Source: Candidatus Obscuribacterales bacterium | GTDB lineage: Bacteria > Cyanobacteriota > Vampirovibrionia > Obscuribacterales > Obscuribacteraceae | DNA length: 64,000 nucleotides | Assembly (NCBI GenBank): GCA_019744775.1 | Contig: JAIETZ010000003.1 | Location: 372,001 to 436,000, forward strand | Direction: 5' to 3' | Shown: positions 1 to 64,000 of the stretch, piece by piece | Numbering within the stretch: the stretch's first letter is position 1 | Layout: the number at the start of each line of letters is the position of its first letter | The notes under the pieces: model-generated | Seen by the model: the letters and a program-made list of their open reading frames with translations, nothing else | Told to the model about the DNA's origin: nothing | Database searches by the model: none | Translations under genes and position numbers: made by a program

Positions 1-1683
1 GGCTGTCGATACCTGCACTAAATGCTGGTTTTTGTCAGCTAAAAAGCCGACGATTTTTCCGTCACTGACGTCTGCAATATGCTTGAGAGAAATGTCGACC
101 ACATGTTTTGTACTAATTGCCGCGGCTTGTTCTCTGGTCATGGCGTAAAGAGAAGCTGTTTGACGTTCCAAGTCTCTGGCAAGCAGTGCTTGATGTTTAA
201 CCGTTGATGTTAGAGTGCTTAGTGTCAAACCAACGATGAGCATTACCAAGAAAGTAAGTAGGTACTCCGTGTCTGATACAGCGAATGTAAAGTACGGTGG
301 GATGAAGAAAAAATCAAACGCAGCTACACTAGCAATGGCGGCCAAAATTGATGGTCCACGGCCAAGACTGAGAGCTACTATGACAATAGCCAGCTGATAA
401 ATCATCGCTAAATTTATGGGCGAAATATGGCGAAATAAGAGAAACGAAACAAAAGTGGCAGCGCCGACAAAGAGCATCGAAAGTAAATAATTCTTTGGTT
501 TTGAATGAGTGGCGACGAAATCTGCAGCAGGCTTCTCGCTTTGACTCTTATCACCGGTTATGACATATACATCAATGTTGCCGCTGTGTCTAATTAGATC
601 ATCAACTACGGATCCAAATAGAATTTCTCTCCAACGTTCTCGAGCTGGTTTACCAATGATTATTTTGGAAACGTTTCGTTTTTGTGCGTACTTGACCAAT
701 TCTTCAGCAGCGTTACGTCCGTTCAATCGAATGGTTTGCGCGCCAAGCCGTTCGGCCATATGTAGGGTTCTAGTTAGTCTGTTTTTTGTGTCGGCTGTCG
801 GTGAGTGCCCTGGTACTTCTACATATGCTGCAATCCATTCTGCTTTCAATGTTGCCGCCAGGCGCTTGGCTGCCCTTACCAGTCGTGCAGAAAGTGGGCT
901 TGGACCGACGCATACTAGAATGCGGTCGCTGACAGGCCAGACCTCATGAATGGCGCTTGTTTCACGGTACTTAAGCATTTGTGCGTCAACATGTTCAGCA
1001 GTTACTCGCAAAGCCAATTCGCGTAAGGCAATAAGATTGCCCTTTTTGAAAAAGTGTTTTAACGCTGTTTTGGCATTGTCTGGTAAGTAAACTTTGCCTT
1101 CTTTCAATCGTTGAATAAGGTCGTCCGGTGGCAGATCTACTACTTCAACTTCATTTGCTCTTTCAAATATAGAATCCGGCACCGTCTCAAGCATTTTAAT
1201 GCCGGTTATTTGAGTGACTAAATCGTTGACACTTTCCAAATGCTGAATATTGACGGTCGTTAGGACGTTAATACCGGCTTGTAAAAGTTCTTCCACATCT
1301 TGCCAGCGTTTTTCATGCCTTGAACCAGGTGCATTGGTGTGGGCCAATTCATCTATCAATATAGTGGTTGGTCGTCTCAGTAAGGCTTGGTCCAGATCAA
1401 ATTCATAGAGTTGCGTTGTTTTATAGGGCAAAACCTTTTGAGGAAGAATTTCCAATTCCTCAAGTAGTTCTTCTGTATCCTTACGCCCATGGGTAACGAC
1501 GACGCCACCAACAACATCAATACCATCTTTAAGTAGTTCTTGAGCTGCTTCCAGCATCGTGTAGGTTTTGCCTACTCCGGCTGCTGCACCAAGGAATATT
1601 TTCAGCTTACCTTTTGATTGGGTAGCTTCTTCTTCCTTGATGCGGGCAAGTATTTGTTCAGGCTTGTCCCTTATATGATCCAT
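1..1683 (-). CDS. kdpD: KdpD osmosensitive K+ sensor kinase, N-terminal part (gene runs off the window)
   Basis: I translated this stretch by hand: 561 codons are open from an ATG at 1683 to the window edge. The order is that of KdpD: an N-terminal KdpD domain with Walker A GAAAGVGKTY (residues 32-41) and Walker B-like ILIDELAHTN, then a universal-stress-like domain, four predicted membrane helices (DUF4118), then the start of a GAF region. The histidine-kinase catalytic domains must lie beyond position 1. KdpD senses K+ limitation or osmotic stress and phosphorylates KdpE; no kdpE is visible, but it could follow kdpD outside the window. The start lies 7 bp after the kdpC stop, so it is co-transcribed with the pump genes. 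Confidence 0.95.
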   Translation of the reverse strand, partial: MDHIRDKPEQILARIKEEEATQSKGKLKIFLGAAAGVGKTYTMLEAAQELLKDGIDVVGGVVVTHGRKDTEELLEELEILPQKVLPYKTTQLYEFDLDQALLRRPTTILIDELAHTNAPGSRHEKRWQDVEELLQAGINVLTTVNIQHLESVNDLVTQITGIKMLETVPDSIFERANEVEVVDLPPDDLIQRLKEGKVYLPDNAKTALKHFFKKGNLIALRELALRVTAEHVDAQMLKYRETSAIHEVWPVSDRILVCVGPSPLSARLVRAAKRLAATLKAEWIAAYVEVPGHSPTADTKNRLTRTLHMAERLGAQTIRLNGRNAAEELVKYAQKRNVSKIIIGKPARERWREILFGSVVDDLIRHSGNIDVYVITGDKSQSEKPAADFVATHSKPKNYLLSMLFVGAATFVSFLLFRHISPINLAMIYQLAIVIVALSLGRGPSILAAIASVAAFDFFFIPPYFTFAVSDTEYLLTFLVMLIVGLTLSTLTSTVKHQALLARDLERQTASLYAMTREQAAAISTKHVVDISLKHIADVSDGKIVGFLADKNQHLVQVSTA

Positions 1684-1690
1684 TGCCTTA

Positions 1691-2296
1691 CTATTGCTTC
1701 GTTTGTTTCAGTGAATCCAGTGCCAGATTCAATTGTAAGACATTAACCCGTGGTTGACCGAACAACCCCAAATCTCTGTTGTTAGTATGTCTCTTGATAA
1801 GTTCATTCACGGCATTTGAATTAATGCCTCTTGCTTGCGCGACTCTTTCTGATTGCAAAAGGGCGTTTTGCGGACTGATATCAGGATCCAGTCCTGATGA
1901 TGATCGGGTAACGGCGTCTACAGGCACCAGGATGTCTGTCCCTAAATTATTTTCTTTGCGATAGTTTTCAGCCAATTGTTTTACGCCGGCAAAAGAAGCA
2001 CCGCCAAGAATGAGTTTCTTAGATGTTGGACCATAGTTGGTACCAGATGAGGACTCGCCGCTATATCCGGATCCGGCGGCAGATGGGCGCCCGTGAAAAT
2101 ATTCCGGCTTGACAAAAAGCTGTCCCAAAAGCTCAGAACCAACTGTCTGTTGGTTAATGGCTATCAAAGAGCCATTTGATTGATGGGGAAGCATTAGCTG
2201 GGCAATTGCGGTAATAACGAACGGAAAGATAATTCCCGTAGCAATCGCCAGCAGTACGGTTAATCTGATAGCAGGGGCAATTTGAGATAACATCAT
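1691..2296 (-). CDS. kdpC: Potassium-transporting ATPase subunit KdpC
   Basis: 201 aa, a usual length for KdpC. One N-terminal membrane helix (about residues 10-32) is followed by a periplasmic domain carrying the family signatures FHGRPSAAG and SGTNYGPTSKKL. KdpC is the small periplasmic-facing subunit that stabilises the KdpFABC complex. It sits between kdpB and kdpD with gaps of 9 and 7 bp, so the whole set is one transcription unit. Nothing unusual is seen in the sequence. Confidence 0.97.
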   Translation of the reverse strand: MMLSQIAPAIRLTVLLAIATGIIFPFVITAIAQLMLPHQSNGSLIAINQQTVGSELLGQLFVKPEYFHGRPSAAGSGYSGESSSGTNYGPTSKKLILGGASFAGVKQLAENYRKENNLGTDILVPVDAVTRSSSGLDPDISPQNALLQSERVAQARGINSNAVNELIKRHTNNRDLGLFGQPRVNVLQLNLALDSLKQTKQ

Positions 2297-2305
2297 TTAT
2301 TCCTC

Positions 2306-4420
2306 TTAGGTGGCAGGAGCCAGGCGCATTAAAACGACTATCTGATCTATGAGCCAAATTCCAGGAAATGGCACAATGAGACCGCCCAAGCCATAAATCA
2401 AAAGATTGCGCGACAGCAAAGCCTCGGCACTCATTGGCCGATACTTGATACCACGTAGGGCAAGAGGAATTAAGGCAACAATGACCAGAGCGTTAAAGAT
2501 AACGGCTGAAAGTATGGCTGACTCAGGAGAGTGCAATCCCATAATGTTCAACTGCCACAAGGGTCCATGCTGTCCAGGTGCTAGTGCGTAAAGTGTGCCG
2601 AACATAGCCGGCAGGATAGCGAAGTATTTGGCTACGTCGTTGGCAATGGAAAATGTTGTTAATGCGCCGCGTGTCATTAAGAGCTGTTTGCCAATTTCTA
2701 CTACCTCGATTAATTTAGTTGGGTTGGAATCAAGATCAATCATGTTGCCGGCTTCTTTGGCTGCTTGAGTGCCGGTGTTCATAGCCACTCCAACATCGGC
2801 TGCTGCTAAGGCTGGAGCGTCGTTAGTACCATCCCCGGTCATTGCTACAAGACGTCCACCTGTCTGTTCTTTTTGAATTAATTGCATTTTTGCCTCAGGC
2901 GTAGCTTCGGCCAAAAAGTCATCAACCCCAGCTTCGCTGGCAATCGCCGCTGCAGTCAACGGGTTGTCACCCGTAATCATTATTGTGCGAATACCCATAG
3001 CTCTTAATTGTAAAAAGCGTTCTTTCATACCGCCTTTTACAACATCTTTTAAATGAACCACACCAAGGACGCCTCTTTTGCTGTCAGCCACCGCCAGCGG
3101 TGTGCCACCGGACTGAGCTATGCTGGTAACAGACTTCTCGACTTCTGCTGTTACCGGAAGATTATTGGCTTTCACAAATTTAAATATGGCTTCTGAGGCC
3201 CCTTTGCGAATTTCATTGTCGTTGATATTTACTCCACTCATACGCGTCTGAGCAGTAAAGGGAATGAATTCCGGTTCCCTTGTGGACAACTCTCTCTCTC
3301 TCAATCCATGTTGTTTTGCCAAAACAACAATAGATCTGCCTTCCGGTGTTTCATCAGAAAGAGAAGATAATTGAGCAGCGTCAGCAAGTTCTTCGATACT
3401 CACACCAGGCGCGGGTACAAATTCGACTGCCTGGCGATTACCCAAAGTAATCGTGCCGGTTTTATCAAGCAAGAGGGTGTCCACATCGCCTGCCGCTTCA
3501 ACTGCTTTGCCGCTCATTGCCAGGACGTTGTGCTGCAAAACTCTATCCATGCCGGCAATACCAATTGCTGAAAGCAGTCCGCCAATTGTAGTTGGAATGA
3601 GGCAAACCAGTAGAGAAATAAGAGAGAAGACATCTGGTGCCTTACCGGCACCCGCCGAGTGCACAGAGTAAATTGAATAAGGTAAAAGGGTCGATACCGC
3701 CAAAAGGAAAACAATGGTCAAGCCGGCGAGCAAAATGTCTAGAGCTATCTCATTAGGGGTCTTTTGCCGGGCAGCACCTTCGACTAGCGATATCATTCGG
3801 TCTAAAAAGGTTTGACCGGGATCTACGGTTATCCGAATACGCAGCCAGTCAGACAGAACCGTTGTGCCGCCTGTAACCGCGCTGCGGTCGCCGCCACTTT
3901 CTCTGATAACCGGCGCTGATTCACCTGTTATGGCGCTCTCGTTGACTGTGGCTACACCTTCGATTACTTCACCATCCGAAGGGATGACTTCACCGGCTTT
4001 TACAAATACTATGTCGTTTTTCTTTAGCTCGGTGGCTGCTACGGATTCAGTCTTACCACCAGCTAATTCACGGAGAGCAATGGCTTCTTTGCGCCCACGT
4101 TTGAGCGTGTCAGCTTGAGCTTTTCCGCGTCCTTCGGCCATAGCTTCAGCAAAATTAGCAAAAAAAACAGTAGCCCAAAGCCAGAGTGTAATTTGTATTT
4201 CAAAGATAAACTCGGAATGGTTTATGCCGGAACATATATTACGCGCAAGCAAAATCATTGTAACGAGACTACCCACAGCGACAACAAGCATGACTGGATT
4301 TTTTGCTAAATGTCTTGGGTGTAGCTTGAGAAAAGCATCTTTGCCGGCTCTTTTTACAATTAGCGGATCAAAGAGTGGTTTGGTCTTTTTCTTAGGTGGG
4401 ATAATGTCTAGATCTTGCAT
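2306..4420 (-). CDS. kdpB: Potassium-transporting P-type ATPase subunit KdpB
   Basis: 704 aa P-type ATPase, the energising subunit of the high-affinity K+ pump. It has the phosphorylation motif DKTGTITLG (phospho-accepting Asp about residue 319), the actuator TGES motif, and the hinge [19 protein letters not shown] followed by the KdpB-specific tail [12 protein letters not shown]. Membrane helices are grouped as in other KdpB proteins: two near the N-terminus, two before the phosphorylation domain, three at the C-terminus. It is 24 bp downstream of kdpA and 9 bp upstream of kdpC. All catalytic residues I looked for are present, so it should be active. Confidence 0.98.
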
Positions 4421-4444
4421 GGAAATGTGCCCTGTTGCGTGAAA

Positions 4445-6235
4445 TTAGAAGAGGCGATGTTCATTCATAAGGAAATGCTCGACTATTGGGCCAAGCGTTA
4501 ATGCCGGAAAAAACGTCAAGGCGCCTACTATCAAAATAATGCTAATTAAAAGAAGGGTGAATAACCAGGTGTAAGTCGGAAAGGTTCCGCTCGTAGCTGG
4601 AACATACTTCTTTTGGGCAAGTGAACCGGCCATTGCCAGGACTGGAACAATCATCAGAAAGCGGCCAACGAACATGGCTAAAGCCAAGAGAGTATTGTAA
4701 AAGGGTGTGTTTACTGAAATGCCGGCAAAGGCTGAGCCGTTATTACCGGTAGCCGAAGAGAAGGCATAGAGTATTTCTGAGAGTCCATGCGGCCCACTAT
4801 TATTGATGTTGTTCCAAGTTGCCCCCTGGGGATTGAGGAAACTCTTCTCCGGTAGGTTGAGTACACAAGCCAAACCGGTGAAAACTAGAATGCAAAAGGC
4901 GGCTGCTAAAACGAACAACATAGCCATTTTTACTTCTTTCTTCTCTATTTTCTTGCCAACATATTCAGGAGTCCTGCCAACCATCAAACCAGCTATGAAA
5001 ACTGTCAGAACGGCATAGATAAGCATGCCGTAGAGACCTGCTCCAACACCACCAAAAACTATCTCGCCAAGTTGAATATTGAGCAACGGAATCAGCCCGC
5101 CTAAAGGCGTGTAGGAATCATGCATGGAGTTAACCGCTCCACAGCTGGCATCGGTTGTGACGGTGGCAAAAAGTGCCGAATTAGCCAAGCCAAAGCGTAC
5201 TTCTTTGCCCTCCATATTGCCACCTGTGTCACCAAGGGCTTTTGTGGAAATTTCTACATTTTGTCGGGCGACATTAGGATTCCCTTGAGCTTCGAAGTGA
5301 TAGCAGATAAAGACACCGGCAAAGAATAATAAGAACATTGCAGAAAGCAGAGTCCAACCCTGGCGTGTGTCACCGATAGCCCTACCAAAAGTGTAGGTGA
5401 GTGCAGCTGGTATGAGAAAGATGCTTAGCAATTGAATAAAGTTGCTTAAGGGAGTCGGGTTTTCAAACGGATGCGAACTGTTGGCATTTAAGAAACCACC
5501 ACCATTGGTGCCCAGCATTTTTATGCTTTCTTGGGAAGCTATGGGCCCTTGCGGAATAATTTGTTTGCTGCCTTCGATGGTCGCTGCTTCTGTATAAGCA
5601 TTGAAGTTTTGTGGTACGCCCTGATAGACCAGAAACAAACTGTAAACAAAGCAAATAGGCAAGAGAATATATAAACAAGTACGAGTCATGTCAGCCCAAA
5701 AGTTCCCTAAGCCCTGGGCCGTTCGTCTGGCAAAACCACGGATGAGGGCAACTGCCACTACAATGCCTGCTGCTGCGGAAACCCAGTTGTGAAATGCCAG
5801 ACCAAGCATTTGGGAAAGATAGGATAAAGTGTTTTCGCCGCTATACGCCTGCCAGTTAGTATTTGTTGTGAAAGACATAGCTGTATTAAATGCTAAGTCC
5901 GGTGTCAGCGCAGTAGCCCAACTTGGGGCATTAGCAGTGGAAAACTGCATGGGATTGAACGGCAGCAGGCCTTGTAAGCGCAAGACTGCGTAAGTAAACA
6001 GCAGGGATACTAACGAAAATGCCAAAAGAGATTGGGTGTACTCTATCCAAGTCATGTCATGATGGGGATCAATGCCTACGAGTCGATACGAGTTTGTCTC
6101 GAGCGGTCTTAATAGTCTGCTTAAAAAATGGTTCTTGCTTTCTAGGACGGCATAGATATAGGCGCCAAGCGGTTTAGCGCATAAAGCAATTATTACGGCA
6201 AAAAGCAAAATCTGGAACCAACCGATAGCGGTCAC
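4445..6235 (-). CDS. kdpA: Potassium-transporting ATPase subunit KdpA
   Basis: 596 aa polytopic membrane protein, the K+-translocating subunit related to superfamily K+ transporters. The selectivity-filter loops are recognisable: TNTNWQAYSGE, MLGTNGGGFLNANSSHPFENP and TTDASCGAVNSMHD. The start is GTG (minus-strand reading GTGACCGCTATC), supported by a GGAG ribosome site 7 nt upstream. It lies 14 bp after kdpF. Together with KdpB, KdpC and KdpF it forms the scavenging pump used when external K+ is low. Confidence 0.98.
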   Translation of the reverse strand: MTAIGWFQILLFAVIIALCAKPLGAYIYAVLESKNHFLSRLLRPLETNSYRLVGIDPHHDMTWIEYTQSLLAFSLVSLLFTYAVLRLQGLLPFNPMQFSTANAPSWATALTPDLAFNTAMSFTTNTNWQAYSGENTLSYLSQMLGLAFHNWVSAAAGIVVAVALIRGFARRTAQGLGNFWADMTRTCLYILLPICFVYSLFLVYQGVPQNFNAYTEAATIEGSKQIIPQGPIASQESIKMLGTNGGGFLNANSSHPFENPTPLSNFIQLLSIFLIPAALTYTFGRAIGDTRQGWTLLSAMFLLFFAGVFICYHFEAQGNPNVARQNVEISTKALGDTGGNMEGKEVRFGLANSALFATVTTDASCGAVNSMHDSYTPLGGLIPLLNIQLGEIVFGGVGAGLYGMLIYAVLTVFIAGLMVGRTPEYVGKKIEKKEVKMAMLFVLAAAFCILVFTGLACVLNLPEKSFLNPQGATWNNINNSGPHGLSEILYAFSSATGNNGSAFAGISVNTPFYNTLLALAMFVGRFLMIVPVLAMAGSLAQKKYVPATSGTFPTYTWLFTLLLISIILIVGALTFFPALTLGPIVEHFLMNEHRLF

Positions 6236-6249
6236 GTGTAACTCCTTTT

Positions 6250-6339
6250 TTAAACCCGCTCTGGAAAGAGCAGAGCAAACAGCAGATAGACGAGCAATGC
6301 TGCTGCTGTTGATCCAGCAATAATATTGTCAAAAGACAT
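6250..6339 (-). CDS. kdpF: KdpF, small stabilising subunit of the Kdp pump
   Basis: 29-codon ORF reading MSFDNIIAG...FPERV with a single hydrophobic helix (about residues 6-25). Length and position match KdpF, which in E. coli is also 29 aa, is encoded directly before kdpA and is a lipid-like stabiliser of the complex. It ends 14 bp before the kdpA GTG start. Identification rests on size, topology and position, not on strong sequence identity. Confidence 0.85.
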   Translation of the reverse strand: MSFDNIIAGSTAAALLVYLLFALLFPERV

Positions 6340-6353
6340 GGGTAATTTCCTTG

Positions 6354-6437
6354 CTAGACCTTGTGGCAACCATGGACATACAGGCTACCCACAAGAAACA
6401 GCACAATTGAAAAGACGATGTAAAAAACGTCAAGCAT
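6354..6437 (-). CDS. 27-aa membrane mini-protein upstream of kdpF
   Basis: A 27-codon ORF (MLDVFYIVFS...HGCHKV) with one membrane helix (about residues 4-20) and a short polar tail. Its ATG overlaps the stop of the preceding gene as TAATG, so it should be translated by re-initiation, and it ends 14 bp before kdpF. From memory, other kdp operons carry a similar unnamed ORF ahead of kdpF ending in a cysteine-plus-basic tail; this one ends GCHKV. Function unknown; an accessory or assembly peptide of the pump is an inference. There is no other evidence that it is expressed. Confidence 0.6.
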   Translation of the reverse strand: MLDVFYIVFSIVLFLVGSLYVHGCHKV

Positions 6438-7495
6438 TAGTGCATTCCGATCTGCGGCAAGCGGCCTTCAGCATGCGGTGCGCTGGCAGTCATTTGCTTT
6501 TCGCCTTGCACAACCATGGCTAGTTCAAGCAGCATGCGCTTCATTTTTAAAATCTCACACGCTAGTTGATCCAACATTATTGTGCGAGCGGTAAGGGAAT
6601 CTATGGACAGTCCTTTACGTTGTGCTACGCTACCGGTAAGGACACCCAACTGTTTTTTCGAGCTTCTATCGGTAAAGCCAGGCATGTTAGCATCGGCTAT
6701 CCAGCGATCGGTAAGCTGGGCAAGTCTGGTTTTACCATTCGACTCGCTTGCAGGAACTTGATGAAGAAATGTCCAAACTGAACGCGGATAATCAACTTCA
6801 CTATTGCCGGGATAATTGAATAATTTTGCCAGCATGTTTGGATCGACATCCGAAGTCATCTTCTTTCCTTTTAGCTGCTTCAAGGTCCACATCGAAGCAA
6901 CTGAAGGAACCAGTCCTGCGGGAATACCAATAATTCCTGAAGGTATGGCAAATTTGGCATTTTTATAAGTGGGAATAGCCAAGGCTTCGGTGACAGCCCA
7001 TAAAGCGCCGTTGCTGATGAAACTTAAGGCGTTCATGCGAGCAATGGCCTTGTCTCTGTCATTTGTAAATGTCGCCAAAATTTCTTGGCAATGCTGATAC
7101 TCATTCTCAATTTCTGAAAGGGTGAAGTCCACTTCTAGGTCTGTTTTTTGGATTAATAAATAGGACCTTTGCACTTCTTCGGCTAGATTCTGCCGGGCAT
7201 CTAATGATTCCAGCGAAGGAGTTGTATTAAGTGAATTCACTCGAGCACGCAGAGAGTGAATATTTTCCAGTAAGGCGGTAAGGCCTATGTTATTGGCCAA
7301 CTGCAATGAATTGGGCGAAATGCCATCAGTATTTAAAGTGATACCAGTTTTCAAAATTCTCGGTGGTAATTTCTCAATGTTGGCGCTAGACTCTGCTGGT
7401 TGACTCGTCGCTATATTCATTTGTGCCTGACAAGGAGACACGGAACTTGTAGCTAAAACTAAAAGTCCGGCACAAAGACGATTACCAAGTAACAT
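6437..7495 (-). CDS. Secreted coiled-coil protein of unknown function, first gene coupled to the kdp operon
   Basis: Not recognised. I start it at the ATG at 7495 because GGAGG lies 8 nt upstream and the protein then begins with a signal peptide (MLLGNRLCAG...PCQA, cleavage about residue 24); an upstream in-frame ATG lacks both. The product is 352 aa. Residues about 75-160 look helical and coiled-coil-like (spaced Leu, Glu, Arg), followed by a hydrophobic Gly/Pro-rich stretch (about residues 180-215) that could be a membrane hairpin. Its stop overlaps the mini-ORF start (TAATG), tying it to kdpF-A-B-C-D. Role in K+ homeostasis is inference from position only. Confidence 0.75.
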   Translation of the reverse strand: MLLGNRLCAGLLVLATSSVSPCQAQMNIATSQPAESSANIEKLPPRILKTGITLNTDGISPNSLQLANNIGLTALLENIHSLRARVNSLNTTPSLESLDARQNLAEEVQRSYLLIQKTDLEVDFTLSEIENEYQHCQEILATFTNDRDKAIARMNALSFISNGALWAVTEALAIPTYKNAKFAIPSGIIGIPAGLVPSVASMWTLKQLKGKKMTSDVDPNMLAKLFNYPGNSEVDYPRSVWTFLHQVPASESNGKTRLAQLTDRWIADANMPGFTDRSSKKQLGVLTGSVAQRKGLSIDSLTARTIMLDQLACEILKMKRMLLELAMVVQGEKQMTASAPHAEGRLPQIGMH

Positions 7496-7548
7496 TTGAC
7501 TAACCTCCAGTCGACAATGTATTTGCCTGACTGTCGCTACAGCGCAGG

Positions 7549-7563
7549 CGATCTCAAAGATCG
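7549..7563. promoter_or_regulatory. Perfect 6-3-6 inverted repeat ahead of the kdp operon
   Basis: CGATCT-CAA-AGATCG lies 54 bp upstream of the first gene of the kdp unit, in the 150-bp gap before it. It could be an operator, for instance for KdpE. I found no convincing -35/-10 pair placing it, so this is tentative. Confidence 0.3.
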
Positions 7564-7645
7564 AGCAACAGAGTACAAGTCTATCAATTAACAAAGCATC
7601 AAGTTGGAGTTTATCAATATCAAATTCGTGTCAATTACACCGGAT

Positions 7646-7873
7646 TTATTTCCCCGGTATGGGAGCATATTCGGCACTGCGATGCCCAAAACGGCCCTGA
7701 ACCATCTTATGCTCGTCTTGCAGCTTTGTGATTGTTGTATGCTGGCTACTCTGGAAGAATGTTCCAAGATAAAAGCAGAACACCGCCACACTCAGTATGA
7801 GTAGTAATAGTAAGTTGACCCTGGTGCTTTCAGGTAGAGCGTTATATGTATAACCCTTGTTATTACGAATCAT
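7646..7873 (-). CDS. Small single-pass membrane protein, unknown
   Basis: About 75 aa starting MIRNNKGYTYNALPES, with one strong membrane helix (about residues 20-38) and a polar C-terminal tail ending EYAPIPGK. A weak GGA lies 7 nt before this ATG; an in-frame ATG two codons upstream is possible, and a longer 101-aa reading exists but begins in what looks like promoter DNA. No family is recognised. It is on the same strand as kdp but 150 bp away, so co-transcription is uncertain. Confidence 0.5.
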   Translation of the reverse strand: MIRNNKGYTYNALPESTRVNLLLLLILSVAVFCFYLGTFFQSSQHTTITKLQDEHKMVQGRFGHRSAEYAPIPGK

Positions 7874-8084
7874 TTGCATATCCAAAATAGACTGTTTGCA
7901 CTGCTTTGCCGCAGGCACGCAAAAGTAATATAAGCTAAAAGTAATCAACAAGGTGTCAAGATACGATGCCAGCTTATTAAGACGGTATCAATAAGGCAGT
8001 GACTCTAGTATGGTTGGGTAGCGATGCCCAAATTGTCAATATTGCGTAATTGCCCCATTTTAATGGATCGGAACTGCACCTAGA

Positions 8085-8669
8085 ATGGCGCTTATTCAGA
8101 GGGGCGGACAATTGGACGGATCAGACTATAAAGCCGGTGAGGCCAAACTTGACACAAGCGTAGATTTCAACGCTCCTGTTTTGCTGCAGGGTGGTGTGGA
8201 GAAACACCTTAAGCACAGTGGCAGCAGTCATGCAGAAATTTGGGATCCGGATGCAAGTAGCCGTGAGCTATTAATCGAATGGGATATTTGGCGCAACAAA
8301 GTAGCCCAGCAAGTTAACAGCAATATGGTCAAACACATTAACAGTTGGGATGGTCAGGAAATCAATTTGGCCACTCGTCGAGTCGAGTCAAAATTTCCTA
8401 CTGGTGTTCATGCCGGAGTTGATTTTGTGATTGGCTCTGATCAAAAGGTTTTGAAGGCCGAAATAGTCGAGCCTTCCGGTTACGCTGAATATGATGCGCT
8501 AGTTGTTAAATCCGTTTACGAGCTTAATAAGAAAGCAAAGTTATTGCGCTTTCCGGAAAACTCCAGACGGAGAAGTGTTGAAGAAGTACTCGACTTTCAG
8601 CAGGCTAAGGGGCATCAAGAAAAGCGTTTTCTCAAATTTGGCGACATCGAACGAGTGCAACTCGACTAA
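8085..8669 (+). CDS. TonB C-terminal-like domain protein, unknown function
   Basis: 194 aa, no signal peptide and no membrane helix. The part from about residue 65 to 155 (WRNKVAQQVN... FVIGSDQKVLKAEIVEPSGYAEYDALVVKSV) has the pattern of a TonB C-terminal fold: a helix, then strands with a Gly-x-Val turn and SSG/PSG before a helix with a conserved AL..V. Canonical TonB needs a membrane anchor and a Pro-rich linker, and both are absent, so an energy-transducing role is unlikely. The 65 N-terminal residues are polar and unrecognised. It stands alone between the divergent region before kdp and the convergent queA gene, 3 bp from the queA stop. Confidence 0.6.
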   Translation: MALIQRGGQLDGSDYKAGEAKLDTSVDFNAPVLLQGGVEKHLKHSGSSHAEIWDPDASSRELLIEWDIWRNKVAQQVNSNMVKHINSWDGQEINLATRRVESKFPTGVHAGVDFVIGSDQKVLKAEIVEPSGYAEYDALVVKSVYELNKKAKLLRFPENSRRRSVEEVLDFQQAKGHQEKRFLKFGDIERVQLD

Positions 8670-8672
8670 AGT

Positions 8673-9779
8673 CTAAGTAATTAGCATGGCGTCGCCGTAA
8701 CTGAAAAACCGATAACGTTCATCAATGGCTTCTTTGTAAGCATTCATGATCAGTCCATGTCCGGCGAAGGCAGATACGAGAACTAACAGACTTGATTTGC
8801 TTAAGTGGAAGTTTGTAATTAAGCCGCTCAGTATTTTGAACTGGTATCCAGGCTGAATATAGAGCGATGTCTGCGATGATTCGATGGGCACGAGTTTGCC
8901 TGAGCTGCCTGCAGTCTCAAGTGCTCGACAGGATGTAGTGCCGACTGCGATAACGCGTCTTTTTTCAGCGAGTGCTTTGTTTACTATTTCAGCTGTTTCT
9001 CGAGGAACACTAAGCTGTTCAGACTCAATAGTGTGTTCTTCAAGCGAAGAGGTAATCGGTTTGAAAGTACCGGGACCTACGTGCAGCGTAACTTTGGCAA
9101 TTTCGATTCCTTGCGATTGCAATTGTGCAAGTAGCTCATCAGAAAAGTGTAATCCCGCAGTAGGGGCTGCCACAGCACCTGGACTCTTTGCGAAAACAGT
9201 TTGATATCTTTCCAAATCTTTGCTGCGCAAATTCTCTTGATGCTCGCGATGAATATACGGTGGCAAGGGCGCAAAGCCGATTTGAGACAAGAGTGCATAG
9301 ACTTTGTCTTGTGTGCCTAGATCAACAAGCAGTCTTTTCTGTCCGTCTTCACTCAAGACAATGTCTTTAACGCGAATTTCGTGCTTGGCATTACTTGTCT
9401 CTACTTCCAATACTTCGCCAGGTTTTAAACGCTTTAATGGCGTGGCTAAAGCCAGCCAGCAGTGAGATGTTTGTCCTGTGGAATTGGTCTCCGGACGCAA
9501 GAGAAGTATTTCTATAATGCCGCCAGTTGTTCGGCGAGCAGTTAGTCGGGCTGGAATTACCCGTGTGTCGTTAACTACCAATACATCGCCTGAGCGAAGC
9601 AGTTTGGGTAAATCAGAAAACTTATGATGGGCAATTTTGGACTCTTCTCTACCAACGTGCATAAGTCGAGACGTGTGCCTAACCTCCGACGGCTCCTGAG
9701 CAATTAGCTCCGGTGGCAGATCATAGGCAAAATCATCCAGTGAGTATGTACAATTGGCTGATGTGGAATGCTGAGACAT
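8673..9779 (-). CDS. queA: tRNA preQ1(34) S-adenosylmethionine ribosyltransferase-isomerase QueA
   Basis: 368 aa, full length. QueA transfers and isomerises the ribosyl part of SAM onto preQ1 in position 34 of tRNA, giving epoxyqueuosine. Signatures include the N-terminal YDLPPELIAQEP...R.TSRLMHV, DTRVIPARLTARR, PTAGLHFSDELL and HVGPGTFKPI. The only plausible start is the ATG at 9779, giving about 10 extra residues before the usual YSLDDFAYDLP start; no Shine-Dalgarno precedes it. This ATG overlaps the queG start on the other strand. QueG, the next enzyme, is the divergent neighbour. Confidence 0.95.
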   Translation of the reverse strand: MSQHSTSANCTYSLDDFAYDLPPELIAQEPSEVRHTSRLMHVGREESKIAHHKFSDLPKLLRSGDVLVVNDTRVIPARLTARRTTGGIIEILLLRPETNSTGQTSHCWLALATPLKRLKPGEVLEVETSNAKHEIRVKDIVLSEDGQKRLLVDLGTQDKVYALLSQIGFAPLPPYIHREHQENLRSKDLERYQTVFAKSPGAVAAPTAGLHFSDELLAQLQSQGIEIAKVTLHVGPGTFKPITSSLEEHTIESEQLSVPRETAEIVNKALAEKRRVIAVGTTSCRALETAGSSGKLVPIESSQTSLYIQPGYQFKILSGLITNFHLSKSSLLVLVSAFAGHGLIMNAYKEAIDERYRFFSYGDAMLIT

Positions 9780-10809
9780 GAATTTAAAGGCTGTAATCTC
9801 TGAAGTAACGGAGTCTTTGGGCTTTGCCCGTTGCGTGATTGGCTCACTTGAGCCGATGGAGGCGGAAAGGGCAGAATTTGAGCGCTGGCTTGCTCGGGGC
9901 TATGCCGCAGGCATGGACTATTTGAAGCGCAACCCACATTTTAGGACATCTCCCCAACTTCTGTATCCCTCCGCCCGTTCAGCCATTGTCGTTTCTGCCA
10001 GCTATTACACTGAAGTGCCCCCTTCGCCAGGTGACCACTATGGGCGAGTCGCCCGCTACGCCGTGGGTTTGGACTATCACGTTGTCCTGCGAGCAAAACT
10101 AAGAGAACTTAAGACACAGCTCGAAACAAAACTGGGCAGACCGCTCATCGGCAAGGCATACACGGACGATGTGGCACTTTTGGAACAAGGCTTTGCCGCC
10201 CGCTCCGGACTAGGCTTTATTGGAAAACACACTTTGATAATTGGACCGAAACTGCTCGGCTCCTACAATTTTATTGCTGAGTTGTTTACCGATTTAGAAA
10301 TTGAACCTGATGAGAAGTATCAGGGCACATGCGGACAGTGCTTCCGCTGCGGCAACATCTGCCCGACAAATGCAATTATTGAACCAGGAACAGTAAATGC
10401 TGGGCTCTGCATTTCCTACCTAACGATTGAGAATAAAGGTGGCATTCCGTTAGAGTTGCGCAAATCGCTTGGTGACTGGGTCTTCGGCTGTGATGTCTGC
10501 CAGGAAGTTTGTCCCTACAACCAACGTCCATCGGTGACACAATGGAGGGAATTTCAACCGGAGTCAGGAGTAGGACATCATATAGATCTATTCGATCTTC
10601 TGGAAATAAAATCAGACGAAGCCTTTCACGAGCGCTTTGTGCGTTCGGCAGTAAGACGACCAAAGCGTCGCGGCATGTTGCGTAATGCACTTGTCGTTAT
10701 TGGAAATAAAAAACCGGTCGGCGGTACGGACAAGATTCGTCAATTCATCAAGCAAGAAGAAGACCCAATGTTGATCGAGCACGCTGAATGGGCGCTCAAG
10801 CAATACTGA
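9778..10809 (+). CDS. queG: Epoxyqueuosine reductase QueG
   Basis: 343 aa cobalamin- and iron-sulfur-dependent reductase that converts epoxyqueuosine to queuosine in tRNA, the last step of the pathway. The first Cys cluster reads CGQCFRCGNICP and the second CDVCQEVCPYN, together giving the eight cysteines for two [4Fe-4S] clusters. DDVALLEQGFAARSGLGFIGKHT is the expected catalytic region, including the Asp used in catalysis by the family. It pairs functionally with queA. No clear ribosome site precedes the ATG. The C-terminal part is somewhat short of HEAT repeats, as in the shorter QueG forms. Confidence 0.95.
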   Translation: MNLKAVISEVTESLGFARCVIGSLEPMEAERAEFERWLARGYAAGMDYLKRNPHFRTSPQLLYPSARSAIVVSASYYTEVPPSPGDHYGRVARYAVGLDYHVVLRAKLRELKTQLETKLGRPLIGKAYTDDVALLEQGFAARSGLGFIGKHTLIIGPKLLGSYNFIAELFTDLEIEPDEKYQGTCGQCFRCGNICPTNAIIEPGTVNAGLCISYLTIENKGGIPLELRKSLGDWVFGCDVCQEVCPYNQRPSVTQWREFQPESGVGHHIDLFDLLEIKSDEAFHERFVRSAVRRPKRRGMLRNALVVIGNKKPVGGTDKIRQFIKQEEDPMLIEHAEWALKQY

Positions 10810-10812
10810 ACT

Positions 10813-11595
10813 CTACATACCGGCTGTTAATCCGCCGTCGATTGGAATAATTGCGCCGTTTATATAGCGGGCGTCGTCGGAGCACAGGAAGGTGACGACA
10901 GAGGCAACTTCTTCGGGGGTGCCGACGCGTTGCATGGGGATATTTGCTTCGACGAATTCTTGTAGGGCTTGCTCGCCGGATATACCTTTGCGAGCGCCTA
11001 CTTCGGCGTTGAAGCGTTCGCAAAGTGGGGTGCGAATGCAGCCGGGGCAAATGCAATTTGTGCGAATGCCTTGCGAAGCATAGTCGAGAGAAAGGCTGCG
11101 TGTCATGTGAATGATGCCGGCTTTAGATGAGCTGTAGGCTGCGTTCACTTTTATGCCGCGCAGTCCTGCATCAGATGCGTTGTTTGTTATTACACCGAAT
11201 TTCTTTGGAACCATAACTTCCAAGCAAGCTTTTGTAATGAGATAAGTGCCTTTCATGTTCACATCCATGACACGATCCCAGTCTGATTCTGATGTTTCCA
11301 TCAAGGGCGAGATGAATTCGACACCGGCATTATTGAAGAGGAAATCGACGCCACCAAAAGTTTTTACGCAACCGGAAACAGCGTTAGTAGCCGTTGAGGG
11401 CAAGGCAATATCTCCGGCTACGGCAATTGCCTTGCCTCCAGCGGTTTTGATTTCGGAAACAGTTTTTTCAGCTGAAACAGCATCGATATCTACTACGCAG
11501 ACAGATGCGCCGTCTTTAGCAAAAGCAATCGCGGTGGCTTTGCCAATGCCTGAGCCACCACCTGTTACGAGTGCTGCCCTACCTGTAAATCTCAC
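10813..11595 (-). CDS. Short-chain dehydrogenase/reductase (SDR), substrate unknown
   Basis: 260 aa classical SDR. The NAD(P) motif TGGGSGIG is at residues 11-18, NNAG at about 88-91, catalytic Ser141, Tyr154 and Lys158 (YSSSK), and the C-terminus ends IPIDGGLTAGM, typical of FabG-like enzymes. Asp36 after the second strand favours NAD over NADP (family rule, not tested). The start is GTG, overlapping the preceding gene's TGA as GTGA. Being away from the fab cluster at 22-25 kb, it is not obviously the main FabG. The substrate cannot be told from sequence. Confidence 0.85.
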   Translation of the reverse strand: MRFTGRAALVTGGGSGIGKATAIAFAKDGASVCVVDIDAVSAEKTVSEIKTAGGKAIAVAGDIALPSTATNAVSGCVKTFGGVDFLFNNAGVEFISPLMETSESDWDRVMDVNMKGTYLITKACLEVMVPKKFGVITNNASDAGLRGIKVNAAYSSSKAGIIHMTRSLSLDYASQGIRTNCICPGCIRTPLCERFNAEVGARKGISGEQALQEFVEANIPMQRVGTPEEVASVVTFLCSDDARYINGAIIPIDGGLTAGM

Positions 11596-11864
11596 TTGTG
11601 CTTGTCTTTGAGTTCTTCGACCGAATCAACAAATTCTTCTTCGGCTTTTTCCTGCAGCTTCAAAGCTGATTCGATTTCGGCTTTGGACATGATGCCTTTA
11701 GCCACAATCAATTCGCCAAATTGCTTGTCGGAGTTGATTTTTTCTTGCATCAATTCATCCAACTGCTTCAAATTGATTTTGCCCAGCTTCAGCAAAATCT
11801 CTCCCAATCTTTCGTGGCGAGCCAACAAGTTCCATTTTTCTTCGTCAGATTCAGGCATATTCAT
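11592..11864 (-). CDS. Stand-alone MshEN/GspE-N-like small protein
   Basis: 90 aa, soluble, highly charged. Residues about 18-70 (RLGEILLKLGKINLKQLDELMQ...FGELIVAKGIMSKAEIESAL) repeat a pattern (RLGE.L...G.I....L...L) that matches the N-terminal domain of type II secretion and type IV pilus ATPases (GspE/PilB N-terminal, MshEN fold), here with no ATPase domain attached. Some MshEN domains bind c-di-GMP; the first copy has RLGEILLKLG, but I cannot confirm binding residues. The gene is 42 bp downstream of secF and overlaps the SDR gene, suggesting co-transcription with secDF. Confidence 0.6.
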   Translation of the reverse strand: MNMPESDEEKWNLLARHERLGEILLKLGKINLKQLDELMQEKINSDKQFGELIVAKGIMSKAEIESALKLQEKAEEEFVDSVEELKDKHK

Positions 11865-11906
11865 TTGAGCTGTCCTAGGTTAGAAGTTGTCGGGATGCCT
11901 TTACTG

Positions 11907-12863
11907 TTAAGCAGTCTTCAGTTTTCTGGATGCTTTCAATTCGCGCCACCAGACAAGCAAGCAGCTTGCATTGAAGATGGAGGAATAAGTACCGGAAATA
12001 ATACCAATTAACATTGCCAGAACGAAGTCCTTGGTGGTGGAGCCACCGAGGAAATACAAGGCAGACAAAGTGATGATAACGGTGAGTGAGGTGTAGAGCG
12101 AACGTGCCAGCGTTTGATTAACACTGTCATTGGCAACATCGCCAAACGTTTTGCGATATTCCTCGCCTTTGCTGTTCGTTGCTTTAGATCCGACAAACTT
12201 CACGTTTTCTCTAACTCTGTCGAATACAACGATGGTGTCGTGCACAGAAAAACCAATTACGGTAAGTACGGCAGAAATAAATAAGCTATCTACCTCTGTG
12301 CCTATGGCTAAACCTAGAATGGCAAAGATGCCACACAAGACAAGCACATCGTGGAATAAGGCAATAATTGCGCACATAGCGTAGTCAAACATGAAGCGAT
12401 AAGAAATATAAGCCACCATCATGGCAAAGGTTACGATAAGTGCCACTAGTCCTGCTGTTAACAGTTCTGGTCCAACGGTTGCGCTAACTTTGTCTACCGA
12501 GAGTGCCTTGAAGTGACCCAATTGTGCAGTCAAAGCATCATCTAGCTTGTGTTTCTCTTCTTCGCTTTCAATTGCTCTGGTGCGCATGACCATTGCATCG
12601 CCACCGGAAATATTTGCTTGCTGAACTTGTGAGCCTTCAAATCCGGCTTTTTCCAGAACGCCACGGACTTCATCAAGAGTTACGGGCTTGTCAAATTGGT
12701 ACTGAAGAATTGAGCCGCCGGTAAAGTCAATGCCCGGCTTCAATGGTGCATGGAATTGCATTAGGCACAGCAGAATCCCGATGATACCAGGCACTGTAAT
12801 AACCAGCGAAATGCCGATCCATATCCAGCGATATTTGACGATGTCTACATGTACGTTTTTCAT
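11907..12863 (-). CDS. secF: Protein translocase subunit SecF
   Basis: 318 aa, six predicted membrane helices with a periplasmic domain after the first. FTGGSILQYQF and the C-terminal IGFSVHDTIVVFDRVREN are SecF hallmarks. With SecD it uses the proton gradient to assist late stages of Sec-dependent export. Its ATG overlaps the secD stop (ATGA), so the two are translationally coupled. Confidence 0.97.
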   Translation of the reverse strand: MKNVHVDIVKYRWIWIGISLVITVPGIIGILLCLMQFHAPLKPGIDFTGGSILQYQFDKPVTLDEVRGVLEKAGFEGSQVQQANISGGDAMVMRTRAIESEEEKHKLDDALTAQLGHFKALSVDKVSATVGPELLTAGLVALIVTFAMMVAYISYRFMFDYAMCAIIALFHDVLVLCGIFAILGLAIGTEVDSLFISAVLTVIGFSVHDTIVVFDRVRENVKFVGSKATNSKGEEYRKTFGDVANDSVNQTLARSLYTSLTVIITLSALYFLGGSTTKDFVLAMLIGIISGTYSSIFNASCLLVWWRELKASRKLKTA

Positions 12864-14416
12864 TTTGTCCGGCCCTTGTCTGAAGAAAATAGGGCGCTCT
12901 TTGGAGCTTGCGCTTTACCTTGAGCACGCTTCTGGTCGTACTTGTGACCAAACAGACCAATTTCTTTGGGGATGAAGTGTAACAGCACGCGAGTAGCGGT
13001 GATGGCGCTGAACATCGAGACGCCGACACCGATTGCCAGTGTGACTGCAAATCCTTTTACTATCGAAGTACCAAATATGATCAGCACGCCGCAGGCAATT
13101 AAGCTGTTGACGTTACTGTCAAAAATGGAGCTGAACGCCCGGGAGAATCCAGCTTCAATAGCAAGGAATAAATTCTTTCCTGCTTTTAGTTCTTCTTTTG
13201 TACGTTCGAATATAAGAATATTTGCGTCAACAGCCATACCAACTGACAGGATGAAACCGGCAATACCGGCAAGCGTCAAAGTTACAGGTATGGTTTTGAA
13301 AATTGCCAGCGTTGTAATTGTATAGAGAATCAAGGCGATGTTTGCCACCATTCCAGCGATACCGTAAATGCAAATCATAAAGAGCATGACAAGCGCGATA
13401 CCGACAACACCGGCAATCAAACTCTTTTGAATTGAGTCTTGTCCAAGCGTGGCACCGACTGTGCGCTCTTCGAGAATTTTTACCGGCACTGGTAGAGCGC
13501 CCGCATTCAATTTAACTGCCAAGTCAACTGCTTGTTCACGGGTGAAGTTACCGGTTATCTCGCCACTGCCTGCCATAATCGGCTCGCGGACGTTGATACC
13601 GCGATATTCGTCTAGCGGCAATGGACGACCATCGGCTCCACGCTCTGTCGGTACACCATCAAGGAAAATACCTATTTGTCTGCCGACTAAGCGGGATGTA
13701 AGTTCACCAAATTTCTTGGCGCCATCTGGTTTGAATTCAAAAACAATTCTCCAGGTGCCACCGGAAACCATTGGTTGAGCTTGAGCGTGTTTGAATTCTG
13801 CTCCAGTTAAACCAACATCAGTCCAGACTGGTTTGCCGTCGAGTCCCATATCCAATTCTTTGAACTCTAACAAAGCGGTTGTACCGATTCTGTCTTTTGC
13901 TTGTTGCGGGTCTTTGACACCGGGCATTTCTACAAGAAGACGATCAGCGCCTGCGCGTTGTACAAGTGTCTCGGAAACACCTAAGCTGTTGATTCGGTTG
14001 TTGATTACTGTCTCAACGCCCTTCATTACTTCAGGTGTAATTTCCGGCACCAACTTAGATGGCAACGCTTGCAGCAACAATTGGCTGCCGCCGCGCAAGT
14101 CCAAGCCGAGTTTCAAATCCGTATATAAAGCATAGCCGTGTGACTTGGCTATAACTTGGACGTTATTGCCGAGCGACGCATCATCGAAGGCACGCTTGAT
14201 GAGATCTTCGTGCTCAAAGTTATTCATCTTGTCCCAGCCCGGCGTTTTCTCGACGCGGGACATCACTTCTTTTTGCAGCTCTTCCGGCGGCAAATCAGAT
14301 AAGTGTTTCCAGTCTTCGATAGTGCTTACGGGCACTATTGTGAAGAGGTTGCAAATAGACCAAATGAAGACGCCGATGACGGCAAGTAGCTTCCAATTTT
14401 TTGTTATTAAGTTCAT
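12860..14416 (-). CDS. secD: Protein translocase subunit SecD
   Basis: 518 aa. An N-terminal helix (about residues 8-28) is followed by a large periplasmic region with LGLDLRGGSQLLLQ, then five C-terminal helices with GMAVDANILIFERTKEE. These are the SecD signatures. The C-terminal tail is basic and polar (GHKYDQKRAQGKAQ). The separate secD and secF arrangement, not a fused SecDF, is as in E. coli and cyanobacteria. It lies 45 bp downstream of ppsA on the same strand. Confidence 0.97.
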   Translation of the reverse strand: MNLITKNWKLLAVIGVFIWSICNLFTIVPVSTIEDWKHLSDLPPEELQKEVMSRVEKTPGWDKMNNFEHEDLIKRAFDDASLGNNVQVIAKSHGYALYTDLKLGLDLRGGSQLLLQALPSKLVPEITPEVMKGVETVINNRINSLGVSETLVQRAGADRLLVEMPGVKDPQQAKDRIGTTALLEFKELDMGLDGKPVWTDVGLTGAEFKHAQAQPMVSGGTWRIVFEFKPDGAKKFGELTSRLVGRQIGIFLDGVPTERGADGRPLPLDEYRGINVREPIMAGSGEITGNFTREQAVDLAVKLNAGALPVPVKILEERTVGATLGQDSIQKSLIAGVVGIALVMLFMICIYGIAGMVANIALILYTITTLAIFKTIPVTLTLAGIAGFILSVGMAVDANILIFERTKEELKAGKNLFLAIEAGFSRAFSSIFDSNVNSLIACGVLIIFGTSIVKGFAVTLAIGVGVSMFSAITATRVLLHFIPKEIGLFGHKYDQKRAQGKAQAPKSALFSSDKGRTK

Positions 14417-14461
14417 AGGGGCAGATTCTAGCGCACTAGACCTACCTTATCTACTGTATGT

Positions 14462-16876
14462 CTAGGAAGCCGCGACTCCATTGGCCACTTCCGACTCAGC
14501 TTTAGCAAGCATGATCAAGGTCTTGATGACCGCGTCTTCGGTGAGCGAAATGCTGTCTATTTCCTGTTCTATAAGGAACTTGACTATCTCCGGATAATCA
14601 GAAGGTGCCTGTCCGCATATACCTATTGGTTTTCCGGCAGCTTTAGCAGCTTTAATGGCGGCTGCAATAGTTCTTTTAACTGCGTCGTTTCTTTCGTCGA
14701 ACAATCTAGCAATGATTTCATTGTCTCGATCTAATCCAAGGGTGAGTTGGGTCAGGTCATTTGAGCCAATCGAAAAGCCATCGAAGACTTCGGCAAATTC
14801 TGTCGCCATCATTACATTGGATGGCAGTTCGCACATGACGTATACTTCCAGTCCGTTTTCACCCTGACGCAAACCGTTGCGACGCATCTCCTCAATGACT
14901 AGCCTTCCTTCTTCCGGTGTGCGGCAAAATGGAATCATCACTTTTACGTTAGACAGACCCATTTTGTCTCTAACTTTTGACAGAGCCCTGCATTCCAAGG
15001 CAAAACCGTCTTTGTAGCGCTCGTCGTAATAGCGGCAAGCACCACGGAAACCAATCATGGGGTTTTCTTCCAACGGTTCGAACTGTTTGCCTCCGAGCAA
15101 ATTGGCGTATTCGTTTGTTTTGAAATCGGACATACGTACAATGATTGGACGTGGATAAAAGGCGGCAGCGATAATGGCTACGCCTTCGGATAATTTGTCT
15201 ATAAAGTATTGCTCGCGACTTGGATAGTCTCTAGTTAGTTTGGTTATGGCTTCGGCTGCTTGCTGGTCTTTTAAATCGGAAAACCTAGTCAGTGCTAGTG
15301 GATGAACTTTTACTTCGTCGGCAATAATGAATTCCAGTCGAGCAAGTCCAACGCCGTCGACAGGTAACTGAGAAACGGAAAGTGCTTGTTCCGGGTTGCC
15401 TAAATTGAGCATTAGCTTAGTGCGGATCTTAGGTAGTTTATCCAGATGCACTCTGTTTCTGGTAAACGGTAATTGTCCTGAATAGACAAGTCCTTGATCG
15501 CCTTGTGCACAGCAGACGGTTATGTTGGCTCCGCTCTTCAAAATATCTGTTGCGTGGTGTGTACCGACAACACAAGGCACACCAATTTCTCGACTGACAA
15601 TTGCAGCGTGGCAGGTCCGCCCACCGCGATTGGTGACAATGGCTGCTGCACGTTTCATTATTGGTTCCCAATCTGGATCAGTCATGTCGGTGACAAGAAC
15701 TTCCCCATCTTTAAATGACGCAAGTTCTCTTACTGATGGAATTACTCGTGCTGCGCCGGCGCCGATGCGTTCACCGATGGCACGTCCCTTGAGAAGAACT
15801 TCGCTGGTTGATTCAAGTCTGTAAGTTTCTAACACTTGCGTGTCTTTAATTGTGTGCACGGTTTCCGGGCGTGCTTGTACTAAATAGAGTTTATTGTCGA
15901 GACCGTCCAGCGCCCACTCAATATCCATCGCTGTTTCTTTGCCATAACGTTTCGAATAATGTTCTTCTACAGCAAGCGCCCATTGAGCAAGCTTCAGTAC
16001 TTGATCATCTGAAAGGCTGAATTTTTCTCTTTCAGCTGCCAAAACAGGATCATTTTCTGTTGTGCGTGTGCCATGACCTGAATAGACCATGCGCATTTGT
16101 TTGGCTCCAAGTTTGCGCCTGAGGATAGGTCTGAGCCCTGCTTTTAGAGTTGGTTTGAAAACAATGAATTCATCGGGATCAACTCTGCCTGCCACAATGT
16201 TTTCACCTAGTCCATAAGAAGAAGTAACAAGAATGACGTCGCGGAAACCGGATTCAGGATCAAGCGTAAAGATGACGCCGGACGAGGCAAGATCCGAGCG
16301 AACCATTTTTTGAACGCCGACTGAAAGCTTTACCGACAGATGATCGAAACCTTGATCTATGCGATAGGCAATTGCTCGGTCGGTAAACAGTGACGCCATG
16401 CAGGCAAGACAAGCATCGAGTAGGGCGCCTTCACCGCGTATATTCAAAAACGTTTCTTGCTGTCCGGCAAAGGAAGCTTCCGGCAAATCTTCGGCAGTGG
16501 CACTTGAACGAACGGCAACGTCTAGATTGCGTCCATAACGCTCTTCCAATTGCTTGTAGGCTTCCTTTATGTCCGCCACTACTTGTGGTGGCAAGCCGAC
16601 ATCTTTAATTAAGGCTCGCGCGGACTGTCCGGCGCGGGCAAGTTCTTCAATGTTGTTCTTGTCCAAACCGGTAAGCAATTTGTCTAAATGGCTTCGCAGT
16701 CCATTTGTAGTAATTAGTTCGGTATAGGCTTCTGCTGTTATGGCAAATCCACCCGGCACAGGAATACCGCCGGCTGAAAGGGTTTGAATCATCTCGCCCA
16801 GAGAAGCATTTTTACCTCCAACCAGCGGGACATCGTCCAGTCCAATTTCCTCAAACCAGGCAATGTATTTAGCCAT
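14462..16876 (-). CDS. ppsA: Phosphoenolpyruvate synthase
   Basis: 804 aa from the ATG at 16876, chosen because AGGTG lies 7 nt upstream; a longer reading would need a TTG at 16933. The enzyme converts pyruvate, ATP and water to PEP, AMP and phosphate, the gluconeogenic bypass of pyruvate kinase. The N-terminal ATP-grasp domain starts LVGGKNASLGEM, the swivelling domain has the phosphohistidine motif GGRTCHAAIVSRE, and the C-terminal barrel has IGSNDLTQLTLGLDRD and GICGQAPSDYPE with the catalytic Cys. Pyruvate kinase, the opposing step, is at 60.4-61.9 kb. Confidence 0.96.
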   Translation of the reverse strand: MAKYIAWFEEIGLDDVPLVGGKNASLGEMIQTLSAGGIPVPGGFAITAEAYTELITTNGLRSHLDKLLTGLDKNNIEELARAGQSARALIKDVGLPPQVVADIKEAYKQLEERYGRNLDVAVRSSATAEDLPEASFAGQQETFLNIRGEGALLDACLACMASLFTDRAIAYRIDQGFDHLSVKLSVGVQKMVRSDLASSGVIFTLDPESGFRDVILVTSSYGLGENIVAGRVDPDEFIVFKPTLKAGLRPILRRKLGAKQMRMVYSGHGTRTTENDPVLAAEREKFSLSDDQVLKLAQWALAVEEHYSKRYGKETAMDIEWALDGLDNKLYLVQARPETVHTIKDTQVLETYRLESTSEVLLKGRAIGERIGAGAARVIPSVRELASFKDGEVLVTDMTDPDWEPIMKRAAAIVTNRGGRTCHAAIVSREIGVPCVVGTHHATDILKSGANITVCCAQGDQGLVYSGQLPFTRNRVHLDKLPKIRTKLMLNLGNPEQALSVSQLPVDGVGLARLEFIIADEVKVHPLALTRFSDLKDQQAAEAITKLTRDYPSREQYFIDKLSEGVAIIAAAFYPRPIIVRMSDFKTNEYANLLGGKQFEPLEENPMIGFRGACRYYDERYKDGFALECRALSKVRDKMGLSNVKVMIPFCRTPEEGRLVIEEMRRNGLRQGENGLEVYVMCELPSNVMMATEFAEVFDGFSIGSNDLTQLTLGLDRDNEIIARLFDERNDAVKRTIAAAIKAAKAAGKPIGICGQAPSDYPEIVKFLIEQEIDSISLTEDAVIKTLIMLAKAESEVANGVAAS

Positions 16877-17249
16877 AGAAGCACCTGCAAGCGGGGGATG
16901 ACTCCAAGCGTCAGATACATTTAGCTTAGCCAAGGTTCCCGTTGTCAGGTGGGTAAAAGCCTGTGGATCAAAGAAAATTTCTAACTTCTTTACACATAGG
17001 CTTTGCCCGATAGCACTTTTGGTTATCAGTCGGAAAATGAAAGCCGCCGTGAGCTAAGAGGGATCAGGCTTTAGCCGGATTTTGCATAGGTTGACACGCA
17101 GCAGGCGCATTTTCCAACAGACATGTTTACCGAAGTGCCATTAAGCTCCCTTTGACCAGGGAGTTCATAGTTTATTGAAGTCAAGCATGTAAATTCGTAC
17201 CCGTTCCACTCGCGTCCTGCGTGAGTGATGTTGACTTAGGAGGATTCGA
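16877..17249. other. Intergenic region between divergent ppsA and the TPR gene
   Basis: 373 bp without a gene. It must hold the promoters of both neighbours. A TTGACA is present at 17091-17096 but no good -10 follows at 16-18 bp. No tRNA or known riboswitch pattern could be assigned. Confidence 0.5.
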
Positions 17250-19244
17250 ATGTTTGGAATGAAGTATCAGCCGAACAAGAGCTGCGACGAGCAGGTCGCT
17301 GTGAGGTGTGAATCGCTGGATAGCGAGCGCAGGCTGAGTGAAGCGAAGCCGGAGCGTAAGATAAGTCATAAACGCCTGTTGCTGGCAGCTAGTCTGTCTG
17401 TAATGAGTGGCTTGGTTGTCTTCAGCGCTTCCGCTGTACCAGCTAATGCCCTTACACAGAGCAAGAGTGAAGTCCTAAAAGGACGCATTCAAACAGACAT
17501 TAAAGCAGCCGATGATTTGATGTTGAAAGGTAAGTATGCTGACGCTGCTGACCTTTATTATCAAGCCATGAATCAAGACTCAAAGAATATCCAAGCCCTT
17601 GTTGGCTATGGAACAGCTTTGGGCAAGCAGTTCAAACTTGATGCTGCTGATACGCAATTGGATAAAGCAATTCAACTCGACCCAAACAATGCTGCTGCAC
17701 ACAGTGCTAAAGCTATGGTTCTATTGAACCGTTTGCAATCATCCAACAACACGATTATCAAAAATCGTGATTCGATCCTGCAACAAGCCTGGCAAGAATG
17801 TAACACGGCTTTGCAAATTGACTCCAAGTCACCAGAAGCCAACTACAACATGGGTCAAGTGTTGAAGGAGCAAGGAAGATTGGATGATGCAGCCAATTCA
17901 TTCCGCGCAGCCATCAAAATTGACGGGAACTTCTCCGATGCTTACACCGGCTTGGGTCTCTGCAAGCTTTCGCAAGAATCGTTGGCTGAAGCCCAAGATG
18001 CTTTCAAGCACGCAATTCAAATCAACTCCGGCAATTCAACTGCTCACTTTGGTTTGGGTAAGACCTACCTTAAGCTGGGACAGTTGGACGCTGCTATTAA
18101 GGAATTGAATACATCCTTGTATCAATATCCAAACAGCGGTCCGGCACGCTTAGCCATGGGTGAAGCATATGAAGCCCAAGGTAATACCGTTGCAGCAATT
18201 AAAGAATACAAGCAATCTATAAGCATTAAGCCGGAAAACGCTTCTGCTTATTTGCACATTGCTGATATTCGCGAAAATCGTGGCGACACCGAATTGTCCA
18301 TCGCTGAATTGCGCTCAGCTTTGGAATTGATGCCGACCAATCCTGAATTGCGTCAGCGCATAGGTGATGAGTGCTTGTCCTTGGACAAACTTGATCAAGC
18401 AATCAAAGAGTACCAAACTATTTTGTCGCAAACGCCAAACAGCGTTCCTGCTGCTCAAGGTTTGACTCGTGCCTATTACTTGAAAGCACAAAAGGACTCG
18501 GCAAACGCTTTCTTGTCGTCTAACGACTACGAGCAAGCTGAGCAAATGATCCAGCAAGCAATCAACTTGAATCCAAACAATATGGAATTGCGTTTGGCTC
18601 AAGCAAAAATGCGCGCATTGTCCGGTAAGCCTGTTGACTTAAGCGCAATCGGCACACCGACCAACGATGGCGAAAGAATTGCATACGCTGAAGCATTGCT
18701 GGCACAAAATAAGTTCGCTGATGCAGATAGCCAAATGAATATGGTTATCTCCAAAGCAAATGATCCAAAGCAAGTATTTGCAATAGGTGATCTCGCTTTG
18801 ATGATCAAAGACTTGAACGCTGCTGAGTCAGCCTACAACAAGGCATCAACAATGCCGGGTTCAGGTACCGCTGAGCGCGCTAAGCGTGGTTTGGCACTCT
18901 GTGCTAAAGCTCGTGAACAAGCTAAGCAAGACTTGAACATGGCGCAAGACCTGGCCATGAAGAAGCAATTGGCTTCGTCCATCGATAAGTACCATGCTGC
19001 TATTTACGATGATCCGAAAGTAGCGCAAGCACGTATCGGTCTTGCTAAGACATTGGAAAGACAGCGTCCGTTGGCTTCCAGTGATATTCGCGAAGCGATA
19101 ACTCAGTACAAGGCCTACATGGCACTTGATACCAGCTTGCCTGAAAAGGAAAAAGCTAAACTCGACAAGCACATTCAACAGCTTGACGGTAAAGCCTACA
19201 AGTTGGAGATGAAAGCGCAAGCTCAAGGCAGAAGCCAGAGCTAA
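17250..19244 (+). CDS. Secreted or membrane-anchored TPR-repeat protein
   Basis: 664 aa. AGGAGG lies 6 nt before the ATG. A long basic N-region precedes a hydrophobic segment (about residues 44-64, LLLAASLSVMSGLVVFSASA) with a likely cleavage site near PANA, so the bulk is extracytoplasmic. The rest is about a dozen tetratricopeptide repeats with the W/L-G-Y-A-P pattern, for example from residue 84 (GKYADAADLYYQAMNQD), with repeat ends of the type LDPNN, INSGN and INPNN. Such proteins are protein-protein scaffolds. The codon set is regular and the repeats look intact. Transcription ends at the hairpin just downstream. Confidence 0.85.
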   Translation: MFGMKYQPNKSCDEQVAVRCESLDSERRLSEAKPERKISHKRLLLAASLSVMSGLVVFSASAVPANALTQSKSEVLKGRIQTDIKAADDLMLKGKYADAADLYYQAMNQDSKNIQALVGYGTALGKQFKLDAADTQLDKAIQLDPNNAAAHSAKAMVLLNRLQSSNNTIIKNRDSILQQAWQECNTALQIDSKSPEANYNMGQVLKEQGRLDDAANSFRAAIKIDGNFSDAYTGLGLCKLSQESLAEAQDAFKHAIQINSGNSTAHFGLGKTYLKLGQLDAAIKELNTSLYQYPNSGPARLAMGEAYEAQGNTVAAIKEYKQSISIKPENASAYLHIADIRENRGDTELSIAELRSALELMPTNPELRQRIGDECLSLDKLDQAIKEYQTILSQTPNSVPAAQGLTRAYYLKAQKDSANAFLSSNDYEQAEQMIQQAINLNPNNMELRLAQAKMRALSGKPVDLSAIGTPTNDGERIAYAEALLAQNKFADADSQMNMVISKANDPKQVFAIGDLALMIKDLNAAESAYNKASTMPGSGTAERAKRGLALCAKAREQAKQDLNMAQDLAMKKQLASSIDKYHAAIYDDPKVAQARIGLAKTLERQRPLASSDIREAITQYKAYMALDTSLPEKEKAKLDKHIQQLDGKAYKLEMKAQAQGRSQS

Positions 19245-19262
19245 GTTGAGCCAATAGATAGA

Positions 19263-19293
19263 AGAAAGGGCAGGTCATTGACCTGCCCTTTCT
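19263..19293 (+). terminator. Rho-independent terminator after the TPR gene
   Basis: A near-perfect inverted repeat (AGAAAGGGCAGGTCA and its complement, separated by one base) starts 18 bp after the TPR stop and is followed by a T-rich stretch ATTTGTTTCTTTT. It also separates the convergent GGDEF gene. Confidence 0.85.
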
Positions 19294-19316
19294 ATTTGTT
19301 TCTTTTGCTTGCTGTA

Positions 19317-20012
19317 TTACACAGTGCAGGCTCTGTCGCCGCCGCGTTGGACTGCTAATTCGAGCGCTTGTACTGAGCGGGCGATTAACTCGTCGTGCTC
19401 GCGTGCGTGCGTTGGGAAAGATGCCAGTCCTATTGAGGCTGTCACTTTGAGGTTGTGCCAGTTGTGCGTGATGGCTTGAGTGCCTATGCGCTGTCTCAAT
19501 CTTTCTGCCACCACTGATGCTCCCGAAGTGTTTGTTTCCGGGAAGATAATGGCAAATTCTTCGGCGCTGTAACGAGCCGCAATATCTACGTCACGGATAC
19601 TTGTGCGCAGAACATTAGCTACAACTTTCAATACGGCGTCCCCTGTTAGCGCTCCGTATTGGCGGTGAATTTCCTTAAAGCCATCGATGGAGATCATGGC
19701 TAAAGAGACAGGACGCTTGTAGCGCTTGCCGCGCTTAATTTCATCCTTCAATTCCTTCAAAAATGTTCTGGAGTTGTAGAGTTCCGTGAGTGAATCCAAT
19801 AGAGCAAGACGCTCTAAGTCTTCGGTCTTTGCGGAGGTCAATGTAGCCTGCGTGTTAGACAAAAGGCTGCGTTGCTCCAGCTCCTTAACCCGTTCCATAA
19901 CCTGACTGTCGACAGCTTGGCGTTGTACGGCTTGCTTAGTGCGTTGCGGGGACTCTAATACCCGGCAAAACATGCAATTTTGACTGCAAATATGGTCTTT
20001 CATTCCTGCCAT
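19317..20012 (-). CDS. GGDEF-domain protein with degenerate active site and N-terminal Cys motif
   Basis: 231 aa, soluble. Residues about 70-228 are a GGDEF (diguanylate cyclase) domain. The active-site loop reads SAEEF (149-153) instead of GG(D/E)EF, so both glycines are lost. The inhibitory c-di-GMP site RxxD is kept as RDVD (140-143), exactly five residues before it. This suggests a c-di-GMP receptor more than a synthase, though some variant loops retain activity. The N-terminus has C9-x3-C13-x2-C16 (CSQNCMFC), able to bind a metal or an iron-sulfur cluster, followed by a coiled-coil linker. AGGT lies 8 nt before the ATG. Stand-alone gene, convergent with the TPR gene. Confidence 0.85.
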   Translation of the reverse strand: MAGMKDHICSQNCMFCRVLESPQRTKQAVQRQAVDSQVMERVKELEQRSLLSNTQATLTSAKTEDLERLALLDSLTELYNSRTFLKELKDEIKRGKRYKRPVSLAMISIDGFKEIHRQYGALTGDAVLKVVANVLRTSIRDVDIAARYSAEEFAIIFPETNTSGASVVAERLRQRIGTQAITHNWHNLKVTASIGLASFPTHAREHDELIARSVQALELAVQRGGDRACTV

Positions 20013-20160
20013 GACTGTTACCTGACTGATTGTGTACTAACTGCTGAGACTGTCCTAAAACTACTCAGGGCCTATGTTCCCTGGCTGGCTTTCGGTCAAA
20101 CCCGATGAGACCAGTATAGATGAAATATTTAAATTGGCCTAATAATAAGGGCTTTATGCC

Positions 20161-21510
20161 TCAAACTGGCATCTGGTGAGCCATTGCGGTCACTTTTCTG
20201 CCCTCTACAATTGGCTTTCCACCGACAAAAACGTCAGTTGCCGAGGTGCCCCCATAGAGCAAAAGATCATAGGGAGCCGTCTCCGGCCGATAAACACCGT
20301 CAATTGCAAACACAGAAATATCGGCTTCTTTGCCCGGTGTAAGGGTCCCGACCTTATCGGACAGACCAACCGCATGGGCGGCAATTATGGTTAATGCTTC
20401 GATGGCTTCCTTGGCTGAAAGTGAAAATGCCGGGTTTACAGCGCGGTGCAAATTCCAGGCAAAACGCGCTTCATTTAAGACATTCAGGTCATCTACAGAG
20501 GCGGAACTATCTGTGCCGAAGCCTACATGTAGACCCGACTCAACCATCTTTAGAAGGCGAGCGACACCATTGCGCAAACGGCTGTTGCTGCGCGGACAAT
20601 GGGCAATGGCTACCTGAGCCTTTTTGAGAAGTTCAATATCCTTGTCACTTAAGTGGACGGCATGGGCGGCTAAGGTGTTGCTGCTGAGCAAACCCCAACT
20701 ATCTAAGTGTTCTACTGGAGACAGTCCTTTGCCGCGCCAACTGTAATTGGCTTCAGAACCCGATTTCGGCATGTTCACCAAAAATGCTTCAAGCTCTGCA
20801 TTGCCTGTGTGAATCCATTCGCATTCTTGTTGTGACTCTGAAATATGCACTAAAACCGGCAGCCCCTGTGAGTCTGCCCAGTCTTTTGCATGTTGCCAGA
20901 GCGAAGGACAGACTGTGTAAGGCGTATGCGGCGCTACTGTCATTGTAATAAAACCGGCATCAATAGCCGATTTCAGCTCATTTGGCGAAGCCGTCATGAA
21001 GTTGTGATATTTTTGCAGCCACGATTGCCAAACAGCTTGCGATGTTTCTTCCTCAATGCCGAAAACTTCCAGCCCGACAATGGCGCGCAGCCCGACTTGC
21101 GCCGCTGCATTGGCCGCTTGCCCTGTAAAAGAAGAGTCGACGATAAGAGTCGTGCCTGATTGAGCAATTGCGCACGCACCGTTTAGAGCTGACTGTTTCC
21201 ATTGGTCATCGCCCCATTTCCAGGCGTTAGCCATGAGATTGCTTATCCATTTGAAGAACCCGGATTGCGTATCAAATAGTGCAAGGTCCGAGTAGTCCAA
21301 ATGGGTGTGCAGGTTGATTAGACCGGGAGTAATTATTGCCTGCCCGTAGTCTTTGGTAATTTTTTGTCCTGTGGAATTGAACTCATCGCGAGTGCAGACC
21401 GATGATATTTCGCGTCCTTTGACGACAACGACGCCGTTTTCGATGGGCGGATCATCAATAGGCAATACCCAGCGGGCGGTAAGTGCTAGATAGTTGTTGT
21501 CGTTTGGCAT
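20161..21510 (-). CDS. Amidohydrolase, deaminase-type (MTA/SAH deaminase or chlorohydrolase family)
   Basis: 449 aa cytosolic metal-dependent hydrolase. Metal ligands and catalytic residues of subtype III amidohydrolases are in order: NLHTHLDYSD (HxH), HISESQQECEW (His and Glu), LAAHAVHLSD (His) and GFGTDSSAS (Asp). The C-terminal LTPGKEADISVFA is the usual composite-domain signature. Members deaminate methylthioadenosine, S-adenosylhomocysteine, aminofutalosine, guanine or triazines; I cannot choose among them from sequence alone. It is transcribed away from the yceD cluster and has no co-directional neighbour close by. Confidence 0.8.
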   Translation of the reverse strand: MPNDNNYLALTARWVLPIDDPPIENGVVVVKGREISSVCTRDEFNSTGQKITKDYGQAIITPGLINLHTHLDYSDLALFDTQSGFFKWISNLMANAWKWGDDQWKQSALNGACAIAQSGTTLIVDSSFTGQAANAAAQVGLRAIVGLEVFGIEEETSQAVWQSWLQKYHNFMTASPNELKSAIDAGFITMTVAPHTPYTVCPSLWQHAKDWADSQGLPVLVHISESQQECEWIHTGNAELEAFLVNMPKSGSEANYSWRGKGLSPVEHLDSWGLLSSNTLAAHAVHLSDKDIELLKKAQVAIAHCPRSNSRLRNGVARLLKMVESGLHVGFGTDSSASVDDLNVLNEARFAWNLHRAVNPAFSLSAKEAIEALTIIAAHAVGLSDKVGTLTPGKEADISVFAIDGVYRPETAPYDLLLYGGTSATDVFVGGKPIVEGRKVTAMAHQMPV

Positions 21511-21570
21511 GAAGTTGGTAAAGCTCGGCTAAGTACTAAATGTTGTTGTACTACAGTTAGGGCTATTTTG

Positions 21571-21579
21571 TGCTATCTT
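21571..21579 (+). promoter_or_regulatory. Extended -10 promoter for the yceD-rpmF-plsX-fabH-fabD cluster
   Basis: TGCTATCTT matches an extended -10 (TGnTATAAT) and would start transcription about 7 nt after the hexamer, at 21586, which is the first base of the likely GTG start codon. No good -35 is visible, as is usual for extended -10 promoters. Confidence 0.4.
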
Positions 21580-21585
21580 GGCAGG

Positions 21586-22107
21586 GTGAAAATAAGCATA
21601 GACGAGCTAAAAGCTCAGCCGCAACATATCGAGTTCAAAGAGACCATCGAGGGGCTGGAGGCAGTCAAGCCTGTCGTGGGCGATATTACGCTCAGCCTTT
21701 CCAGCTATGGTGTAAAAGTCATTGGTAGAGTGCAGACTCTGCTGAAATTGCACTGTGATCGTTGTCTGCGCCCGTACTTCCAGAGTATGGCAGTGGACAT
21801 TGATGAGCAACTTGTTTATCCGTCGGAAGAGGACATGCAACGCGAACGGGAACTCTTGAAAGACGATTTTGTCGAATTGTTACCGGCGGATGGGTTAATT
21901 GATGTTACTGACCTTCTTTATCAAGCGATCACTTTAGCTACCCCAAGTCACCTATCTTGTGGCTCGGAATGCCCAGGATTGCCGTCTGGCGCCTCTGGTT
22001 CCGGTGGGAAAACATTAGCTGGAGATAAGAAAAGTCAAGATTTAATTGATCCAAGGTGGAAGAACTTAAAGACTATCTTTTCAAACGATGAAAAAGACAA
22101 GAACTAA
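21586..22107 (+). CDS. yceD: YceD/DUF177 family protein
   Basis: 173 aa from a GTG at 21586 (MKISIDELKAQPQHIEF); an upstream in-frame TTG is less likely because a promoter -10 lies between. The family pattern is visible: CDRCL with strands on both sides in the middle, and a later Cys pair (SCGSECPG). YceD is encoded next to rpmF in most bacteria and is linked with 23S rRNA/large-subunit maturation; its exact role is not settled. Gap of 40 bp to rpmF. Confidence 0.85.
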   Translation: MKISIDELKAQPQHIEFKETIEGLEAVKPVVGDITLSLSSYGVKVIGRVQTLLKLHCDRCLRPYFQSMAVDIDEQLVYPSEEDMQRERELLKDDFVELLPADGLIDVTDLLYQAITLATPSHLSCGSECPGLPSGASGSGGKTLAGDKKSQDLIDPRWKNLKTIFSNDEKDKN

Positions 22108-22147
22108 TAGATAATATGTGATCCGTTGCAACGGAGATATAAGTCAA

Positions 22148-22342
22148 ATGGCACAACCTAAAAAGAAAACATCACATCAAAAGCAGCACTCCCGCCGTTC
22201 CAAGGTGTGGAAGGCTACAGCTCAAACCATCACCACTTGCCCGCAGTGTGCACAGCCAACGCGCCGTCACCAAGCTTGCGTAGAGTGTGGATACTACAGA
22301 GGCCGTCCAGCTCGTCGCGCTGAATCAGTAGTAACAGAGTAA
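22148..22342 (+). CDS. rpmF: 50S ribosomal protein bL32
   Basis: 64 aa starting MAQPKKKTSHQKQHSRRSK, an ordinary L32 start; an in-frame ATG ten codons earlier is not needed. A zinc ribbon of two Cys pairs is present (CPQCAQP and CVECGYY), so this is the zinc-binding form. GGAG lies about 11 nt upstream. It precedes plsX as in E. coli and many other bacteria. Confidence 0.96.
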   Translation: MAQPKKKTSHQKQHSRRSKVWKATAQTITTCPQCAQPTRRHQACVECGYYRGRPARRAESVVTE

Positions 22343-22366
22343 AACTTTCCCGGTAAGGCGTAACAA

Positions 22367-23404
22367 GTGCAGCCCAACCGTTCCAAACAAATCCACATCG
22401 CAGTTGACGCCATGGGCGGCGACTATGCTCCACGCGAGGTCGTGCACGGGTCAGTTCTAGCAGCTCGCGAGTACGGCATCGGCATTCAGCTGGTCGGACC
22501 ACCTGAGGCTATTGCTAGAGAGCTCAATCGCCACGACAAACAGGGTCTGGATATTACGATAATTCCAGCGTCAGAAGTTGTCGCCATGGATGAGAAGCCT
22601 AGTCGGGCAATTGTTCGTAAGAAAGATGCATCTATTGTTGTAGCTATCCGCCAGGTACGTGAAGGGCTTGCCGATGGTGTTGTCGCAGCCGGCTCTACCG
22701 GTGCTGCTGCCGCTGCCGCCCATCTGGGGCTGGGTCGCATTGCCAATGTCGACCGCTCGGCCATTGCTTGTTTGATGCCGACAATTTTGGACCGTTATTG
22801 CATCTGCCTCGACATGGGTGCCAATGTTGAGTGTGATGCTAATCAACTTTTGCAATTTGCCTTGATGGGCTCCATCCTATCTAAAGGTTTAATGGGATTA
22901 GCCGAACCACGTGTCGGTATTCTCAATATCGGAGCTGAAGAGACCAAGGGTAATGAATTGGTTAAACAGGCCTATGCGTTGTGCAAAGAAAGTAAGGAAT
23001 TAAATTTCGTCGGCTTCACCGAGGGACGCGATTTCCCAATGGGCAAAATTGACGTTGTTGTAACTGACGGTTTCACCGGCAACGTTGCGTTGAAGACTGC
23101 CGAGGGTATCGCCAATATGGTTACCCATATGTTGCGTCAAGAATTGCTCAGCGACTGGCGTGGAAAAATTGGCGCTGCTATCGCCAAGCCAAGCTTCCAG
23201 GCGTTGAAGAGACGCATCGACTACAATGAATTTGGGGGCGCACTTCTAGTTGGAGTTAAGGGGGTTTGCGTCATTGCCCATGGAGGCTCAAAGCATAGAG
23301 CCATTAAGAATGCCATCCGCACCGCTAAAGATATGGTGAATGCCGACATTGTCAAACAAATTGAGCTGACTTTCGGCAAAGTTGTGGCAGGGAGTAAGAA
23401 GTGA
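22367..23404 (+). CDS. plsX: Phosphate acyltransferase PlsX
   Basis: 345 aa. It converts acyl-ACP to acyl-phosphate for phosphatidic acid synthesis. Signatures are VDAMGGDYAPREVVHG near the N-terminus, AGSTGAAAAAAHLGLGRI, DMGANVECDANQL and GFTGNVALKTAEGI. The start is GTG with AAGGCG about 8 nt upstream. The stop overlaps the fabH start as GTGA, so the two are coupled. Confidence 0.96.
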   Translation: MQPNRSKQIHIAVDAMGGDYAPREVVHGSVLAAREYGIGIQLVGPPEAIARELNRHDKQGLDITIIPASEVVAMDEKPSRAIVRKKDASIVVAIRQVREGLADGVVAAGSTGAAAAAAHLGLGRIANVDRSAIACLMPTILDRYCICLDMGANVECDANQLLQFALMGSILSKGLMGLAEPRVGILNIGAEETKGNELVKQAYALCKESKELNFVGFTEGRDFPMGKIDVVVTDGFTGNVALKTAEGIANMVTHMLRQELLSDWRGKIGAAIAKPSFQALKRRIDYNEFGGALLVGVKGVCVIAHGGSKHRAIKNAIRTAKDMVNADIVKQIELTFGKVVAGSKK

Positions 23405-24411
23405 GTTTGTCCGTCGGAGCCAGGCTAATCGGGGTCGGTGCATGCGTCCCTGAAACATTGGTCACCAACACCGATCTAGAAAAACTTGTCGATACATCTG
23501 ATGAATGGATTCGCACGCGCACCGGTATTCGTGAGCGTCGTGTCGTTAAAGAGGATGAAACAGCAGCCGGTCTAGCTATGGGTGCTGCGAAAGACGCAAT
23601 TGCATTTGCCGGAATTGACCCGGCGATAATCGATCTAATTGTAGTTGCTACATCGACTCCGGATAATCTATATCCTTCTACTGCTTGTTTGGTACAAGCG
23701 GAAATTGGCGCAACTAGAGCAGCTGCCTTTGATCTGGAAGCAGCTTGCACAGGTATCATTTACGCCTTAGCCGTTGGGCAACAATTTATTGGTTCCGGGA
23801 CATTTAAAACGGTACTTGTAATTGGTGTTGATATTCACTCGCGTTTCTTGGATTGGGAAGATCGCAATACTTGCGTTTTGTTCGGTGATGGCGCCGGTGC
23901 ATTTCTCTTGCAGGCTGCTGATGAGAACGAAATTTTGGCGACTTATCTTCGCGCCGACGGCACTGGCGGACATTTGCTGTGTATTCCAAATGCAAATGTT
24001 GCTTATCCGCATGCCGGAACAACACCACCAAAAGCAATGAACCGTTTCCTGAGCATGAATGGGCGCGTTGTATATGAGTTTGCCATCAAGGCTGTTCCTG
24101 AAGCCATTGAAGCAGCGTGCGCAAGAGCTGGTATTCAGTCAAAAGATATTGATTTTCTCGTGCCTCACCAAGCTAATCAACGTATCATCAAAGCTGCTGC
24201 CGATCGCTTAGGTTTCCCGCCGGAAAAAATAGTCACCAATATTGATCAGTACGGCAACACCTCTGCTGCTTCTATTCCGTTGGCATTTTCCGATGCCGTT
24301 AAGCGCGGACAAATTAAGAGTCCGTCTACTTGTGCATTAGTTGGCTTTGGTGGAGGACTCACATGGGGCGCTGCCATTCTTAAGTGGACTGCCAAGGATT
24401 CCCGTAAGTAA
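23401..24411 (+). CDS. fabH: Beta-ketoacyl-ACP synthase III FabH
   Basis: 336 aa enzyme starting fatty-acid synthesis by condensing acetyl-CoA with malonyl-ACP. The triad is complete: Cys116 in DLEAACTGI, His in VPHQANQRII, Asn in DQYGNTSAASIP. The C-terminal GFGGGLTWGA is typical. GTG start overlapping plsX. Confidence 0.97.
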   Translation: MSLSVGARLIGVGACVPETLVTNTDLEKLVDTSDEWIRTRTGIRERRVVKEDETAAGLAMGAAKDAIAFAGIDPAIIDLIVVATSTPDNLYPSTACLVQAEIGATRAAAFDLEAACTGIIYALAVGQQFIGSGTFKTVLVIGVDIHSRFLDWEDRNTCVLFGDGAGAFLLQAADENEILATYLRADGTGGHLLCIPNANVAYPHAGTTPPKAMNRFLSMNGRVVYEFAIKAVPEAIEAACARAGIQSKDIDFLVPHQANQRIIKAAADRLGFPPEKIVTNIDQYGNTSAASIPLAFSDAVKRGQIKSPSTCALVGFGGGLTWGAAILKWTAKDSRK

Positions 24412-24424
24412 GTAGAATACTGTT

Positions 24425-24447
24425 GTAGAGGCGCATTGCATGCGCCC
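24425..24447 (+). repeat. REP-like palindrome, copy 1
   Basis: GTAGAG then GCGCATTGCATGCGCCC, in the fabH-fabD gap. Same family as the copies at 26670, 27239, 38255, 60231 and 60393; core palindrome GGCGCATTGCATGCGCC. Confidence 0.8.
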
Positions 24448-24464
24448 TTTCGTTTGGAGAGTAT

Positions 24465-25403
24465 ATGAAAATCGCTTGTTTATTCCCTGGTCAAGGTTCG
24501 CAGTCTGTCGGCATGGGGAAAGATCTATTCGATAACTTTGCCGAAGCTAAAAAGACTTTTGAATCAATCGACAAAATTGCCGGACGCGAATTGAGCAAGC
24601 TTTGCTTTGAAGGTCCTGAAGAGGAACTTAAGCGGACAATAAATACTCAACCAACAATTCTGGCGGCATCACTTGCCGCTTGGCAGTGTTACAAAACAGC
24701 AGGTGGACCGACACCGCAGTTTGTTGCCGGTCACAGTCTCGGTGAATTCACCGCACTGGTTGTATGCGAAGCGCTATCGCTTGAAGAAGCAGTAAAACTT
24801 GTCGACACCCGTTCGCGCTTAATGGAAAGCTGCCCCAAGGGCGCTATGTCGGCTGTGATTGGTTTGGACAAAGCAGTGTTGCAAGACGCATGCACTAAAG
24901 CAACAAGTGGCGACTCAGTTGTGATCATCGCCAACTTCAACACTCGTGAACAACTTGTAATTTCAGGAAGTCCTGATGCTGTTGCTAAAGCCGGCGAATT
25001 GGCTAAAGCGGCCGGCGGTAAAGTAATTCCACTTCCTGTAGGTGGCGCATTCCACTCGCCTTTGATGGCAACTGCTGCTTGCGAATTCGAAAAGCAAATT
25101 ACCCAGTGTCATTTGAATGATGTTCAGTTTGCCGTTGTGCAAAACGTTGATGCTAAAGCGGCTGCCTCCGGCAGCGAAATTCAAGCGAAGCTCGCCAAGC
25201 AAATGCCGAGTGCTGTACTTTGGTGCGACACGATTGAATACATGCTTTCGCAGGGCGTTGATACTTTCATTGAAATAGGACCAGGCAAGGTGCTGACAGG
25301 CACCGTCAAGAAAATTGATAGACAAGCTCGTATCTTCAATATTTTCGACAAGGCCAGTTTGGAAAGTACTCTCAGCGCATTGCGTCAAACAGTAAGCGCT
25401 TAA
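24465..25403 (+). CDS. fabD: Malonyl-CoA:ACP transacylase FabD
   Basis: 312 aa. It loads malonyl groups on ACP for fatty-acid synthesis. The N-terminal FPGQGSQ and the nucleophile elbow GHSLGEF (Ser91) are present, with the catalytic His in FHSPLM. GGAG lies 7 nt upstream. It follows fabH after a 53-bp gap that contains a REP palindrome. No acpP or fabG follows; the next gene is on the other strand, so the cluster stops here. Confidence 0.97.
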   Translation: MKIACLFPGQGSQSVGMGKDLFDNFAEAKKTFESIDKIAGRELSKLCFEGPEEELKRTINTQPTILAASLAAWQCYKTAGGPTPQFVAGHSLGEFTALVVCEALSLEEAVKLVDTRSRLMESCPKGAMSAVIGLDKAVLQDACTKATSGDSVVIIANFNTREQLVISGSPDAVAKAGELAKAAGGKVIPLPVGGAFHSPLMATAACEFEKQITQCHLNDVQFAVVQNVDAKAAASGSEIQAKLAKQMPSAVLWCDTIEYMLSQGVDTFIEIGPGKVLTGTVKKIDRQARIFNIFDKASLESTLSALRQTVSA

Positions 25404-25406
25404 GTA

Positions 25407-26627
25407 TTAGTTACTCAGAAACTCTTCGGTTATTTGGCGCATGAATATGTCTCGCTTAGATAATTCGTCAAAGAACGGTTGAATTGGTACGCATTGTTCC
25501 GGTGCCAGGACGCCGCGCTCTTTGATAAGACCGCGAGCAACCATGTTGGCGACGATGGATGGTGGCACGCCAGTATCGAGAGCGCCGCAAGAAACTTTCC
25601 ACTCTTTGTGAGCCAATACTGTCGTTTCCATACGGACGAGTTTCTTGTGACCTGATTTCTTGCCGACAATATCGACGCGTACTACTTCGCTGTCGTTTGG
25701 ATCTGTGTCCGGTGTTTCAATTCTATTGATTAGATGACCTAAGACTTTGCGTGGGTTGGCGCTGCCCAGTTCAGCCGGCAGCGCTTCTGTTGTGCCGAAT
25801 CCTAAGTCAACTAGGAATTTCAATGCTTTGTGCAATTCTTCCGGAAGTCCCAAGCGGAAGGTGACATTTCTCACGCCCTTGGTTTTGTAGCTGAGAGGTA
25901 ATGTTGCAACTTCTGAATGCAGAGTCAAAATAGCTGAGCATTTTCCAACTGGTGCGGGCAAATCAAGTTCGATTTCGCCCGACATCGGTTTGCGCGCTTC
26001 GAACTTTCCGTCTTGGAATACCATCGGTTCCAATGTGTATTCATCCAACAATGTATCTAAAGCGTAGGGCGGCAGAAGCGGATGAGCAGTTTTGACGAAG
26101 TCTATGCAGCCTACGGCAATATCAATGGACTCAACACTGTCTAATTGATCAGCGCCGGCGGCAGCCATGATATTGGTCATGCCTGGTGCGGCACCCATTC
26201 CAAGAATTGCCAAAAGTCCTTTTTGCAGAAAGCGCTCGTGCAGTTCTAATTGTTTGCGAGTCGTATGAAACAAGCCGCCGAGATCTATATAGTGGCAGCC
26301 GGCTTCTAATGCTGCTTCCATGACGGCAATGTTGAAAATATACGGACCGGAATTGATGACGATGTCTGATCCTTGTAAGATGCTTACAAGTTGAGACTTA
26401 TCGGTGATGTCGGCAAAGGCTGCTATTAACTTGTGTGCGCCATCCTTGCTTGCTCCGCCGACTGCTGTTAGAGCAAGTCCTTTTTTGCCGAGCGCTTCAA
26501 CCATTGCTTCAGCTTTTTTGATATTGAAATCGGCAATCGTCACTTCTTTCTCGTGACCAAATTCCAATAGGTCACGGATAATTACTTGTCCCATAGCGCC
26601 AGCGCCGCCGAGCACGACAATCTTCAT
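25407..26627 (-). CDS. Saccharopine dehydrogenase-like NAD(P)-binding oxidoreductase
   Basis: 406 aa. The N-terminal Rossmann motif is VVLGGAGAMGQVIIRDLLE with an acidic residue in TIADFN after the second strand. The middle holds the saccharopine dehydrogenase catalytic-domain pattern (DLGG, LGMGAAPGMTNIMAAAGADQLD). Members include saccharopine reductase/dehydrogenase and carboxynorspermidine synthase-like enzymes. With no lysine or polyamine genes next to it the substrate is open. It converges on fabD with only 3 bp between the stops. Confidence 0.8.
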   Translation of the reverse strand: MKIVVLGGAGAMGQVIIRDLLEFGHEKEVTIADFNIKKAEAMVEALGKKGLALTAVGGASKDGAHKLIAAFADITDKSQLVSILQGSDIVINSGPYIFNIAVMEAALEAGCHYIDLGGLFHTTRKQLELHERFLQKGLLAILGMGAAPGMTNIMAAAGADQLDSVESIDIAVGCIDFVKTAHPLLPPYALDTLLDEYTLEPMVFQDGKFEARKPMSGEIELDLPAPVGKCSAILTLHSEVATLPLSYKTKGVRNVTFRLGLPEELHKALKFLVDLGFGTTEALPAELGSANPRKVLGHLINRIETPDTDPNDSEVVRVDIVGKKSGHKKLVRMETTVLAHKEWKVSCGALDTGVPPSIVANMVARGLIKERGVLAPEQCVPIQPFFDELSKRDIFMRQITEEFLSN

Positions 26628-26669
26628 CCTGCAGTCCTTGTATCAAGGATTTGCCCATTATACGGGAAT

Positions 26670-26690
26670 GGGCGCATGCAATGCGCGTAC
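26670..26690 (-). repeat. REP-like palindrome, copy 2
   Basis: GGGCGCATGCAATGCGCGTAC, inverted relative to copy 1, with one arm diverged. It lies 43 bp upstream of the saccharopine dehydrogenase-like gene, in the gap before its start. Confidence 0.7.
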
Positions 26691-26726
26691 GAAGACAGGT
26701 GGAATCGACACGAAAGGGAAAAAGTC

Positions 26727-27224
26727 TTAGAAGTGGCGGTTGTTGCCGGAGCTTTGGTTCTGTGGTTGTTGGTTGTAGCCGCCGTAGGTTGACAATCCAC
26801 CTGAGCTTGGTTGACTGTATCCGAAATTTGATCTGTCGGGTTTGTATTCGTTGTAGGTCTGCTGGTTTTGTCCCGGCGTATAGTAATTTGGCTGTTGTTG
26901 TGGCGGCATGTTGTAGTAGCGGCGTTGTGGATAACGGCGCTGATATTGTTGTTGAGGTTCTCTTGGTCGATAGATATTGTCACCAGGAGTCTTGATGGCG
27001 CCGCCATAGTTAACGCTTGGTAAATTGGGATTGTTGTTCGGCTCAATTCCTTGTGCTGTTTTGCTGAGCGTTCCGGAGCCGATATAGGTAGAGGACGGGG
27101 TCGCTAAACCGTTTTGGCTTTGGCGCACAACCCGGCTGCCGCCGTATTCATAGTGATGTTGTGCCGAAGCCGGCAGGCAATTGATGCCCAAAAGGAAAAG
27201 CAGGCTGAAGGCAGGTATTTTCAT
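26727..27224 (-). CDS. Secreted Gln/Tyr/Pro-rich low-complexity protein
   Basis: 165 aa from the ATG at 27224, where a signal peptide begins (MKIPAFSLLFLLGINCLPASA, cleavage before QHH). A longer upstream reading lacks a signal and overlaps the glycosyltransferase. After cleavage the protein is low complexity: runs of Gln, Tyr, Arg, Pro and Asn such as QQQYQRRYPQRRYYNMPPQQ, ending SGNNRHF. No domain is recognised. Such composition suits an extracellular or envelope adhesive or matrix protein, but that is an inference. A REP palindrome lies 15 bp upstream of the start. Confidence 0.65.
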   Translation of the reverse strand: MKIPAFSLLFLLGINCLPASAQHHYEYGGSRVVRQSQNGLATPSSTYIGSGTLSKTAQGIEPNNNPNLPSVNYGGAIKTPGDNIYRPREPQQQYQRRYPQRRYYNMPPQQQPNYYTPGQNQQTYNEYKPDRSNFGYSQPSSGGLSTYGGYNQQPQNQSSGNNRHF

Positions 27225-27238
27225 TGTGCAGGACCTTT

Positions 27239-27260
27239 GTAGGGGCGCATTGCATGCGCC
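27239..27260 (+). repeat. REP-like palindrome, copy 3
   Basis: GTAGG then GGCGCATTGCATGCGCC, just upstream of the ribosome site of the secreted Gln-rich protein, in the gap before its start. Confidence 0.8.
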
Positions 27261-27346
27261 AGTATTTAGTAATTTCGGCTGAGCCGAAGCAATGCTCACA
27301 GCCGACATTCCCAGTGTACCGCGTTGTCGGGAGTTGGCAAGTGCTT

Positions 27347-28057
27347 TTAATCTACGAAACGGAATTTGATAAGAGCCCAAATTGCTCCAAATCCATCTAC
27401 CCAAGTGATTTTTTTGCCTTCACTGTAGTCTCTACCGTAGTAAGAAATCGGCAGTTCATAGATCCTTACACCTTGCTTCAGTATCTTGGCTGTTATCTCA
27501 GGTTCGAAATCAAATCGGTTTGATCTGATGATTACCTTTTTGAATACAGGAGCTTTGAATACCTTGTAGCAGGTCTCCATATCAGTAATTGTGCAGTTGT
27601 AGAGTATGTTGGTGAGCAGCGTCAGGAATTTGTTGCCCAAATAATGAGTGAAGTTGAAAGCTCTTGTGACCGAGCCTCCCGACAAGCGTGAGCCGTAAAC
27701 AACATCGGCGTGACCTTCAAGAATTGGCTGTAAAAGATTGGGGTATTCTTTAGGGCTGTATTCCAAATCCGCATCTTGAATAAGTATGATGTCGCCTTCG
27801 GCATGTCCTTGAGCTGTGCGAAGTGCGGCGCCTTTGCCCTGATTCTTCTCGTGGAAAAATACACGTGCTGAATATTTACCGGTATCCAGGCTTGCAAGAA
27901 GTTCGCGCGTGCCGTCTGTCGAGCCGTCATCGACAAGCACTATTTCCTTATCGAGCCCGCAATAGTTGGCGGACGATACCGACTCCAGAACTTGCGTAAG
28001 GGTTTTTACTTCATTGAAAACCGGCATCAAAACAGAAACTTTTTTTGGTTGCATCAC
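27347..28057 (-). CDS. Family 2 glycosyltransferase (dolichyl-phosphate mannosyltransferase-like)
   Basis: 236 aa, GT-A fold. The N-terminal VSVLMPVFNEVKTL, VDDGSTDGT and ILIQDADLEYSP (DxD) are those of the polyprenyl-phosphate glycosyltransferase subfamily; GSRLSGG follows. There is no C-terminal membrane region, so it is the short, membrane-associated type. These enzymes put a sugar on undecaprenyl phosphate for later use on envelope polymers or proteins. It is 5 bp downstream of gatD and probably co-transcribed. Confidence 0.88.
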   Translation of the reverse strand: MMQPKKVSVLMPVFNEVKTLTQVLESVSSANYCGLDKEIVLVDDGSTDGTRELLASLDTGKYSARVFFHEKNQGKGAALRTAQGHAEGDIILIQDADLEYSPKEYPNLLQPILEGHADVVYGSRLSGGSVTRAFNFTHYLGNKFLTLLTNILYNCTITDMETCYKVFKAPVFKKVIIRSNRFDFEPEITAKILKQGVRIYELPISYYGRDYSEGKKITWVDGFGAIWALIKFRFVD

Positions 28058-28062
28058 AAATC

Positions 28063-28797
28063 TCAGGCTGGCAAAGAGAGGGCACGGTGGTGAGCGGTTA
28101 GCTCTAGAGAATCATCGAGCTCAGGCAAAGCGATATCGCCATAACGGCGTTTCAATGCCAAAGCAATTAGGTGATCGGCAAAATGCGGGTTTTTCGGCAA
28201 TAGGGATCCGTGCAGATATGTGCCGAATATAGTTTTTTCGGCGACACCTTCAAAACCATCTTCGCCATTGTTGCCATTGCCCGTAGTTACTTTGCCCAAA
28301 GCTTTTGTCTCGGCTCCGAGAAAAGTTCTGCCGCTGTGATTCTCAAAGCCGACAAGAGTTGAGCCGTCTTCTCTATTCACGACAACGTTGCCAATCATGC
28401 GTTTGTGTCCCGCTACTGTATAAGCATCTATTAGAGATAAGCCTGGCAACTCCGGACCTTCGTGTGGACGGTAGTAATGACCAAGCAGTTGGTAGCCACC
28501 GCAAATAGATAGAATCACCGCGCCGGCATCAGTCGCTTCTTTTAAAGCTTTTTTGTGACGTTGCAAATCTTCGGCGATGACTTGTTGCTGTTTGTCTTGT
28601 CCGCCACCGATGAAGTAAATGTCGGTGCCAATGTCAAGTTTGTCGTCGAGTCCAACGGCGGTAACTTCAGCATTGATACCGCGCCACTGAGATCGTTTGA
28701 CAAGCGTCAATATATTTCCTCGATCACCATAGATGTTGAGGAAGTGCGCGTACAGATGACAAATGCGAATTGAAAGGTTTTCCGGATTTTTTGACAT
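28063..28797 (-). CDS. gatD: GatD-like glutamine amidotransferase (lipid II isoglutaminyl synthase subunit)
   Basis: 244 aa class I, CobB/CobQ-like amidotransferase. The GatD start LYAHFLNIYGDRGNI is clear, the nucleophile is Cys99 in SICGGYQLLG, and the catalytic His is in GTYLHGSLLPKNP. In MurT-GatD this subunit supplies ammonia to amidate the D-glutamate of lipid II. Normally murT is the adjacent gene; here the upstream neighbour is 400 bp of non-coding DNA and the downstream one is a glycosyltransferase. Either murT lies elsewhere or this is a relative with another partner. Confidence 0.8.
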   Translation of the reverse strand: MSKNPENLSIRICHLYAHFLNIYGDRGNILTLVKRSQWRGINAEVTAVGLDDKLDIGTDIYFIGGGQDKQQQVIAEDLQRHKKALKEATDAGAVILSICGGYQLLGHYYRPHEGPELPGLSLIDAYTVAGHKRMIGNVVVNREDGSTLVGFENHSGRTFLGAETKALGKVTTGNGNNGEDGFEGVAEKTIFGTYLHGSLLPKNPHFADHLIALALKRRYGDIALPELDDSLELTAHHRALSLPA

Positions 28798-29205
28798 TTA
28801 TCCATGATACCGCCGGTGGGGGCATCAGATAAATGAGAGAGTTTGCTTTTCAAGAAGTGCAAGTTAGCAAGAGGCGCATAATGACTGGGTTTCAGCGCGT
28901 ATCGATATCGATCGTAATTACTATCAGACCATTGGCAAGTCTTTTTATTTCTTGACTATCGGTTGCCATGAAACAGTCTATTTATCAGCCTTTTGGTGCA
29001 TTGTGTCCGTATATATTTTTGGGTGACGAGATGTGTATTTGTTAACGATGTTTAAGGATTCTAGATTTGGCTTCAGGACTGCATTTGAGCCATGATGTCA
29101 CCCATTCGGGCGTTTTTTATTTGACTTCACACTATTCGCTGTGGGTGTAGGTGCGCTAACATAAGCTTCAATAGGAGTTAGGTCATATTTCGAGGAGTGG
29201 TTCAT
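28798..29205. other. Intergenic region between divergent gatD and the SLH gene
   Basis: 408 bp without a gene. TTGACT boxes occur near 28952 and 29121, but neither has a convincing -10. CCCATTCGGGCG followed by TTTTTTATTT (about 29101-29122) could be a weak attenuator in the leader of the SLH gene. No RNA gene was recognised. Confidence 0.4.
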
Positions 29206-29769
29206 ATGAAAAAGGAGTTGGCAACTCTCGCAAGCGTAGCAATTGCTTTGTCTGCAAGTGCCTTCATTACTACAAGTCCAGTTAACGCTCAAGGCGCGAC
29301 CAACATCAGCGAATTAACCGATGTTGTTGGCAACGAATGGGCTTATAACGCTTTGAAAGAACTGGTTAACAACGAATGCCATATCTTGGTAGGTTATCCA
29401 GATCGCACGTTCCGTGGACAAAAGTCCGCGACACGTTTTGAATTAGCAGCAGCGCTCTACAAGTACGAGCAGTGCATTGCTGAGAGATTGGCTAAGAAAG
29501 CTGACAAAGCTGACTTAGAAAGACTAGCTGCGTTGTTGGAAGAACTTCGCGGTGAGTTGAATGCTCTCAAGGCCCGTGTTGATGATCTCGAGCGTCGCAT
29601 GAAGCTCGTAGAAGACAAAAACTGGGAGCAAGATATGCGCCTGGCTTATGCTGAAAGAGCTAAGGGTTTCTGGTGGGAACGAGTATTCAAAGGTACCGTT
29701 GTCGATGTTCGTGACATCGGTGTCGGTGTTGGACGCGCTGCACGCGGCGTCTACAGCTACTTGTTCTAG
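29206..29769 (+). CDS. Secreted SLH-domain plus coiled-coil protein
   Basis: 187 aa starting at the ATG with GAGGAG 9 nt upstream (a GTG three codons earlier is less likely). A signal peptide (MKKELATLAS...VNAQ) is followed by one S-layer homology domain (about residues 35-95: NEWAYNALKELV...GYPDRTFRGQKSATRFELA), then a coiled coil (about 95-150) and a short Trp/Val/Gly-rich tail. This is the N-terminal layout of cyanobacterial and Melainabacterial outer-membrane porins, whose SLH domain binds peptidoglycan-linked polymer, but no beta-barrel follows. It could tether the outer membrane to the wall. A terminator follows. Confidence 0.85.
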   Translation: MKKELATLASVAIALSASAFITTSPVNAQGATNISELTDVVGNEWAYNALKELVNNECHILVGYPDRTFRGQKSATRFELAAALYKYEQCIAERLAKKADKADLERLAALLEELRGELNALKARVDDLERRMKLVEDKNWEQDMRLAYAERAKGFWWERVFKGTVVDVRDIGVGVGRAARGVYSYLF

Positions 29770-29795
29770 GAAAAATTTGACCTGAACTCCTTGGA

Positions 29796-29822
29796 GATCC
29801 CGCTGGCAATCCCAGCGGGATC
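29796..29822 (+). terminator. Rho-independent terminator after the SLH gene
   Basis: GATCCCGCTGG, a 5-nt loop, then CCAGCGGGATC (11-bp perfect stem) and TTGTCT. It lies 27 bp after the stop. Confidence 0.8.
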
Positions 29823-29845
29823 TTGTCTCAGGTATAAATAGTATT

Positions 29846-30652
29846 TTGGCGGTCGAATTCGTGGCAGATACGTTCAACAATGAATTGACCTTTGCCCTAA
29901 AGGTTGTCGAAGAAGCCGGTCAGGTGGCTCTTCGACACTTTTGTAATGGCGTTGCCTCTGAAATGAAGTCTGATAATACGCCGGTGACTGTTGCCGACAA
30001 AGAAGTTGAGGAGTTGATTCGCCAAGCTATTGCCAAGCAGTATCCGGCTGATGAAGTTCTTGGCGAAGAAGAAAGTTGGAATAATCCTTCTCCACCATCT
30101 GCCGGTAAAGGCAGGCGTTGGATTGTGGATCCAATTGACGGCACTTATAACTTCGCGCGTGGCGTGCCCATCTTTTCGATAATGCTCGCATTGGAAATCG
30201 ACGGAGACGTCAAGCTAGGGGTTATTCACAACCCGGCATTGGCGGGTGAAATATTTTGGGCAGAGAAGGGACACGGAGCCTTTAAGAACGGCTCTCCATT
30301 GAAGGTATCCTCAACAGATAACCTGGAGGAGAGTCAATTCAATTTTGGTGCACCAAAGCGTATTCTTGCGCGAGGTCTGTGGACCGGCTTTACTAAGCTC
30401 ATAGCCAATACCTACAGGCAACGAGGCTTTGGTGACTATCTGAGCTTTGCCTATGTGTTTGAGGGCAAGGCAGAGCTTGCTCTAGAGGTGGGACTAAAGC
30501 CCTGGGACTTGGCGGCGGTCAAAGTAATTGTTGAAGAAGCCGGCGGTAAGTATTACGACCTGACCGGCGGACAGTCGATTTACACGGGCGACTGCCTGAT
30601 TACCAACGGCAAATTGGACGATCTACCCTTAAAAGTATTATTAGAGACCTAA
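29846..30652 (+). CDS. Inositol monophosphatase family phosphatase
   Basis: Up to 268 aa. Metal-site motifs are LGEEES, IVDPIDGTYNFARG and the C-terminal GLKPWDLAAVKVIVEEAGG, so the Mg2+/Li+-sensitive phosphatase core is complete. Substrates in the family include inositol-1-phosphate, histidinol phosphate, fructose-1,6-bisphosphate and PAP; none is favoured here. The start is uncertain: TTG at 29846 or GTG at 29861, neither with a clear ribosome site. It is followed after 46 bp by a histidine kinase gene. Confidence 0.85.
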   Translation: MAVEFVADTFNNELTFALKVVEEAGQVALRHFCNGVASEMKSDNTPVTVADKEVEELIRQAIAKQYPADEVLGEEESWNNPSPPSAGKGRRWIVDPIDGTYNFARGVPIFSIMLALEIDGDVKLGVIHNPALAGEIFWAEKGHGAFKNGSPLKVSSTDNLEESQFNFGAPKRILARGLWTGFTKLIANTYRQRGFGDYLSFAYVFEGKAELALEVGLKPWDLAAVKVIVEEAGGKYYDLTGGQSIYTGDCLITNGKLDDLPLKVLLET

Positions 30653-30698
30653 CTGGGACTGCAACTAAGTGGGAATATGTAGATTGGAAGGTCACTGA

Positions 30699-31880
30699 AT
30701 GAAGCAGTTCAGTTTATCGAGATCTATGAGAGCGCGCATGACCCTGGTCATGTCGGCTTCGGGCATCTTGCCGATTATTATTTGCCATCTGTTGGTTGCC
30801 GGCATGACAGGCTTTCGTTTCATTGAGCTTGCCTGGTATTTGCCCCTGCTGCCTGTTTTAGTGGCGGTAAATTGGTTTCTGGCAGGATTTGTACTTATCC
30901 CCATCAAGGAACTGTTGGATTCAACAACCAAACTGGCACATGCCGATATAAGGCAACGACTTGATATCAGTCCCAATGAGTTGAATGAAACATCTGAAGT
31001 TCGCAAAGCATTCAACAGATTGCTTAACAGACTGGAAGAATCGCTCAATATCCAGTGTCAATTCGTAGCTGATGCCAGCCACGAGTTGCGTACACCGCTA
31101 ACCTCCATTCAGGGTTATACAAAACTTCTGCAGCGCAGAGGAACAGGAATTGATCCGCAATTGCTTTCAGAAGCCTTGCAGACTATTTCTGATGAGTCCG
31201 GACGTTTGATTCGTTTGGTCTCTGACTTATTGCAATTGGCTCGAGCTGACGCCGGACAGCAAGTATTGGCGCAAATTGAAGTCGTCGATATGCGTACTGT
31301 TGTAGCCTCTGTGGAGGACACAGTGTCGGTAATTGCCCCTGAGCAGATTGAAACAAGATTTGTGATACCGCAACAACCAATTTGGGTTTATGCCGATGCG
31401 GATAGATTGAAACAGGTGTTGTTGAATTTGACTAATAATGCTATTAAGGCGACGCAAGCCGGTGGCAAGGTAACCGTCACTTTGCGGTCTAGCAGCACAG
31501 ACGCAATAATTCGTGTGATGGATACGGGCATTGGTATTGCGCCTGCGGATCAACAAAGAATATTTGATCGTTTCTTCCGTATTGAACGTTCGCGTACACG
31601 CAGTAGACTTTACGGCGGTGGTACCGGTCTGGGACTGGCTATCGCTCTTACGATTATTAAGGCTCACCGTGGTGGCATTGACCTCGAGAGCGAGTTAAAC
31701 AAAGGCTCCACATTCACCGTGAAGATTCCGTTGGCGACATCTGATCAAATTGCGAAGAAGCTTGAGGCGATGCAACAGGCTGAGGAGATCAACAAGATTT
31801 CCATCGGCGCATTGAATGATATGAAAGAGGCAGACGGCAATATCCGCTCAAGAGAAGTTACGGCGAATAGCGAGAGCTAG
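30699..31880 (+). CDS. Membrane sensor histidine kinase (orphan)
   Basis: 393 aa. Two close membrane helices (about residues 15-36 and 42-66) leave almost no periplasmic loop, so it senses in the membrane or through partners. A HAMP-like linker follows, then HisKA with the phospho-acceptor His in ADASHELRTPLTSIQGY, and HATPase_c with N box NLTNNAIKA, G1 DTGIGIAP, F box FDRFFRI and G2 GGGTGLGLAIA. GGAAGG lies upstream of the ATG. No response-regulator gene is adjacent on either side, so its partner is elsewhere. A 60-residue polar tail follows the kinase domain. Confidence 0.93.
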   Translation: MKQFSLSRSMRARMTLVMSASGILPIIICHLLVAGMTGFRFIELAWYLPLLPVLVAVNWFLAGFVLIPIKELLDSTTKLAHADIRQRLDISPNELNETSEVRKAFNRLLNRLEESLNIQCQFVADASHELRTPLTSIQGYTKLLQRRGTGIDPQLLSEALQTISDESGRLIRLVSDLLQLARADAGQQVLAQIEVVDMRTVVASVEDTVSVIAPEQIETRFVIPQQPIWVYADADRLKQVLLNLTNNAIKATQAGGKVTVTLRSSSTDAIIRVMDTGIGIAPADQQRIFDRFFRIERSRTRSRLYGGGTGLGLAIALTIIKAHRGGIDLESELNKGSTFTVKIPLATSDQIAKKLEAMQQAEEINKISIGALNDMKEADGNIRSREVTANSES

Positions 31881-31894
31881 TTTGTTGTTCTGCG

Positions 31895-33877
31895 CTACTT
31901 CGTAGGCGCTGCAGCTGAGGCGTTTAGAATGTCGCTGATGTCTCTTACACCCATGATGAATGGGTGCATGACAGAGAAGTTCTTCTGCATCTGTTCCAGC
32001 GTGCGCACAGTGACATTGTCGGGTACTATTGCGCCGATGATTGTGTACTTATTGTCCAAGTGTGGTGCCTCTCCAAGCATTATGGAGAACGATGTTACGG
32101 CAGTATTCGGATTATCGTAGTGTGCCATACTAAGCGAGCCTTTCTTGTGAATAGTGCCCGTTGGTGTTTCAAGCGGGAGTCTTCTGAGCATAGATTCAAC
32201 AGAATGAGAGAGCTGTCCGCTACCATCGACTTTTTTTTGGGCTTCGCTTATTTGCAGTACGAAATTAGGTTCGTATCTATCTATTGGTGTACCGTCAAAA
32301 GCACCGGCTGTTAACAACTTGTAGATCTGTGTGACATTTTGAGGAGCCAATTGAGGATTGAGAGCGATATGTAATTTTCCGGCAGAAGTATAAAGTTCAA
32401 GCATCTTTAGTGAGTTGAGAACCGGTCCGTCAGTCTTAGGATCGAACAATGGATACGGTGGCATGACATCGTAGATGCTTTTTGTTTTACTGCAGATTTG
32501 CTCGCTGTCTGTATTGGCGGAATTCCTTACCCCGCAGAAAGGCGCTTCATTTTTTGAGTCGGATGCTGTGTGAATGCCAGCGGCAGCCGAGGCAATTTGT
32601 GAGTCTTTCCAGTCCGGCTTAGTGAATCCCTCGTCTCCCACATAAAGCCCGTGTGAGACCATAGAGTCTTGTTTTTCATTGGTTGAATTTTCGTAAGTCG
32701 CTTCCAATTGATAGTGTTCGTTGCCCTTAATTGGAATCCCTGTTTTGGAATAGATGTTGTCTATATTGAGAATTTCCAAGCCGCCTTTTGTCTTGGTGGT
32801 AACAGTTGATGTAAAAATCGGCTTTTTCGTATCGCCACTGCATTGAACGAGCGAAGCTTTGGTGCAGAGGGGATGAATGTGTGTCCACGCGGCATAAAGC
32901 AGCACATCCCTACTGCCAAACCCAGGATCTCTTTGATCGCTAATTGGTGTCGACCAAGTGCTGGTTCCCGGAGGAATAATCCAGTGTCCCGTAAGGTTTC
33001 TGCCGAAGCGGTCTTTGAATACAGCTGCTTTCACTGAATTGGGAGCATTGTCACCCGATGATGTGACCATGCAGTTTGGACCGCCTGAGTGTTCTGCTGC
33101 CATTGCTTCCGGCGAGGAGCCGTCGGTAACGACTGCAATGTAAGGAACATACCAAGCTAGTGCCTTCATCTGTCCTTGAGCTTGAGAGTCTTTGATGAAC
33201 TCTAGTGTCATGCGATGCTTAACTCGACGATGTGTTTCACTCGTGCGATTGGCTGCTTGGAAAGTAAATCTCCACAACTCGTCGCTTGCGCAAGGTACGG
33301 CTGTTCCTTCTGGAAAATGAAAACTTGTTTGTCCCTGTGTGAGCGTCATTACGCGCGTGTTGCCACTTGTAAGTGCTCCGGGGAATAAGCTCTTGCGCAT
33401 TGCCGGATCAACGTCCATGTTGAAGTGGCAGATGAATTCAGCAGTGGGCAAAACCTTTCCATTTTCGTCTATGACCTCCAACTTTACGCCTTTGAACCAG
33501 AGGAGTTCTCGCTTGGTTGAGCTGGCATCAACCAGACCGGTAACGTTTTTGGATGAGGAAATCGCGCCGCCTGCGCCATTCATGCTTGGTTCTTTTGACG
33601 AGTTCATGGCCGGAGCTTGGGTGTTGCCTTCGACAAATGTCACAGCAGATTCCGGAATGGTCACTTGTTCGGACGCCACAAGGTCGCCTAGGCGAAAATC
33701 TTGAGCCACCCAAGGACCTTCCATTGACCGATACTTTCTATGAAGATCGAATGGTCCCACCGTGACACTCATAATTTTGATGGTGCCTTCTGACGTTTTT
33801 ACATCTTTAGCCGGCACCGGGTTTACGGCTGTTAGGCAGACCGTCAAAGTGAATGCGAGGATCAGGGGGAATCTCAT
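31895..33877 (-). CDS. Large secreted protein with C-terminal cyclophilin-type PPIase domain
   Basis: 660 aa. A signal peptide (MRFPLILAFTLTVCLTAV) is followed by about 450 residues and then a cyclophilin-like domain (about residues 495-655: LELYTSAGKLHIALNPQLAPQNVTQIYKLLTAGAFDGTPIDR ... IMLGEAPHLDNKYTIIGAIV). The catalytic Arg position is not obvious, so isomerase activity is uncertain. The N-terminal part starts GPFDLHRKYRSMEGPW and holds FICHFNMD and THIHPLC. It resembles bacterial relatives of plant SURNod19 and copper monooxygenase-like beta-sandwiches, but this is from memory and weak. It converges with the kinase gene. Confidence 0.6.
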   Translation of the reverse strand: MRFPLILAFTLTVCLTAVNPVPAKDVKTSEGTIKIMSVTVGPFDLHRKYRSMEGPWVAQDFRLGDLVASEQVTIPESAVTFVEGNTQAPAMNSSKEPSMNGAGGAISSSKNVTGLVDASSTKRELLWFKGVKLEVIDENGKVLPTAEFICHFNMDVDPAMRKSLFPGALTSGNTRVMTLTQGQTSFHFPEGTAVPCASDELWRFTFQAANRTSETHRRVKHRMTLEFIKDSQAQGQMKALAWYVPYIAVVTDGSSPEAMAAEHSGGPNCMVTSSGDNAPNSVKAAVFKDRFGRNLTGHWIIPPGTSTWSTPISDQRDPGFGSRDVLLYAAWTHIHPLCTKASLVQCSGDTKKPIFTSTVTTKTKGGLEILNIDNIYSKTGIPIKGNEHYQLEATYENSTNEKQDSMVSHGLYVGDEGFTKPDWKDSQIASAAAGIHTASDSKNEAPFCGVRNSANTDSEQICSKTKSIYDVMPPYPLFDPKTDGPVLNSLKMLELYTSAGKLHIALNPQLAPQNVTQIYKLLTAGAFDGTPIDRYEPNFVLQISEAQKKVDGSGQLSHSVESMLRRLPLETPTGTIHKKGSLSMAHYDNPNTAVTSFSIMLGEAPHLDNKYTIIGAIVPDNVTVRTLEQMQKNFSVMHPFIMGVRDISDILNASAAAPTK

Positions 33878-33962
33878 TTAATACTTCTCTGGAAAAGTCT
33901 CTTCTTCTATTGTCCACTAAAAAGCCAATCTCGGCTGAATGGGAAGCAACCTTAAGCTTATT

Positions 33963-34820
33963 CTAGGGTTTTGTACTGAGGTGGTCCACGAAGGCTTTTA
34001 TGGCGGCCAGGTATGTTTCACAGTCTTCTACCCCAACGTCATTGTGCCCGCAATCGGGTAATTTTATGAATCTCTTATCGGGGGTGTGGGCGCAGGCGAA
34101 GAGCAAATCGCCATTGGTTATCGGCACGAGCTTATCCTTGCTGCCGTGCAATAACAAAAGTGGTGTTTCTGACTGAGCCAACAAATCGCAGTTGTTCAAA
34201 AGCGGACGAGGCCAAATGAAATCCGGGTAGAGGAAAAAGAGCACAATGCCATTTCTGGCAACATTGGGCAATGATGCAATTCCTGATTGCAGAATAAGTC
34301 CTTGTGCTTTGCACTTGCTGTCCACATAGGTGGCTACTGCTGATCCAATTGATTCACCATAATTGATAACGATTGGACAGTCAATATGCGTCTTCGTAAA
34401 GTCAAAAGCTGTCAGCCCGTCTTCAAGAATACTGTTAAGGGATGCGGTACCAGTGCTTTTACCGTATCCTCTGTAGTCGTATAAAAGTACGGAAGCATGG
34501 GCGTTGATAAATGCTTTTGCAATTTCCAGGCGATTCAGTAAATTGCCTGCATTGCCGTGATGCACGATTGCCACTGCTTTGCTGTTAGGTACAAGAAACA
34601 GCCAAGCGTGCATTTTATCTCTGTGACTTTCAATTATCAATTCTTCCGGCTTGATACCAAGAATTGGTTCATGTGCATATGTCATTGTTGGTTGGTAGTC
34701 TGGACGGAGAACAACGCTCTGATAAACGGGTGTGTAGAGAAGGCACAGGAAAACCAGATAGACAAAAACGAGCACGCAAGCCAGTTTTATAAATTCCGAC
34801 TTTACTGCTCGTTTTGTCAT
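33963..34820 (-). CDS. Membrane-anchored alpha/beta hydrolase (BEM46/YfhR-like)
   Basis: 285 aa. One N-terminal membrane helix (about residues 12-32) anchors an alpha/beta hydrolase: oxyanion region VHHGNAGN, DYRGYGKSTG, nucleophile elbow GESIGS, acid in HGSKDKLVP and catalytic His in CGHNDV. The layout matches the ABHD13/BEM46 group of serine hydrolases, often of unknown substrate. Its start is 85 bp from the secreted cyclophilin gene start and it follows a secreted unknown by 10 bp. Confidence 0.85.
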   Translation of the reverse strand: MTKRAVKSEFIKLACVLVFVYLVFLCLLYTPVYQSVVLRPDYQPTMTYAHEPILGIKPEELIIESHRDKMHAWLFLVPNSKAVAIVHHGNAGNLLNRLEIAKAFINAHASVLLYDYRGYGKSTGTASLNSILEDGLTAFDFTKTHIDCPIVINYGESIGSAVATYVDSKCKAQGLILQSGIASLPNVARNGIVLFFLYPDFIWPRPLLNNCDLLAQSETPLLLLHGSKDKLVPITNGDLLFACAHTPDKRFIKLPDCGHNDVGVEDCETYLAAIKAFVDHLSTKP

Positions 34821-34830
34821 CTTGCCTGCT

Positions 34831-35463
34831 CTACTTGCTGAATATGAGACTGCCGCGTTTTATTTGTCCGTGAACATCTGCTCTGTAATTGTACTGGGTT
34901 GTACCATTAACTGCTGAGTTGTAACTGGAGTATGATTTTACTGGTGGTTTTATATAATCACCGCGGTTGGCTAATCGCGTTGGATATGAAGTCTCAGCTT
35001 TGGGTTGCCTCATGAGATTGGCATGAACGCCGGTGTTGTAGCCCGGCTGAAGATTCGGCATCGACATCCGTCGAGAAGGGATGTACGACTGACCAAATCC
35101 AGATTCGGGAAGACTTGTTTTCCATGCCGGCGGGGCCGAGGTGCCTGGGCCGTTGCCGATGCGTAATCCACCTGCAGGAATTGAGCTTTCACGGTCCAAT
35201 CCAGCCGCACCTCTCGCAGCATATCCGGGAGCCGTATCGAGAGGAGCAAGTTGAATTTCAACGTACGGCGAAGAAGTGGGTCTTCGGCGAAGGTCATGTA
35301 CTTCCATATCGTCATCAACTATTTGCGCTTGTCTTTTACCGTGAAACCAGTCTACTTGTTCAAGTGAATCTTTCCGTATTCTAAATCCTTCAGCATGTGC
35401 TGCCGGAAGTGCTAGTGGTATCACTTGGACGACAAGAATCAGAGCCAAAGAAACATTCTTCAT
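34831..35463 (-). CDS. Secreted protein of unknown function
   Basis: About 210 aa. The second ATG (35463) is preferred because AGGA lies 8 nt before it; the first at 35469 is too close. A signal peptide (MKNVSLALILVVQVIPLALP, cleavage after AHA) is clear. The mature part is Pro/Gly/Ser/Tyr-rich with no recognised domain: GKRQAQIVDDD, a run of loop-like sequence, and a tail GQIKRGSLIFSK. It probably shares a transcript with the alpha/beta hydrolase 10 bp downstream. Confidence 0.6.
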   Translation of the reverse strand: MKNVSLALILVVQVIPLALPAAHAEGFRIRKDSLEQVDWFHGKRQAQIVDDDMEVHDLRRRPTSSPYVEIQLAPLDTAPGYAARGAAGLDRESSIPAGGLRIGNGPGTSAPPAWKTSLPESGFGQSYIPSRRMSMPNLQPGYNTGVHANLMRQPKAETSYPTRLANRGDYIKPPVKSYSSYNSAVNGTTQYNYRADVHGQIKRGSLIFSK

Positions 35464-35674
35464 GGGCATTTTCCTCGTGTAATATCGGGGCGCTTATGTG
35501 CGTCCTCGAATATGTTTTTGAACCGCGACAAAATATGGGCTTCCCGCTAACCACGCGAAAAACTAATTTGTCCACGTAAACGTGTTATGTCAACCGACCT
35601 TCCTCAATTGAACGGATGATGACTCTACCGGCAAAAACCCCGCTTGTCAAGCAGGATTAATGCTACCGACTATT

Positions 35675-35757
35675 GTCATGCTGAGCGACCGTAGGGAGAG
35701 AAGAATCTCACGTCTTTAACTAGTGAGATTCTTCGTCGCGCTGCTCCTCAGAATGAC
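35675..35757. repeat. Long imperfect palindrome of the TGTCAT-CTGAG type
   Basis: An 83-bp inverted repeat. Outer arms are GTCATGCTGAG and CTCAGAATGAC; inner arms AGAATCTCAC and GTGAGATTCT surround GTCTTTAACTA. It resembles a dispersed hairpin common in many bacterial genomes. It ends 4 bp from the stop of the membrane-protein gene at 35762 and may serve as its terminator. The rest of the 298-bp gap shows nothing certain except a decayed REP-like copy at 35487-35505. Confidence 0.75.
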
Positions 35758-35761
35758 GCAA

Positions 35762-36781
35762 TTAGACCAACGCTTCACGCACTTCCGGTTTGCGTAGTTT
35801 CCAGATGACATGATCGGTGAGCATGTGATGCATATTTATAGCTAGAAATACGGAAATGAAAGCTACTGACGCATCGATTCCTAAATTGGTAAGTAACTTG
35901 GGAATACAGAGGTAAATTAACAACGCAATAACGAGAAGTTGTCCGTAGTAATTACCTACCGTCGATATTAAAGACTTGCCGGGCTCTGACGGTGACTTCA
36001 ACTGTTTTGATATGGTGACAACCAAGTACTGACTGCCATGAAAGAACGCCGGTACATAGAGCCAAAGTGCGCCGGCAATGTCTTTGCTGCAAATGAAAAT
36101 GGCTAGGGTAGTCATCGCTAATAGGCAAGCAGGCAATGGCAGCAGTTTCTTCTCAGTTTGAAACTTGTGAATTAAAACGCAGAGAAAAGCAATGATTGAA
36201 ACTACTAGTGCCGCTGTTGAAAGGTCAAAGAAGATACGTGGTAGGAATGGCCAACTAGGCAGGCTTATATTGAGAAAGCTCTCCGGTGCCCAATCACGAA
36301 AAGTCAGTTGTTGCAGAATGGCAAAGCACATTGTCGATTGCATAAGTGCTTTTATGACGAACTTTTGTTTGGAACCAAGGAAGTAGTTGTTTTTCAGACA
36401 ATACAAGAGAAAAAGACCATAGCTTTGCCCCGTGAAGTGCTGTACTGCAAGAAGTAAATATAGTTTTGATAGAAGGGGGATGATATCCCGAATTAACAAA
36501 CAAGTGAGTGCGAGCAATGAGAAGATGACTAATGCTTTGCGCATAAAAGAAGCAGGGCTTTTAGCTGACTTATCCGAATAAATCTGAACTAGTCCGGCTG
36601 CCGTGTGTGTTTCGCTAAGAAATATGCTGCCGATTACGCCAACCATCAGCACAGTGACCGCAGATGGTGCAATTGTTGTGCCATGTGTGAACATCTGAGC
36701 GGCAAAGAGAAGCCACATCAAACCTCCGCAAGCAAAGAGAATATCTAATAGAGGATGGAGAATGTATCTGCTGTTGTTCAT
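35762..36781 (-). CDS. Histidine-rich polytopic membrane protein of unknown function
   Basis: 339 aa with about nine predicted membrane helices. Conserved-looking polar motifs lie at helix ends: SETHTAAG, VQHFTGQSYG, FFHGSQYLVV and NMHHMLTDHVIWKLRKPEVR. From memory an uncharacterised bacterial family shows the same order (H..QxYG, FHGxQYL, HHxxxDxxIWKLRxPEV); I know no name or function for it. The grouped His residues could bind a metal pair as in membrane hydroxylases or desaturases, but this is inference. The ATG overlaps the stop of the preceding paralogue gene (ATGA), so it belongs to the five-gene operon. Confidence 0.7.
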   Translation of the reverse strand: MNNSRYILHPLLDILFACGGLMWLLFAAQMFTHGTTIAPSAVTVLMVGVIGSIFLSETHTAAGLVQIYSDKSAKSPASFMRKALVIFSLLALTCLLIRDIIPLLSKLYLLLAVQHFTGQSYGLFLLYCLKNNYFLGSKQKFVIKALMQSTMCFAILQQLTFRDWAPESFLNISLPSWPFLPRIFFDLSTAALVVSIIAFLCVLIHKFQTEKKLLPLPACLLAMTTLAIFICSKDIAGALWLYVPAFFHGSQYLVVTISKQLKSPSEPGKSLISTVGNYYGQLLVIALLIYLCIPKLLTNLGIDASVAFISVFLAINMHHMLTDHVIWKLRKPEVREALV

Positions 36782-37047
36782 GAGAAGAAGCTCTCATCGC
36801 GAGGGGATGCAACCAACCAATCGAAGAAACCAGGAATGCTTAGTCCAATTACTGTAACAAGTACAGAGACCACAAGGTTGATGATCGCTTTCTTTTTGCT
36901 TTCTCTGTAAATCCTAAAAGTTAGCACTAAGAATAAGATTCCCAACGCTACCCCAACTATTTCGGCACCATGCCCGACCGTCTTCAGTAATGCTTCCAGA
37001 TGGGCAAGATTGTTAACACGTACCATGCCGGCAGGATTCGGTTCCAT
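36778..37047 (-). CDS. Two-helix small membrane protein, paralogue 4 (no signal peptide)
   Basis: 89 aa, AAGGAG 8 nt upstream. It begins MEPNPAGMVRVNNLAHLEALL, then a membrane helix, a basic loop (RIYRESKKKA), a second helix and the tail SPRDESFFS. It is the most diverged of the four tandem paralogues but keeps VRVN.L..LEALL, EIVG, GLS.PG and the RD...FS end. It is coupled by a 4-bp overlap to the polytopic membrane protein gene. Function unknown. Confidence 0.8.
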   Translation of the reverse strand: MEPNPAGMVRVNNLAHLEALLKTVGHGAEIVGVALGILFLVLTFRIYRESKKKAIINLVVSVLVTVIGLSIPGFFDWLVASPRDESFFS

Positions 37048-37065
37048 GTGAATGCTCCTTGAGAG

Positions 37066-37338
37066 TTAAGAAAAGAGATTGGCATCGCGAGCGGTCGCAA
37101 CGAGATAGTTGACTGTGCCCGGTGTGGATAGTCCGCTTGCTATAAAGACGAGGGCTAGCTTAAGGCGAAAGATCGCCAAGGTTTTGTTTTTTGTATAGTG
37201 GCGACAGAATGAAATGATCAGAAGTATGCCGCCTGTGATGCCGATTAGTTCGGCGAAGTTGGCAACGATATTCAACAGGGCTTCTAGATTGGACAGATTC
37301 ATAGTTCTGACGACAACAATGTTTGTGGTGGTATCCAT
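37066..37338 (-). CDS. Two-helix small membrane protein, paralogue 3 (no signal peptide)
   Basis: 90 aa from the ATG at 37338, where AGGA lies about 8 nt upstream; a longer reading runs back into paralogue 2 and is rejected. MDTTTNIVVVRTMNLSNLEALL, helix 1, a basic loop (RHYTKNKT), helix 2 and the tail ARDANLFS. The last part (FIASGLSTPGTVNYLVATA) is very close to paralogues 1 and 2. Without a signal peptide, the N-terminus begins right at the conserved VR motif where the mature forms of paralogues 1 and 2 would also start. Confidence 0.8.
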   Translation of the reverse strand: MDTTTNIVVVRTMNLSNLEALLNIVANFAELIGITGGILLIISFCRHYTKNKTLAIFRLKLALVFIASGLSTPGTVNYLVATARDANLFS

Positions 37339-37354
37339 ATTTTTCCTTCGATAT

Positions 37355-37747
37355 TTACGAAAAGAGGTTCGCATCGCGAGCGGCTGTAAGCAGATAGTCA
37401 ACGGTCGATGGTGAACTGAGGGCGCTAATTGCAAAAAGCGCACCGGTGACTAGTCGTCCCTTTGATAGCTGCTTGTTAGTAACCCAGATTCTGGCTACTG
37501 TCGTGAAAATAGAGGCTGCTGTAATTAATCCCACGATTTCATATCCATTGACGAATATGTTAACGAGAGACACCAGGCAACCTAGACTATTTACTCGAAC
37601 TGTTCCTGCGGTATTAATTCCAGTAACGACTGTAGCGGAATCGGTGGGGCCAATGACGGTAGCCGAATTAGTTGCCAATGCTGGAATGGCGAGAGTCAGC
37701 AACAGCCCGGCAAGTAATGAAAGTCTGAAAACGATTTTTTGTGACAT
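37355..37747 (-). CDS. Two-helix small membrane protein, paralogue 2 (with signal peptide)
   Basis: 130 aa, AGGAGT before the ATG. A signal peptide (MSQKIVFRLSLLAGLLLTLA, cleavage near ALA) is followed by NSATVIG...VVTGINTAGTVRVN, two membrane helices separated by VTNKQLSKGR, and the C-terminus ARDANLFS. It shares GINTAGTVRVN with paralogue 1. The layout of signal, short Thr/Val-rich segment and two helices recalls VirB2/TrbC-type pilins, but I see no sequence match and no secretion ATPase nearby. Confidence 0.85.
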   Translation of the reverse strand: MSQKIVFRLSLLAGLLLTLAIPALATNSATVIGPTDSATVVTGINTAGTVRVNSLGCLVSLVNIFVNGYEIVGLITAASIFTTVARIWVTNKQLSKGRLVTGALFAISALSSPSTVDYLLTAARDANLFS

Positions 37748-37756
37748 GTAATACTC

Positions 37757-38125
37757 CTAACTGAATAGTCCGGCATCACGACAGCCGGCAACAAAGAAGT
37801 TGATACTCCCTGGCGTCAGAAGACCACTTGCGATAAACACAAACGCAGCAAGGATTGTAGATTTGGATACTCGCTTGGTGGCAAAAAAGACTTTGACGGA
37901 CTTGTAGAGCAAAACTATGCCGACTGCAATGAGGACAATCTCGCAGCCATTGGCCAGTATGTTCAACAATGCTTCAAGATTTGCAAGCATGTTGACGCGC
38001 ACAGTGCCCGCTGTGTTTACACCTTGTATAACGGTCGCATCTACATTGTCGGCATGTGCACAAGGCACAGCCAAGCCATATATGCCTGCCAGAGCAGGCA
38101 CAATCGGACTCCCTGTATGTTTCAT
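37757..38125 (-). CDS. Two-helix small membrane protein, paralogue 1 (with signal peptide), first gene of the operon
   Basis: 122 aa, GGGGG about 10 nt before the ATG. A signal-like N-terminus (to about residue 25, CAHA) is followed by DNVDATVIQGVNTAGTVRVN, helix 1 (about residues 58-78), the basic loop FFATKRVSKST, helix 2 and the tail GCRDAGLFS. It is closest to paralogues 2 and 3. It is the promoter-proximal gene of a five-gene leftward operon ending in the polytopic membrane protein. The family was not recognised. Confidence 0.85.
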   Translation of the reverse strand: MKHTGSPIVPALAGIYGLAVPCAHADNVDATVIQGVNTAGTVRVNMLANLEALLNILANGCEIVLIAVGIVLLYKSVKVFFATKRVSKSTILAAFVFIASGLLTPGSINFFVAGCRDAGLFS

Positions 38126-38197
38126 ACAGAAAACCCCCTATTTAATTGTCTTTTGGTAAAAGCCGCTGAAATGGGCTAAAGTGCCCACGGCGAGAAT

Positions 38198-38226
38198 ACT
38201 GTAAGCGGGATGCGGCACGAAGTCAA
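38198..38226 (-). promoter_or_regulatory. Sigma-70-type promoter of the paralogue operon
   Basis: On the minus strand TTGACT (38226-38221), a 17-bp spacer, then TACAGT (38203-38198). Transcription would begin near 38191, giving a leader of about 65 nt before paralogue 1. This is the best sigma-70-like pair I found in the window. Confidence 0.65.
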
Positions 38227-38254
38227 GTGAAATTTTCTGGCGGGGTGAGTATTA

Positions 38255-38277
38255 GGGCGCATGCAATGCGCCCCTAC
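38255..38277 (-). repeat. REP-like palindrome, copy 4
   Basis: GGGCGCATGCAATGCGCCC followed by CTAC, inverted orientation, between the divergent paralogue operon and the membrane TPR gene, outside the minus-strand promoter. Confidence 0.85.
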
Positions 38278-38344
38278 AAGAACGCAGGCGACAGTTATTT
38301 GCGTCCAATCCGCGAGATATACTGGAGGGAATTGAGGTGACTGT

Positions 38345-39460
38345 TTGTCGGAAAAGTATCAGCTAAGACAAAATGATGGAGCTTGCTTTGCGGTTGCAGT
38401 AGGTAGTTCATTCATCGTGGCGACGTTTATGTGCTTGCCTGATGCGATTGCGCTAATTCCTTCGGTGCCGGATTTCATTCACTGGTTCGTGCGGGTGATT
38501 GGCTTGTGGCTTTCGGCAGCAATGCTTTGGACTATGGGTTTGTTCTTTGTACTCAAAGTAGCATTGTTGATTGCCGGACCAATTGTTGTTGACAGCACGG
38601 GTATTCGTCTGTCTCGATTCAGTAAGAAAATTCGTTGGAGTTGGATTGGCGCACTTGGTGTTGATAGTCTCGAGACTATTCGAGAAGTGTTTTTCATGAA
38701 AACGCCAGTTATGCGTCTGATGATTTACATGCCGAAGTATGAAGAGAAAGGTAAGTGGGTCAAAGGTGGTGCGCAAGTTGTTCCGTCTCTTTGGTTTACC
38801 AAAGAGCAATTCGAAGCACTTGTTTCATTCGCATCTAAGAAGGCATTTGGAATTGCTCCTAATGGATTGCCAGTTTTGCTTGGACATTCTCCGTTGCGAG
38901 AAGAAACCAGAGAGATAAACAAGCAGAAGAAGATTTTCAGAACTTTGTATTCAGCAGTTGTGGCAATAGGCATTGTCACTGTGCTGGGCAGAAATGCGAT
39001 AGTCAACTATTCATATAATGCCGGTAATAAAGCCGTGAGAGATGGGCAGTTGGAAGAAGCGATACAAGACTATCGCACTGCTCTGACTTTTAAGCCTGCT
39101 TTTGCGATGGCATGGCATCAGTTAGGAACAATCTACTGGATTCAAAATAAGAAGAAGGACGCAGAAGATGCCTGGAATCATGCGCTTGCGATGAGACCGG
39201 ATCTGGTTGAAGCGAAAGTTGGTTTGTCATATCTGTACAGTCAACGGAATGAGAATGATAAGGCGGAGAAACTTTTAGTCAATGCATTGCGTTTGTCGCC
39301 GACGTATGTGCCGGGACATATTGCATTAGCCGAACTGTATTTTCACAAGAAGGATTATGCCAAGGCGCGGCAATCAGCTGAGCTTGTTTTGCAAATGGAA
39401 GCCAAAAATGGGCAGGCGCTTAAGCTGCTGAGACAGATTGCAAATGAGGCGCACAAATGA
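38345..39460 (+). CDS. Membrane-anchored TPR protein with N-terminal helix pair
   Basis: 371 aa from a TTG start with GAGG about 7 nt upstream; a nearby GTG is out of frame. Two membrane helices (about residues 17-38 and 45-75) are followed by about 110 residues resembling a bacterial PH-like domain (DSTGIRLSRFSKKIRWSWIGALGV), another helix (about residues 196-216) and three or four TPR repeats facing the other side. Function unknown; TPRs suggest a scaffold. It overlaps the next gene by 4 bp and is divergent from the paralogue operon. Confidence 0.75.
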   Translation: MSEKYQLRQNDGACFAVAVGSSFIVATFMCLPDAIALIPSVPDFIHWFVRVIGLWLSAAMLWTMGLFFVLKVALLIAGPIVVDSTGIRLSRFSKKIRWSWIGALGVDSLETIREVFFMKTPVMRLMIYMPKYEEKGKWVKGGAQVVPSLWFTKEQFEALVSFASKKAFGIAPNGLPVLLGHSPLREETREINKQKKIFRTLYSAVVAIGIVTVLGRNAIVNYSYNAGNKAVRDGQLEEAIQDYRTALTFKPAFAMAWHQLGTIYWIQNKKKDAEDAWNHALAMRPDLVEAKVGLSYLYSQRNENDKAEKLLVNALRLSPTYVPGHIALAELYFHKKDYAKARQSAELVLQMEAKNGQALKLLRQIANEAHK

Positions 39461-39978
39461 ATCGAACTATTACCGATATTTTTGCAAGTGTGATAACAGC
39501 GATCATCTACATCGCGATGTCGACATTGGTGATGGCGTGTATATGGACGGCAATTGAGGCAATGCGTCAATTCGGTGTCTACAATCAACAAGCAATGATT
39601 GATCAATTGCGTGCTGTAAAAATTGCAGAAGATGCTATGCGTACTTATGATCCAAGTTCATTGCTTGGACAAATTGAAAGCATGCTCAAGTGGTACAACC
39701 TGACTTTTATTGGTGCTGCTCGTTATGGTTCTGGATTGGGAATTTTCATAGGGGCTTACTTCGCGCTGGTCTCGTTAAGCAGTCGAGTACTGGCCGCTAG
39801 AGTTGCAGCTGCAATAGTTGCCGGTAGCTTGGTTGGCGCACGCTTGTTTTTGATGGTGACAAGCGAACCAAAGATGTTTATAGCTGGCGCATGTATTGGC
39901 GCAGGCTTGTTTGCCGGAGTGACAATTTGGCATAGTCGTCAGGAACACATACCGGATTTGTTGTCGGAATCCAAATAA
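39457..39978 (+). CDS. Small membrane protein, unknown, coupled to the TPR gene
   Basis: 173 aa, ATGA overlap with the preceding gene. There is a helix at about residues 8-34, a polar helical stretch (about 38-80), and three more hydrophobic segments rich in Gly and Ala (about 83-160). No domain is recognised. The tight coupling says it works with the membrane TPR protein. Confidence 0.65.
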   Translation: MNRTITDIFASVITAIIYIAMSTLVMACIWTAIEAMRQFGVYNQQAMIDQLRAVKIAEDAMRTYDPSSLLGQIESMLKWYNLTFIGAARYGSGLGIFIGAYFALVSLSSRVLAARVAAAIVAGSLVGARLFLMVTSEPKMFIAGACIGAGLFAGVTIWHSRQEHIPDLLSESK

Positions 39979-39979
39979 G

Positions 39980-40015
39980 AAAGAGCGCTATCGCTTGTGG
40001 TCGATAGCGCTCTTT
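39980..40015. terminator. Bidirectional terminator between the TPR pair and rplY
   Basis: A 14-bp perfect stem (AAAGAGCGCTATCG and its complement) with an 8-nt loop. T-rich tails are present on both sides, CTTTGGTTGTCTTT rightward and CTTTCTTATTT leftward, so it ends both convergent units. Confidence 0.85.
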
Positions 40016-40041
40016 GGTTGTCTTTGAGAAGCTTGCCCAGA

Positions 40042-40704
40042 TTACTTGGCTGCTGGTGCTGCTTCTTTCTCTTTGGCTGCTGCCGGTGCGGCTGCTGCTT
40101 CTGGAGCGGCTGCGCCACCTGCTGCGGCTGCTGCTTTGGCTTCTTCTTCCGGAGTCGGAACAGCACGTGGTGTTACAACTCTTACGACGATCTCATCGGC
40201 CGGGTTGAGGATCTTGATCTTGTTAGAGACCGACAACTCGGAGAAGTGAATACCATGATCGAGTTGTTCGATGAGCGACAAGTCGACTTCGATGAAGTCA
40301 GGAATGTCTGATGGGAAGCACTCGATTTCGGCTTCTTGGTAGTTCTCTTGCAAGAGACCACCAAGACCAACGGCTGGCGAAGTGCCAACAAACTTCAACG
40401 GTACTTGTACCGTCAACTTACGATCGTTGCTTACACGATAGAACTCGATGTTCAACACTTGGGCTGTGGTTGCCTTGCGCTGCACATTACGAATGATGGC
40501 GTTGACTGGTTTGTCTTGACCGGTCAATTCGATGATGTGCGAATAAGCTGCATGTGGCAAGCGCGAGAATTCTTTGCTGTCTATCTGCACAGATTCCGAA
40601 TCTATACCTGGACCATAAATGGTGGCAGGAATCTTTCCATCGCGACGAGTGGCGATGGGATTCTTTGTGTGACGTGACTCAAGCTTGAGCTTGAATTTTT
40701 CCAT
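40042..40704 (-). CDS. rplY: 50S ribosomal protein bL25 (CTC form)
   Basis: 220 aa. The N-terminal L25 domain (LESRHTKNPIATRRDGKIPATIYGPG) binds 5S rRNA; the C-terminal TL5/CTC domain (about residues 95-185) makes this the long form. It ends in an Ala/Pro/Glu/Lys-rich tail (about 35 residues, AAAAAGGAAAPEAAAAPA), low in complexity and probably disordered. GGAGC lies about 11 nt before the start. It lies downstream of tRNA-Gln on the same strand. Confidence 0.93.
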   Translation of the reverse strand: MEKFKLKLESRHTKNPIATRRDGKIPATIYGPGIDSESVQIDSKEFSRLPHAAYSHIIELTGQDKPVNAIIRNVQRKATTAQVLNIEFYRVSNDRKLTVQVPLKFVGTSPAVGLGGLLQENYQEAEIECFPSDIPDFIEVDLSLIEQLDHGIHFSELSVSNKIKILNPADEIVVRVVTPRAVPTPEEEAKAAAAAGGAAAPEAAAAPAAAKEKEAAPAAK

Positions 40705-40877
40705 GATGTAACGCTCCTGTTTCGTTCCGCTTCGCTTTACTGCACATTCGCTTGCCTTCCGGCAACCGGTGTCCGCTGCGCAGCGGATTGTTCATCACAA
40801 CCCTTGCTTCGCTTCTTGCATTCTGATGCAAGAGGAAGCTCTTATTTTCTGGTCGGGTTGAAAACCAGAAAGGCGAA

Positions 40878-40949
40878 CCTGGGGCGAAAGGATTCGAACC
40901 TCTGAGTGCCTGGACCAAAACCAGGTGCCTTACCACTTGGCGACGCCCC
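40878..40949 (-). tRNA. tRNA-Gln (anticodon UUG)
   Basis: 72 nt, CCA not encoded. Acceptor stem TGGGGCG pairs with CGCCCCA, discriminator G. D-arm GCCAAGTGGTAAGGC, anticodon stem CCTGG/CCAGG with loop TTTTGGT (anticodon TTG) and T-arm GGTTCGAATCC are all present. Confidence 0.97.
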
Positions 40950-41134
40950 AATAAGGCGAAGAGAGATCTTAGCACAACCTTGGCATTCTCTGGAAGCTTA
41001 GCTGTAGCCTCGATTAGCTGGCTTTTAAAGATAGCAAGCAACAGCGAGAACGAAGCGTTGCGAGGAGCAATGCGGAGTGGAGCGTGGAAAGCCGGATGGC
41101 TAGCGAAGACGTAGGCGCAGCCGAAGTCGGAGCG

Positions 41135-42826
41135 TTATATAGGTCTAATTTGAGCGGCCTGGTCGATGAGACTTTGGGCAAAGGCTAAAGCCGTGGTCTC
41201 GTCCTCTTTTCCAGACGCCATTGCGGCTAGGGACTTGAGGCGTTTTTCGTCGTTAAGAATCTCAACATGTACGGAAGTCTTGTCTTTGGTCTGCTGCTTC
41301 GATACGAGGACATGGCTATTAGCCACCGAGGCGATAATCGGCTGGTGGGTTATACAAAGGATTTGGTGAGAAGCGGCTAGGGCAGCCAGTTTGTCGCGCA
41401 TGGCTTGTAAGACTCTGCCCGACAGACCGGTGTCTATTTCGTCGAATATGACGCAGGAGACCTCGTCAGCGGCAGCCAGACGGGCTTTTATCGCTAGCAT
41501 TACCCGGGAAAGCTCTCCACCGGAGGCTATTTTGGCGACCGGCATCAGTGGCTGACCTGGGTTGGGGGCGATTAAGAACTCCACTTTGTCGGTGCCGGAT
41601 GGACCAAGATTAGCGGCAGTAAATGAAGCCTCGAATTGGCAGCGCTCCATGCCCATTTCCTGTAAGTCGGAAAGGATAGAAGCTGTAAATGACTTAGCGA
41701 TAGCTTGGCGCTTTGTTGATAGCTCTGAACATGTCTTATTTAGCTCGCGGTCCAGTTTGGCAATTTCTGCATTCAATTGATCAAGTGTTGCATCCGAATT
41801 TTCCAGACGATCAATTTCTGTCTGCAATTCATCGCGTTTGGCAATTGCTTCTGTCAGCGATGGTCCGTATTTGCGTTTGATTGTTGTGAGAACACCAAGA
41901 CGAGATTCTATTGATGCAAGATGCTCCGGATCAGTATCAAGTGTGTCTCTGTAGCGACGCAAATCGCGACCGGCTTCTTCAATAAGATCTAGAGATGAAG
42001 TAAGCGGTTCAATTACTGATGAAAGCTCAGGATCTAAATCCGCAGCTTGCTTAACTTCAGAAATGGCTTTCTGCAAGAGATCGATAATCGGGCTAGCATC
42101 TTCCGATTCCGATCCTTTTATATAGCCGTATGCGTTGCTGACAGCACCATCTAGGTCGGCGACATTGGCTAGGATGCGGCATTGACCTTCGAGCTTCTCG
42201 TCTTCGTCAGCAGTTGTAAGAGCCGCTTCGAGTAGTTCTGCAAGTTGAAAGCGAGCAAAATCAAGACGCTTCTCGCGTTCGGCATTACTTAGGTTTTGTT
42301 CTTCCAGACTTTCTTTTAAATCTTTCCAGCGAGTGTAGAGCGTCTTTACTTTGTCTTGCACTTGCTGATGTTTGGTGTCGCCTAAAGCATCCAACATGGC
42401 GAGTTGATATTGAGGCAACATGAGAGTTCTTGCTTCGTGCTGCGCGTGCAGAGTCAAAAGATATTGTTTGAGTTCTTGCAATATTGAAGAATTGACAGGT
42501 GTGCCATTAACGCGACTGCGCGATCCTGTTTTGTTTATTTCTCGATAGACGACAAGCTCCGAAACTTCTTCATCAACAAGCTCATTAGCTTTCAGCCAAG
42601 CAGATACTTGAGGGCTCGATTTAAATGTAGCCTCTATCGTTGCTTTTTCTGCGCCATTACGAATCAGGTTCGGACCAGCCTTGGCACCTAAGACGGCGCT
42701 TAGGGCATCAATGATGATCGACTTACCGGCACCGGTTTCGCCGGTTAAAACATTCAAGCCGGCGCTAAAGTCCACGCTGATGTGTTCGATCAGCGCAAAA
42801 TCCCGAATATCAAGAGTCTGGAGCAT
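41135..42826 (-). CDS. recN: DNA repair protein RecN
   Basis: 563 aa SMC-like ATPase acting in double-strand-break repair. I start it at the ATG at 42826 (MLQTLDIRDFALIEH) with GGAG about 10 nt upstream; an earlier TTG is rejected. Walker A GLNVLTGETGAGKS is near the N-terminus, long coiled coils fill the centre, and the C-terminus has ASGGELSRVMLAIK (signature) and VIFDEIDTGLSG (Walker B). Full length and intact. Confidence 0.96.
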   Translation of the reverse strand: MLQTLDIRDFALIEHISVDFSAGLNVLTGETGAGKSIIIDALSAVLGAKAGPNLIRNGAEKATIEATFKSSPQVSAWLKANELVDEEVSELVVYREINKTGSRSRVNGTPVNSSILQELKQYLLTLHAQHEARTLMLPQYQLAMLDALGDTKHQQVQDKVKTLYTRWKDLKESLEEQNLSNAEREKRLDFARFQLAELLEAALTTADEDEKLEGQCRILANVADLDGAVSNAYGYIKGSESEDASPIIDLLQKAISEVKQAADLDPELSSVIEPLTSSLDLIEEAGRDLRRYRDTLDTDPEHLASIESRLGVLTTIKRKYGPSLTEAIAKRDELQTEIDRLENSDATLDQLNAEIAKLDRELNKTCSELSTKRQAIAKSFTASILSDLQEMGMERCQFEASFTAANLGPSGTDKVEFLIAPNPGQPLMPVAKIASGGELSRVMLAIKARLAAADEVSCVIFDEIDTGLSGRVLQAMRDKLAALAASHQILCITHQPIIASVANSHVLVSKQQTKDKTSVHVEILNDEKRLKSLAAMASGKEDETTALAFAQSLIDQAAQIRPI

Positions 42827-42907
42827 GATGAGCGTCTCCGCCAAGCAATCCGCCCAATATCATAGCCTGATATATCGGGGTCTTGAAAGTTAATTAGATG
42901 AAGCGAA

Positions 42908-43999
42908 CTAGCTGTTGCCAGCAGCTACCGGGGACTTGAGGCTGGCGATGCTGACTTGGGCAGCCATTTGCTTAGCTACGTTGAGAAATGCTTGCGAGAC
43001 TGGGTGGTTGATGTCCAGCGATGTGATAGGCATTCCGTTGTCGCCGCCTTCTCTGACGGCTATATCGAGCGGTACTTCACCTAAAAATGGTACGCCAACT
43101 TCTTCAGCGAGTGCTTTTCCGCCGCCGTGGTTGAAGATGTCGGTGCGACCTTCGCAGTGCGGGCAGTGGAAGTAGCTCATGTTTTCGACAAAGCCCAATA
43201 CTGGGATTTGCATTTGTTGGAACATGGCTAAGCCTTTGCGTCCATCAAGCAATGCAATGTCTTGCGGAGTTGTGACAATGACGCCACCTGTTAGGTTGGT
43301 TGCTTGGCTGATGCTCAATTGTGCGTCACCCGTGCCTGGTGGCAAGTCGACTAATAAGTAATCTAGTTCGCCCCATTCAACATCACGCAAGAATTGACGA
43401 ATGGCTTTGTCGAGCATTGGACCACGCCAAATAATTGGTGTGTCTTTCGAGACGAAAAATGCCATTGAGATGCATTTGATGCCGTGCTTTTCGGCAGGCA
43501 TAATTCTGTTGTTGCGACCTTGTGGCTCATAGCCATCGAGTCCCATCATCGCAGGAATATTTGGCGCGGTTATATCTGCATCGAGAATGCCGACTTTGGC
43601 GCCGAGGTGAGTAAGCGCAGCAGCTAAGTTCAACGTTACTGTCGATTTGCCGACGCCGCCTTTGCCTGATGTGATGGCGATGATTTGTTTGATGCCTTCA
43701 ACCGGTTCGCGACCTTGGACTTTGCGTCCGGATGCAACTGATGCTGTGGATTCCATTTCCACTTCTTCAACGCCGTCTAGTTTGAGCAAAGCTTCACGGC
43801 AGTCGTGCTCGATTTTCTCTTTGAGCGGGCAAGCCGGTGTTGTCAGGGTTAGCTTGAAGAACACCTTTGGCAGATTGATTTTGATATCAGAGACCATATT
43901 GAGGGTGACGATATCTATGTGCAAATCCGGGTCTTCGACCTTGCGGAGTGCGTTGAGGATGTCCTCTTCTTTCAGTCCCTTATTTTTGTTGCCAAACAT
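42908..43999 (-). CDS. mrp: Mrp/ApbC-type P-loop iron-sulfur carrier ATPase
   Basis: 363 aa. An N-terminal MIP18/DUF59 domain (about residues 8-85) is followed by the P-loop ATPase with deviant Walker A SGKGGVGKST and the cluster-binding CPHC in YFHCPHCEGR. LADFNLP-type switch regions are replaced by the usual VDLPPGTGDAQL. It carries and hands over [4Fe-4S] clusters and works downstream of the SUF system encoded at 51-57 kb, though not adjacent to it. Confidence 0.94.
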   Translation of the reverse strand: MFGNKNKGLKEEDILNALRKVEDPDLHIDIVTLNMVSDIKINLPKVFFKLTLTTPACPLKEKIEHDCREALLKLDGVEEVEMESTASVASGRKVQGREPVEGIKQIIAITSGKGGVGKSTVTLNLAAALTHLGAKVGILDADITAPNIPAMMGLDGYEPQGRNNRIMPAEKHGIKCISMAFFVSKDTPIIWRGPMLDKAIRQFLRDVEWGELDYLLVDLPPGTGDAQLSISQATNLTGGVIVTTPQDIALLDGRKGLAMFQQMQIPVLGFVENMSYFHCPHCEGRTDIFNHGGGKALAEEVGVPFLGEVPLDIAVREGGDNGMPITSLDINHPVSQAFLNVAKQMAAQVSIASLKSPVAAGNS

Positions 44000-44292
44000 A
44001 GTGTTCCGCCTGCCTTTAAACGCGTTAATCTCATGAGTTCCTATGGAAAATCATATTACTGATTAACTCAATAGAGCCCGTTCATAACATAAACTTCTCA
44101 AACCGAAATTCCAGAAGCCTGACTCCATCTTCATGATAGCTCTTCAGTAGCAACTGTATGCACTTAGTCGTTATCAGTTTGCACTCTAATACTTATTACT
44201 AAATAGTTAAATTTGCCTCTTGGCGAGAAACAAACATTAGACGCGAGCATCTAACGTGCGAAGCGTCTATCAGATTCGTATGGAGAATCGCC

Positions 44293-45645
44293 ATGAACAT
44301 CGTGTCTTATAGGGGACCCGGGATGGCCGGCGGGTTATCCAATGCCATGACGAAGGTTTGGGAGAAGGACGAAAATAATGGAAACTGGTGGTTTGTTTCA
44401 GATAATGCTCTTTCCGTTTCTAGAGGGAAAGACAGCAAATCTGAAACACTTGCTGTGGTTGATCAGGACATAATCAATGGTCACTACAGATACTGCAACG
44501 ACTTTTTGTGGCCGGTTATGCACGACCTGTCCGCCTATGCGACATATCGTATGGAAGATCGCAAACACTACAAAGCGTTCAATCGCTTGTTCGCACCGGC
44601 AATTATAAAAACATCGGCAAATGAATTGCAGCAAGGTTGCTTTATTCACGACTACCAATTGGCTGGAATGCCGATGCTCTTGAAACAAGATGGACACGCT
44701 GTCTCGGCGTTGTTCTGGCATATTCCTTGGCCGAAGAAAGTCGAGGAGCATCATGTATTGGCGATTGTCGACATTGTTCGCCCGATGCTTTATGCCGACA
44801 TCATCGGCTTTCATACGCAAGAATACGTCGACAATTTCGTCGCCTTCGTTGAGCAAAACGTCCCCGACTATAAAGGTGATTTGCGCAAGAAGGTAGTTGC
44901 CGCACCACTAGGAATTAATTACAATCTCTGGTCCAGCCTTGCCGACAAACAAGAAAAAGAATTTCTTCAGGTTCTTATAGGGAAAACCCCTATGGTTTTA
45001 TCAGTCGACCGATCTGATTTTACTAAGGGCGTCAGCAACCGCATGCAAGCTATAGATCTGTTTTTTAGAATGCACCCGCAATGGAAAGAAAAAGTTCGCT
45101 TCTTGCAAGTATGCGGAAGAACTCGAGCCGGCATTGACGTATTTGATAAGTATTGGGTGGAGTGTCGTCAGCTTTCGCGCTGTGTAAACAACGAGTGGCA
45201 AACAGAAGATTGGCGTCCAATCACCTGGTTGGATCAGCCATTGAACAGCGGTGAATTGTCGATGCTTTATAGAAATGCAAATGTAATGCTGGTAAATCCA
45301 TTGCGCGATGGACTGAATCTCACTGCTAAAGAATACATTGCGTGTCAGAAAGATGAGCCTGGAGTATTGGCGCTATCATCTGGTGCCGGCGCATGGGCGG
45401 AATTAGCAGACGGTTGTGTGCCTGTTGATCCACGTCAACCAGGACAAATGGCAGATGCTATGAATACTGCTTTGAACATAAGCAAAGTTGAAAGAGACAT
45501 GCGCATGCAATTGCTAACAAAAGCAATTCGCGGTAATACGCTGGACAACTGGTGGCAGAAATTTACGCTATTGCTTGCTGATAAAGCTACTGCGGCCCAT
45601 AAATATAGTAGTGGCAAATCTTATTATGCAGAGCTAGCAGGATAG
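44293..45645 (+). CDS. otsA: Trehalose-6-phosphate synthase (GT20)
   Basis: 450 aa. It makes trehalose-6-phosphate from UDP-glucose and glucose-6-phosphate. GT20 motifs in order: VSYRGPGMAGGLSNAM, HDYQLAGMP, FWHIPWP, FHTQEYVDNF, SVDRSDFTKGVSNR and NPLRDGLNLTAKEY. GGAG lies 8 nt upstream. No otsB is adjacent; the HAD protein at 47454 is the only phosphatase candidate here. The 293-bp leader contains an AGACGC/GCGTCT hairpin at 44239-44268. The gene opens a stress-like block with a ferritin-like protein and an ECF sigma factor. Confidence 0.92.
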   Translation: MNIVSYRGPGMAGGLSNAMTKVWEKDENNGNWWFVSDNALSVSRGKDSKSETLAVVDQDIINGHYRYCNDFLWPVMHDLSAYATYRMEDRKHYKAFNRLFAPAIIKTSANELQQGCFIHDYQLAGMPMLLKQDGHAVSALFWHIPWPKKVEEHHVLAIVDIVRPMLYADIIGFHTQEYVDNFVAFVEQNVPDYKGDLRKKVVAAPLGINYNLWSSLADKQEKEFLQVLIGKTPMVLSVDRSDFTKGVSNRMQAIDLFFRMHPQWKEKVRFLQVCGRTRAGIDVFDKYWVECRQLSRCVNNEWQTEDWRPITWLDQPLNSGELSMLYRNANVMLVNPLRDGLNLTAKEYIACQKDEPGVLALSSGAGAWAELADGCVPVDPRQPGQMADAMNTALNISKVERDMRMQLLTKAIRGNTLDNWWQKFTLLLADKATAAHKYSSGKSYYAELAG

Positions 45646-45855
45646 TCATTGTTGGTGCTACCACCATAAATCTTATAGGGTAACCCCAGTCAAAGTTAAG
45701 GGATATGGTTCAAATGCTTGCCACCACTTGGTAAAGTGGCAAACTTGAGTTTAGGGGCTACGTTGGGAGAACGAATATCTGCCCAACATCTTTATTCGAG
45801 AAACCATTTTCCAACAAGCGTGTTGGAAAGCAGATATAAAAAAGAGGATAGGGAA

Positions 45856-46323
45856 ATGAGCCAGGTTACTAGAGACATTCTGCAAAAGAATTTGCGTGGC
45901 GGTGAAGTGTCCGCACTGAATTCTCTCTTGTGTGGAGAGATTTCTGCAGTGGAAACTTACAATCAAGCCATTCAAAAAGTAAAAGACATTAGTCTAATTC
46001 CTACATTGGAAGATTGCCGCAATTCGCACGCGATTAGAGTGGCAAGACTGAAAGAACGTATTGCTGAACTCGGTGCTATGAGCAGCGATGATTCAGGGCT
46101 ATGGGGCACAATGACAGGGCTCGTGGAAGGGACCGCAGCTCTGTTTGGTGATCGAGCCGTCGTTGCTGTTCTCGCAGGAGGCGAGGAGTATGGGACGCAA
46201 CAGTATAACGACAACATTGAACAACTAGATATGGATTCAAGAACAGTTGTGCGCAAAGAGTTATTGCCTGCACAAAAGGCAACACAACATCTTGCAAGCC
46301 GTTTGAATTCAACAGTCCACTAA
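45856..46323 (+). CDS. Ferritin-like four-helix protein (DUF2383/PA2169-like)
   Basis: 155 aa from the ATG at 45856 (MSQVTRDILQKNLRGGEVSALN) with AGGATAGGG just upstream; a longer reading is rejected because its extra N-terminus looks unstructured. Four amphipathic helices with ferritin-like placement of Glu and His (GEISAVETYNQAI, DCRNSHAIRVARL, GGEEYGTQQYNDN) fit the DUF2383/DUF892-related group. Function in these families is usually stress protection or unknown. It lies between otsA and the ECF sigma gene. Confidence 0.65.
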   Translation: MSQVTRDILQKNLRGGEVSALNSLLCGEISAVETYNQAIQKVKDISLIPTLEDCRNSHAIRVARLKERIAELGAMSSDDSGLWGTMTGLVEGTAALFGDRAVVAVLAGGEEYGTQQYNDNIEQLDMDSRTVVRKELLPAQKATQHLASRLNSTVH

Positions 46324-46412
46324 TTAAATTGAGTAAGTGTAGATGCAAGTTGATAGGGTGCTTGCAGCTTACGGGACCCGTACTAGACCCATGTATTTGG
46401 AGGCACACTATT

Positions 46413-47075
46413 ATGAGTCTTCTCGCGACTAATTCAGAAACATATACAGTACCTGTTGTTACTACTAATAATCACAAGTTATATTCCGAAAAGGATAATT
46501 TCGAATTGATTATTGCTAGCCGTACTGGCGATGAACGAGCTTTTGAAGAACTCGTAAAGCGTCACGAAGGTCAAGTCTATGGACTTCTGTATCACCTTGC
46601 GCCGGATTGGCGGGATATTTCTGATCTAGTACAACAAGTGTTTATAAAAGTATGGTGTTCGATTGGCGATTTGAGAAATTTACAAGCGTTTGAATCTTGG
46701 CTGAGGCACATTGCTGTAAATGTCTTCTATGCGGAACTGCGCAAGCGTCCAAGAAGACTGCGCGAAGTTTCGCTTGATGAACCAATTGACAGCGAACGTC
46801 GTCGTGAAGGCACGCGTGACATCGCTGCCACTATGCCGGGACCAGAAGAAATTTGTGAAGGACAGGAATTGATGGGATTAGTCAAAGAAGCCGTTAATGA
46901 CCTGCCGCAGCAATTCCGTGTTGCTATTGTTCTTCGTGAGTTTCAGGGATTGGCTTACGAAGAGATAGCAGCAATTACCGGCACAGAAATAGGTACCGTT
47001 AAATCACGCATTTCGCGCGCCAGAACCAGAATTCAAAAAGCAATTGCGCCCTACTTGGAAGTCACCAGACATTAA
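46413..47075 (+). CDS. ECF-family RNA polymerase sigma factor
   Basis: 220 aa from the ATG at 46413 with GGAGG 10 nt upstream. Region 2 (AFEELVKRHEGQVYGLLYHL...DISDLVQQVFIKVW...FESWLRHIAVNVFY) and region 4 (LVKEAVNDLPQQFRVAIVLREFQGLAYEEIAAITGTEIGTVKSRISRAR) are complete, with a long linker between. A typical transmembrane anti-sigma gene is missing; the small gene right after it is the only candidate regulator. It may control the surrounding trehalose and ferritin-like genes. Confidence 0.93.
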   Translation: MSLLATNSETYTVPVVTTNNHKLYSEKDNFELIIASRTGDERAFEELVKRHEGQVYGLLYHLAPDWRDISDLVQQVFIKVWCSIGDLRNLQAFESWLRHIAVNVFYAELRKRPRRLREVSLDEPIDSERRREGTRDIAATMPGPEEICEGQELMGLVKEAVNDLPQQFRVAIVLREFQGLAYEEIAAITGTEIGTVKSRISRARTRIQKAIAPYLEVTRH

Positions 47076-47091
47076 GCCGGAGGTGAGGGAG

Positions 47092-47442
47092 ATGAAATTG
47101 AAGAGAATAGAGCATATTGAAAATGGGACACAAACACCAAGTGTTATCGATATCGAATTAAAACCGGATGATTTGTCGGTGGAGGCTTTTGCCAACCTGC
47201 GCCATTTGATTGACGAAACCAATCTTATGGAGCACGATCAAGTTGTGGAAGTTAGTCCCATAGGTGACTATGAGGTTGTGTTTATCATAGAAACCACGGA
47301 TGGTACTACTCATAAAGCAGTTTTTCGTGACGCTGAGCTGCCGCCTGAGTATAAGGAACTTGCCGACTATATAAAGGAAATTGGCAAAACTGGTAGTGTG
47401 CCCATGACCAAGCATAGCTATATAGATATCACACCTAGATAA
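47092..47442 (+). CDS. Small soluble protein next to the ECF sigma gene, unknown
   Basis: 116 aa from the ATG at 47092, preceded by GGAGGTGAGGGAG and 16 bp after the sigma stop. The sequence is acidic, with no membrane helix and no His/Cys zinc motif of ZAS anti-sigma factors. No family is recognised. Its tight position says it is co-expressed with the sigma factor; whether it regulates it is unknown. Confidence 0.65.
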   Translation: MKLKRIEHIENGTQTPSVIDIELKPDDLSVEAFANLRHLIDETNLMEHDQVVEVSPIGDYEVVFIIETTDGTTHKAVFRDAELPPEYKELADYIKEIGKTGSVPMTKHSYIDITPR

Positions 47443-47453
47443 GGTAACGTCCT

Positions 47454-48647
47454 ATGCGATACTTTGCGCTCGCATGCGATTACGATGGAACAATAGCTAC
47501 ACATGGAATCGTCGATGAAAAGACGGTCTCGGCTTTGCGCCGCTTCAAGAGTTCCGGAAGGAAATTGATTCTTGTTACTGGAAGAGTATTAGAGGATTTG
47601 TTTGTTGCTTTTCCGGAATTCAACGTGTTTGATTTGATCGTATGCGAGAACGGCGCTGTTTTGTATCGTCCATCGACTAGGGAAGAAGTGATTCTAAACG
47701 AGCCGACACCGGAAGTGTTTGTCAAAATGCTTGAGGAAAAGGGCGTGCAACCATTAGAAGTAGGCCGTTCAATCGTTTCTACTTGGACTCCGAATGAAAC
47801 AACGATTTTAGAAAGCATTCGCGATCTTGGTTTAGAGTTGCACGTCGAGTTTAACAAGGGTTCAGTAATGGTTTTGCCTCCGGGCGTGACAAAAGCGACT
47901 GGTTTAAAGGAAGCGCTTGCTGAACTGGGATTGTCCAAGCACAACACAGTTGGTGTAGGGGATGCCGAAAACGACCACGCGCTCTTGAGCTATTGCGAAT
48001 GTGGCGTTGCCGTGCAAAATGCTTTGCCGCTGCTCAAAGAGCGTGCTGATTTTGTCACAGAGGCTACTCATGGGGCTGGTGTCGCTGAGCTAATCGACAA
48101 CATTATGACTAATGACCTAGCTCACGTAACAGGCAATGGAAACGGCAAAGTAGACCGTCATCAAATACTATTTGGTAAAAAGACTGACGGCAATAATGTC
48201 TGTCTTCCTGCTTATGGTTCGGTTGTATTGCTGGCAGGACCTTCGGGTAGCGGCAAATCAACTGTGACTTTGGGAGTGTTGGAACACTTGATGCAAGCCG
48301 GCTATCAATTTTGTTTGATTGATCCGGAAGGTGATTATTCACAGTTGCAGGGAGCCGTAGTGTTGGGCACACCAAAACGCGCTCCTAGTTTTGATGAAGT
48401 GATGCAAGTATTGCGCGAACCGACAGAAAGCGTTGTCGTGAATTTGCTCGGCATCCCTTTGGCAGATAGGCCAGGATATTTCCAGGGACTGTTGCCGTAT
48501 ATTCAAGAATTACGCGCCAGAATAGGTAGACCGCATTCGAAGATCGTTTTGGAGCGCTGCCCTAATTACCGGATTGCCAGCGTTTTCAACATCCATGGAA
48601 TTTTGAATCGCCAAATGTGCGATCAGTTCAGGCGTCCAGTAGCCTAG
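47454..48647 (+). CDS. HAD phosphatase fused to a truncated HerA/DUF87-type ATPase
   Basis: 397 aa. Residues 1-220 are a Cof/SPP-type HAD hydrolase: nucleophile Asp9 in CDYDGT, LVTGR, and GVGDAENDHALL. A linker leads to a P-loop domain with Walker A GPSGSGKST (262-270) and FCLIDPEGDYSQL. From memory, full-length relatives continue after ELRAR.GRPH with a DEAHH Walker B and some 200 residues more. Here homology stops at GRPH (residue 361) and 36 unrelated residues follow, so the ATPase should be inactive. The HAD half could still act, perhaps as trehalose-6-phosphatase. The break lies 30 bp before a 25-bp repeat tied to the AbiE insertion. Confidence 0.75.
   Translation: MRYFALACDYDGTIATHGIVDEKTVSALRRFKSSGRKLILVTGRVLEDLFVAFPEFNVFDLIVCENGAVLYRPSTREEVILNEPTPEVFVKMLEEKGVQPLEVGRSIVSTWTPNETTILESIRDLGLELHVEFNKGSVMVLPPGVTKATGLKEALAELGLSKHNTVGVGDAENDHALLSYCECGVAVQNALPLLKERADFVTEATHGAGVAELIDNIMTNDLAHVTGNGNGKVDRHQILFGKKTDGNNVCLPAYGSVVLLAGPSGSGKSTVTLGVLEHLMQAGYQFCLIDPEGDYSQLQGAVVLGTPKRAPSFDEVMQVLREPTESVVVNLLGIPLADRPGYFQGLLPYIQELRARIGRPHSKIVLERCPNYRIASVFNIHGILNRQMCDQFRRPVA
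48567..48591 (+). repeat. Left 25-bp direct repeat bracketing the AbiE cassette
   Basis: 24 of 25 bases identical to 50253-50277 (core ACCGGATTGCCAGCG). Read on the minus strand it encodes the last residues LKTLAIR and a stop, as the right copy does for the nucleoside hydrolase; the two differences there are synonymous or stop-for-stop. Confidence 0.85.
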
Positions 48648-48653
48648 ACAAGT

Positions 48654-48720
48654 TCTAAGTTACTGGATTGATAATTGACATAGTGGATGCAGTAAGTTAG
48701 GATATATCTAAGTTACTGGA
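48654..48720 (+). promoter_or_regulatory. Promoter with repeated operator boxes before abiEi
   Basis: TCTAAGTTACTGGA occurs twice (48654-48667 and 48707-48720), with a near-inverted CAGTAAGTTAG at 48690-48700. Between them TTGACA (48675-48680) and TAGGAT (48698-48703) are 17 bp apart. The layout fits the AbiEi type of negative autoregulation. Confidence 0.7.
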
Positions 48721-48726
48721 CAAAAT

Positions 48727-49362
48727 ATGCCTAAAGTTGACCTAATTCAACTACGTAAGACTATCGGACGTGAAGAGTTTGATTACCCTCTTTTAGTGTC
48801 TGCCCTATCTCCTTATTTGGCTATTGACCAAAAGATCAATGAATTGCTGAAATCAGGTGCGATTGTTCGGGTTAAAAAAGGGCTGTACGTATTTGGTTCC
48901 AAGGCTCACCAAAAGGACATTTGTAAAGAAAGCTTGGCGAATTTGATTTACGGTCCTTCTTGCATCTCGATGGAATATGCCATGTCGTATCACGGCTTGA
49001 TACCCGAACGGGTTGAAACAATCACAAGTGTTACTCCGAAGAGAAACAAGGAGTTCAATACTCCGGTTGGGCGTTTCACCTACAGGCATCTATCTATAGC
49101 AAAGTACCCGCATGGAATAGAACAAGTATGGATCGATCAGCAACATCCGATTCTTATGGCAACACCGGAAAAGGCACTATGTGATTATGTGGCGCTACAT
49201 AACGTGACTGAGATTACGAACTCGAAGGAAGCGAAAGATTTCTTGATGTCTGATCTTCGTATTGATCCGGACGTTTGGAGCAGACTGGATGTCCGGAAAC
49301 TTCTCCGGCTGAATAAGGCTTATAACAGCCGCAGCATCGCCAGTATTTTGGAGGTATTGTGA
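48727..49362 (+). CDS. abiEi: AbiEi antitoxin (type IV toxin-antitoxin)
   Basis: 211 aa. An N-terminal winged helix (about residues 1-60, with FDYPLLVSALSP and IVRVKKGLYVF) is followed by the AbiEi C-terminal domain (ISMEYAMSYHGLIPERV, TPEKALCDYVAL). AbiEi represses its own operon and neutralises AbiEii without binding it tightly. It overlaps abiEii by 4 bp. Promoter boxes precede it. Confidence 0.9.
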   Translation: MPKVDLIQLRKTIGREEFDYPLLVSALSPYLAIDQKINELLKSGAIVRVKKGLYVFGSKAHQKDICKESLANLIYGPSCISMEYAMSYHGLIPERVETITSVTPKRNKEFNTPVGRFTYRHLSIAKYPHGIEQVWIDQQHPILMATPEKALCDYVALHNVTEITNSKEAKDFLMSDLRIDPDVWSRLDVRKLLRLNKAYNSRSIASILEVL

Positions 49363-50225
49363 ACCCTGCTATCTCATCCATGCTTGAAAAGTACAACTGC
49401 GAGAGTCGGCAGGACTACGAGAACGCGCTTAAGGAGATTGTGCAAGAAATTGCTCTGCTTGGACTTTGGCGGGCAAAGTTCTTCGAGCATGCTGCATTTT
49501 ATGGCGGTACCTCGCTACGGATTCTTTACGGAATAGACCGCTTCTCCGAAGACATTGATTTTTCTTTGCTCGAACCACAAAAGGACTTTGCCTTAAAGCC
49601 ATATCTTGATGCAGTCGGAAATGAACTTACTGCGATGGATTTCAATGTTGAAATCGCAGAAAAAAGGAAGAGCAATGACACCATTGATTCTGCGTTTATC
49701 AAAGCTGGTACGAAAGAGCATCTTCTTAAAATCGACGTCCCGGAAGAAATTTCGGAGCGGATTCATCGAAATGAACAGATTAAGATAAAGCTTGAGGTTG
49801 ATACTGATCCGCCTGGCGGATTTGAAACAGAGGCGAAAACTCTTTTGCAACCGATTGCGTTTTCCGTGAGAAGCTATCAGCAACCAGATTTATTTGCTGG
49901 AAAAATACATGCGGTGCTTGCACGAAAATGGCAAAGTGGGCGGGTCAAAGGACGGGATTACTATGATTTTGTGTGGTATATCGGACGCAACGTACCTGTT
50001 CGTTTAAGTCATTTAGAGCAACGGCTGCGGCAGACTGGTGAATGGACATCATCAAAAAAGATGACGCGCAATGATCTGTTGGATTTGTTAAAGGACAAGT
50101 TTGCGCGTTTAGAGGTAAAACGTGCCAAGGAAGATGTTCTTCCGTTTATAAAAGATCCACAGGCGGTGGAGATTTGGTCTCATGATTTCTTTCAGTCCCT
50201 GCTAACGCGCCTAGAGATTGTTTGA
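49359..50225 (+). CDS. abiEii: AbiEii nucleotidyltransferase toxin
   Basis: 288 aa. The GSx10DxD-type nucleotidyltransferase motif is present as FYGGTSLRILYGIDRFSEDIDFSL; KIDVPEEIS and FAGKIHAVLARKW.SGRVKGRDYYDF are the further AbiEii motifs. Known AbiEii enzymes halt growth, some by adding nucleotides to tRNA acceptor ends; phage abortive infection is one outcome. Start GTG overlapping the antitoxin stop. All key residues are present, so it should be active. Confidence 0.92.
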   Translation: MNPAISSMLEKYNCESRQDYENALKEIVQEIALLGLWRAKFFEHAAFYGGTSLRILYGIDRFSEDIDFSLLEPQKDFALKPYLDAVGNELTAMDFNVEIAEKRKSNDTIDSAFIKAGTKEHLLKIDVPEEISERIHRNEQIKIKLEVDTDPPGGFETEAKTLLQPIAFSVRSYQQPDLFAGKIHAVLARKWQSGRVKGRDYYDFVWYIGRNVPVRLSHLEQRLRQTGEWTSSKKMTRNDLLDLLKDKFARLEVKRAKEDVLPFIKDPQAVEIWSHDFFQSLLTRLEIV

Positions 50226-50251
50226 AATCACTTCCAACGCGGGAAAACCAG

Positions 50252-51193
50252 CTACCGGATTGCCAGCGTCTTCAACAGCAGGTCTTCGAAAGCCTTGTTG
50301 TTGACCTTAATGGCTGCTTTTACTTTGCGTCCGCCAAACAGGTGAGTTGTTAGTCTGCCTTGGCTTGGCCCTTCGGTGACGATGTTCACGCGAATCTCTT
50401 TGAAGGAGAAGATGTTTGGATCCATGACTGCAGCGGCAGTGACCGTATCCCAGAAGTAATACTCGTATCCTTTTACAAGAGACCAGAGAGCCATCGCGAG
50501 TTTTGATGCGGTGTAAGTTTCAGCTTGTTTTTCCAGTCTGGCAAGAAAGTCTTTATTGAGCGGAAGCTGGTTGGTTATATCCAATGTGATTAGCTTCACT
50601 GGTGCGCCCAGTTCGAGAATCATTTTCAACGCTACCGGATCAGCAAACACATTCCACTCGGCAGTGCCGTCTTTGTCTTCGCGTTCGACATTGCCTGGTA
50701 CTTTGATAGCACCGCCCATGATGACAAACTCTTCGACTTTGTCTTTTAGTTCCGGGCGATCTTCAAATACTTTGGCTACATTCGTGAGGGGACCGGTGGC
50801 GACGATTGTTACCGGCTGTTTTGAATTGCTCAGACAATCTTTGATTAGTGTTTCTGAACGGCGACCCTGTCCGTCCTGATAGAGTTTTTTCAAAGATATC
50901 TCGCCGAATATAGGCAAATCATTGATGATGCGACTTTCTTTGCGCCAGTTATCCGGAAATGGATAAGGCACAGAGTCTTCGCTCAAGGCAACTTCGGGGC
51001 CTTCCAAACCGAGATAGGTAGCCATTTTCAGAAGGGCGCGAAAAGACTCCGGCGCGTAGCAGTCACCGTTGGTGATTGTCACAGCTTGTAAATCCACAGA
51101 TGGTGACAGCCAGAGCAAAACGCTGCTCAAGAGGTCGTCAACGTGACCGTCATTGTCGTGAATTACCGTTCTTGTTTGGTGATTAGTAGACAT
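50252..51193 (-). CDS. Inosine-uridine preferring nucleoside hydrolase family protein
   Basis: 313 aa from the ATG at 51193, with AGGTG about 6 nt upstream (a GTG two codons earlier is less likely). It has an N-terminal DNDGHVDD in place of the usual DTDxGxDD calcium-binding motif, TGPLTNVA, MGGA and NVFADPVA as in the family. It splits ribonucleosides into base and ribose. The substituted motif (Asn for Thr, His-Val) departs from the rule, though the metal-binding acids remain. Its last codons form the right 25-bp repeat. It follows the suf operon by 21 bp and could be read through from it. Confidence 0.85.
   Translation of the reverse strand: MSTNHQTRTVIHDNDGHVDDLLSSVLLWLSPSVDLQAVTITNGDCYAPESFRALLKMATYLGLEGPEVALSEDSVPYPFPDNWRKESRIINDLPIFGEISLKKLYQDGQGRRSETLIKDCLSNSKQPVTIVATGPLTNVAKVFEDRPELKDKVEEFVIMGGAIKVPGNVEREDKDGTAEWNVFADPVALKMILELGAPVKLITLDITNQLPLNKDFLARLEKQAETYTASKLAMALWSLVKGYEYYFWDTVTAAAVMDPNIFSFKEIRVNIVTEGPSQGRLTTHLFGGRKVKAAIKVNNKAFEDLLLKTLAIR
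50253..50277 (+). repeat. Right 25-bp direct repeat bracketing the AbiE cassette
   Basis: Copy of 48567-48591 with one mismatch; it overlaps the stop and last codons of the nucleoside hydrolase gene. Distance between the two copies is 1,686 bp. Confidence 0.85.
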
Positions 51194-51214
51194 GGACACC
51201 TAATAAATCGCGGA

Positions 51215-51568
51215 CTAAAGGATACCGAGTTCCATTTTAGCGTCCTCGGACGCCATAGTCCTTGGATCCCAGCGCGGACTCCACACTAATTCAACATGTG
51301 GTGTTTTAACCCAGGGGAGCTTGTGAAGGGCTTGGTGTACTTGTCCTTGAATTACAGCGCCTACAGGGCAAGCAGGGCTTGTCAGAGTCATCTGAACGGT
51401 GACAGCACCTTCGTCACCTATTTCGATTGCGTAGATGAGCCCCAGGTCGACGATGTTAATACCCAGTTCGGGATCAACAACGCTTTTCAAGTGTTCAACG
51501 ACTACATCAGCCTGCAAAGAGGACATGATGTCGTCTGTTTGTCTGATTGGATTGAATTGGCCTTCCAC
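51215..51568 (-). CDS. sufT: MIP18/DUF59 family protein (SufT-like)
   Basis: 117 aa from a GTG at 51568 with GGAG 7 nt upstream; an internal ATG at 51526 is also possible but lacks a ribosome site. The DUF59 pattern is clear: VVDPELGINIVDLGLIY, MTLTSPACPVGAVI and the conserved Cys. SufT-like proteins assist maturation of [4Fe-4S] proteins. It starts 1 bp after the sufU stop. Confidence 0.88.
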   Translation of the reverse strand: MEGQFNPIRQTDDIMSSLQADVVVEHLKSVVDPELGINIVDLGLIYAIEIGDEGAVTVQMTLTSPACPVGAVIQGQVHQALHKLPWVKTPHVELVWSPRWDPRTMASEDAKMELGIL

Positions 51569-51569
51569 T

Positions 51570-52043
51570 CTATTTCTCCACGTATTGATCTTGGGTGTCG
51601 GTTTTGCCTGAGCTCAAACGCTCTAGTCCTTGCTGCAATGTGTTCCATGGCAAAAGAGCGCATTTGATTCTGACTGGATATTTTTTGACGCCGCGAAGAC
51701 ATTCGAGATCTTCAAGCTCTTCTGATAATTCAGTATTGTCTTCTTTGGAAAGCATCATTGTCTTGAAAGTGTTTATCACTTCCTTGACGTTATCCAATGA
51801 CTGTCCTTTGACGCATTCGGTCATGATTGAACCGGATGCCGTGTTGATCGAACAACCATGCGAATTGATTTTCACGTCAGACAATGTCTTGTCGTCAGCG
51901 TTGAAATAAAGCGTTATCTCGTCACCACAAAGCGGATTGACGCCTTCTATTTTAATGGTGGCGTCGTTTAATTCGCCCTGGTTTCTTGGATGGTGATAGT
52001 GATCGAGAATTGTTTCCCGGTATAGCTCATCTGTAAGCGACAT
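51570..52043 (-). CDS. sufU: SufU-type iron-sulfur scaffold/sulfur-transfer protein
   Basis: 157 aa. Cysteines at 39 (NPLCGDE), 64 (GCSINTAS) and 128 (KCALLPW) have the SufU positions, and the insertion between the second and third (about residues 92-118) separates SufU from IscU. In SufU these residues and an Asp bind zinc, and it takes sulfur from SufS. It overlaps sufS by 17 bp. Confidence 0.93.
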   Translation of the reverse strand: MSLTDELYRETILDHYHHPRNQGELNDATIKIEGVNPLCGDEITLYFNADDKTLSDVKINSHGCSINTASGSIMTECVKGQSLDNVKEVINTFKTMMLSKEDNTELSEELEDLECLRGVKKYPVRIKCALLPWNTLQQGLERLSSGKTDTQDQYVEK

Positions 52044-53265
52044 GTCCCATGACCTTATTTGCTTCTTTGAGGGCTTCGATTAATAAGTCAATCTCCGCCT
52101 TAGTGTTGTACAAATAGAAACTTGCTCTAGCTGTGCCCCAGACTTTCAAGTCACGCATTAGTGGCTGGCAGCAGTGGTGTCCGGCGCGAATAGCTATTCC
52201 GGACTCGTTCAAGATTTGTCCAAGATCATGTGGATGGATGTGATCGAGAGCGAAGGAAATAACTCCACCGCGCAATTTGGCATCCATTGGTCCAAAGATT
52301 TTTACATCATCTAAAGTTTGAAATGCTTTGAGTGCGTAGTCTGTAAGTTCAACTTCGTGAGCGCGGACTTTATCCATGCCTAATGCCATCAAGTAATCGA
52401 TAGCAGCACCGGCGCCTATGACATCGGCAATATTCGGTGTGCCGGCTTCGAATTTCCAAGGAAGCTCGTTGAAGGTGGCTCTGTCGCGCCAAACAGATGC
52501 GATCATATCGCCACCGCCCAAGAATGGCGGCATGGCTTCCAGCAATTCTGGACGTGCCCAGAGAATGCCTACGCCTGTCGGTCCAAGTAATTTGTGGAAC
52601 GAGAAGACGAGGAAATCTGCGCCCATCTCTTCGACATTTGTTGGTAGGTGAGGCACACCTTGTGCTCCATCAACAAGCAACAAGGCTCCGTGAGCATGAG
52701 CAAGTTTGCCTAGTTCAGCAATTGGAGTGATTGTGCCCAAGACATTGGACATTTGCGTTACGGCAACAAGTTTTGTCTTGTCGTTGATGACGCTCTTGGC
52801 TGATTCCATATCTAGCTGACCATCGGGAGTCAATTCGATAAAACGAAGCTTGGCTTGACGCTCTTGAGCGAGCCACTGCCAAGGAATCAAATTGGAGTGA
52901 TGCTCCATGGCGGAGATAACAATCTCATCGCCTGGAAGAATATTTGTCTTGCCCCAGGTTTGAGCAACTAGGTTAATCGCTTCTGTGGCGTTGCGGGTAA
53001 AGACGATACTCTTTGTTTCTTTAGCGCCAATGAAAGCAGCTACTTTATCGCGAACATCTTCGTAGGCAGTTGTCGCTTCTTCTGAGAGCGTGTGAATGCC
53101 GCGATGAATGTTGGCGTTGTTGTTCTTGTAGTAGTCGCTTATTGCATTGATAACGCTCAGGGGCTTTTGGGACGTCGCGGCGTTGTCCAAATAAACGAGT
53201 TGATGACCATTGATCTTACGATCAAGAATCGGAAAGTCTTTTCTGATTTGTTCTACATTGATCAT
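52027..53265 (-). CDS. sufS: Cysteine desulfurase SufS
   Basis: 412 aa from the ATG at 53265 (MINVEQIRKDFPILDRKING); a longer reading runs into the Rieske gene. PLP enzyme that takes sulfur from cysteine. PLP-Lys is in FSFHKLLGPTG, catalytic Cys in RAGHHCCQPLM; AATSQKP and TRNATEAINL are group II signatures. ATGA overlap with the Rieske gene stop. Confidence 0.95.
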   Translation of the reverse strand: MINVEQIRKDFPILDRKINGHQLVYLDNAATSQKPLSVINAISDYYKNNNANIHRGIHTLSEEATTAYEDVRDKVAAFIGAKETKSIVFTRNATEAINLVAQTWGKTNILPGDEIVISAMEHHSNLIPWQWLAQERQAKLRFIELTPDGQLDMESAKSVINDKTKLVAVTQMSNVLGTITPIAELGKLAHAHGALLLVDGAQGVPHLPTNVEEMGADFLVFSFHKLLGPTGVGILWARPELLEAMPPFLGGGDMIASVWRDRATFNELPWKFEAGTPNIADVIGAGAAIDYLMALGMDKVRAHEVELTDYALKAFQTLDDVKIFGPMDAKLRGGVISFALDHIHPHDLGQILNESGIAIRAGHHCCQPLMRDLKVWGTARASFYLYNTKAEIDLLIEALKEANKVMGHVAYR

Positions 53266-53579
53266 TGTTTCGGCCCTACCCAGATTTCTTGTCCACGCTG
53301 TTCTACTTTGTACGTAGGAATTGGTAGAACGGCTGGCAAGCAGAGAGCTTGTCCTGTTCTGACATCGAAGCGTGCTCCGTGTCTTGGACATTCAATTTGG
53401 CAATCTTCAAGTGTGCCTTGATCAAGTGGTCCATTATCGTGGGAGCAATAGTCTGCTATGGCGTAGATTTTTCCTTCGGCATTGCAGATAGCAATTTGAT
53501 CACCGTTTATCTCAAACACCTTTACTGTTCCTTCAGGAACATCGGAGACGTTTGCTACTTTGGTGAAATCATTGCCCAT
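53262..53579 (-). CDS. Rieske-type ferredoxin in the suf operon
   Basis: 105 aa, soluble. The Rieske [2Fe-2S] ligands are CSH (YCSHDNGPL) and CPRH (ECPRHGARF). The short form matches the NirD/MocE-like ferredoxins that often sit inside suf operons and may give electrons to cluster assembly. It lies between sufD (15 bp) and sufS (4-bp overlap). Confidence 0.93.
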   Translation of the reverse strand: MGNDFTKVANVSDVPEGTVKVFEINGDQIAICNAEGKIYAIADYCSHDNGPLDQGTLEDCQIECPRHGARFDVRTGQALCLPAVLPIPTYKVEQRGQEIWVGPKQ

Positions 53580-53594
53580 CGTTGAATCCTCGCA

Positions 53595-54974
53595 TTAAGT
53601 GCAAGATTCAGCATTGACTGTAGTTTGTCCTGTTATCTGCTTGGAGATGATTTGCTCCAACAGTTCTTGAGCACCTTGGATTGTCAGTCTTTCCGAAACC
53701 TTGCGGAAGAAGCCAAAAACAACTAATTCTTCGGCTTCAATTCTAGTCAAGCCGCGGCTCATCAAATAGAAGATCTGCTCTTTGTCTACTGGTCCAACCG
53801 TTGCACCGTGACTGCACTTAACGTCATCAGTGAGAATTTCCAAGCGTGGAATGCTGTCGGCTTTGGCTTTCTTGCCCAGGAGCAAGTTCTTGTTTGATTG
53901 ATAGGCGTTTGTACGCTGGGCTGACTTATCTACTTTGATTGTGCCTTGGTAGACAGACGCTGATTCTTCGGCAAGGGCTACGCGGAAATTGATATCCGAC
54001 GTTGTGTCCGGAGCGTTGTGTTCTTGGATGGTGTCGAAGCTGAAGTGCTCCTTGCCTTTGCCAAATACGACGCCTAGAACTTCGCTGGCTGCACCAGGTG
54101 CTTGCAAGAGAGTGACAATGTCAACCTTCGTTTGCTTGCCGCCTGAAGCGACAGACATCGAGGTGAAGCGAGCATCTTTTTGCACTTCATTGTGAGTCTT
54201 GCTTATGTAGAAGACATTGGCGCCTGTTTGTTGGACTTCCAGGTAGGAAACGTCCGCACCGGCGTCGGCTTTGACTTCTACCAAACCGGCAACCAGTGAG
54301 GTGCTGGCATTTTCTTGCGAGCTAGCCTGTTTGGAATTGATGATATGAACCAAATTGACCTTGCTGTTAGCGCCGGCAATTACATTGATGCGTGGAAAAA
54401 TTGCAGTGCCCAGTCCGTCTTGACTGTGCTGATCAAAATTGAGACCGCTGACAAAAGGTGTTTCCAGTTGAACGCCTGCCGGCACATACAACAACAGCCC
54501 GCAGTTGTAGAGCGATTTGTTCAACAAGGTAAATTTGTCATCGAAGCCTTCTGTAATTGGCATCGAGAGATATGGTTGAAGCAATTCAGCGTGTTCGTTG
54601 AGCGCTGTGCAGATGTCGCAGAAGATAACGCCTTTTGCTTTGGCTTCTTCCGACAAGTATAGGTAGCCAGGCTGGCTTGTTTGTTGATAGATAATACCGG
54701 CAGGCTTTTCAAAAGACTGAATGGTGGACTGGAAACAGTCCGGCATATTCTCTGTCTTTTGTGTGATTGCTTCAAACTCTACGGTTCTCAGATTGGAGAG
54801 ATCTAGAGTTTCCACCAAAGTACGACGCCATGCTTCGCTGCGTACTGATGGCATAGGTGTCTTCAAGTAAGTTTCCCAGGCGGCAAGGCGGTTGTCCTTC
54901 ACCCAGGATGTCTTGGCGTGTAAGGAACCAAGATTCTCAACGGTTTTTTGTTCGATAGAATTTGCCGTTTGCAT
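53595..54974 (-). CDS. sufD: Fe-S cluster assembly protein SufD
   Basis: 459 aa, beta-helix scaffold subunit of SufBCD. The C-terminal [31 protein letters not shown] is diagnostic. It pairs with SufB; the conserved His in KCSHGAT at the cluster-binding interface is present. The gene lies 15 bp downstream of sufB. Confidence 0.95.
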   Translation of the reverse strand: MQTANSIEQKTVENLGSLHAKTSWVKDNRLAAWETYLKTPMPSVRSEAWRRTLVETLDLSNLRTVEFEAITQKTENMPDCFQSTIQSFEKPAGIIYQQTSQPGYLYLSEEAKAKGVIFCDICTALNEHAELLQPYLSMPITEGFDDKFTLLNKSLYNCGLLLYVPAGVQLETPFVSGLNFDQHSQDGLGTAIFPRINVIAGANSKVNLVHIINSKQASSQENASTSLVAGLVEVKADAGADVSYLEVQQTGANVFYISKTHNEVQKDARFTSMSVASGGKQTKVDIVTLLQAPGAASEVLGVVFGKGKEHFSFDTIQEHNAPDTTSDINFRVALAEESASVYQGTIKVDKSAQRTNAYQSNKNLLLGKKAKADSIPRLEILTDDVKCSHGATVGPVDKEQIFYLMSRGLTRIEAEELVVFGFFRKVSERLTIQGAQELLEQIISKQITGQTTVNAESCT

Positions 54975-54989
54975 TTTTCCTGCTACCTC

Positions 54990-56435
54990 TTAACCTACTG
55001 AGCCTTCCATTTCCATCTGGATCAGTCGGTTTAATTCGACTGCGTATTCCAGTGGTAATTCCTTCGTGAATGGCTCGAAGAAACCGTTAACAATCATTGT
55101 TGTTGCTTCTGCTGCTGTCAGTCCGCGGCTCATCAAGTAGAAGAGCTGTTCTTCACCGACTTTGGAAACAGTAGCTTCGTGCTCAATAGTCACTTGCTTT
55201 TCGTCTACTTCCATTGTCGGGTAAGTATCCGAACGTGATTTCTCATCCATCAGCAAGGCGTCGCAACGAATCGATGATTTGACATCGGTAGCGCCTGGAT
55301 AAACTTTGACCAGTCCTCTGTAGGATGTGCGTCCACCATTCTTGGAAATGGATTTGGAGACAATTACTGAAGTTGTATCCGGTGCAGCGTGAACCATTTT
55401 GGCTCCGGCGTCTTGATGTTGCTCTTCGCCTGCAAAAGCAATTGATAGAACTTCACCGTGAGCACGTGGACCCATTAGATAAATTGCCGGATACTTCATG
55501 GTTAATTTCGAACCAAGATTACCGTCAACCCATTCAACTTTGGCGTCCTCATGAGCTACTGCTCGTTTGGTCACCAAGTTGTATACGTTTTTGGACCAGT
55601 TCTGAATTGTCGTGTAGCGAATATGAGCACCCTTCTTAGCGATCAATTCCACAACAGCGGAGTGCAATGAGTCGGAAGAATAAGTTGGTGCCGTGCATCC
55701 TTCGATGTAGTGCACAAAACTTCCAGGCTCAGCAATAATGAGGGTTCTCTCGAATTGCCCCATGTTTTCAGTGTTGATGCGGAAATACGCTTGGAGCGGA
55801 ATCTCCACCCGGACACCTTCCGGTACCCAGATGAAGCTGCCACCGGACCAAACAGCTGAGTTAAGAGCTGAAAATTTATTGTCGGCAGCTGGAATGACTG
55901 TAGCGAAGTGCTTGCGGACAATTTCTTCGTGCTCGCGCAATCCTGAATCCATATCCAGGAAGAGAACACCTTGCTTTTCCAAATCTTCGCGTATTGAGTG
56001 ATAGACAACTTCCGATTCGTATTGGGCGGTAACGCCGGCTAGAAACTTACGTTCAGCTTCCGGAATACCAAGGCGGTCAAATGTGTTTTTAATGCCTTCC
56101 GGAACATCATCCCAGTTTTTGCTTTGCTTTTCGGAGGGTTTGACGTAGTAGAAGATATTTTCAAAATCAATCTCGTTCAACATGCCGCAATTGCCCCAGG
56201 TAGGCATAGGCTTTTTGTTGAAGATGTCCAAGGCCTTCAGGCGGAATTCGAGCATCCACTCAGGTTCGTTCTTCATCTTGGAGATGCTTTCGACAATCTC
56301 TTTTGTTAGTCCACGTCCTGATTTGAAGGCGTAGTCGATTTTGTCGTGGAAGCCGTACTTCTGGTCGTAGTCGGATCCCACTTTGTCGAGCATCTTGTCT
56401 CTAGTTAAATCATCTCTGGTTAATTCAGTAGCCAT
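54990..56435 (-). CDS. sufB: Fe-S cluster assembly protein SufB
   Basis: 481 aa. The core reads [25 protein letters not shown] and, near the C-terminus, [23 protein letters not shown], both SufB-specific. The Glu and Cys used for cluster assembly in the family are there. GGGAGG precedes the ATG. 17 bp downstream of sufC. Confidence 0.97.
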
Positions 56436-56452
56436 TTTTGCCTCCCAGGCGA

Positions 56453-57235
56453 TTACGAAACGCCTGTTGACGCTAGTTGCTTACCATTGGGCTCTTTGTT
56501 GGTCCAATCGTAACCCTCAGCTTCCAGCTTCTTAGCCAGTTCGCTGTCGCCCGACATAACAATTTGTCCGTCTTGCATGACGTGCACAAATTGTGGTGTG
56601 ACGTAATCGAGAATACGTTGATAGTGGGTGATGAGCAGGATGGACATTTTGGTGTCCTTCATGGCGTTGATGCCTTGAGCCACTGTCTTCAATGCGTCGA
56701 TATCGAGACCGGAGTCTGTTTCATCAAGCAATGCCATCGACGGCTTGAGCAAGGCCATCTGCAAAATTTCCAGACGCTTTTTCTCGCCGCCGGAAAAACC
56801 ATCATTGACGTAGCGTGACAAAAAAGTCTCGCTCACACCAAGAGCCTTTAATTGCTCTTTCAATTCTTTGCGGAATTCTTTGACAGGAACATCTTGTCCG
56901 CGTCTTGCTTTCACAGAAGCGCGCAAGAAGTTGGAGACGGATACGCCAGGAATAGCGACCGGGTATTGGAACGCCAAATACATGCCGGCGCGTGAACGCT
57001 CGTCGGCAGTCATCTCTAACAAATCTTTGCCTTCGAACAAAATCGAACCGTTGGTCACGGTGTAGCGCGGGTGACCCATCAACGTGTAGGACAGCGTCGA
57101 TTTGCCGGAGCCGTTGCGGCCCATAAGCGCATGCACTTCGCCTTTGTTGATAGTCAAATTGACCCCTTTGAGGATCTCTTTGTCTTCAACCTTCACGCAA
57201 AGGTCTTTGATTTGTAGGATTGGCGTGTCTGTCAT
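56453..57235 (-). CDS. sufC: Fe-S assembly ATPase SufC
   Basis: 260 aa ABC-type ATPase. Walker [10 protein letters not shown], signature [11 protein letters not shown], and Walker [18 protein letters not shown] are all present. The ATPase drives conformational change in SufBD. First gene of the operon in this order (C-B-D), transcribed from the divergent region shared with sufR. The leader is about 170 nt if transcription starts at the proposed promoter. Confidence 0.97.
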
Positions 57236-57415
57236 TGGTTTTACCTATGATTTCCTGTGACTTTCGGCTTTCACCGATGGGTTTTGGCTGCCTTGGGGGC
57301 AGCTGTCCTGTAAAGAGGAGTTAATCGTACAGTCTTGCTTGTAATTCTCATAGATAGATCGTTGAAGATCTTCTTTAAAATTAGGCAACCCTACGACCCA
57401 GTGCCTTTTACAGAC

Positions 57416-57444
57416 ATTATAGTATCAAAAATATGTTTACATAT
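57416..57444 (-). promoter_or_regulatory. Candidate suf promoter and SufR operator
   Basis: On the minus strand a perfect TATAAT lies at 57421-57416. The palindrome ATATGT-TT-ACATAT (57431-57444) covers where the -35 should be, 17 bp upstream. No good -35 exists, so the palindrome is a plausible regulator site. The full gap (57236-57565, 330 bp) holds no gene. Confidence 0.5.
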
Positions 57445-57565
57445 TAATGTACTTAAGGATCACTTAGCGAATCCCGTTTAATCTGCCCTTAAGGTTTCAG
57501 AAAGCTCGGCCCATTTGGTGGACCTTTGGGTGCGATAATGAGGATCTAAGACACGGACGAGGCTC

Positions 57566-58213
57566 ATGGTCACAAGACCCATCGAAGAAAAGCCGGAACG
57601 CACTCATGATGCGGTTCTTCTGTACATTAAGCGCCGCGGCGAAATGACCGTAGGCGACCTCTGTGATGTCCTGGAAATCACGTCCATGGCGGTTCGCAGG
57701 CATTTGGTCGGCTTGCAAAAAGAGGGTCTAATTACCTCGCGCATTGAGAAAAAACAGCGCGGCAGACCGACTTACCGCTATAGCCTGACGCCAAAGGCTC
57801 AAACTCTATTTCCTTCCGGTTATGAGAGTCTCGCAAACGATCTATTAGATGCAGTTTTCGAGAAAGACGGCGCTGCCGGTGTCATGGAATTGCTGGAATT
57901 CCGGAATAAGAAAGTAGTCCAAAGACTTCGTGTAGAACTCGAGGGAAAAGACGTCTCTGAAAAGATTTCCGCTGTTGCAAAATTCTTCTCCGAAAGCGGT
58001 TTTATGACCGAGTGGGAAGCGCTGCCGGACGGCAATTTCATCATCTATCAGAGACACTGCGCTGTGCATGATCTAGCAAAGCAGTACAGACAATTATGTG
58101 GGCTGGAGCCGAAGCTTATCGAGGATATCCTCGGGCTTAAGGTGACGCGCCAACAATATATGTTGAATAACGATCCCGTCTGCGGCTACATGGTCAACCC
58201 AGCGGAAGCTTAG
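57566..58213 (+). CDS. sufR: SufR-like iron-sulfur regulator of the suf operon
   Basis: 215 aa. An N-terminal winged helix-turn-helix (about residues 15-75: MTVGDLCDVLEITSMAVRRHLVGLQKEGLITSR split over two lines of the motif) is followed by a dimer/cluster domain. Cluster cysteines are in RHCAVHDLAKQYRQLCGLE (C-x12-C) and a further one 27 residues later (DPVCGY); the third Cys of the cyanobacterial C-x12-C-x13-C-x14-C set is missing. In cyanobacteria SufR holds a [4Fe-4S] cluster and represses sufBCDS. The divergent position is the same as there. Confidence 0.88.
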   Translation: MVTRPIEEKPERTHDAVLLYIKRRGEMTVGDLCDVLEITSMAVRRHLVGLQKEGLITSRIEKKQRGRPTYRYSLTPKAQTLFPSGYESLANDLLDAVFEKDGAAGVMELLEFRNKKVVQRLRVELEGKDVSEKISAVAKFFSESGFMTEWEALPDGNFIIYQRHCAVHDLAKQYRQLCGLEPKLIEDILGLKVTRQQYMLNNDPVCGYMVNPAEA

Positions 58214-59280
58214 CGACCGTCGAGGCGGCCGTAGACGTTGGTTTTTGTCTGACTTTGCGAGCTATCTTCGTAGATTTGGTTAGCCGGCAGTCTGCCTTCT
58301 CTTATTAGGCGATCGCGCTTAGCTTGCAGGATGGCGTTAACATCTTTCGTGCCGTCGTTGGACGGAATGTGTTGATATTGGCCTTGATAGACGGATGGAC
58401 GCTGAACTGGTCCGGAGCATGGAATGTGCTGATACAAGCTGCCATCGTAGGTATTGCGCATACGGAGACCGTTGTTCAATCCGTTCATCAACATGTTGCC
58501 GATACCAGCGCCTCTGCGGACTTCGTTGTTCGTTGGGATTCTTTGATAGTTGCCCTGATAGCTGTAGCTTCCCGGAGCGCTTTGAATTGGCGTATTAATC
58601 GGCCTGGCGTTTTGATAGCCAGTCGGCATTTGAGCCGGAGCAAACTGTTGCGTCGGCCACGGTTTTGAATCTACTTGGTTGAGCATTTGCTCGAGATTCT
58701 GTTGACTCGTCTGAGGTGTGCCCACAGCGCCTAACTTGTTGTTTAGTTCGCCGAGTTTATACACCAAGAATTTGTGCTCCGGATTTGTTGCATCCGCAAG
58801 ATTTTTCAAATCGGCGTTAAGAGCGGAATCGTCTCTGCTGCCGGCGATCATTTCACGGTCGTAGCCAGTTTGCTGTCCGGTTTGAGGATTGAAGTGAATG
58901 GAGTCTTCTATTCCTAGAAATTGTCCATTTCCATCTTTGTGCATGACCATTCTTACTTCTGAAGGGTCGCTGCCTGTAGTTTTGAAACTTATACCGATGA
59001 TTTGGTTGCCTAGATTGTCGGTTCCGAGGTCATCTTTTCTGACGGAAAGAGGAATCCCATCGTCTTGTTTTAGAGTTGTGCCGTTGCCGCTTTCGTTAAT
59101 TATCCAGTCGTGGGCAGTGTAGCCGGAATAATTGCTGCCGGTTTTGCCGTTGCCGCTTACATCTTTTTTGATGACATTGAGCTTTTCACCAGGGCCCCAG
59201 GCGTTGGCGGCTGCGTTGGAGAAATCGCCAGTGTTATTAGCTGGCTGGTTCAATTGAGAATCGAAAAAATTGTCTGACAT
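58210..59280 (-). CDS. Polar repeat-containing protein of unknown function
   Basis: 356 aa with no signal peptide. Residues about 30-170 are polar and Gly/Asn/Asp-rich. The C-terminal third has a motif repeated three times: Y-x-G-x-Y-Q-R-I-P, Y-D-G-S-L-Y-Q-H-I-P and Y-Q-G-Q-Y-Q-H-I-P, each followed by a polar segment. Gln- and Pro-rich stretches separate them. No domain is recognised. It overlaps the sufR stop by 4 bp, tail to tail. Confidence 0.65.
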   Translation of the reverse strand: MSDNFFDSQLNQPANNTGDFSNAAANAWGPGEKLNVIKKDVSGNGKTGSNYSGYTAHDWIINESGNGTTLKQDDGIPLSVRKDDLGTDNLGNQIIGISFKTTGSDPSEVRMVMHKDGNGQFLGIEDSIHFNPQTGQQTGYDREMIAGSRDDSALNADLKNLADATNPEHKFLVYKLGELNNKLGAVGTPQTSQQNLEQMLNQVDSKPWPTQQFAPAQMPTGYQNARPINTPIQSAPGSYSYQGNYQRIPTNNEVRRGAGIGNMLMNGLNNGLRMRNTYDGSLYQHIPCSGPVQRPSVYQGQYQHIPSNDGTKDVNAILQAKRDRLIREGRLPANQIYEDSSQSQTKTNVYGRLDGR

Positions 59281-59411
59281 TACCTGTTCCTCGTTGCCCC
59301 TCAGTTCCTGGGCACAGAATATCTGGAGCCAAATCCGTGGTCACTGGGGGAATTACGAACCATTTCATTAATTGCTATGGAAATAAGCATTAAATGCGAG
59401 AAGATATTGCA

Positions 59412-60224
59412 ATGTTTATTTCTAGAGCAATATTAACTAGCCTTGTAGGTGTCTCCTTAATTGGCGGAGCTGCCTTGGCGGATGAAACCGTTAAACCTAC
59501 GGCGGACAATAGTCCGATGGGTTTTGGCAGCATTCACGATCAAGTGCCTGTGGCAACTCGTCAATTTGAGTTTGACTTGAACAAGCATTTGACTCCACTT
59601 TTGTTGCCGAAGGAAGCTGCTCAGCGTGGAATAAGTCTTAGCTCGACGGCGCAGATTTATGAAATTGGAACGAACAAATACTGGATGACCAACGGTTGTG
59701 TGCTCATAACCAGTCAGACGGAAATGAAGGTGGAGACGCCTGTTACGACTGTGTATGCAAAACCGGGGACAGCATTTATCGTGCACAATCACGACAATGT
59801 TACGCGAGTGATGAACTTGCATGATCGCGTGAAGCATGGTGTGCAAGTTGTTATGGACAGAAAGGCGATTCCGTTGAATCCGGGCGAAGAGCTGGGAGTT
59901 GTGCGCAGTGATTTGATGAATGCGCAAGTTGCAGCATCTGGTCCAAATGTTGGTTATCGTCGGATGAGAGTAATTCCTATTGATGAAGGGTACCGGGTTT
60001 TTATCTTTGAGTTTTCGATTCCGGATGCGTTGAAGCATTGTGTTGTGTTTAAGCAATTGCGCGAGTCGGAGTCATCGACGGATCAGCAATTGTTGACGGA
60101 GATAGTGAAGACGGCGGCCGCTGTGGACACGATGTTTGATAAGTCCCGCGAGAAATACGCGCACTACGACAAAGACAAGAAAAAAGAGAAGAAGTCACGT
60201 TCCAAAGTTGCGCAGAAGGATTAG
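59412..60224 (+). CDS. Secreted FecR-like domain protein
   Basis: 270 aa from the second ATG (59412), which gives a clean signal peptide (MFISRAILTSLVGVSLIGGA, cleavage after ALA) and a purine-rich site 9 nt upstream; an ATG six codons earlier has none. The middle (YWMTNGCVLITSQTEMKVETPVTTVYAKPGTAFIV and LNPGEELGVV) has the beta-rich pattern of FecR domains. The C-terminus is a Lys/Glu-rich charged tail (KDKKKEKKSRSKVAQKD). No sigma factor is adjacent, so signalling is unproven. Confidence 0.65.
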   Translation: MFISRAILTSLVGVSLIGGAALADETVKPTADNSPMGFGSIHDQVPVATRQFEFDLNKHLTPLLLPKEAAQRGISLSSTAQIYEIGTNKYWMTNGCVLITSQTEMKVETPVTTVYAKPGTAFIVHNHDNVTRVMNLHDRVKHGVQVVMDRKAIPLNPGEELGVVRSDLMNAQVAASGPNVGYRRMRVIPIDEGYRVFIFEFSIPDALKHCVVFKQLRESESSTDQQLLTEIVKTAAAVDTMFDKSREKYAHYDKDKKKEKKSRSKVAQKD

Positions 60225-60230
60225 TCGTGC

Positions 60231-60254
60231 GGGCGCATGCAATGCGCCCCTACA
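60231..60254 (-). repeat. REP-like palindrome, copy 5
   Basis: GGGCGCATGCAATGCGCCC followed by CTACA, in inverted orientation, 7 bp after the stop of the FecR-like gene. It faces copy 6 as an inverted pair. Confidence 0.85.
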
Positions 60255-60292
60255 AAGACCAGGGCAGGACCCATAACAAGGACGACAATTCG

Positions 60293-60356
60293 CAATGACC
60301 AGGACAGATCGATTTGCCATGACGAGGACGGAAGATTCACCATGACGATGGCAAAT
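60293..60356 (+). repeat. Degenerate 23-25 bp tandem repeats between two REP palindromes
   Basis: Three imperfect units start at 60293, 60318 and 60341, each with CA(A/T)GACnAGGAC or a near match. No reading frame with coding character is seen in the 138 bp between the palindromes. Confidence 0.5.
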
Positions 60357-60392
60357 GCTGCTCATTCGAAATTGTGCGCCCAGTAGACTTGC

Positions 60393-60415
60393 GTAGGGGC
60401 GCATTGCATGCGCCC
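60393..60415 (+). repeat. REP-like palindrome, copy 6
   Basis: GTAG then GGGCGCATTGCATGCGCCC, 6 bp before the stop of pyk on the other strand; mirror partner of copy 5. Confidence 0.85.
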
Positions 60416-60420
60416 GGGTT

Positions 60421-61863
60421 CTAAATCCCCTTAAAGACCTGTGCCGGAATTTGCTTAGGCGGAATAAGTGAGAGTTTGACGAAGTTGGCGGGGCCGCGGG
60501 CGGCGATTGGGAGGCCGCCGGTGATGATCAGAGAATCGCCGGGCCATACGAAGCCTTTTTTGAGCAGTGTGTTTTCAACCATGGAGAGTGTTGATTCGGA
60601 GTCAGAGACTTCGGTCAACATCACTGGCGTTACACCCCAGTAAAGTGAGAGTTGGTTGTACACGTGTGTCTGTTGGGTCAACGCGATGATTGGACCTGGT
60701 GGACGGAATTGTGAGATGAGTCGGGCGGTGGCGCCGGACTTGGTGAATGCTGCTATGGCTTTGGCTTTCATGTCTACGGCCATGGCGCAGGCGGCGTGGG
60801 CAATGGCGTGCGCTGATGTCGGTAAATCGTGTTGGTGAAGCTTTTTGAAATCCATACTTGCTTCAGCAGCGATTGCAATGCGGTCCATGATTTGCACGGC
60901 TTCGATTGGATATTCGCCGGCGGCGGTTTCACCTGATAGCATGACAGCATCGGTGCCATCGAAGATTGCGTTGGCTACATCGGATGCCTCCGCGCGGGTG
61001 GGACGTGGATGTTCGATCATGGATTCCAGCATCTGCGTAGCGGTAATTACAGGCTTGCCTTTGGCATTTGCTTTGCGAGTGATGAGTTTTTGTACTGGCG
61101 GCACTTCTTCAGGCGGAAGCTCAACTCCGAGATCGCCACGAGCGATCATGACACCGTCGGCTAAATCAAGAATCTCATCGAGTTCTTCCAAGGCTTCCGG
61201 TTTTTCCAGTTTGGCTATGATGGAAACAGGCGGCCAGTGATCCGCCACTAATTCGCGTAACGCTTTGATGTCATCTGCGTCACGTACGAATGACAAGGCA
61301 ACAAAATCTACTTCGTGCTCAAGCCCGAAGCGCAAGTCTTCCATGTCTTTCTCGGTCATGGATGGAATAGACAAACGTACTCCAGGTAAGTTGAGTCCCT
61401 TCTTCTCTTTGAGCAGACCGCCGGTGACGACCTGGCACTCCACTTCGGTGGCGTCCGTAGCTGTAACGCGCAATTCGATTAGCCCGTCATCCAGAAGAAT
61501 GTGATCTCCTGCTTTTACTTCTTGTGGAAGTTTCTCATAGTTGACGCTGACGATATCTTTTGTGCCTTCGATCTTGCGATTGGTTAGGACAAATTTTTGT
61601 CCATCAACCAATTCAACAGGCTCGCTATTGACCAGTTTTCGTGTGCGAATTTTCGGACCTGCTAGGTCAAGCAAAATGCCGACTGCTCGATTGTGCTTGC
61701 TGCTTAACTCACGAAGATCGGCAATAATGCGCGCGGCTGATTCGTGCTCCATGTGCGAGCAATTAAGTCGGGCGACATTTACTCCGGCGCGAATTAACTC
61801 TTCCAGCTTTTCGCGAGTCAAGCATGAGGGGCCAATGGTGGCAATGATTTTAGTTCTGCGCAT
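60421..61863 (-). CDS. pyk: Pyruvate kinase
   Basis: 480 aa. It makes pyruvate and ATP from PEP and ADP. Signatures are TIGPSCLTREKLEELI, ARLNCSH, GDLGVELPPEEVP, MLESMI and SGETAAGEYP. The start ATG is at 61863, 15 bp after the GH57 gene on the same strand, so the two are likely co-transcribed. The C-terminal allosteric domain is present and full length. Confidence 0.97.
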   Translation of the reverse strand: MRRTKIIATIGPSCLTREKLEELIRAGVNVARLNCSHMEHESAARIIADLRELSSKHNRAVGILLDLAGPKIRTRKLVNSEPVELVDGQKFVLTNRKIEGTKDIVSVNYEKLPQEVKAGDHILLDDGLIELRVTATDATEVECQVVTGGLLKEKKGLNLPGVRLSIPSMTEKDMEDLRFGLEHEVDFVALSFVRDADDIKALRELVADHWPPVSIIAKLEKPEALEELDEILDLADGVMIARGDLGVELPPEEVPPVQKLITRKANAKGKPVITATQMLESMIEHPRPTRAEASDVANAIFDGTDAVMLSGETAAGEYPIEAVQIMDRIAIAAEASMDFKKLHQHDLPTSAHAIAHAACAMAVDMKAKAIAAFTKSGATARLISQFRPPGPIIALTQQTHVYNQLSLYWGVTPVMLTEVSDSESTLSMVENTLLKKGFVWPGDSLIITGGLPIAARGPANFVKLSLIPPKQIPAQVFKGI

Positions 61864-61878
61864 TAGTGACGAAATCTC

Positions 61879-63552
61879 TTAACTGACAGCCGTGCCAACC
61901 TGAGCACCTGGCGTTGTCGTCACTGGCAAAAAGCAGCGGTGGCAGACGTCTGGGAAACAGTTGTCGATGTCTTCCAGTTCTTTCAGGCGTTTTTCTACAA
62001 TGAGACCACTGTCGAGCATGGCTGTTAGCTCGCGGAAACGATTGAGGTGTCCTTCAAATCGTTCGATAGCGTAGTCCTTAGCTTGTCCTGTTGTGACAAG
62101 GAATGGCCAATCGGATGATTCTAGAAGCAACAGTTCACGAGTCGCTTGCCTGAGCGCGCGACCATGAAGACCGCCATCAGCATCTTTGTGATCTTTAGCA
62201 AGTCGTTCCATGATCTCTTCACTTTCGTGAATGATAGGCCACATCCATTCGGTGTCTTTGTTGAGCCAGACTTGCCAATGTCCACCGGCACCCCAAGATG
62301 ATTCAGGCAACTCGATGGCGTGTTTTGGTGGATTGTTTTCCAAATACTCGGAAGCAGTCTCCATCTTCACGGCCGTGTAGTGCTTCATCTTGCGAATGAC
62401 TTCTTTTATCCAGGTAACACCTTCAAACCACCAGTGACCAAACAGCTCCGTGTCGAAGCTGACCATAAGCAATGATGGCTCGCCGGTTTCTTTCAAACGA
62501 TCTGTCAAAATTTGTTGAACGAGCCCGACAAAGTGATCGGAATTTTCTGCTACGCGATTAGCTGCAGCTTCCGGATTGTAATACTCTTTGGCACCGAGAT
62601 CGGTTGTCTTTGATGTAAGGCGCCAGTAGTGTAAACCGGATTGATCATCCTTCTTGTGGAATTCGCGATAGTTGGCATCGCCTGGATAGCCGTGTTCGGC
62701 AGACCAAACCTGATAACCGGCTTTTTCGTGACGGCCCATTACTGCAACCGGATATTCTTTCAACCAGTAAGCTTCGTGCGTTGTAAGTCCTGTGGCTGGT
62801 CTACCGGAGACAGGCAAATACTGAATGGAGCCATAAGGTCCAAAGTCTTTGCGCACTTCGACAGTCTTACCGCCTTCAATGACAAAGGACTCGGTGAAAA
62901 AGTATTTCAATCCAAACTCGTGCAGCCATTTCTCTAATCCCGCACGCTCTTCAGTAGCAGGACGGTACGCGCACTCAGGCAGCCAAATGCCTTTTGGTGC
63001 TTGACCAAAATGTCTCTTGTAAGAATCAACACCGACCTTAAACTGGCAGCGCAAGGATGAATCTGTGTAGAGCAATGGTGAGAAGCCGTGTGTGGCGGCA
63101 GATGTTGTGATTTCGATTGCGCCTAACTTTTGAAATTTTGCAAAAGCAGCAATAAGGTTTTTGCCGTATTTGTTTTGATAATCATCAAGAGTTTTTTGAA
63201 ACCAATTGAGATTAAAGCGAGCCAACTGAAGAAGAGTTGGATTTGGCGATTCGCCGCGTGGGCTAAAGCGAGCTTCGTCTTTTTCCGCTGCTTTAATGCG
63301 AAGGTTTATGTATTTGATGAAGCCGTGGGCTAAATGCTCGTCAGCCATTTGCTCGGCAAGAATTGGTGTAATGCCTATAGTTAATTTCGCTGGAATGCCT
63401 TCTTGCCAAAGTTCGTCCACGATGTTGAGGATTGGAACGTAACATTCAGCAACGCATTCGTAAAAGTTTTCCTCGCCGAATGGCCACATGCCTGCCTTCC
63501 GGTAAAACGGTAGGTGGCTGTGCAACATTAAGACGAAAGAGCCGATGCTCAC
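61879..63552 (-). CDS. GH57 1,4-alpha-glucan branching enzyme
   Basis: 557 aa, the usual GH57 branching enzyme size. The N-terminal VLMLHSHLPFYRKAGMW, the nucleophile Glu in IWLPECAYRP and the acid Asp in MVSFDTELFGHWW are present; the C-terminal part has SSWGAGGHWQVW. It makes alpha-1,6 branches in glycogen. Together with pyk it suggests glycogen storage and glycolysis in one unit. Other GH57 members are amylases, but the length and C-terminal domain favour branching. Confidence 0.92.
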   Translation of the reverse strand: MSIGSFVLMLHSHLPFYRKAGMWPFGEENFYECVAECYVPILNIVDELWQEGIPAKLTIGITPILAEQMADEHLAHGFIKYINLRIKAAEKDEARFSPRGESPNPTLLQLARFNLNWFQKTLDDYQNKYGKNLIAAFAKFQKLGAIEITTSAATHGFSPLLYTDSSLRCQFKVGVDSYKRHFGQAPKGIWLPECAYRPATEERAGLEKWLHEFGLKYFFTESFVIEGGKTVEVRKDFGPYGSIQYLPVSGRPATGLTTHEAYWLKEYPVAVMGRHEKAGYQVWSAEHGYPGDANYREFHKKDDQSGLHYWRLTSKTTDLGAKEYYNPEAAANRVAENSDHFVGLVQQILTDRLKETGEPSLLMVSFDTELFGHWWFEGVTWIKEVIRKMKHYTAVKMETASEYLENNPPKHAIELPESSWGAGGHWQVWLNKDTEWMWPIIHESEEIMERLAKDHKDADGGLHGRALRQATRELLLLESSDWPFLVTTGQAKDYAIERFEGHLNRFRELTAMLDSGLIVEKRLKELEDIDNCFPDVCHRCFLPVTTTPGAQVGTAVS

Positions 63553-63709
63553 GATTAACCTCGGATGGCAAATTGGCTACCTGTTGTAAACAGATTTGCC
63601 AGAAGTATCCCGGATTCCCATTTCATTTCACTAACTTGGGATTTTATCAATTAGAATTTGTTGGCTGTCGAATATGCACTAAAACCGTAACTATTCTTGA
63701 GGACAAAAA

Positions 63710-63985
63710 ATGTCTTTTGATGCCGAAGATGAAGAGATCAAAGTTGCCGACAAAAAGAAGGCAACGACCTCTGCTCCGGCTGAAAACAAGGTAGTCAAGC
63801 TGCTGGAGAAGAATCCACTAGGCATGACGCTGCCGGAAATGGCGGGCGGGACAAGACAACTTAAGAAGATCCGCACTTTGCGACCGATGTTGGCGCAGGC
63901 GATTAAAGAGGGACTCGTTATGCCGACCTCTCAGCGTGCAGGACACACTGTGTATAGGCTTGTTAAGCATTTGGGTCGTCGCTAG
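63710..63985 (+). CDS. Small basic protein, unknown
   Basis: 91 aa. An acidic start (MSFDAEDEEIKVADKKK) is followed by a helical, basic region (KLLEKNPLGMTLPEMAG...LRPMLAQAIKEGLVMPTSQRAGHTVYRLVKHL) that could be a winged helix-like fold with a wing at QRAGHTVYRL. It may bind nucleic acid, but no family is recognised. Divergent from the GH57 gene with 157 bp between. The downstream end lies close to the window edge. Confidence 0.6.
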   Translation: MSFDAEDEEIKVADKKKATTSAPAENKVVKLLEKNPLGMTLPEMAGGTRQLKKIRTLRPMLAQAIKEGLVMPTSQRAGHTVYRLVKHLGRR

Positions 63986-64000
63986 TTAGAAGCTCGTCAA

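What the first reader, a model, noticed from the sequence alone, without database searches (positions are those of the whole stretch)
35762..38125. Five-gene operon of four tandem two-helix paralogues plus a His-rich polytopic membrane protein
Four adjacent genes encode 89-130 aa proteins with the same plan: (signal), (T)VRVNxLxxLEALLN, membrane helix, basic loop, membrane helix with GLxTPG, and a near-invariant C-terminus RDAxLFS. They sit behind one clear promoter and end in a coupled (ATGA) polytopic protein with QHFTGQSYG, FHGSQYL and HHMLTDHVIWK. I recognise no described system with this make-up. Possible readings: a hetero-oligomeric membrane assembly (ring, pilin-like or channel), or substrates modified by the polytopic protein.
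Basis: partly seen in the sequence, partly recalled or inferred. Interest (0 to 1): 0.78.

Follow-up and report, generated by a model that had tools for sequence, protein, structure and literature searches.

The report
Hairpin C-terminal tails with membrane partner
Four small genes in an uncultured non-photosynthetic relative of cyanobacteria encode little more than a two-helix membrane tail which, in related genomes, replaces the known PEP-CTERM surface-sorting tail on large exported proteins; they are made together with a new membrane protein family that looks like an enzyme, which points to an undescribed surface-protein anchoring or sorting device.

Summary
In detail: a minus-strand operon of four paralogous two-helix genes (122, 130, 90 and 89 aa) runs into a 339-aa polytopic gene (PO) through an ATGA overlap, in a Candidatus Obscuribacterales genome. 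No Pfam, NCBIfam or PHROGs family fits. Main finding: the hairpin ('TH') is a C-terminal domain. It ends about 170-aa secreted proteins in tandem arrays (up to 22 loci per genome). In VIT-domain proteins of about 560-1270 aa it sits where homologues from the same lineage, encoded beside an exosortase, carry PEP-CTERM. VIT proteins are published carriers of three other sorting tails (PMC3237569). I therefore read TH as a lineage-specific C-terminal anchoring/sorting domain, p3 and p4 as bare copies of it, and PO as a membrane partner, probably an enzyme, of a subset. A T4SS pilin is unlikely: VirB4 is missing from most genomes with TH. PO is not the general TH sortase, since 11 genomes have TH without PO. 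PO's chemistry is unknown. Inferred, not tested.

The parts
37757..38125 (-). p1, 122 aa: signal peptide, linker DATVIQGVNTAGT, hairpin domain VRVNMLANLEALLN...RDAGLFS
37355..37747 (-). p2, 130 aa: signal peptide, linker, hairpin domain ending RDANLFS; preceded by AGGAG
37066..37338 (-). p3, 90 aa: bare hairpin domain without evident signal peptide (corrected start ATG 37338 with GAAGGA upstream)
36778..37047 (-). p4, 89 aa: bare hairpin domain without evident signal peptide, AAGGAG upstream, stop overlaps PO start (ATGA)
35762..36781 (-). PO, 339 aa polytopic membrane protein with invariant H59, H115, Q119, C128, K130, H248, Q251, Y252, H319, D323 across 45 homologues
38198..38226 (-). possible promoter TTGACT-17-TACAGT upstream of p1 (not above chance expectation)
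38345..39460 (+). divergent 371-aa membrane/TPR protein; homologue lies divergent to the hairpin-PO operon in another genus (L066, 34% identity)
39457..39978 (+). 173-aa membrane protein overlapping the 371-aa gene; conserved in the same position in L066 (36% identity)

Best explanation
The repeated unit is a C-terminal membrane-hairpin domain ('TH'), about 85 residues: motif (T)VRVNxLxxLEALLN, helix 1, basic loop, helix 2 with GLxTPG, and an invariant RDANLFS-type C-terminus. In Candidatus Obscuribacterales it serves as a C-terminal anchoring/sorting tail of exported proteins, working like PEP-CTERM, LPXTG or GlyGly-CTERM but built as a two-helix hairpin. Most likely mechanism: the protein is exported by a signal peptide; the hairpin inserts with its basic loop in the cytoplasm and both ends, including RDANLFS, in the periplasm; the hairpin retains the protein in the membrane and marks it for surface assembly or processing. 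In this operon, p1 and p2 are minimal exported carriers, and p3 and p4 are bare hairpins translated together with PO, with which they probably form a membrane complex. PO, with four invariant histidines plus Cys, Lys, Asp and Gln, is probably a membrane enzyme (metal- or lipid-dependent) acting on or with these hairpins. Shown: family membership, C-terminal position, tail swap with PEP-CTERM, PO-hairpin linkage. Inferred: topology, sorting function, complex formation, enzyme activity.
For: TH is always at the extreme C-terminus: in 54 of 194 relatives searched, up to 22 loci per genome, mostly as the end of proteins of about 170-200 aa that typically start with a signal peptide and a variable Q/G/N-rich stretch. 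It ends VIT-domain proteins (L073, L075, L076, L077, L188, L189, L225, L227, L231). Homologous VIT bodies (mostly 22-30% identity over 550-800 aa, E 1e-20 to 1e-78; shorter matches for L188 and L189) end instead in PEP-CTERM (VPEPE or VPESDTW, helix, basic end) when the gene lies beside an exosortase (L226, L228, L232, L233, L234), or in a third hairpin tail (L224, L229, L235). The neighbours in L228 and L232 score above the exosortase signature cut-off. Published precedent: bacterial VIT/vault proteins carry GlyGly-CTERM, LPXTG or PEP-CTERM with cognate enzymes (PMC3237569). In L228 and in the TPR protein of L066 the modules join right after 'NTAGTV', the point where bare p3 and p4 begin. Basic residues cluster in the loop. 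PO linkage: 22 of 107 PO genes have a hairpin gene within 400 bp on the same strand, against well under 1 expected, with 11 parsimony changes on the PO tree (shuffled mean 20.3). The third tail type also occurs as a small gene overlapping PO by one base (L162). All 42 PO genomes carry TH.
Against: No processing enzyme for canonical TH was found, and joint presence of signal and enzyme is the hallmark of known sorting systems (PMC3237569). PO is missing from 11 genomes with TH. TH lacks the classical final basic cluster and has a second helix. No cleavage, export or localisation data exist. The hairpin could be a plain anchor without sorting. The PO clade that lost TH linkage lies in lipid-type loci, so PO may have an unrelated main function.
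Confidence: 0.5

Rival explanations
1. Small accessory subunits: p1-p4 are hairpin subunits packed around PO in one membrane enzyme or transporter (like the small subunits of respiratory complexes). The likeness to exported-protein tails is ancestry only; the PO complex is the functional unit here.
For: Bare hairpins of about 90-113 aa lie directly beside PO in several deep PO clades (window p4, L157/L158, L169, L172/L175, L176; a 78-aa one downstream in L066), often overlapping PO.
Against: p1 and p2 have signal peptides and linkers like surface proteins; about 80% of PO genes have no hairpin neighbour.
Confidence: 0.25
2. Pilin-like subunits: the hairpins polymerise like VirB2/TrbC pilins (same topology: signal peptide, two helices, cytoplasmic basic loop), as a surface fibre in arrays, with VIT-TH proteins as tips.
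For: Topology and size class match VirB2 (from general knowledge); high copy number with variable exported N-termini and nearly identical cores.
Against: TrbC and T4SS_pilin models do not find TH; VirB4 is absent from own genome and 33 of 35 family/order members searched; TH and PEP-CTERM are interchangeable on VIT proteins.
Confidence: 0.1
3. PO is the sorting or modifying enzyme for the hairpin tails (an alternative to exosortase), with p1-p4 as its dedicated substrates.
For: PO is polytopic with invariant His, Cys, Lys and Asp; linked to two different hairpin tail types, TH and the NNFGGLGG type; PO genomes are a subset of TH genomes.
Against: Eleven TH genomes lack PO, several over 90% complete, so PO cannot be the general TH enzyme; no profile similarity to an exosortase; VIT-TH genes seen here do not lie beside PO.
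Confidence: 0.15

Closest known systems
PEP-CTERM / exosortase (TIGR02595, PF09721), including exosortase-linked VIT proteins (TIGR04477, TIGR04286, TIGR02921)
   Same: Extreme C-terminal homology domain on otherwise different exported proteins, many per genome; occupies the same C-terminal position on homologous VIT proteins; motif, helix and basic cluster are present in its first half.
   Different: TH has a second helix and an invariant RDANLFS end (inferred to lie outside the membrane) instead of a basic tail; no PEP motif; occurs in genomes without exosortase, including this one; not adjacent to exosortase.
GlyGly-CTERM/rhombosortase, LPXTG/sortase, MYXO-CTERM/myxosortase
   Same: Lineage-specific C-terminal tails; VIT-family proteins carry the first two (PMC3237569).
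   Different: Tripartite single-helix architecture ending in basic residues; each has a known or proposed cognate enzyme, TH has none.
VirB2/TrbC and T4SS_pilin (PF04956, PF18895)
   Same: Signal peptide plus two-helix hairpin with basic loop.
   Different: No profile match and no VirB4 in most genomes with TH.
Brp/Blh beta-carotene dioxygenase (PF15461)
   Same: Polytopic with conserved membrane histidines; weak rhodopsin-like rows for PO (Z about 6, rmsd 5-6 A).
   Different: hhalign with a Blh protein finds only a 26-column local match, probability 7%; no Pfam hit.

Membership tests
C-terminal sorting signal (PEP-CTERM/LPXTG-like class, as defined in PMC3237569) | Homology domain at the extreme C-terminus of multiple otherwise different proteins in one genome | tested here: met
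   Secreted proteins of about 170 aa, VIT proteins and bare hairpins all end in the domain
C-terminal sorting signal (PEP-CTERM/LPXTG-like class, as defined in PMC3237569) | Tripartite architecture: motif, single TM helix, terminal basic cluster | tested here: not met
   Motif, helix and basic cluster are followed by a second helix and RDANLFS
C-terminal sorting signal (PEP-CTERM/LPXTG-like class, as defined in PMC3237569) | Cognate processing enzyme jointly present and absent with the signal | tested here: not met
   For the two candidates examined: exosortase is in only 15 of 53 genomes searched and not in this one; PO is missing from 11 TH genomes. Other enzymes were not screened
C-terminal sorting signal (PEP-CTERM/LPXTG-like class, as defined in PMC3237569) | Interchangeable with known sorting signals on homologous proteins | tested here: met
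   VIT proteins with TH versus PEP-CTERM tails
C-terminal sorting signal (PEP-CTERM/LPXTG-like class, as defined in PMC3237569) | Cleavage or surface localisation | not testable with these tools
   needs cells or heterologous expression
VirB2/TrbC T4SS pilin | Match to TrbC (PF04956) or T4SS_pilin (PF18895) profile | tested here: not met
   no match at the hairpin genes
VirB2/TrbC T4SS pilin | VirB4 ATPase in the same genome | tested here: not met
   PF03135 in 2 of 53 genomes, not in this one
Exosortase (for PO) | Homology to EpsH (PF09721) | tested here: not met
   PF09721 finds nothing in this genome; hhalign probability 0.5% against an exosortase of a related genus
Brp/Blh dioxygenase (for PO) | Homology to PF15461 | tested here: inconclusive
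   no Pfam hit; hhalign with a single Blh sequence probability 7%; only one Blh sequence was available for the comparison

The most novel reading that the evidence does not exclude
A previously undescribed surface-protein sorting system of Candidatus Obscuribacterales: hairpin C-terminal signals (TH and at least one other hairpin tail type) replace PEP-CTERM, and PO is a new class of polytopic, metal- or lipid-dependent enzyme that processes or lipid-modifies a subset of them.
Probability: 0.15. Interest if true: 0.85.

Novelty: new variant of a known kind. Interest (0 to 1): 0.6.

Why it matters
If TH is a sorting tail, it would be a type built as a membrane hairpin rather than one helix, apparently universal in a whole bacterial order with no experimental biology known to me. 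It would mark hundreds of surface proteins there and make its processing enzyme findable by phylogenetic profiling, the way exosortase was found. It would also extend the published pattern that VIT-domain proteins carry dedicated sorting tails (LPXTG, PEP-CTERM, GlyGly-CTERM) to new tail types. PO would be a new polytopic membrane protein family with conserved, enzyme-like residues.

Tried and rejected
Pfam, NCBIfam and PHROGs on all five proteins: nothing above the curated cut-offs; canonical TH, Pfam and NCBIfam: nothing. Profile search of PDB sequences with PO: no match; with TH: only spurious rows. PO model (pLDDT 89.6) against PDB: no Foldseek match below E 0.1; VIA-align best Z 6.6, rows mostly GPCRs and microbial rhodopsins, within the range expected of unrelated helical bundles. 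TH model (pLDDT 69, hairpin at 46-118): generic helical hairpins only. Brp/Blh idea for PO: not supported. Exosortase idea for PO: not supported. T4SS pilin idea: rejected. Phage or plasmid origin: no TH relatives in IMG/VR, no PO in plasmids. PO outside Obscuribacterales: none in a spread of 386 genomes of the phylum except this one and a stop-containing E 0.004 fragment; TH likewise only in this genome of that spread. The single-pattern genome-contig scan returned mostly Obscuribacterales or Melainabacteria MAGs plus a few labelled otherwise, which may be misassigned. No paper in the library holds the TH motifs as sequence.

Full report
What is there. The five ORFs lie on the minus strand at 35762-38125. 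In order of transcription: p1 (122 aa), p2 (130 aa), p3, p4 (89 aa) and the polytopic protein PO (339 aa). p3 has an ATG at 37338 preceded by GAAGGA and is best read as 90 aa rather than the 125-aa GTG form; p4 has AAGGAG upstream, and PO begins in an ATGA overlap with the stop of p4. p1 and p2 begin with signal-peptide-like stretches and a short linker; p3 and p4 are the bare two-helix unit. The paralogues match each other at 35-48% identity (E 1e-9 to 1e-17), and the distance from the LEALLN-type motif to the Arg of the final RD motif is 61 residues in all four. The promoter-like site is well placed but not above chance.

Where it is. The window is part of a 4.1-Mb genome of the Candidatus Obscuribacterales type. 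A fifth hairpin gene lies elsewhere in this genome (C3:634647), in the canonical secreted form beside a ThiF-like gene.

The hairpin family. A single-sequence search found relatives in 54 of 194 relatives: every genome listed from the same family and the same order, plus one weak hit in the class, with up to 22 loci per genome, often in tandem. The canonical form is a secreted protein of about 170 aa: signal peptide, variable Q/G/N-rich stretch, linker LQGATNGTIGPQGxDATxIxGVNTAGT, then VRVNNLANLEALLN, helix, loop, helix, GLATPGxxNWLVASARDANLFS at the very C-terminus. A profile of the family finds nothing in 385 other genomes spread over the phylum.

The tail swap. The hairpin is also the C-terminus of proteins of about 560-1270 aa with a VIT domain. 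Homologous VIT proteins of the same lineage end in three ways: in the hairpin (nine examples); in a PEP-CTERM (VPEPE or VPESDTW, one helix, basic end) when the gene lies beside an exosortase (L226, L228, L232, L233, L234); or in another hairpin tail ending NNFGGLGGGL (L224, L229, L235). The bodies match across tail types, mostly 22-30% identity over 550-800 residues, with shorter matches for the 560- and 587-aa proteins L188 and L189. In L228 and L232 the neighbours score above the exosortase signature cut-off. In L228 the linker LQGATNGTIGPQSGDATVVAGINTAGTV is followed directly by PEP-CTERM, so the linker and the hairpin are separate modules joined right after NTAGTV, the point where the bare p3 and p4 begin. 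The same kind of argument was used for GlyGly-CTERM, and the published example is the VIT/vault family itself, which carries GlyGly-CTERM, LPXTG or PEP-CTERM in different bacteria (PMC3237569). This is the main reason to read the hairpin as a C-terminal anchoring or sorting domain. Most basic residues downstream of the motif sit in the loop, which by the positive-inside rule puts the loop in the cytoplasm and both ends in the periplasm (inference).

The polytopic protein. PO relatives occur in 42 of 194 relatives, all of them TH-positive, with up to 11 loci per genome. In 45 homologues H59, H115, Q119, C128, K130, H248, Q251, Y252, H319 and D323 are invariant. AlphaFold gives a confident helical model (pLDDT 89.6) without a convincing relative in the PDB. 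A resemblance to Brp/Blh that I suspected from the histidine spacing is not supported, and it is not an exosortase by profile comparison.

Linkage. Of 107 distinct PO genes, 22 have a hairpin gene (21 TH, one NNFGGLGG type) on the same strand within 400 bp, often overlapping. With about six TH genes in some five thousand, well under one would be expected (binomial tails; not corrected for relatedness). On the PO tree the linked genes occupy several, mostly early-branching positions, with 11 parsimony changes against a shuffled mean of 20.3. Bare hairpins directly before PO recur in distant clades (L157/L158, L169, L172/L175, L176). The divergent 371-aa and 173-aa neighbours of this operon are conserved in another genus, G010 (L066). 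A large PO clade, with tandem PO genes, has no hairpin neighbour and lies in a locus with GH3/OlsH-like, OleD-like and HpnA-like SDR and Mpo1-like genes, which hints at lipid chemistry.

What it is not. No TrbC or T4SS_pilin match falls on the hairpin genes, and the VirB4 ATPase is missing from this genome and from 33 of the 35 family and order members searched, so a conjugation-type pilin is unlikely. Exosortase is missing from this genome and found in 15 of 53 relatives searched, so the hairpin does not need it. PO is missing from 11 genomes with hairpins, so PO is not the general hairpin-processing enzyme.

Verdict. Best reading: a lineage-specific, hairpin-type C-terminal anchoring/sorting domain, here as two minimal exported carriers and two bare hairpins made together with a membrane partner protein that is probably an enzyme. 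The domain, its C-terminal position, the tail swap and the PO linkage are shown by sequence. Topology, sorting, complex formation and catalysis are inferred. By the published definition it fails two criteria of classical sorting signals (single-helix tripartite form; a known cognate enzyme), so I say that it works like one and do not file it as a member.

Noticed in passing
L066:3829-6669 (same gene as L097:126-2966): A 946-aa TPR protein carries the linker 'QSTNGTIGPQGGDTTIIQGVNTAGTV' inside its sequence, without the hairpin, near a hairpin-PO operon: the linker behaves as a separate module.
   Followed up: partly
L065:8664-13716, L072, L074, L078: Canonical hairpin genes or arrays share neighbours across genera: a ThiF/MoeB-like adenylyltransferase ending in a CPDCG-type motif, a CxxCxKCC protein (YkgJ-like by eye) and an AnmK-like kinase (by eye); whether the ThiF protein modifies the hairpin proteins is untested.
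   Followed up: partly
L106:749-8303, L112, L098, L109: Tandem PO genes of the crown clade follow GH3 (OlsH-like), OleD-like and HpnA-like SDR and Mpo1-like genes, an apparent lipid-modification locus of unknown product.
   Followed up: partly
L224:2006-4867, L229:2362-5226, L235:1871-4936, L162:2549-2959: Another hairpin C-terminal tail ending NNFGGLGG, on VIT proteins and on a small gene overlapping PO by one base.
   Followed up: partly
L079:335-6102 and L238:576-12596: Tandem arrays of secreted hairpin proteins with nearly identical C-terminal cores and more diverse N-termini, suggesting gene conversion or recent duplication.
   Followed up: no
L036 (G001), just downstream of PO, 2471-3153 on the PO strand: In the closest relative a MerC-like membrane protein (by eye) and a 56-aa His-rich peptide follow PO directly; they are absent from the window.
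   Followed up: no
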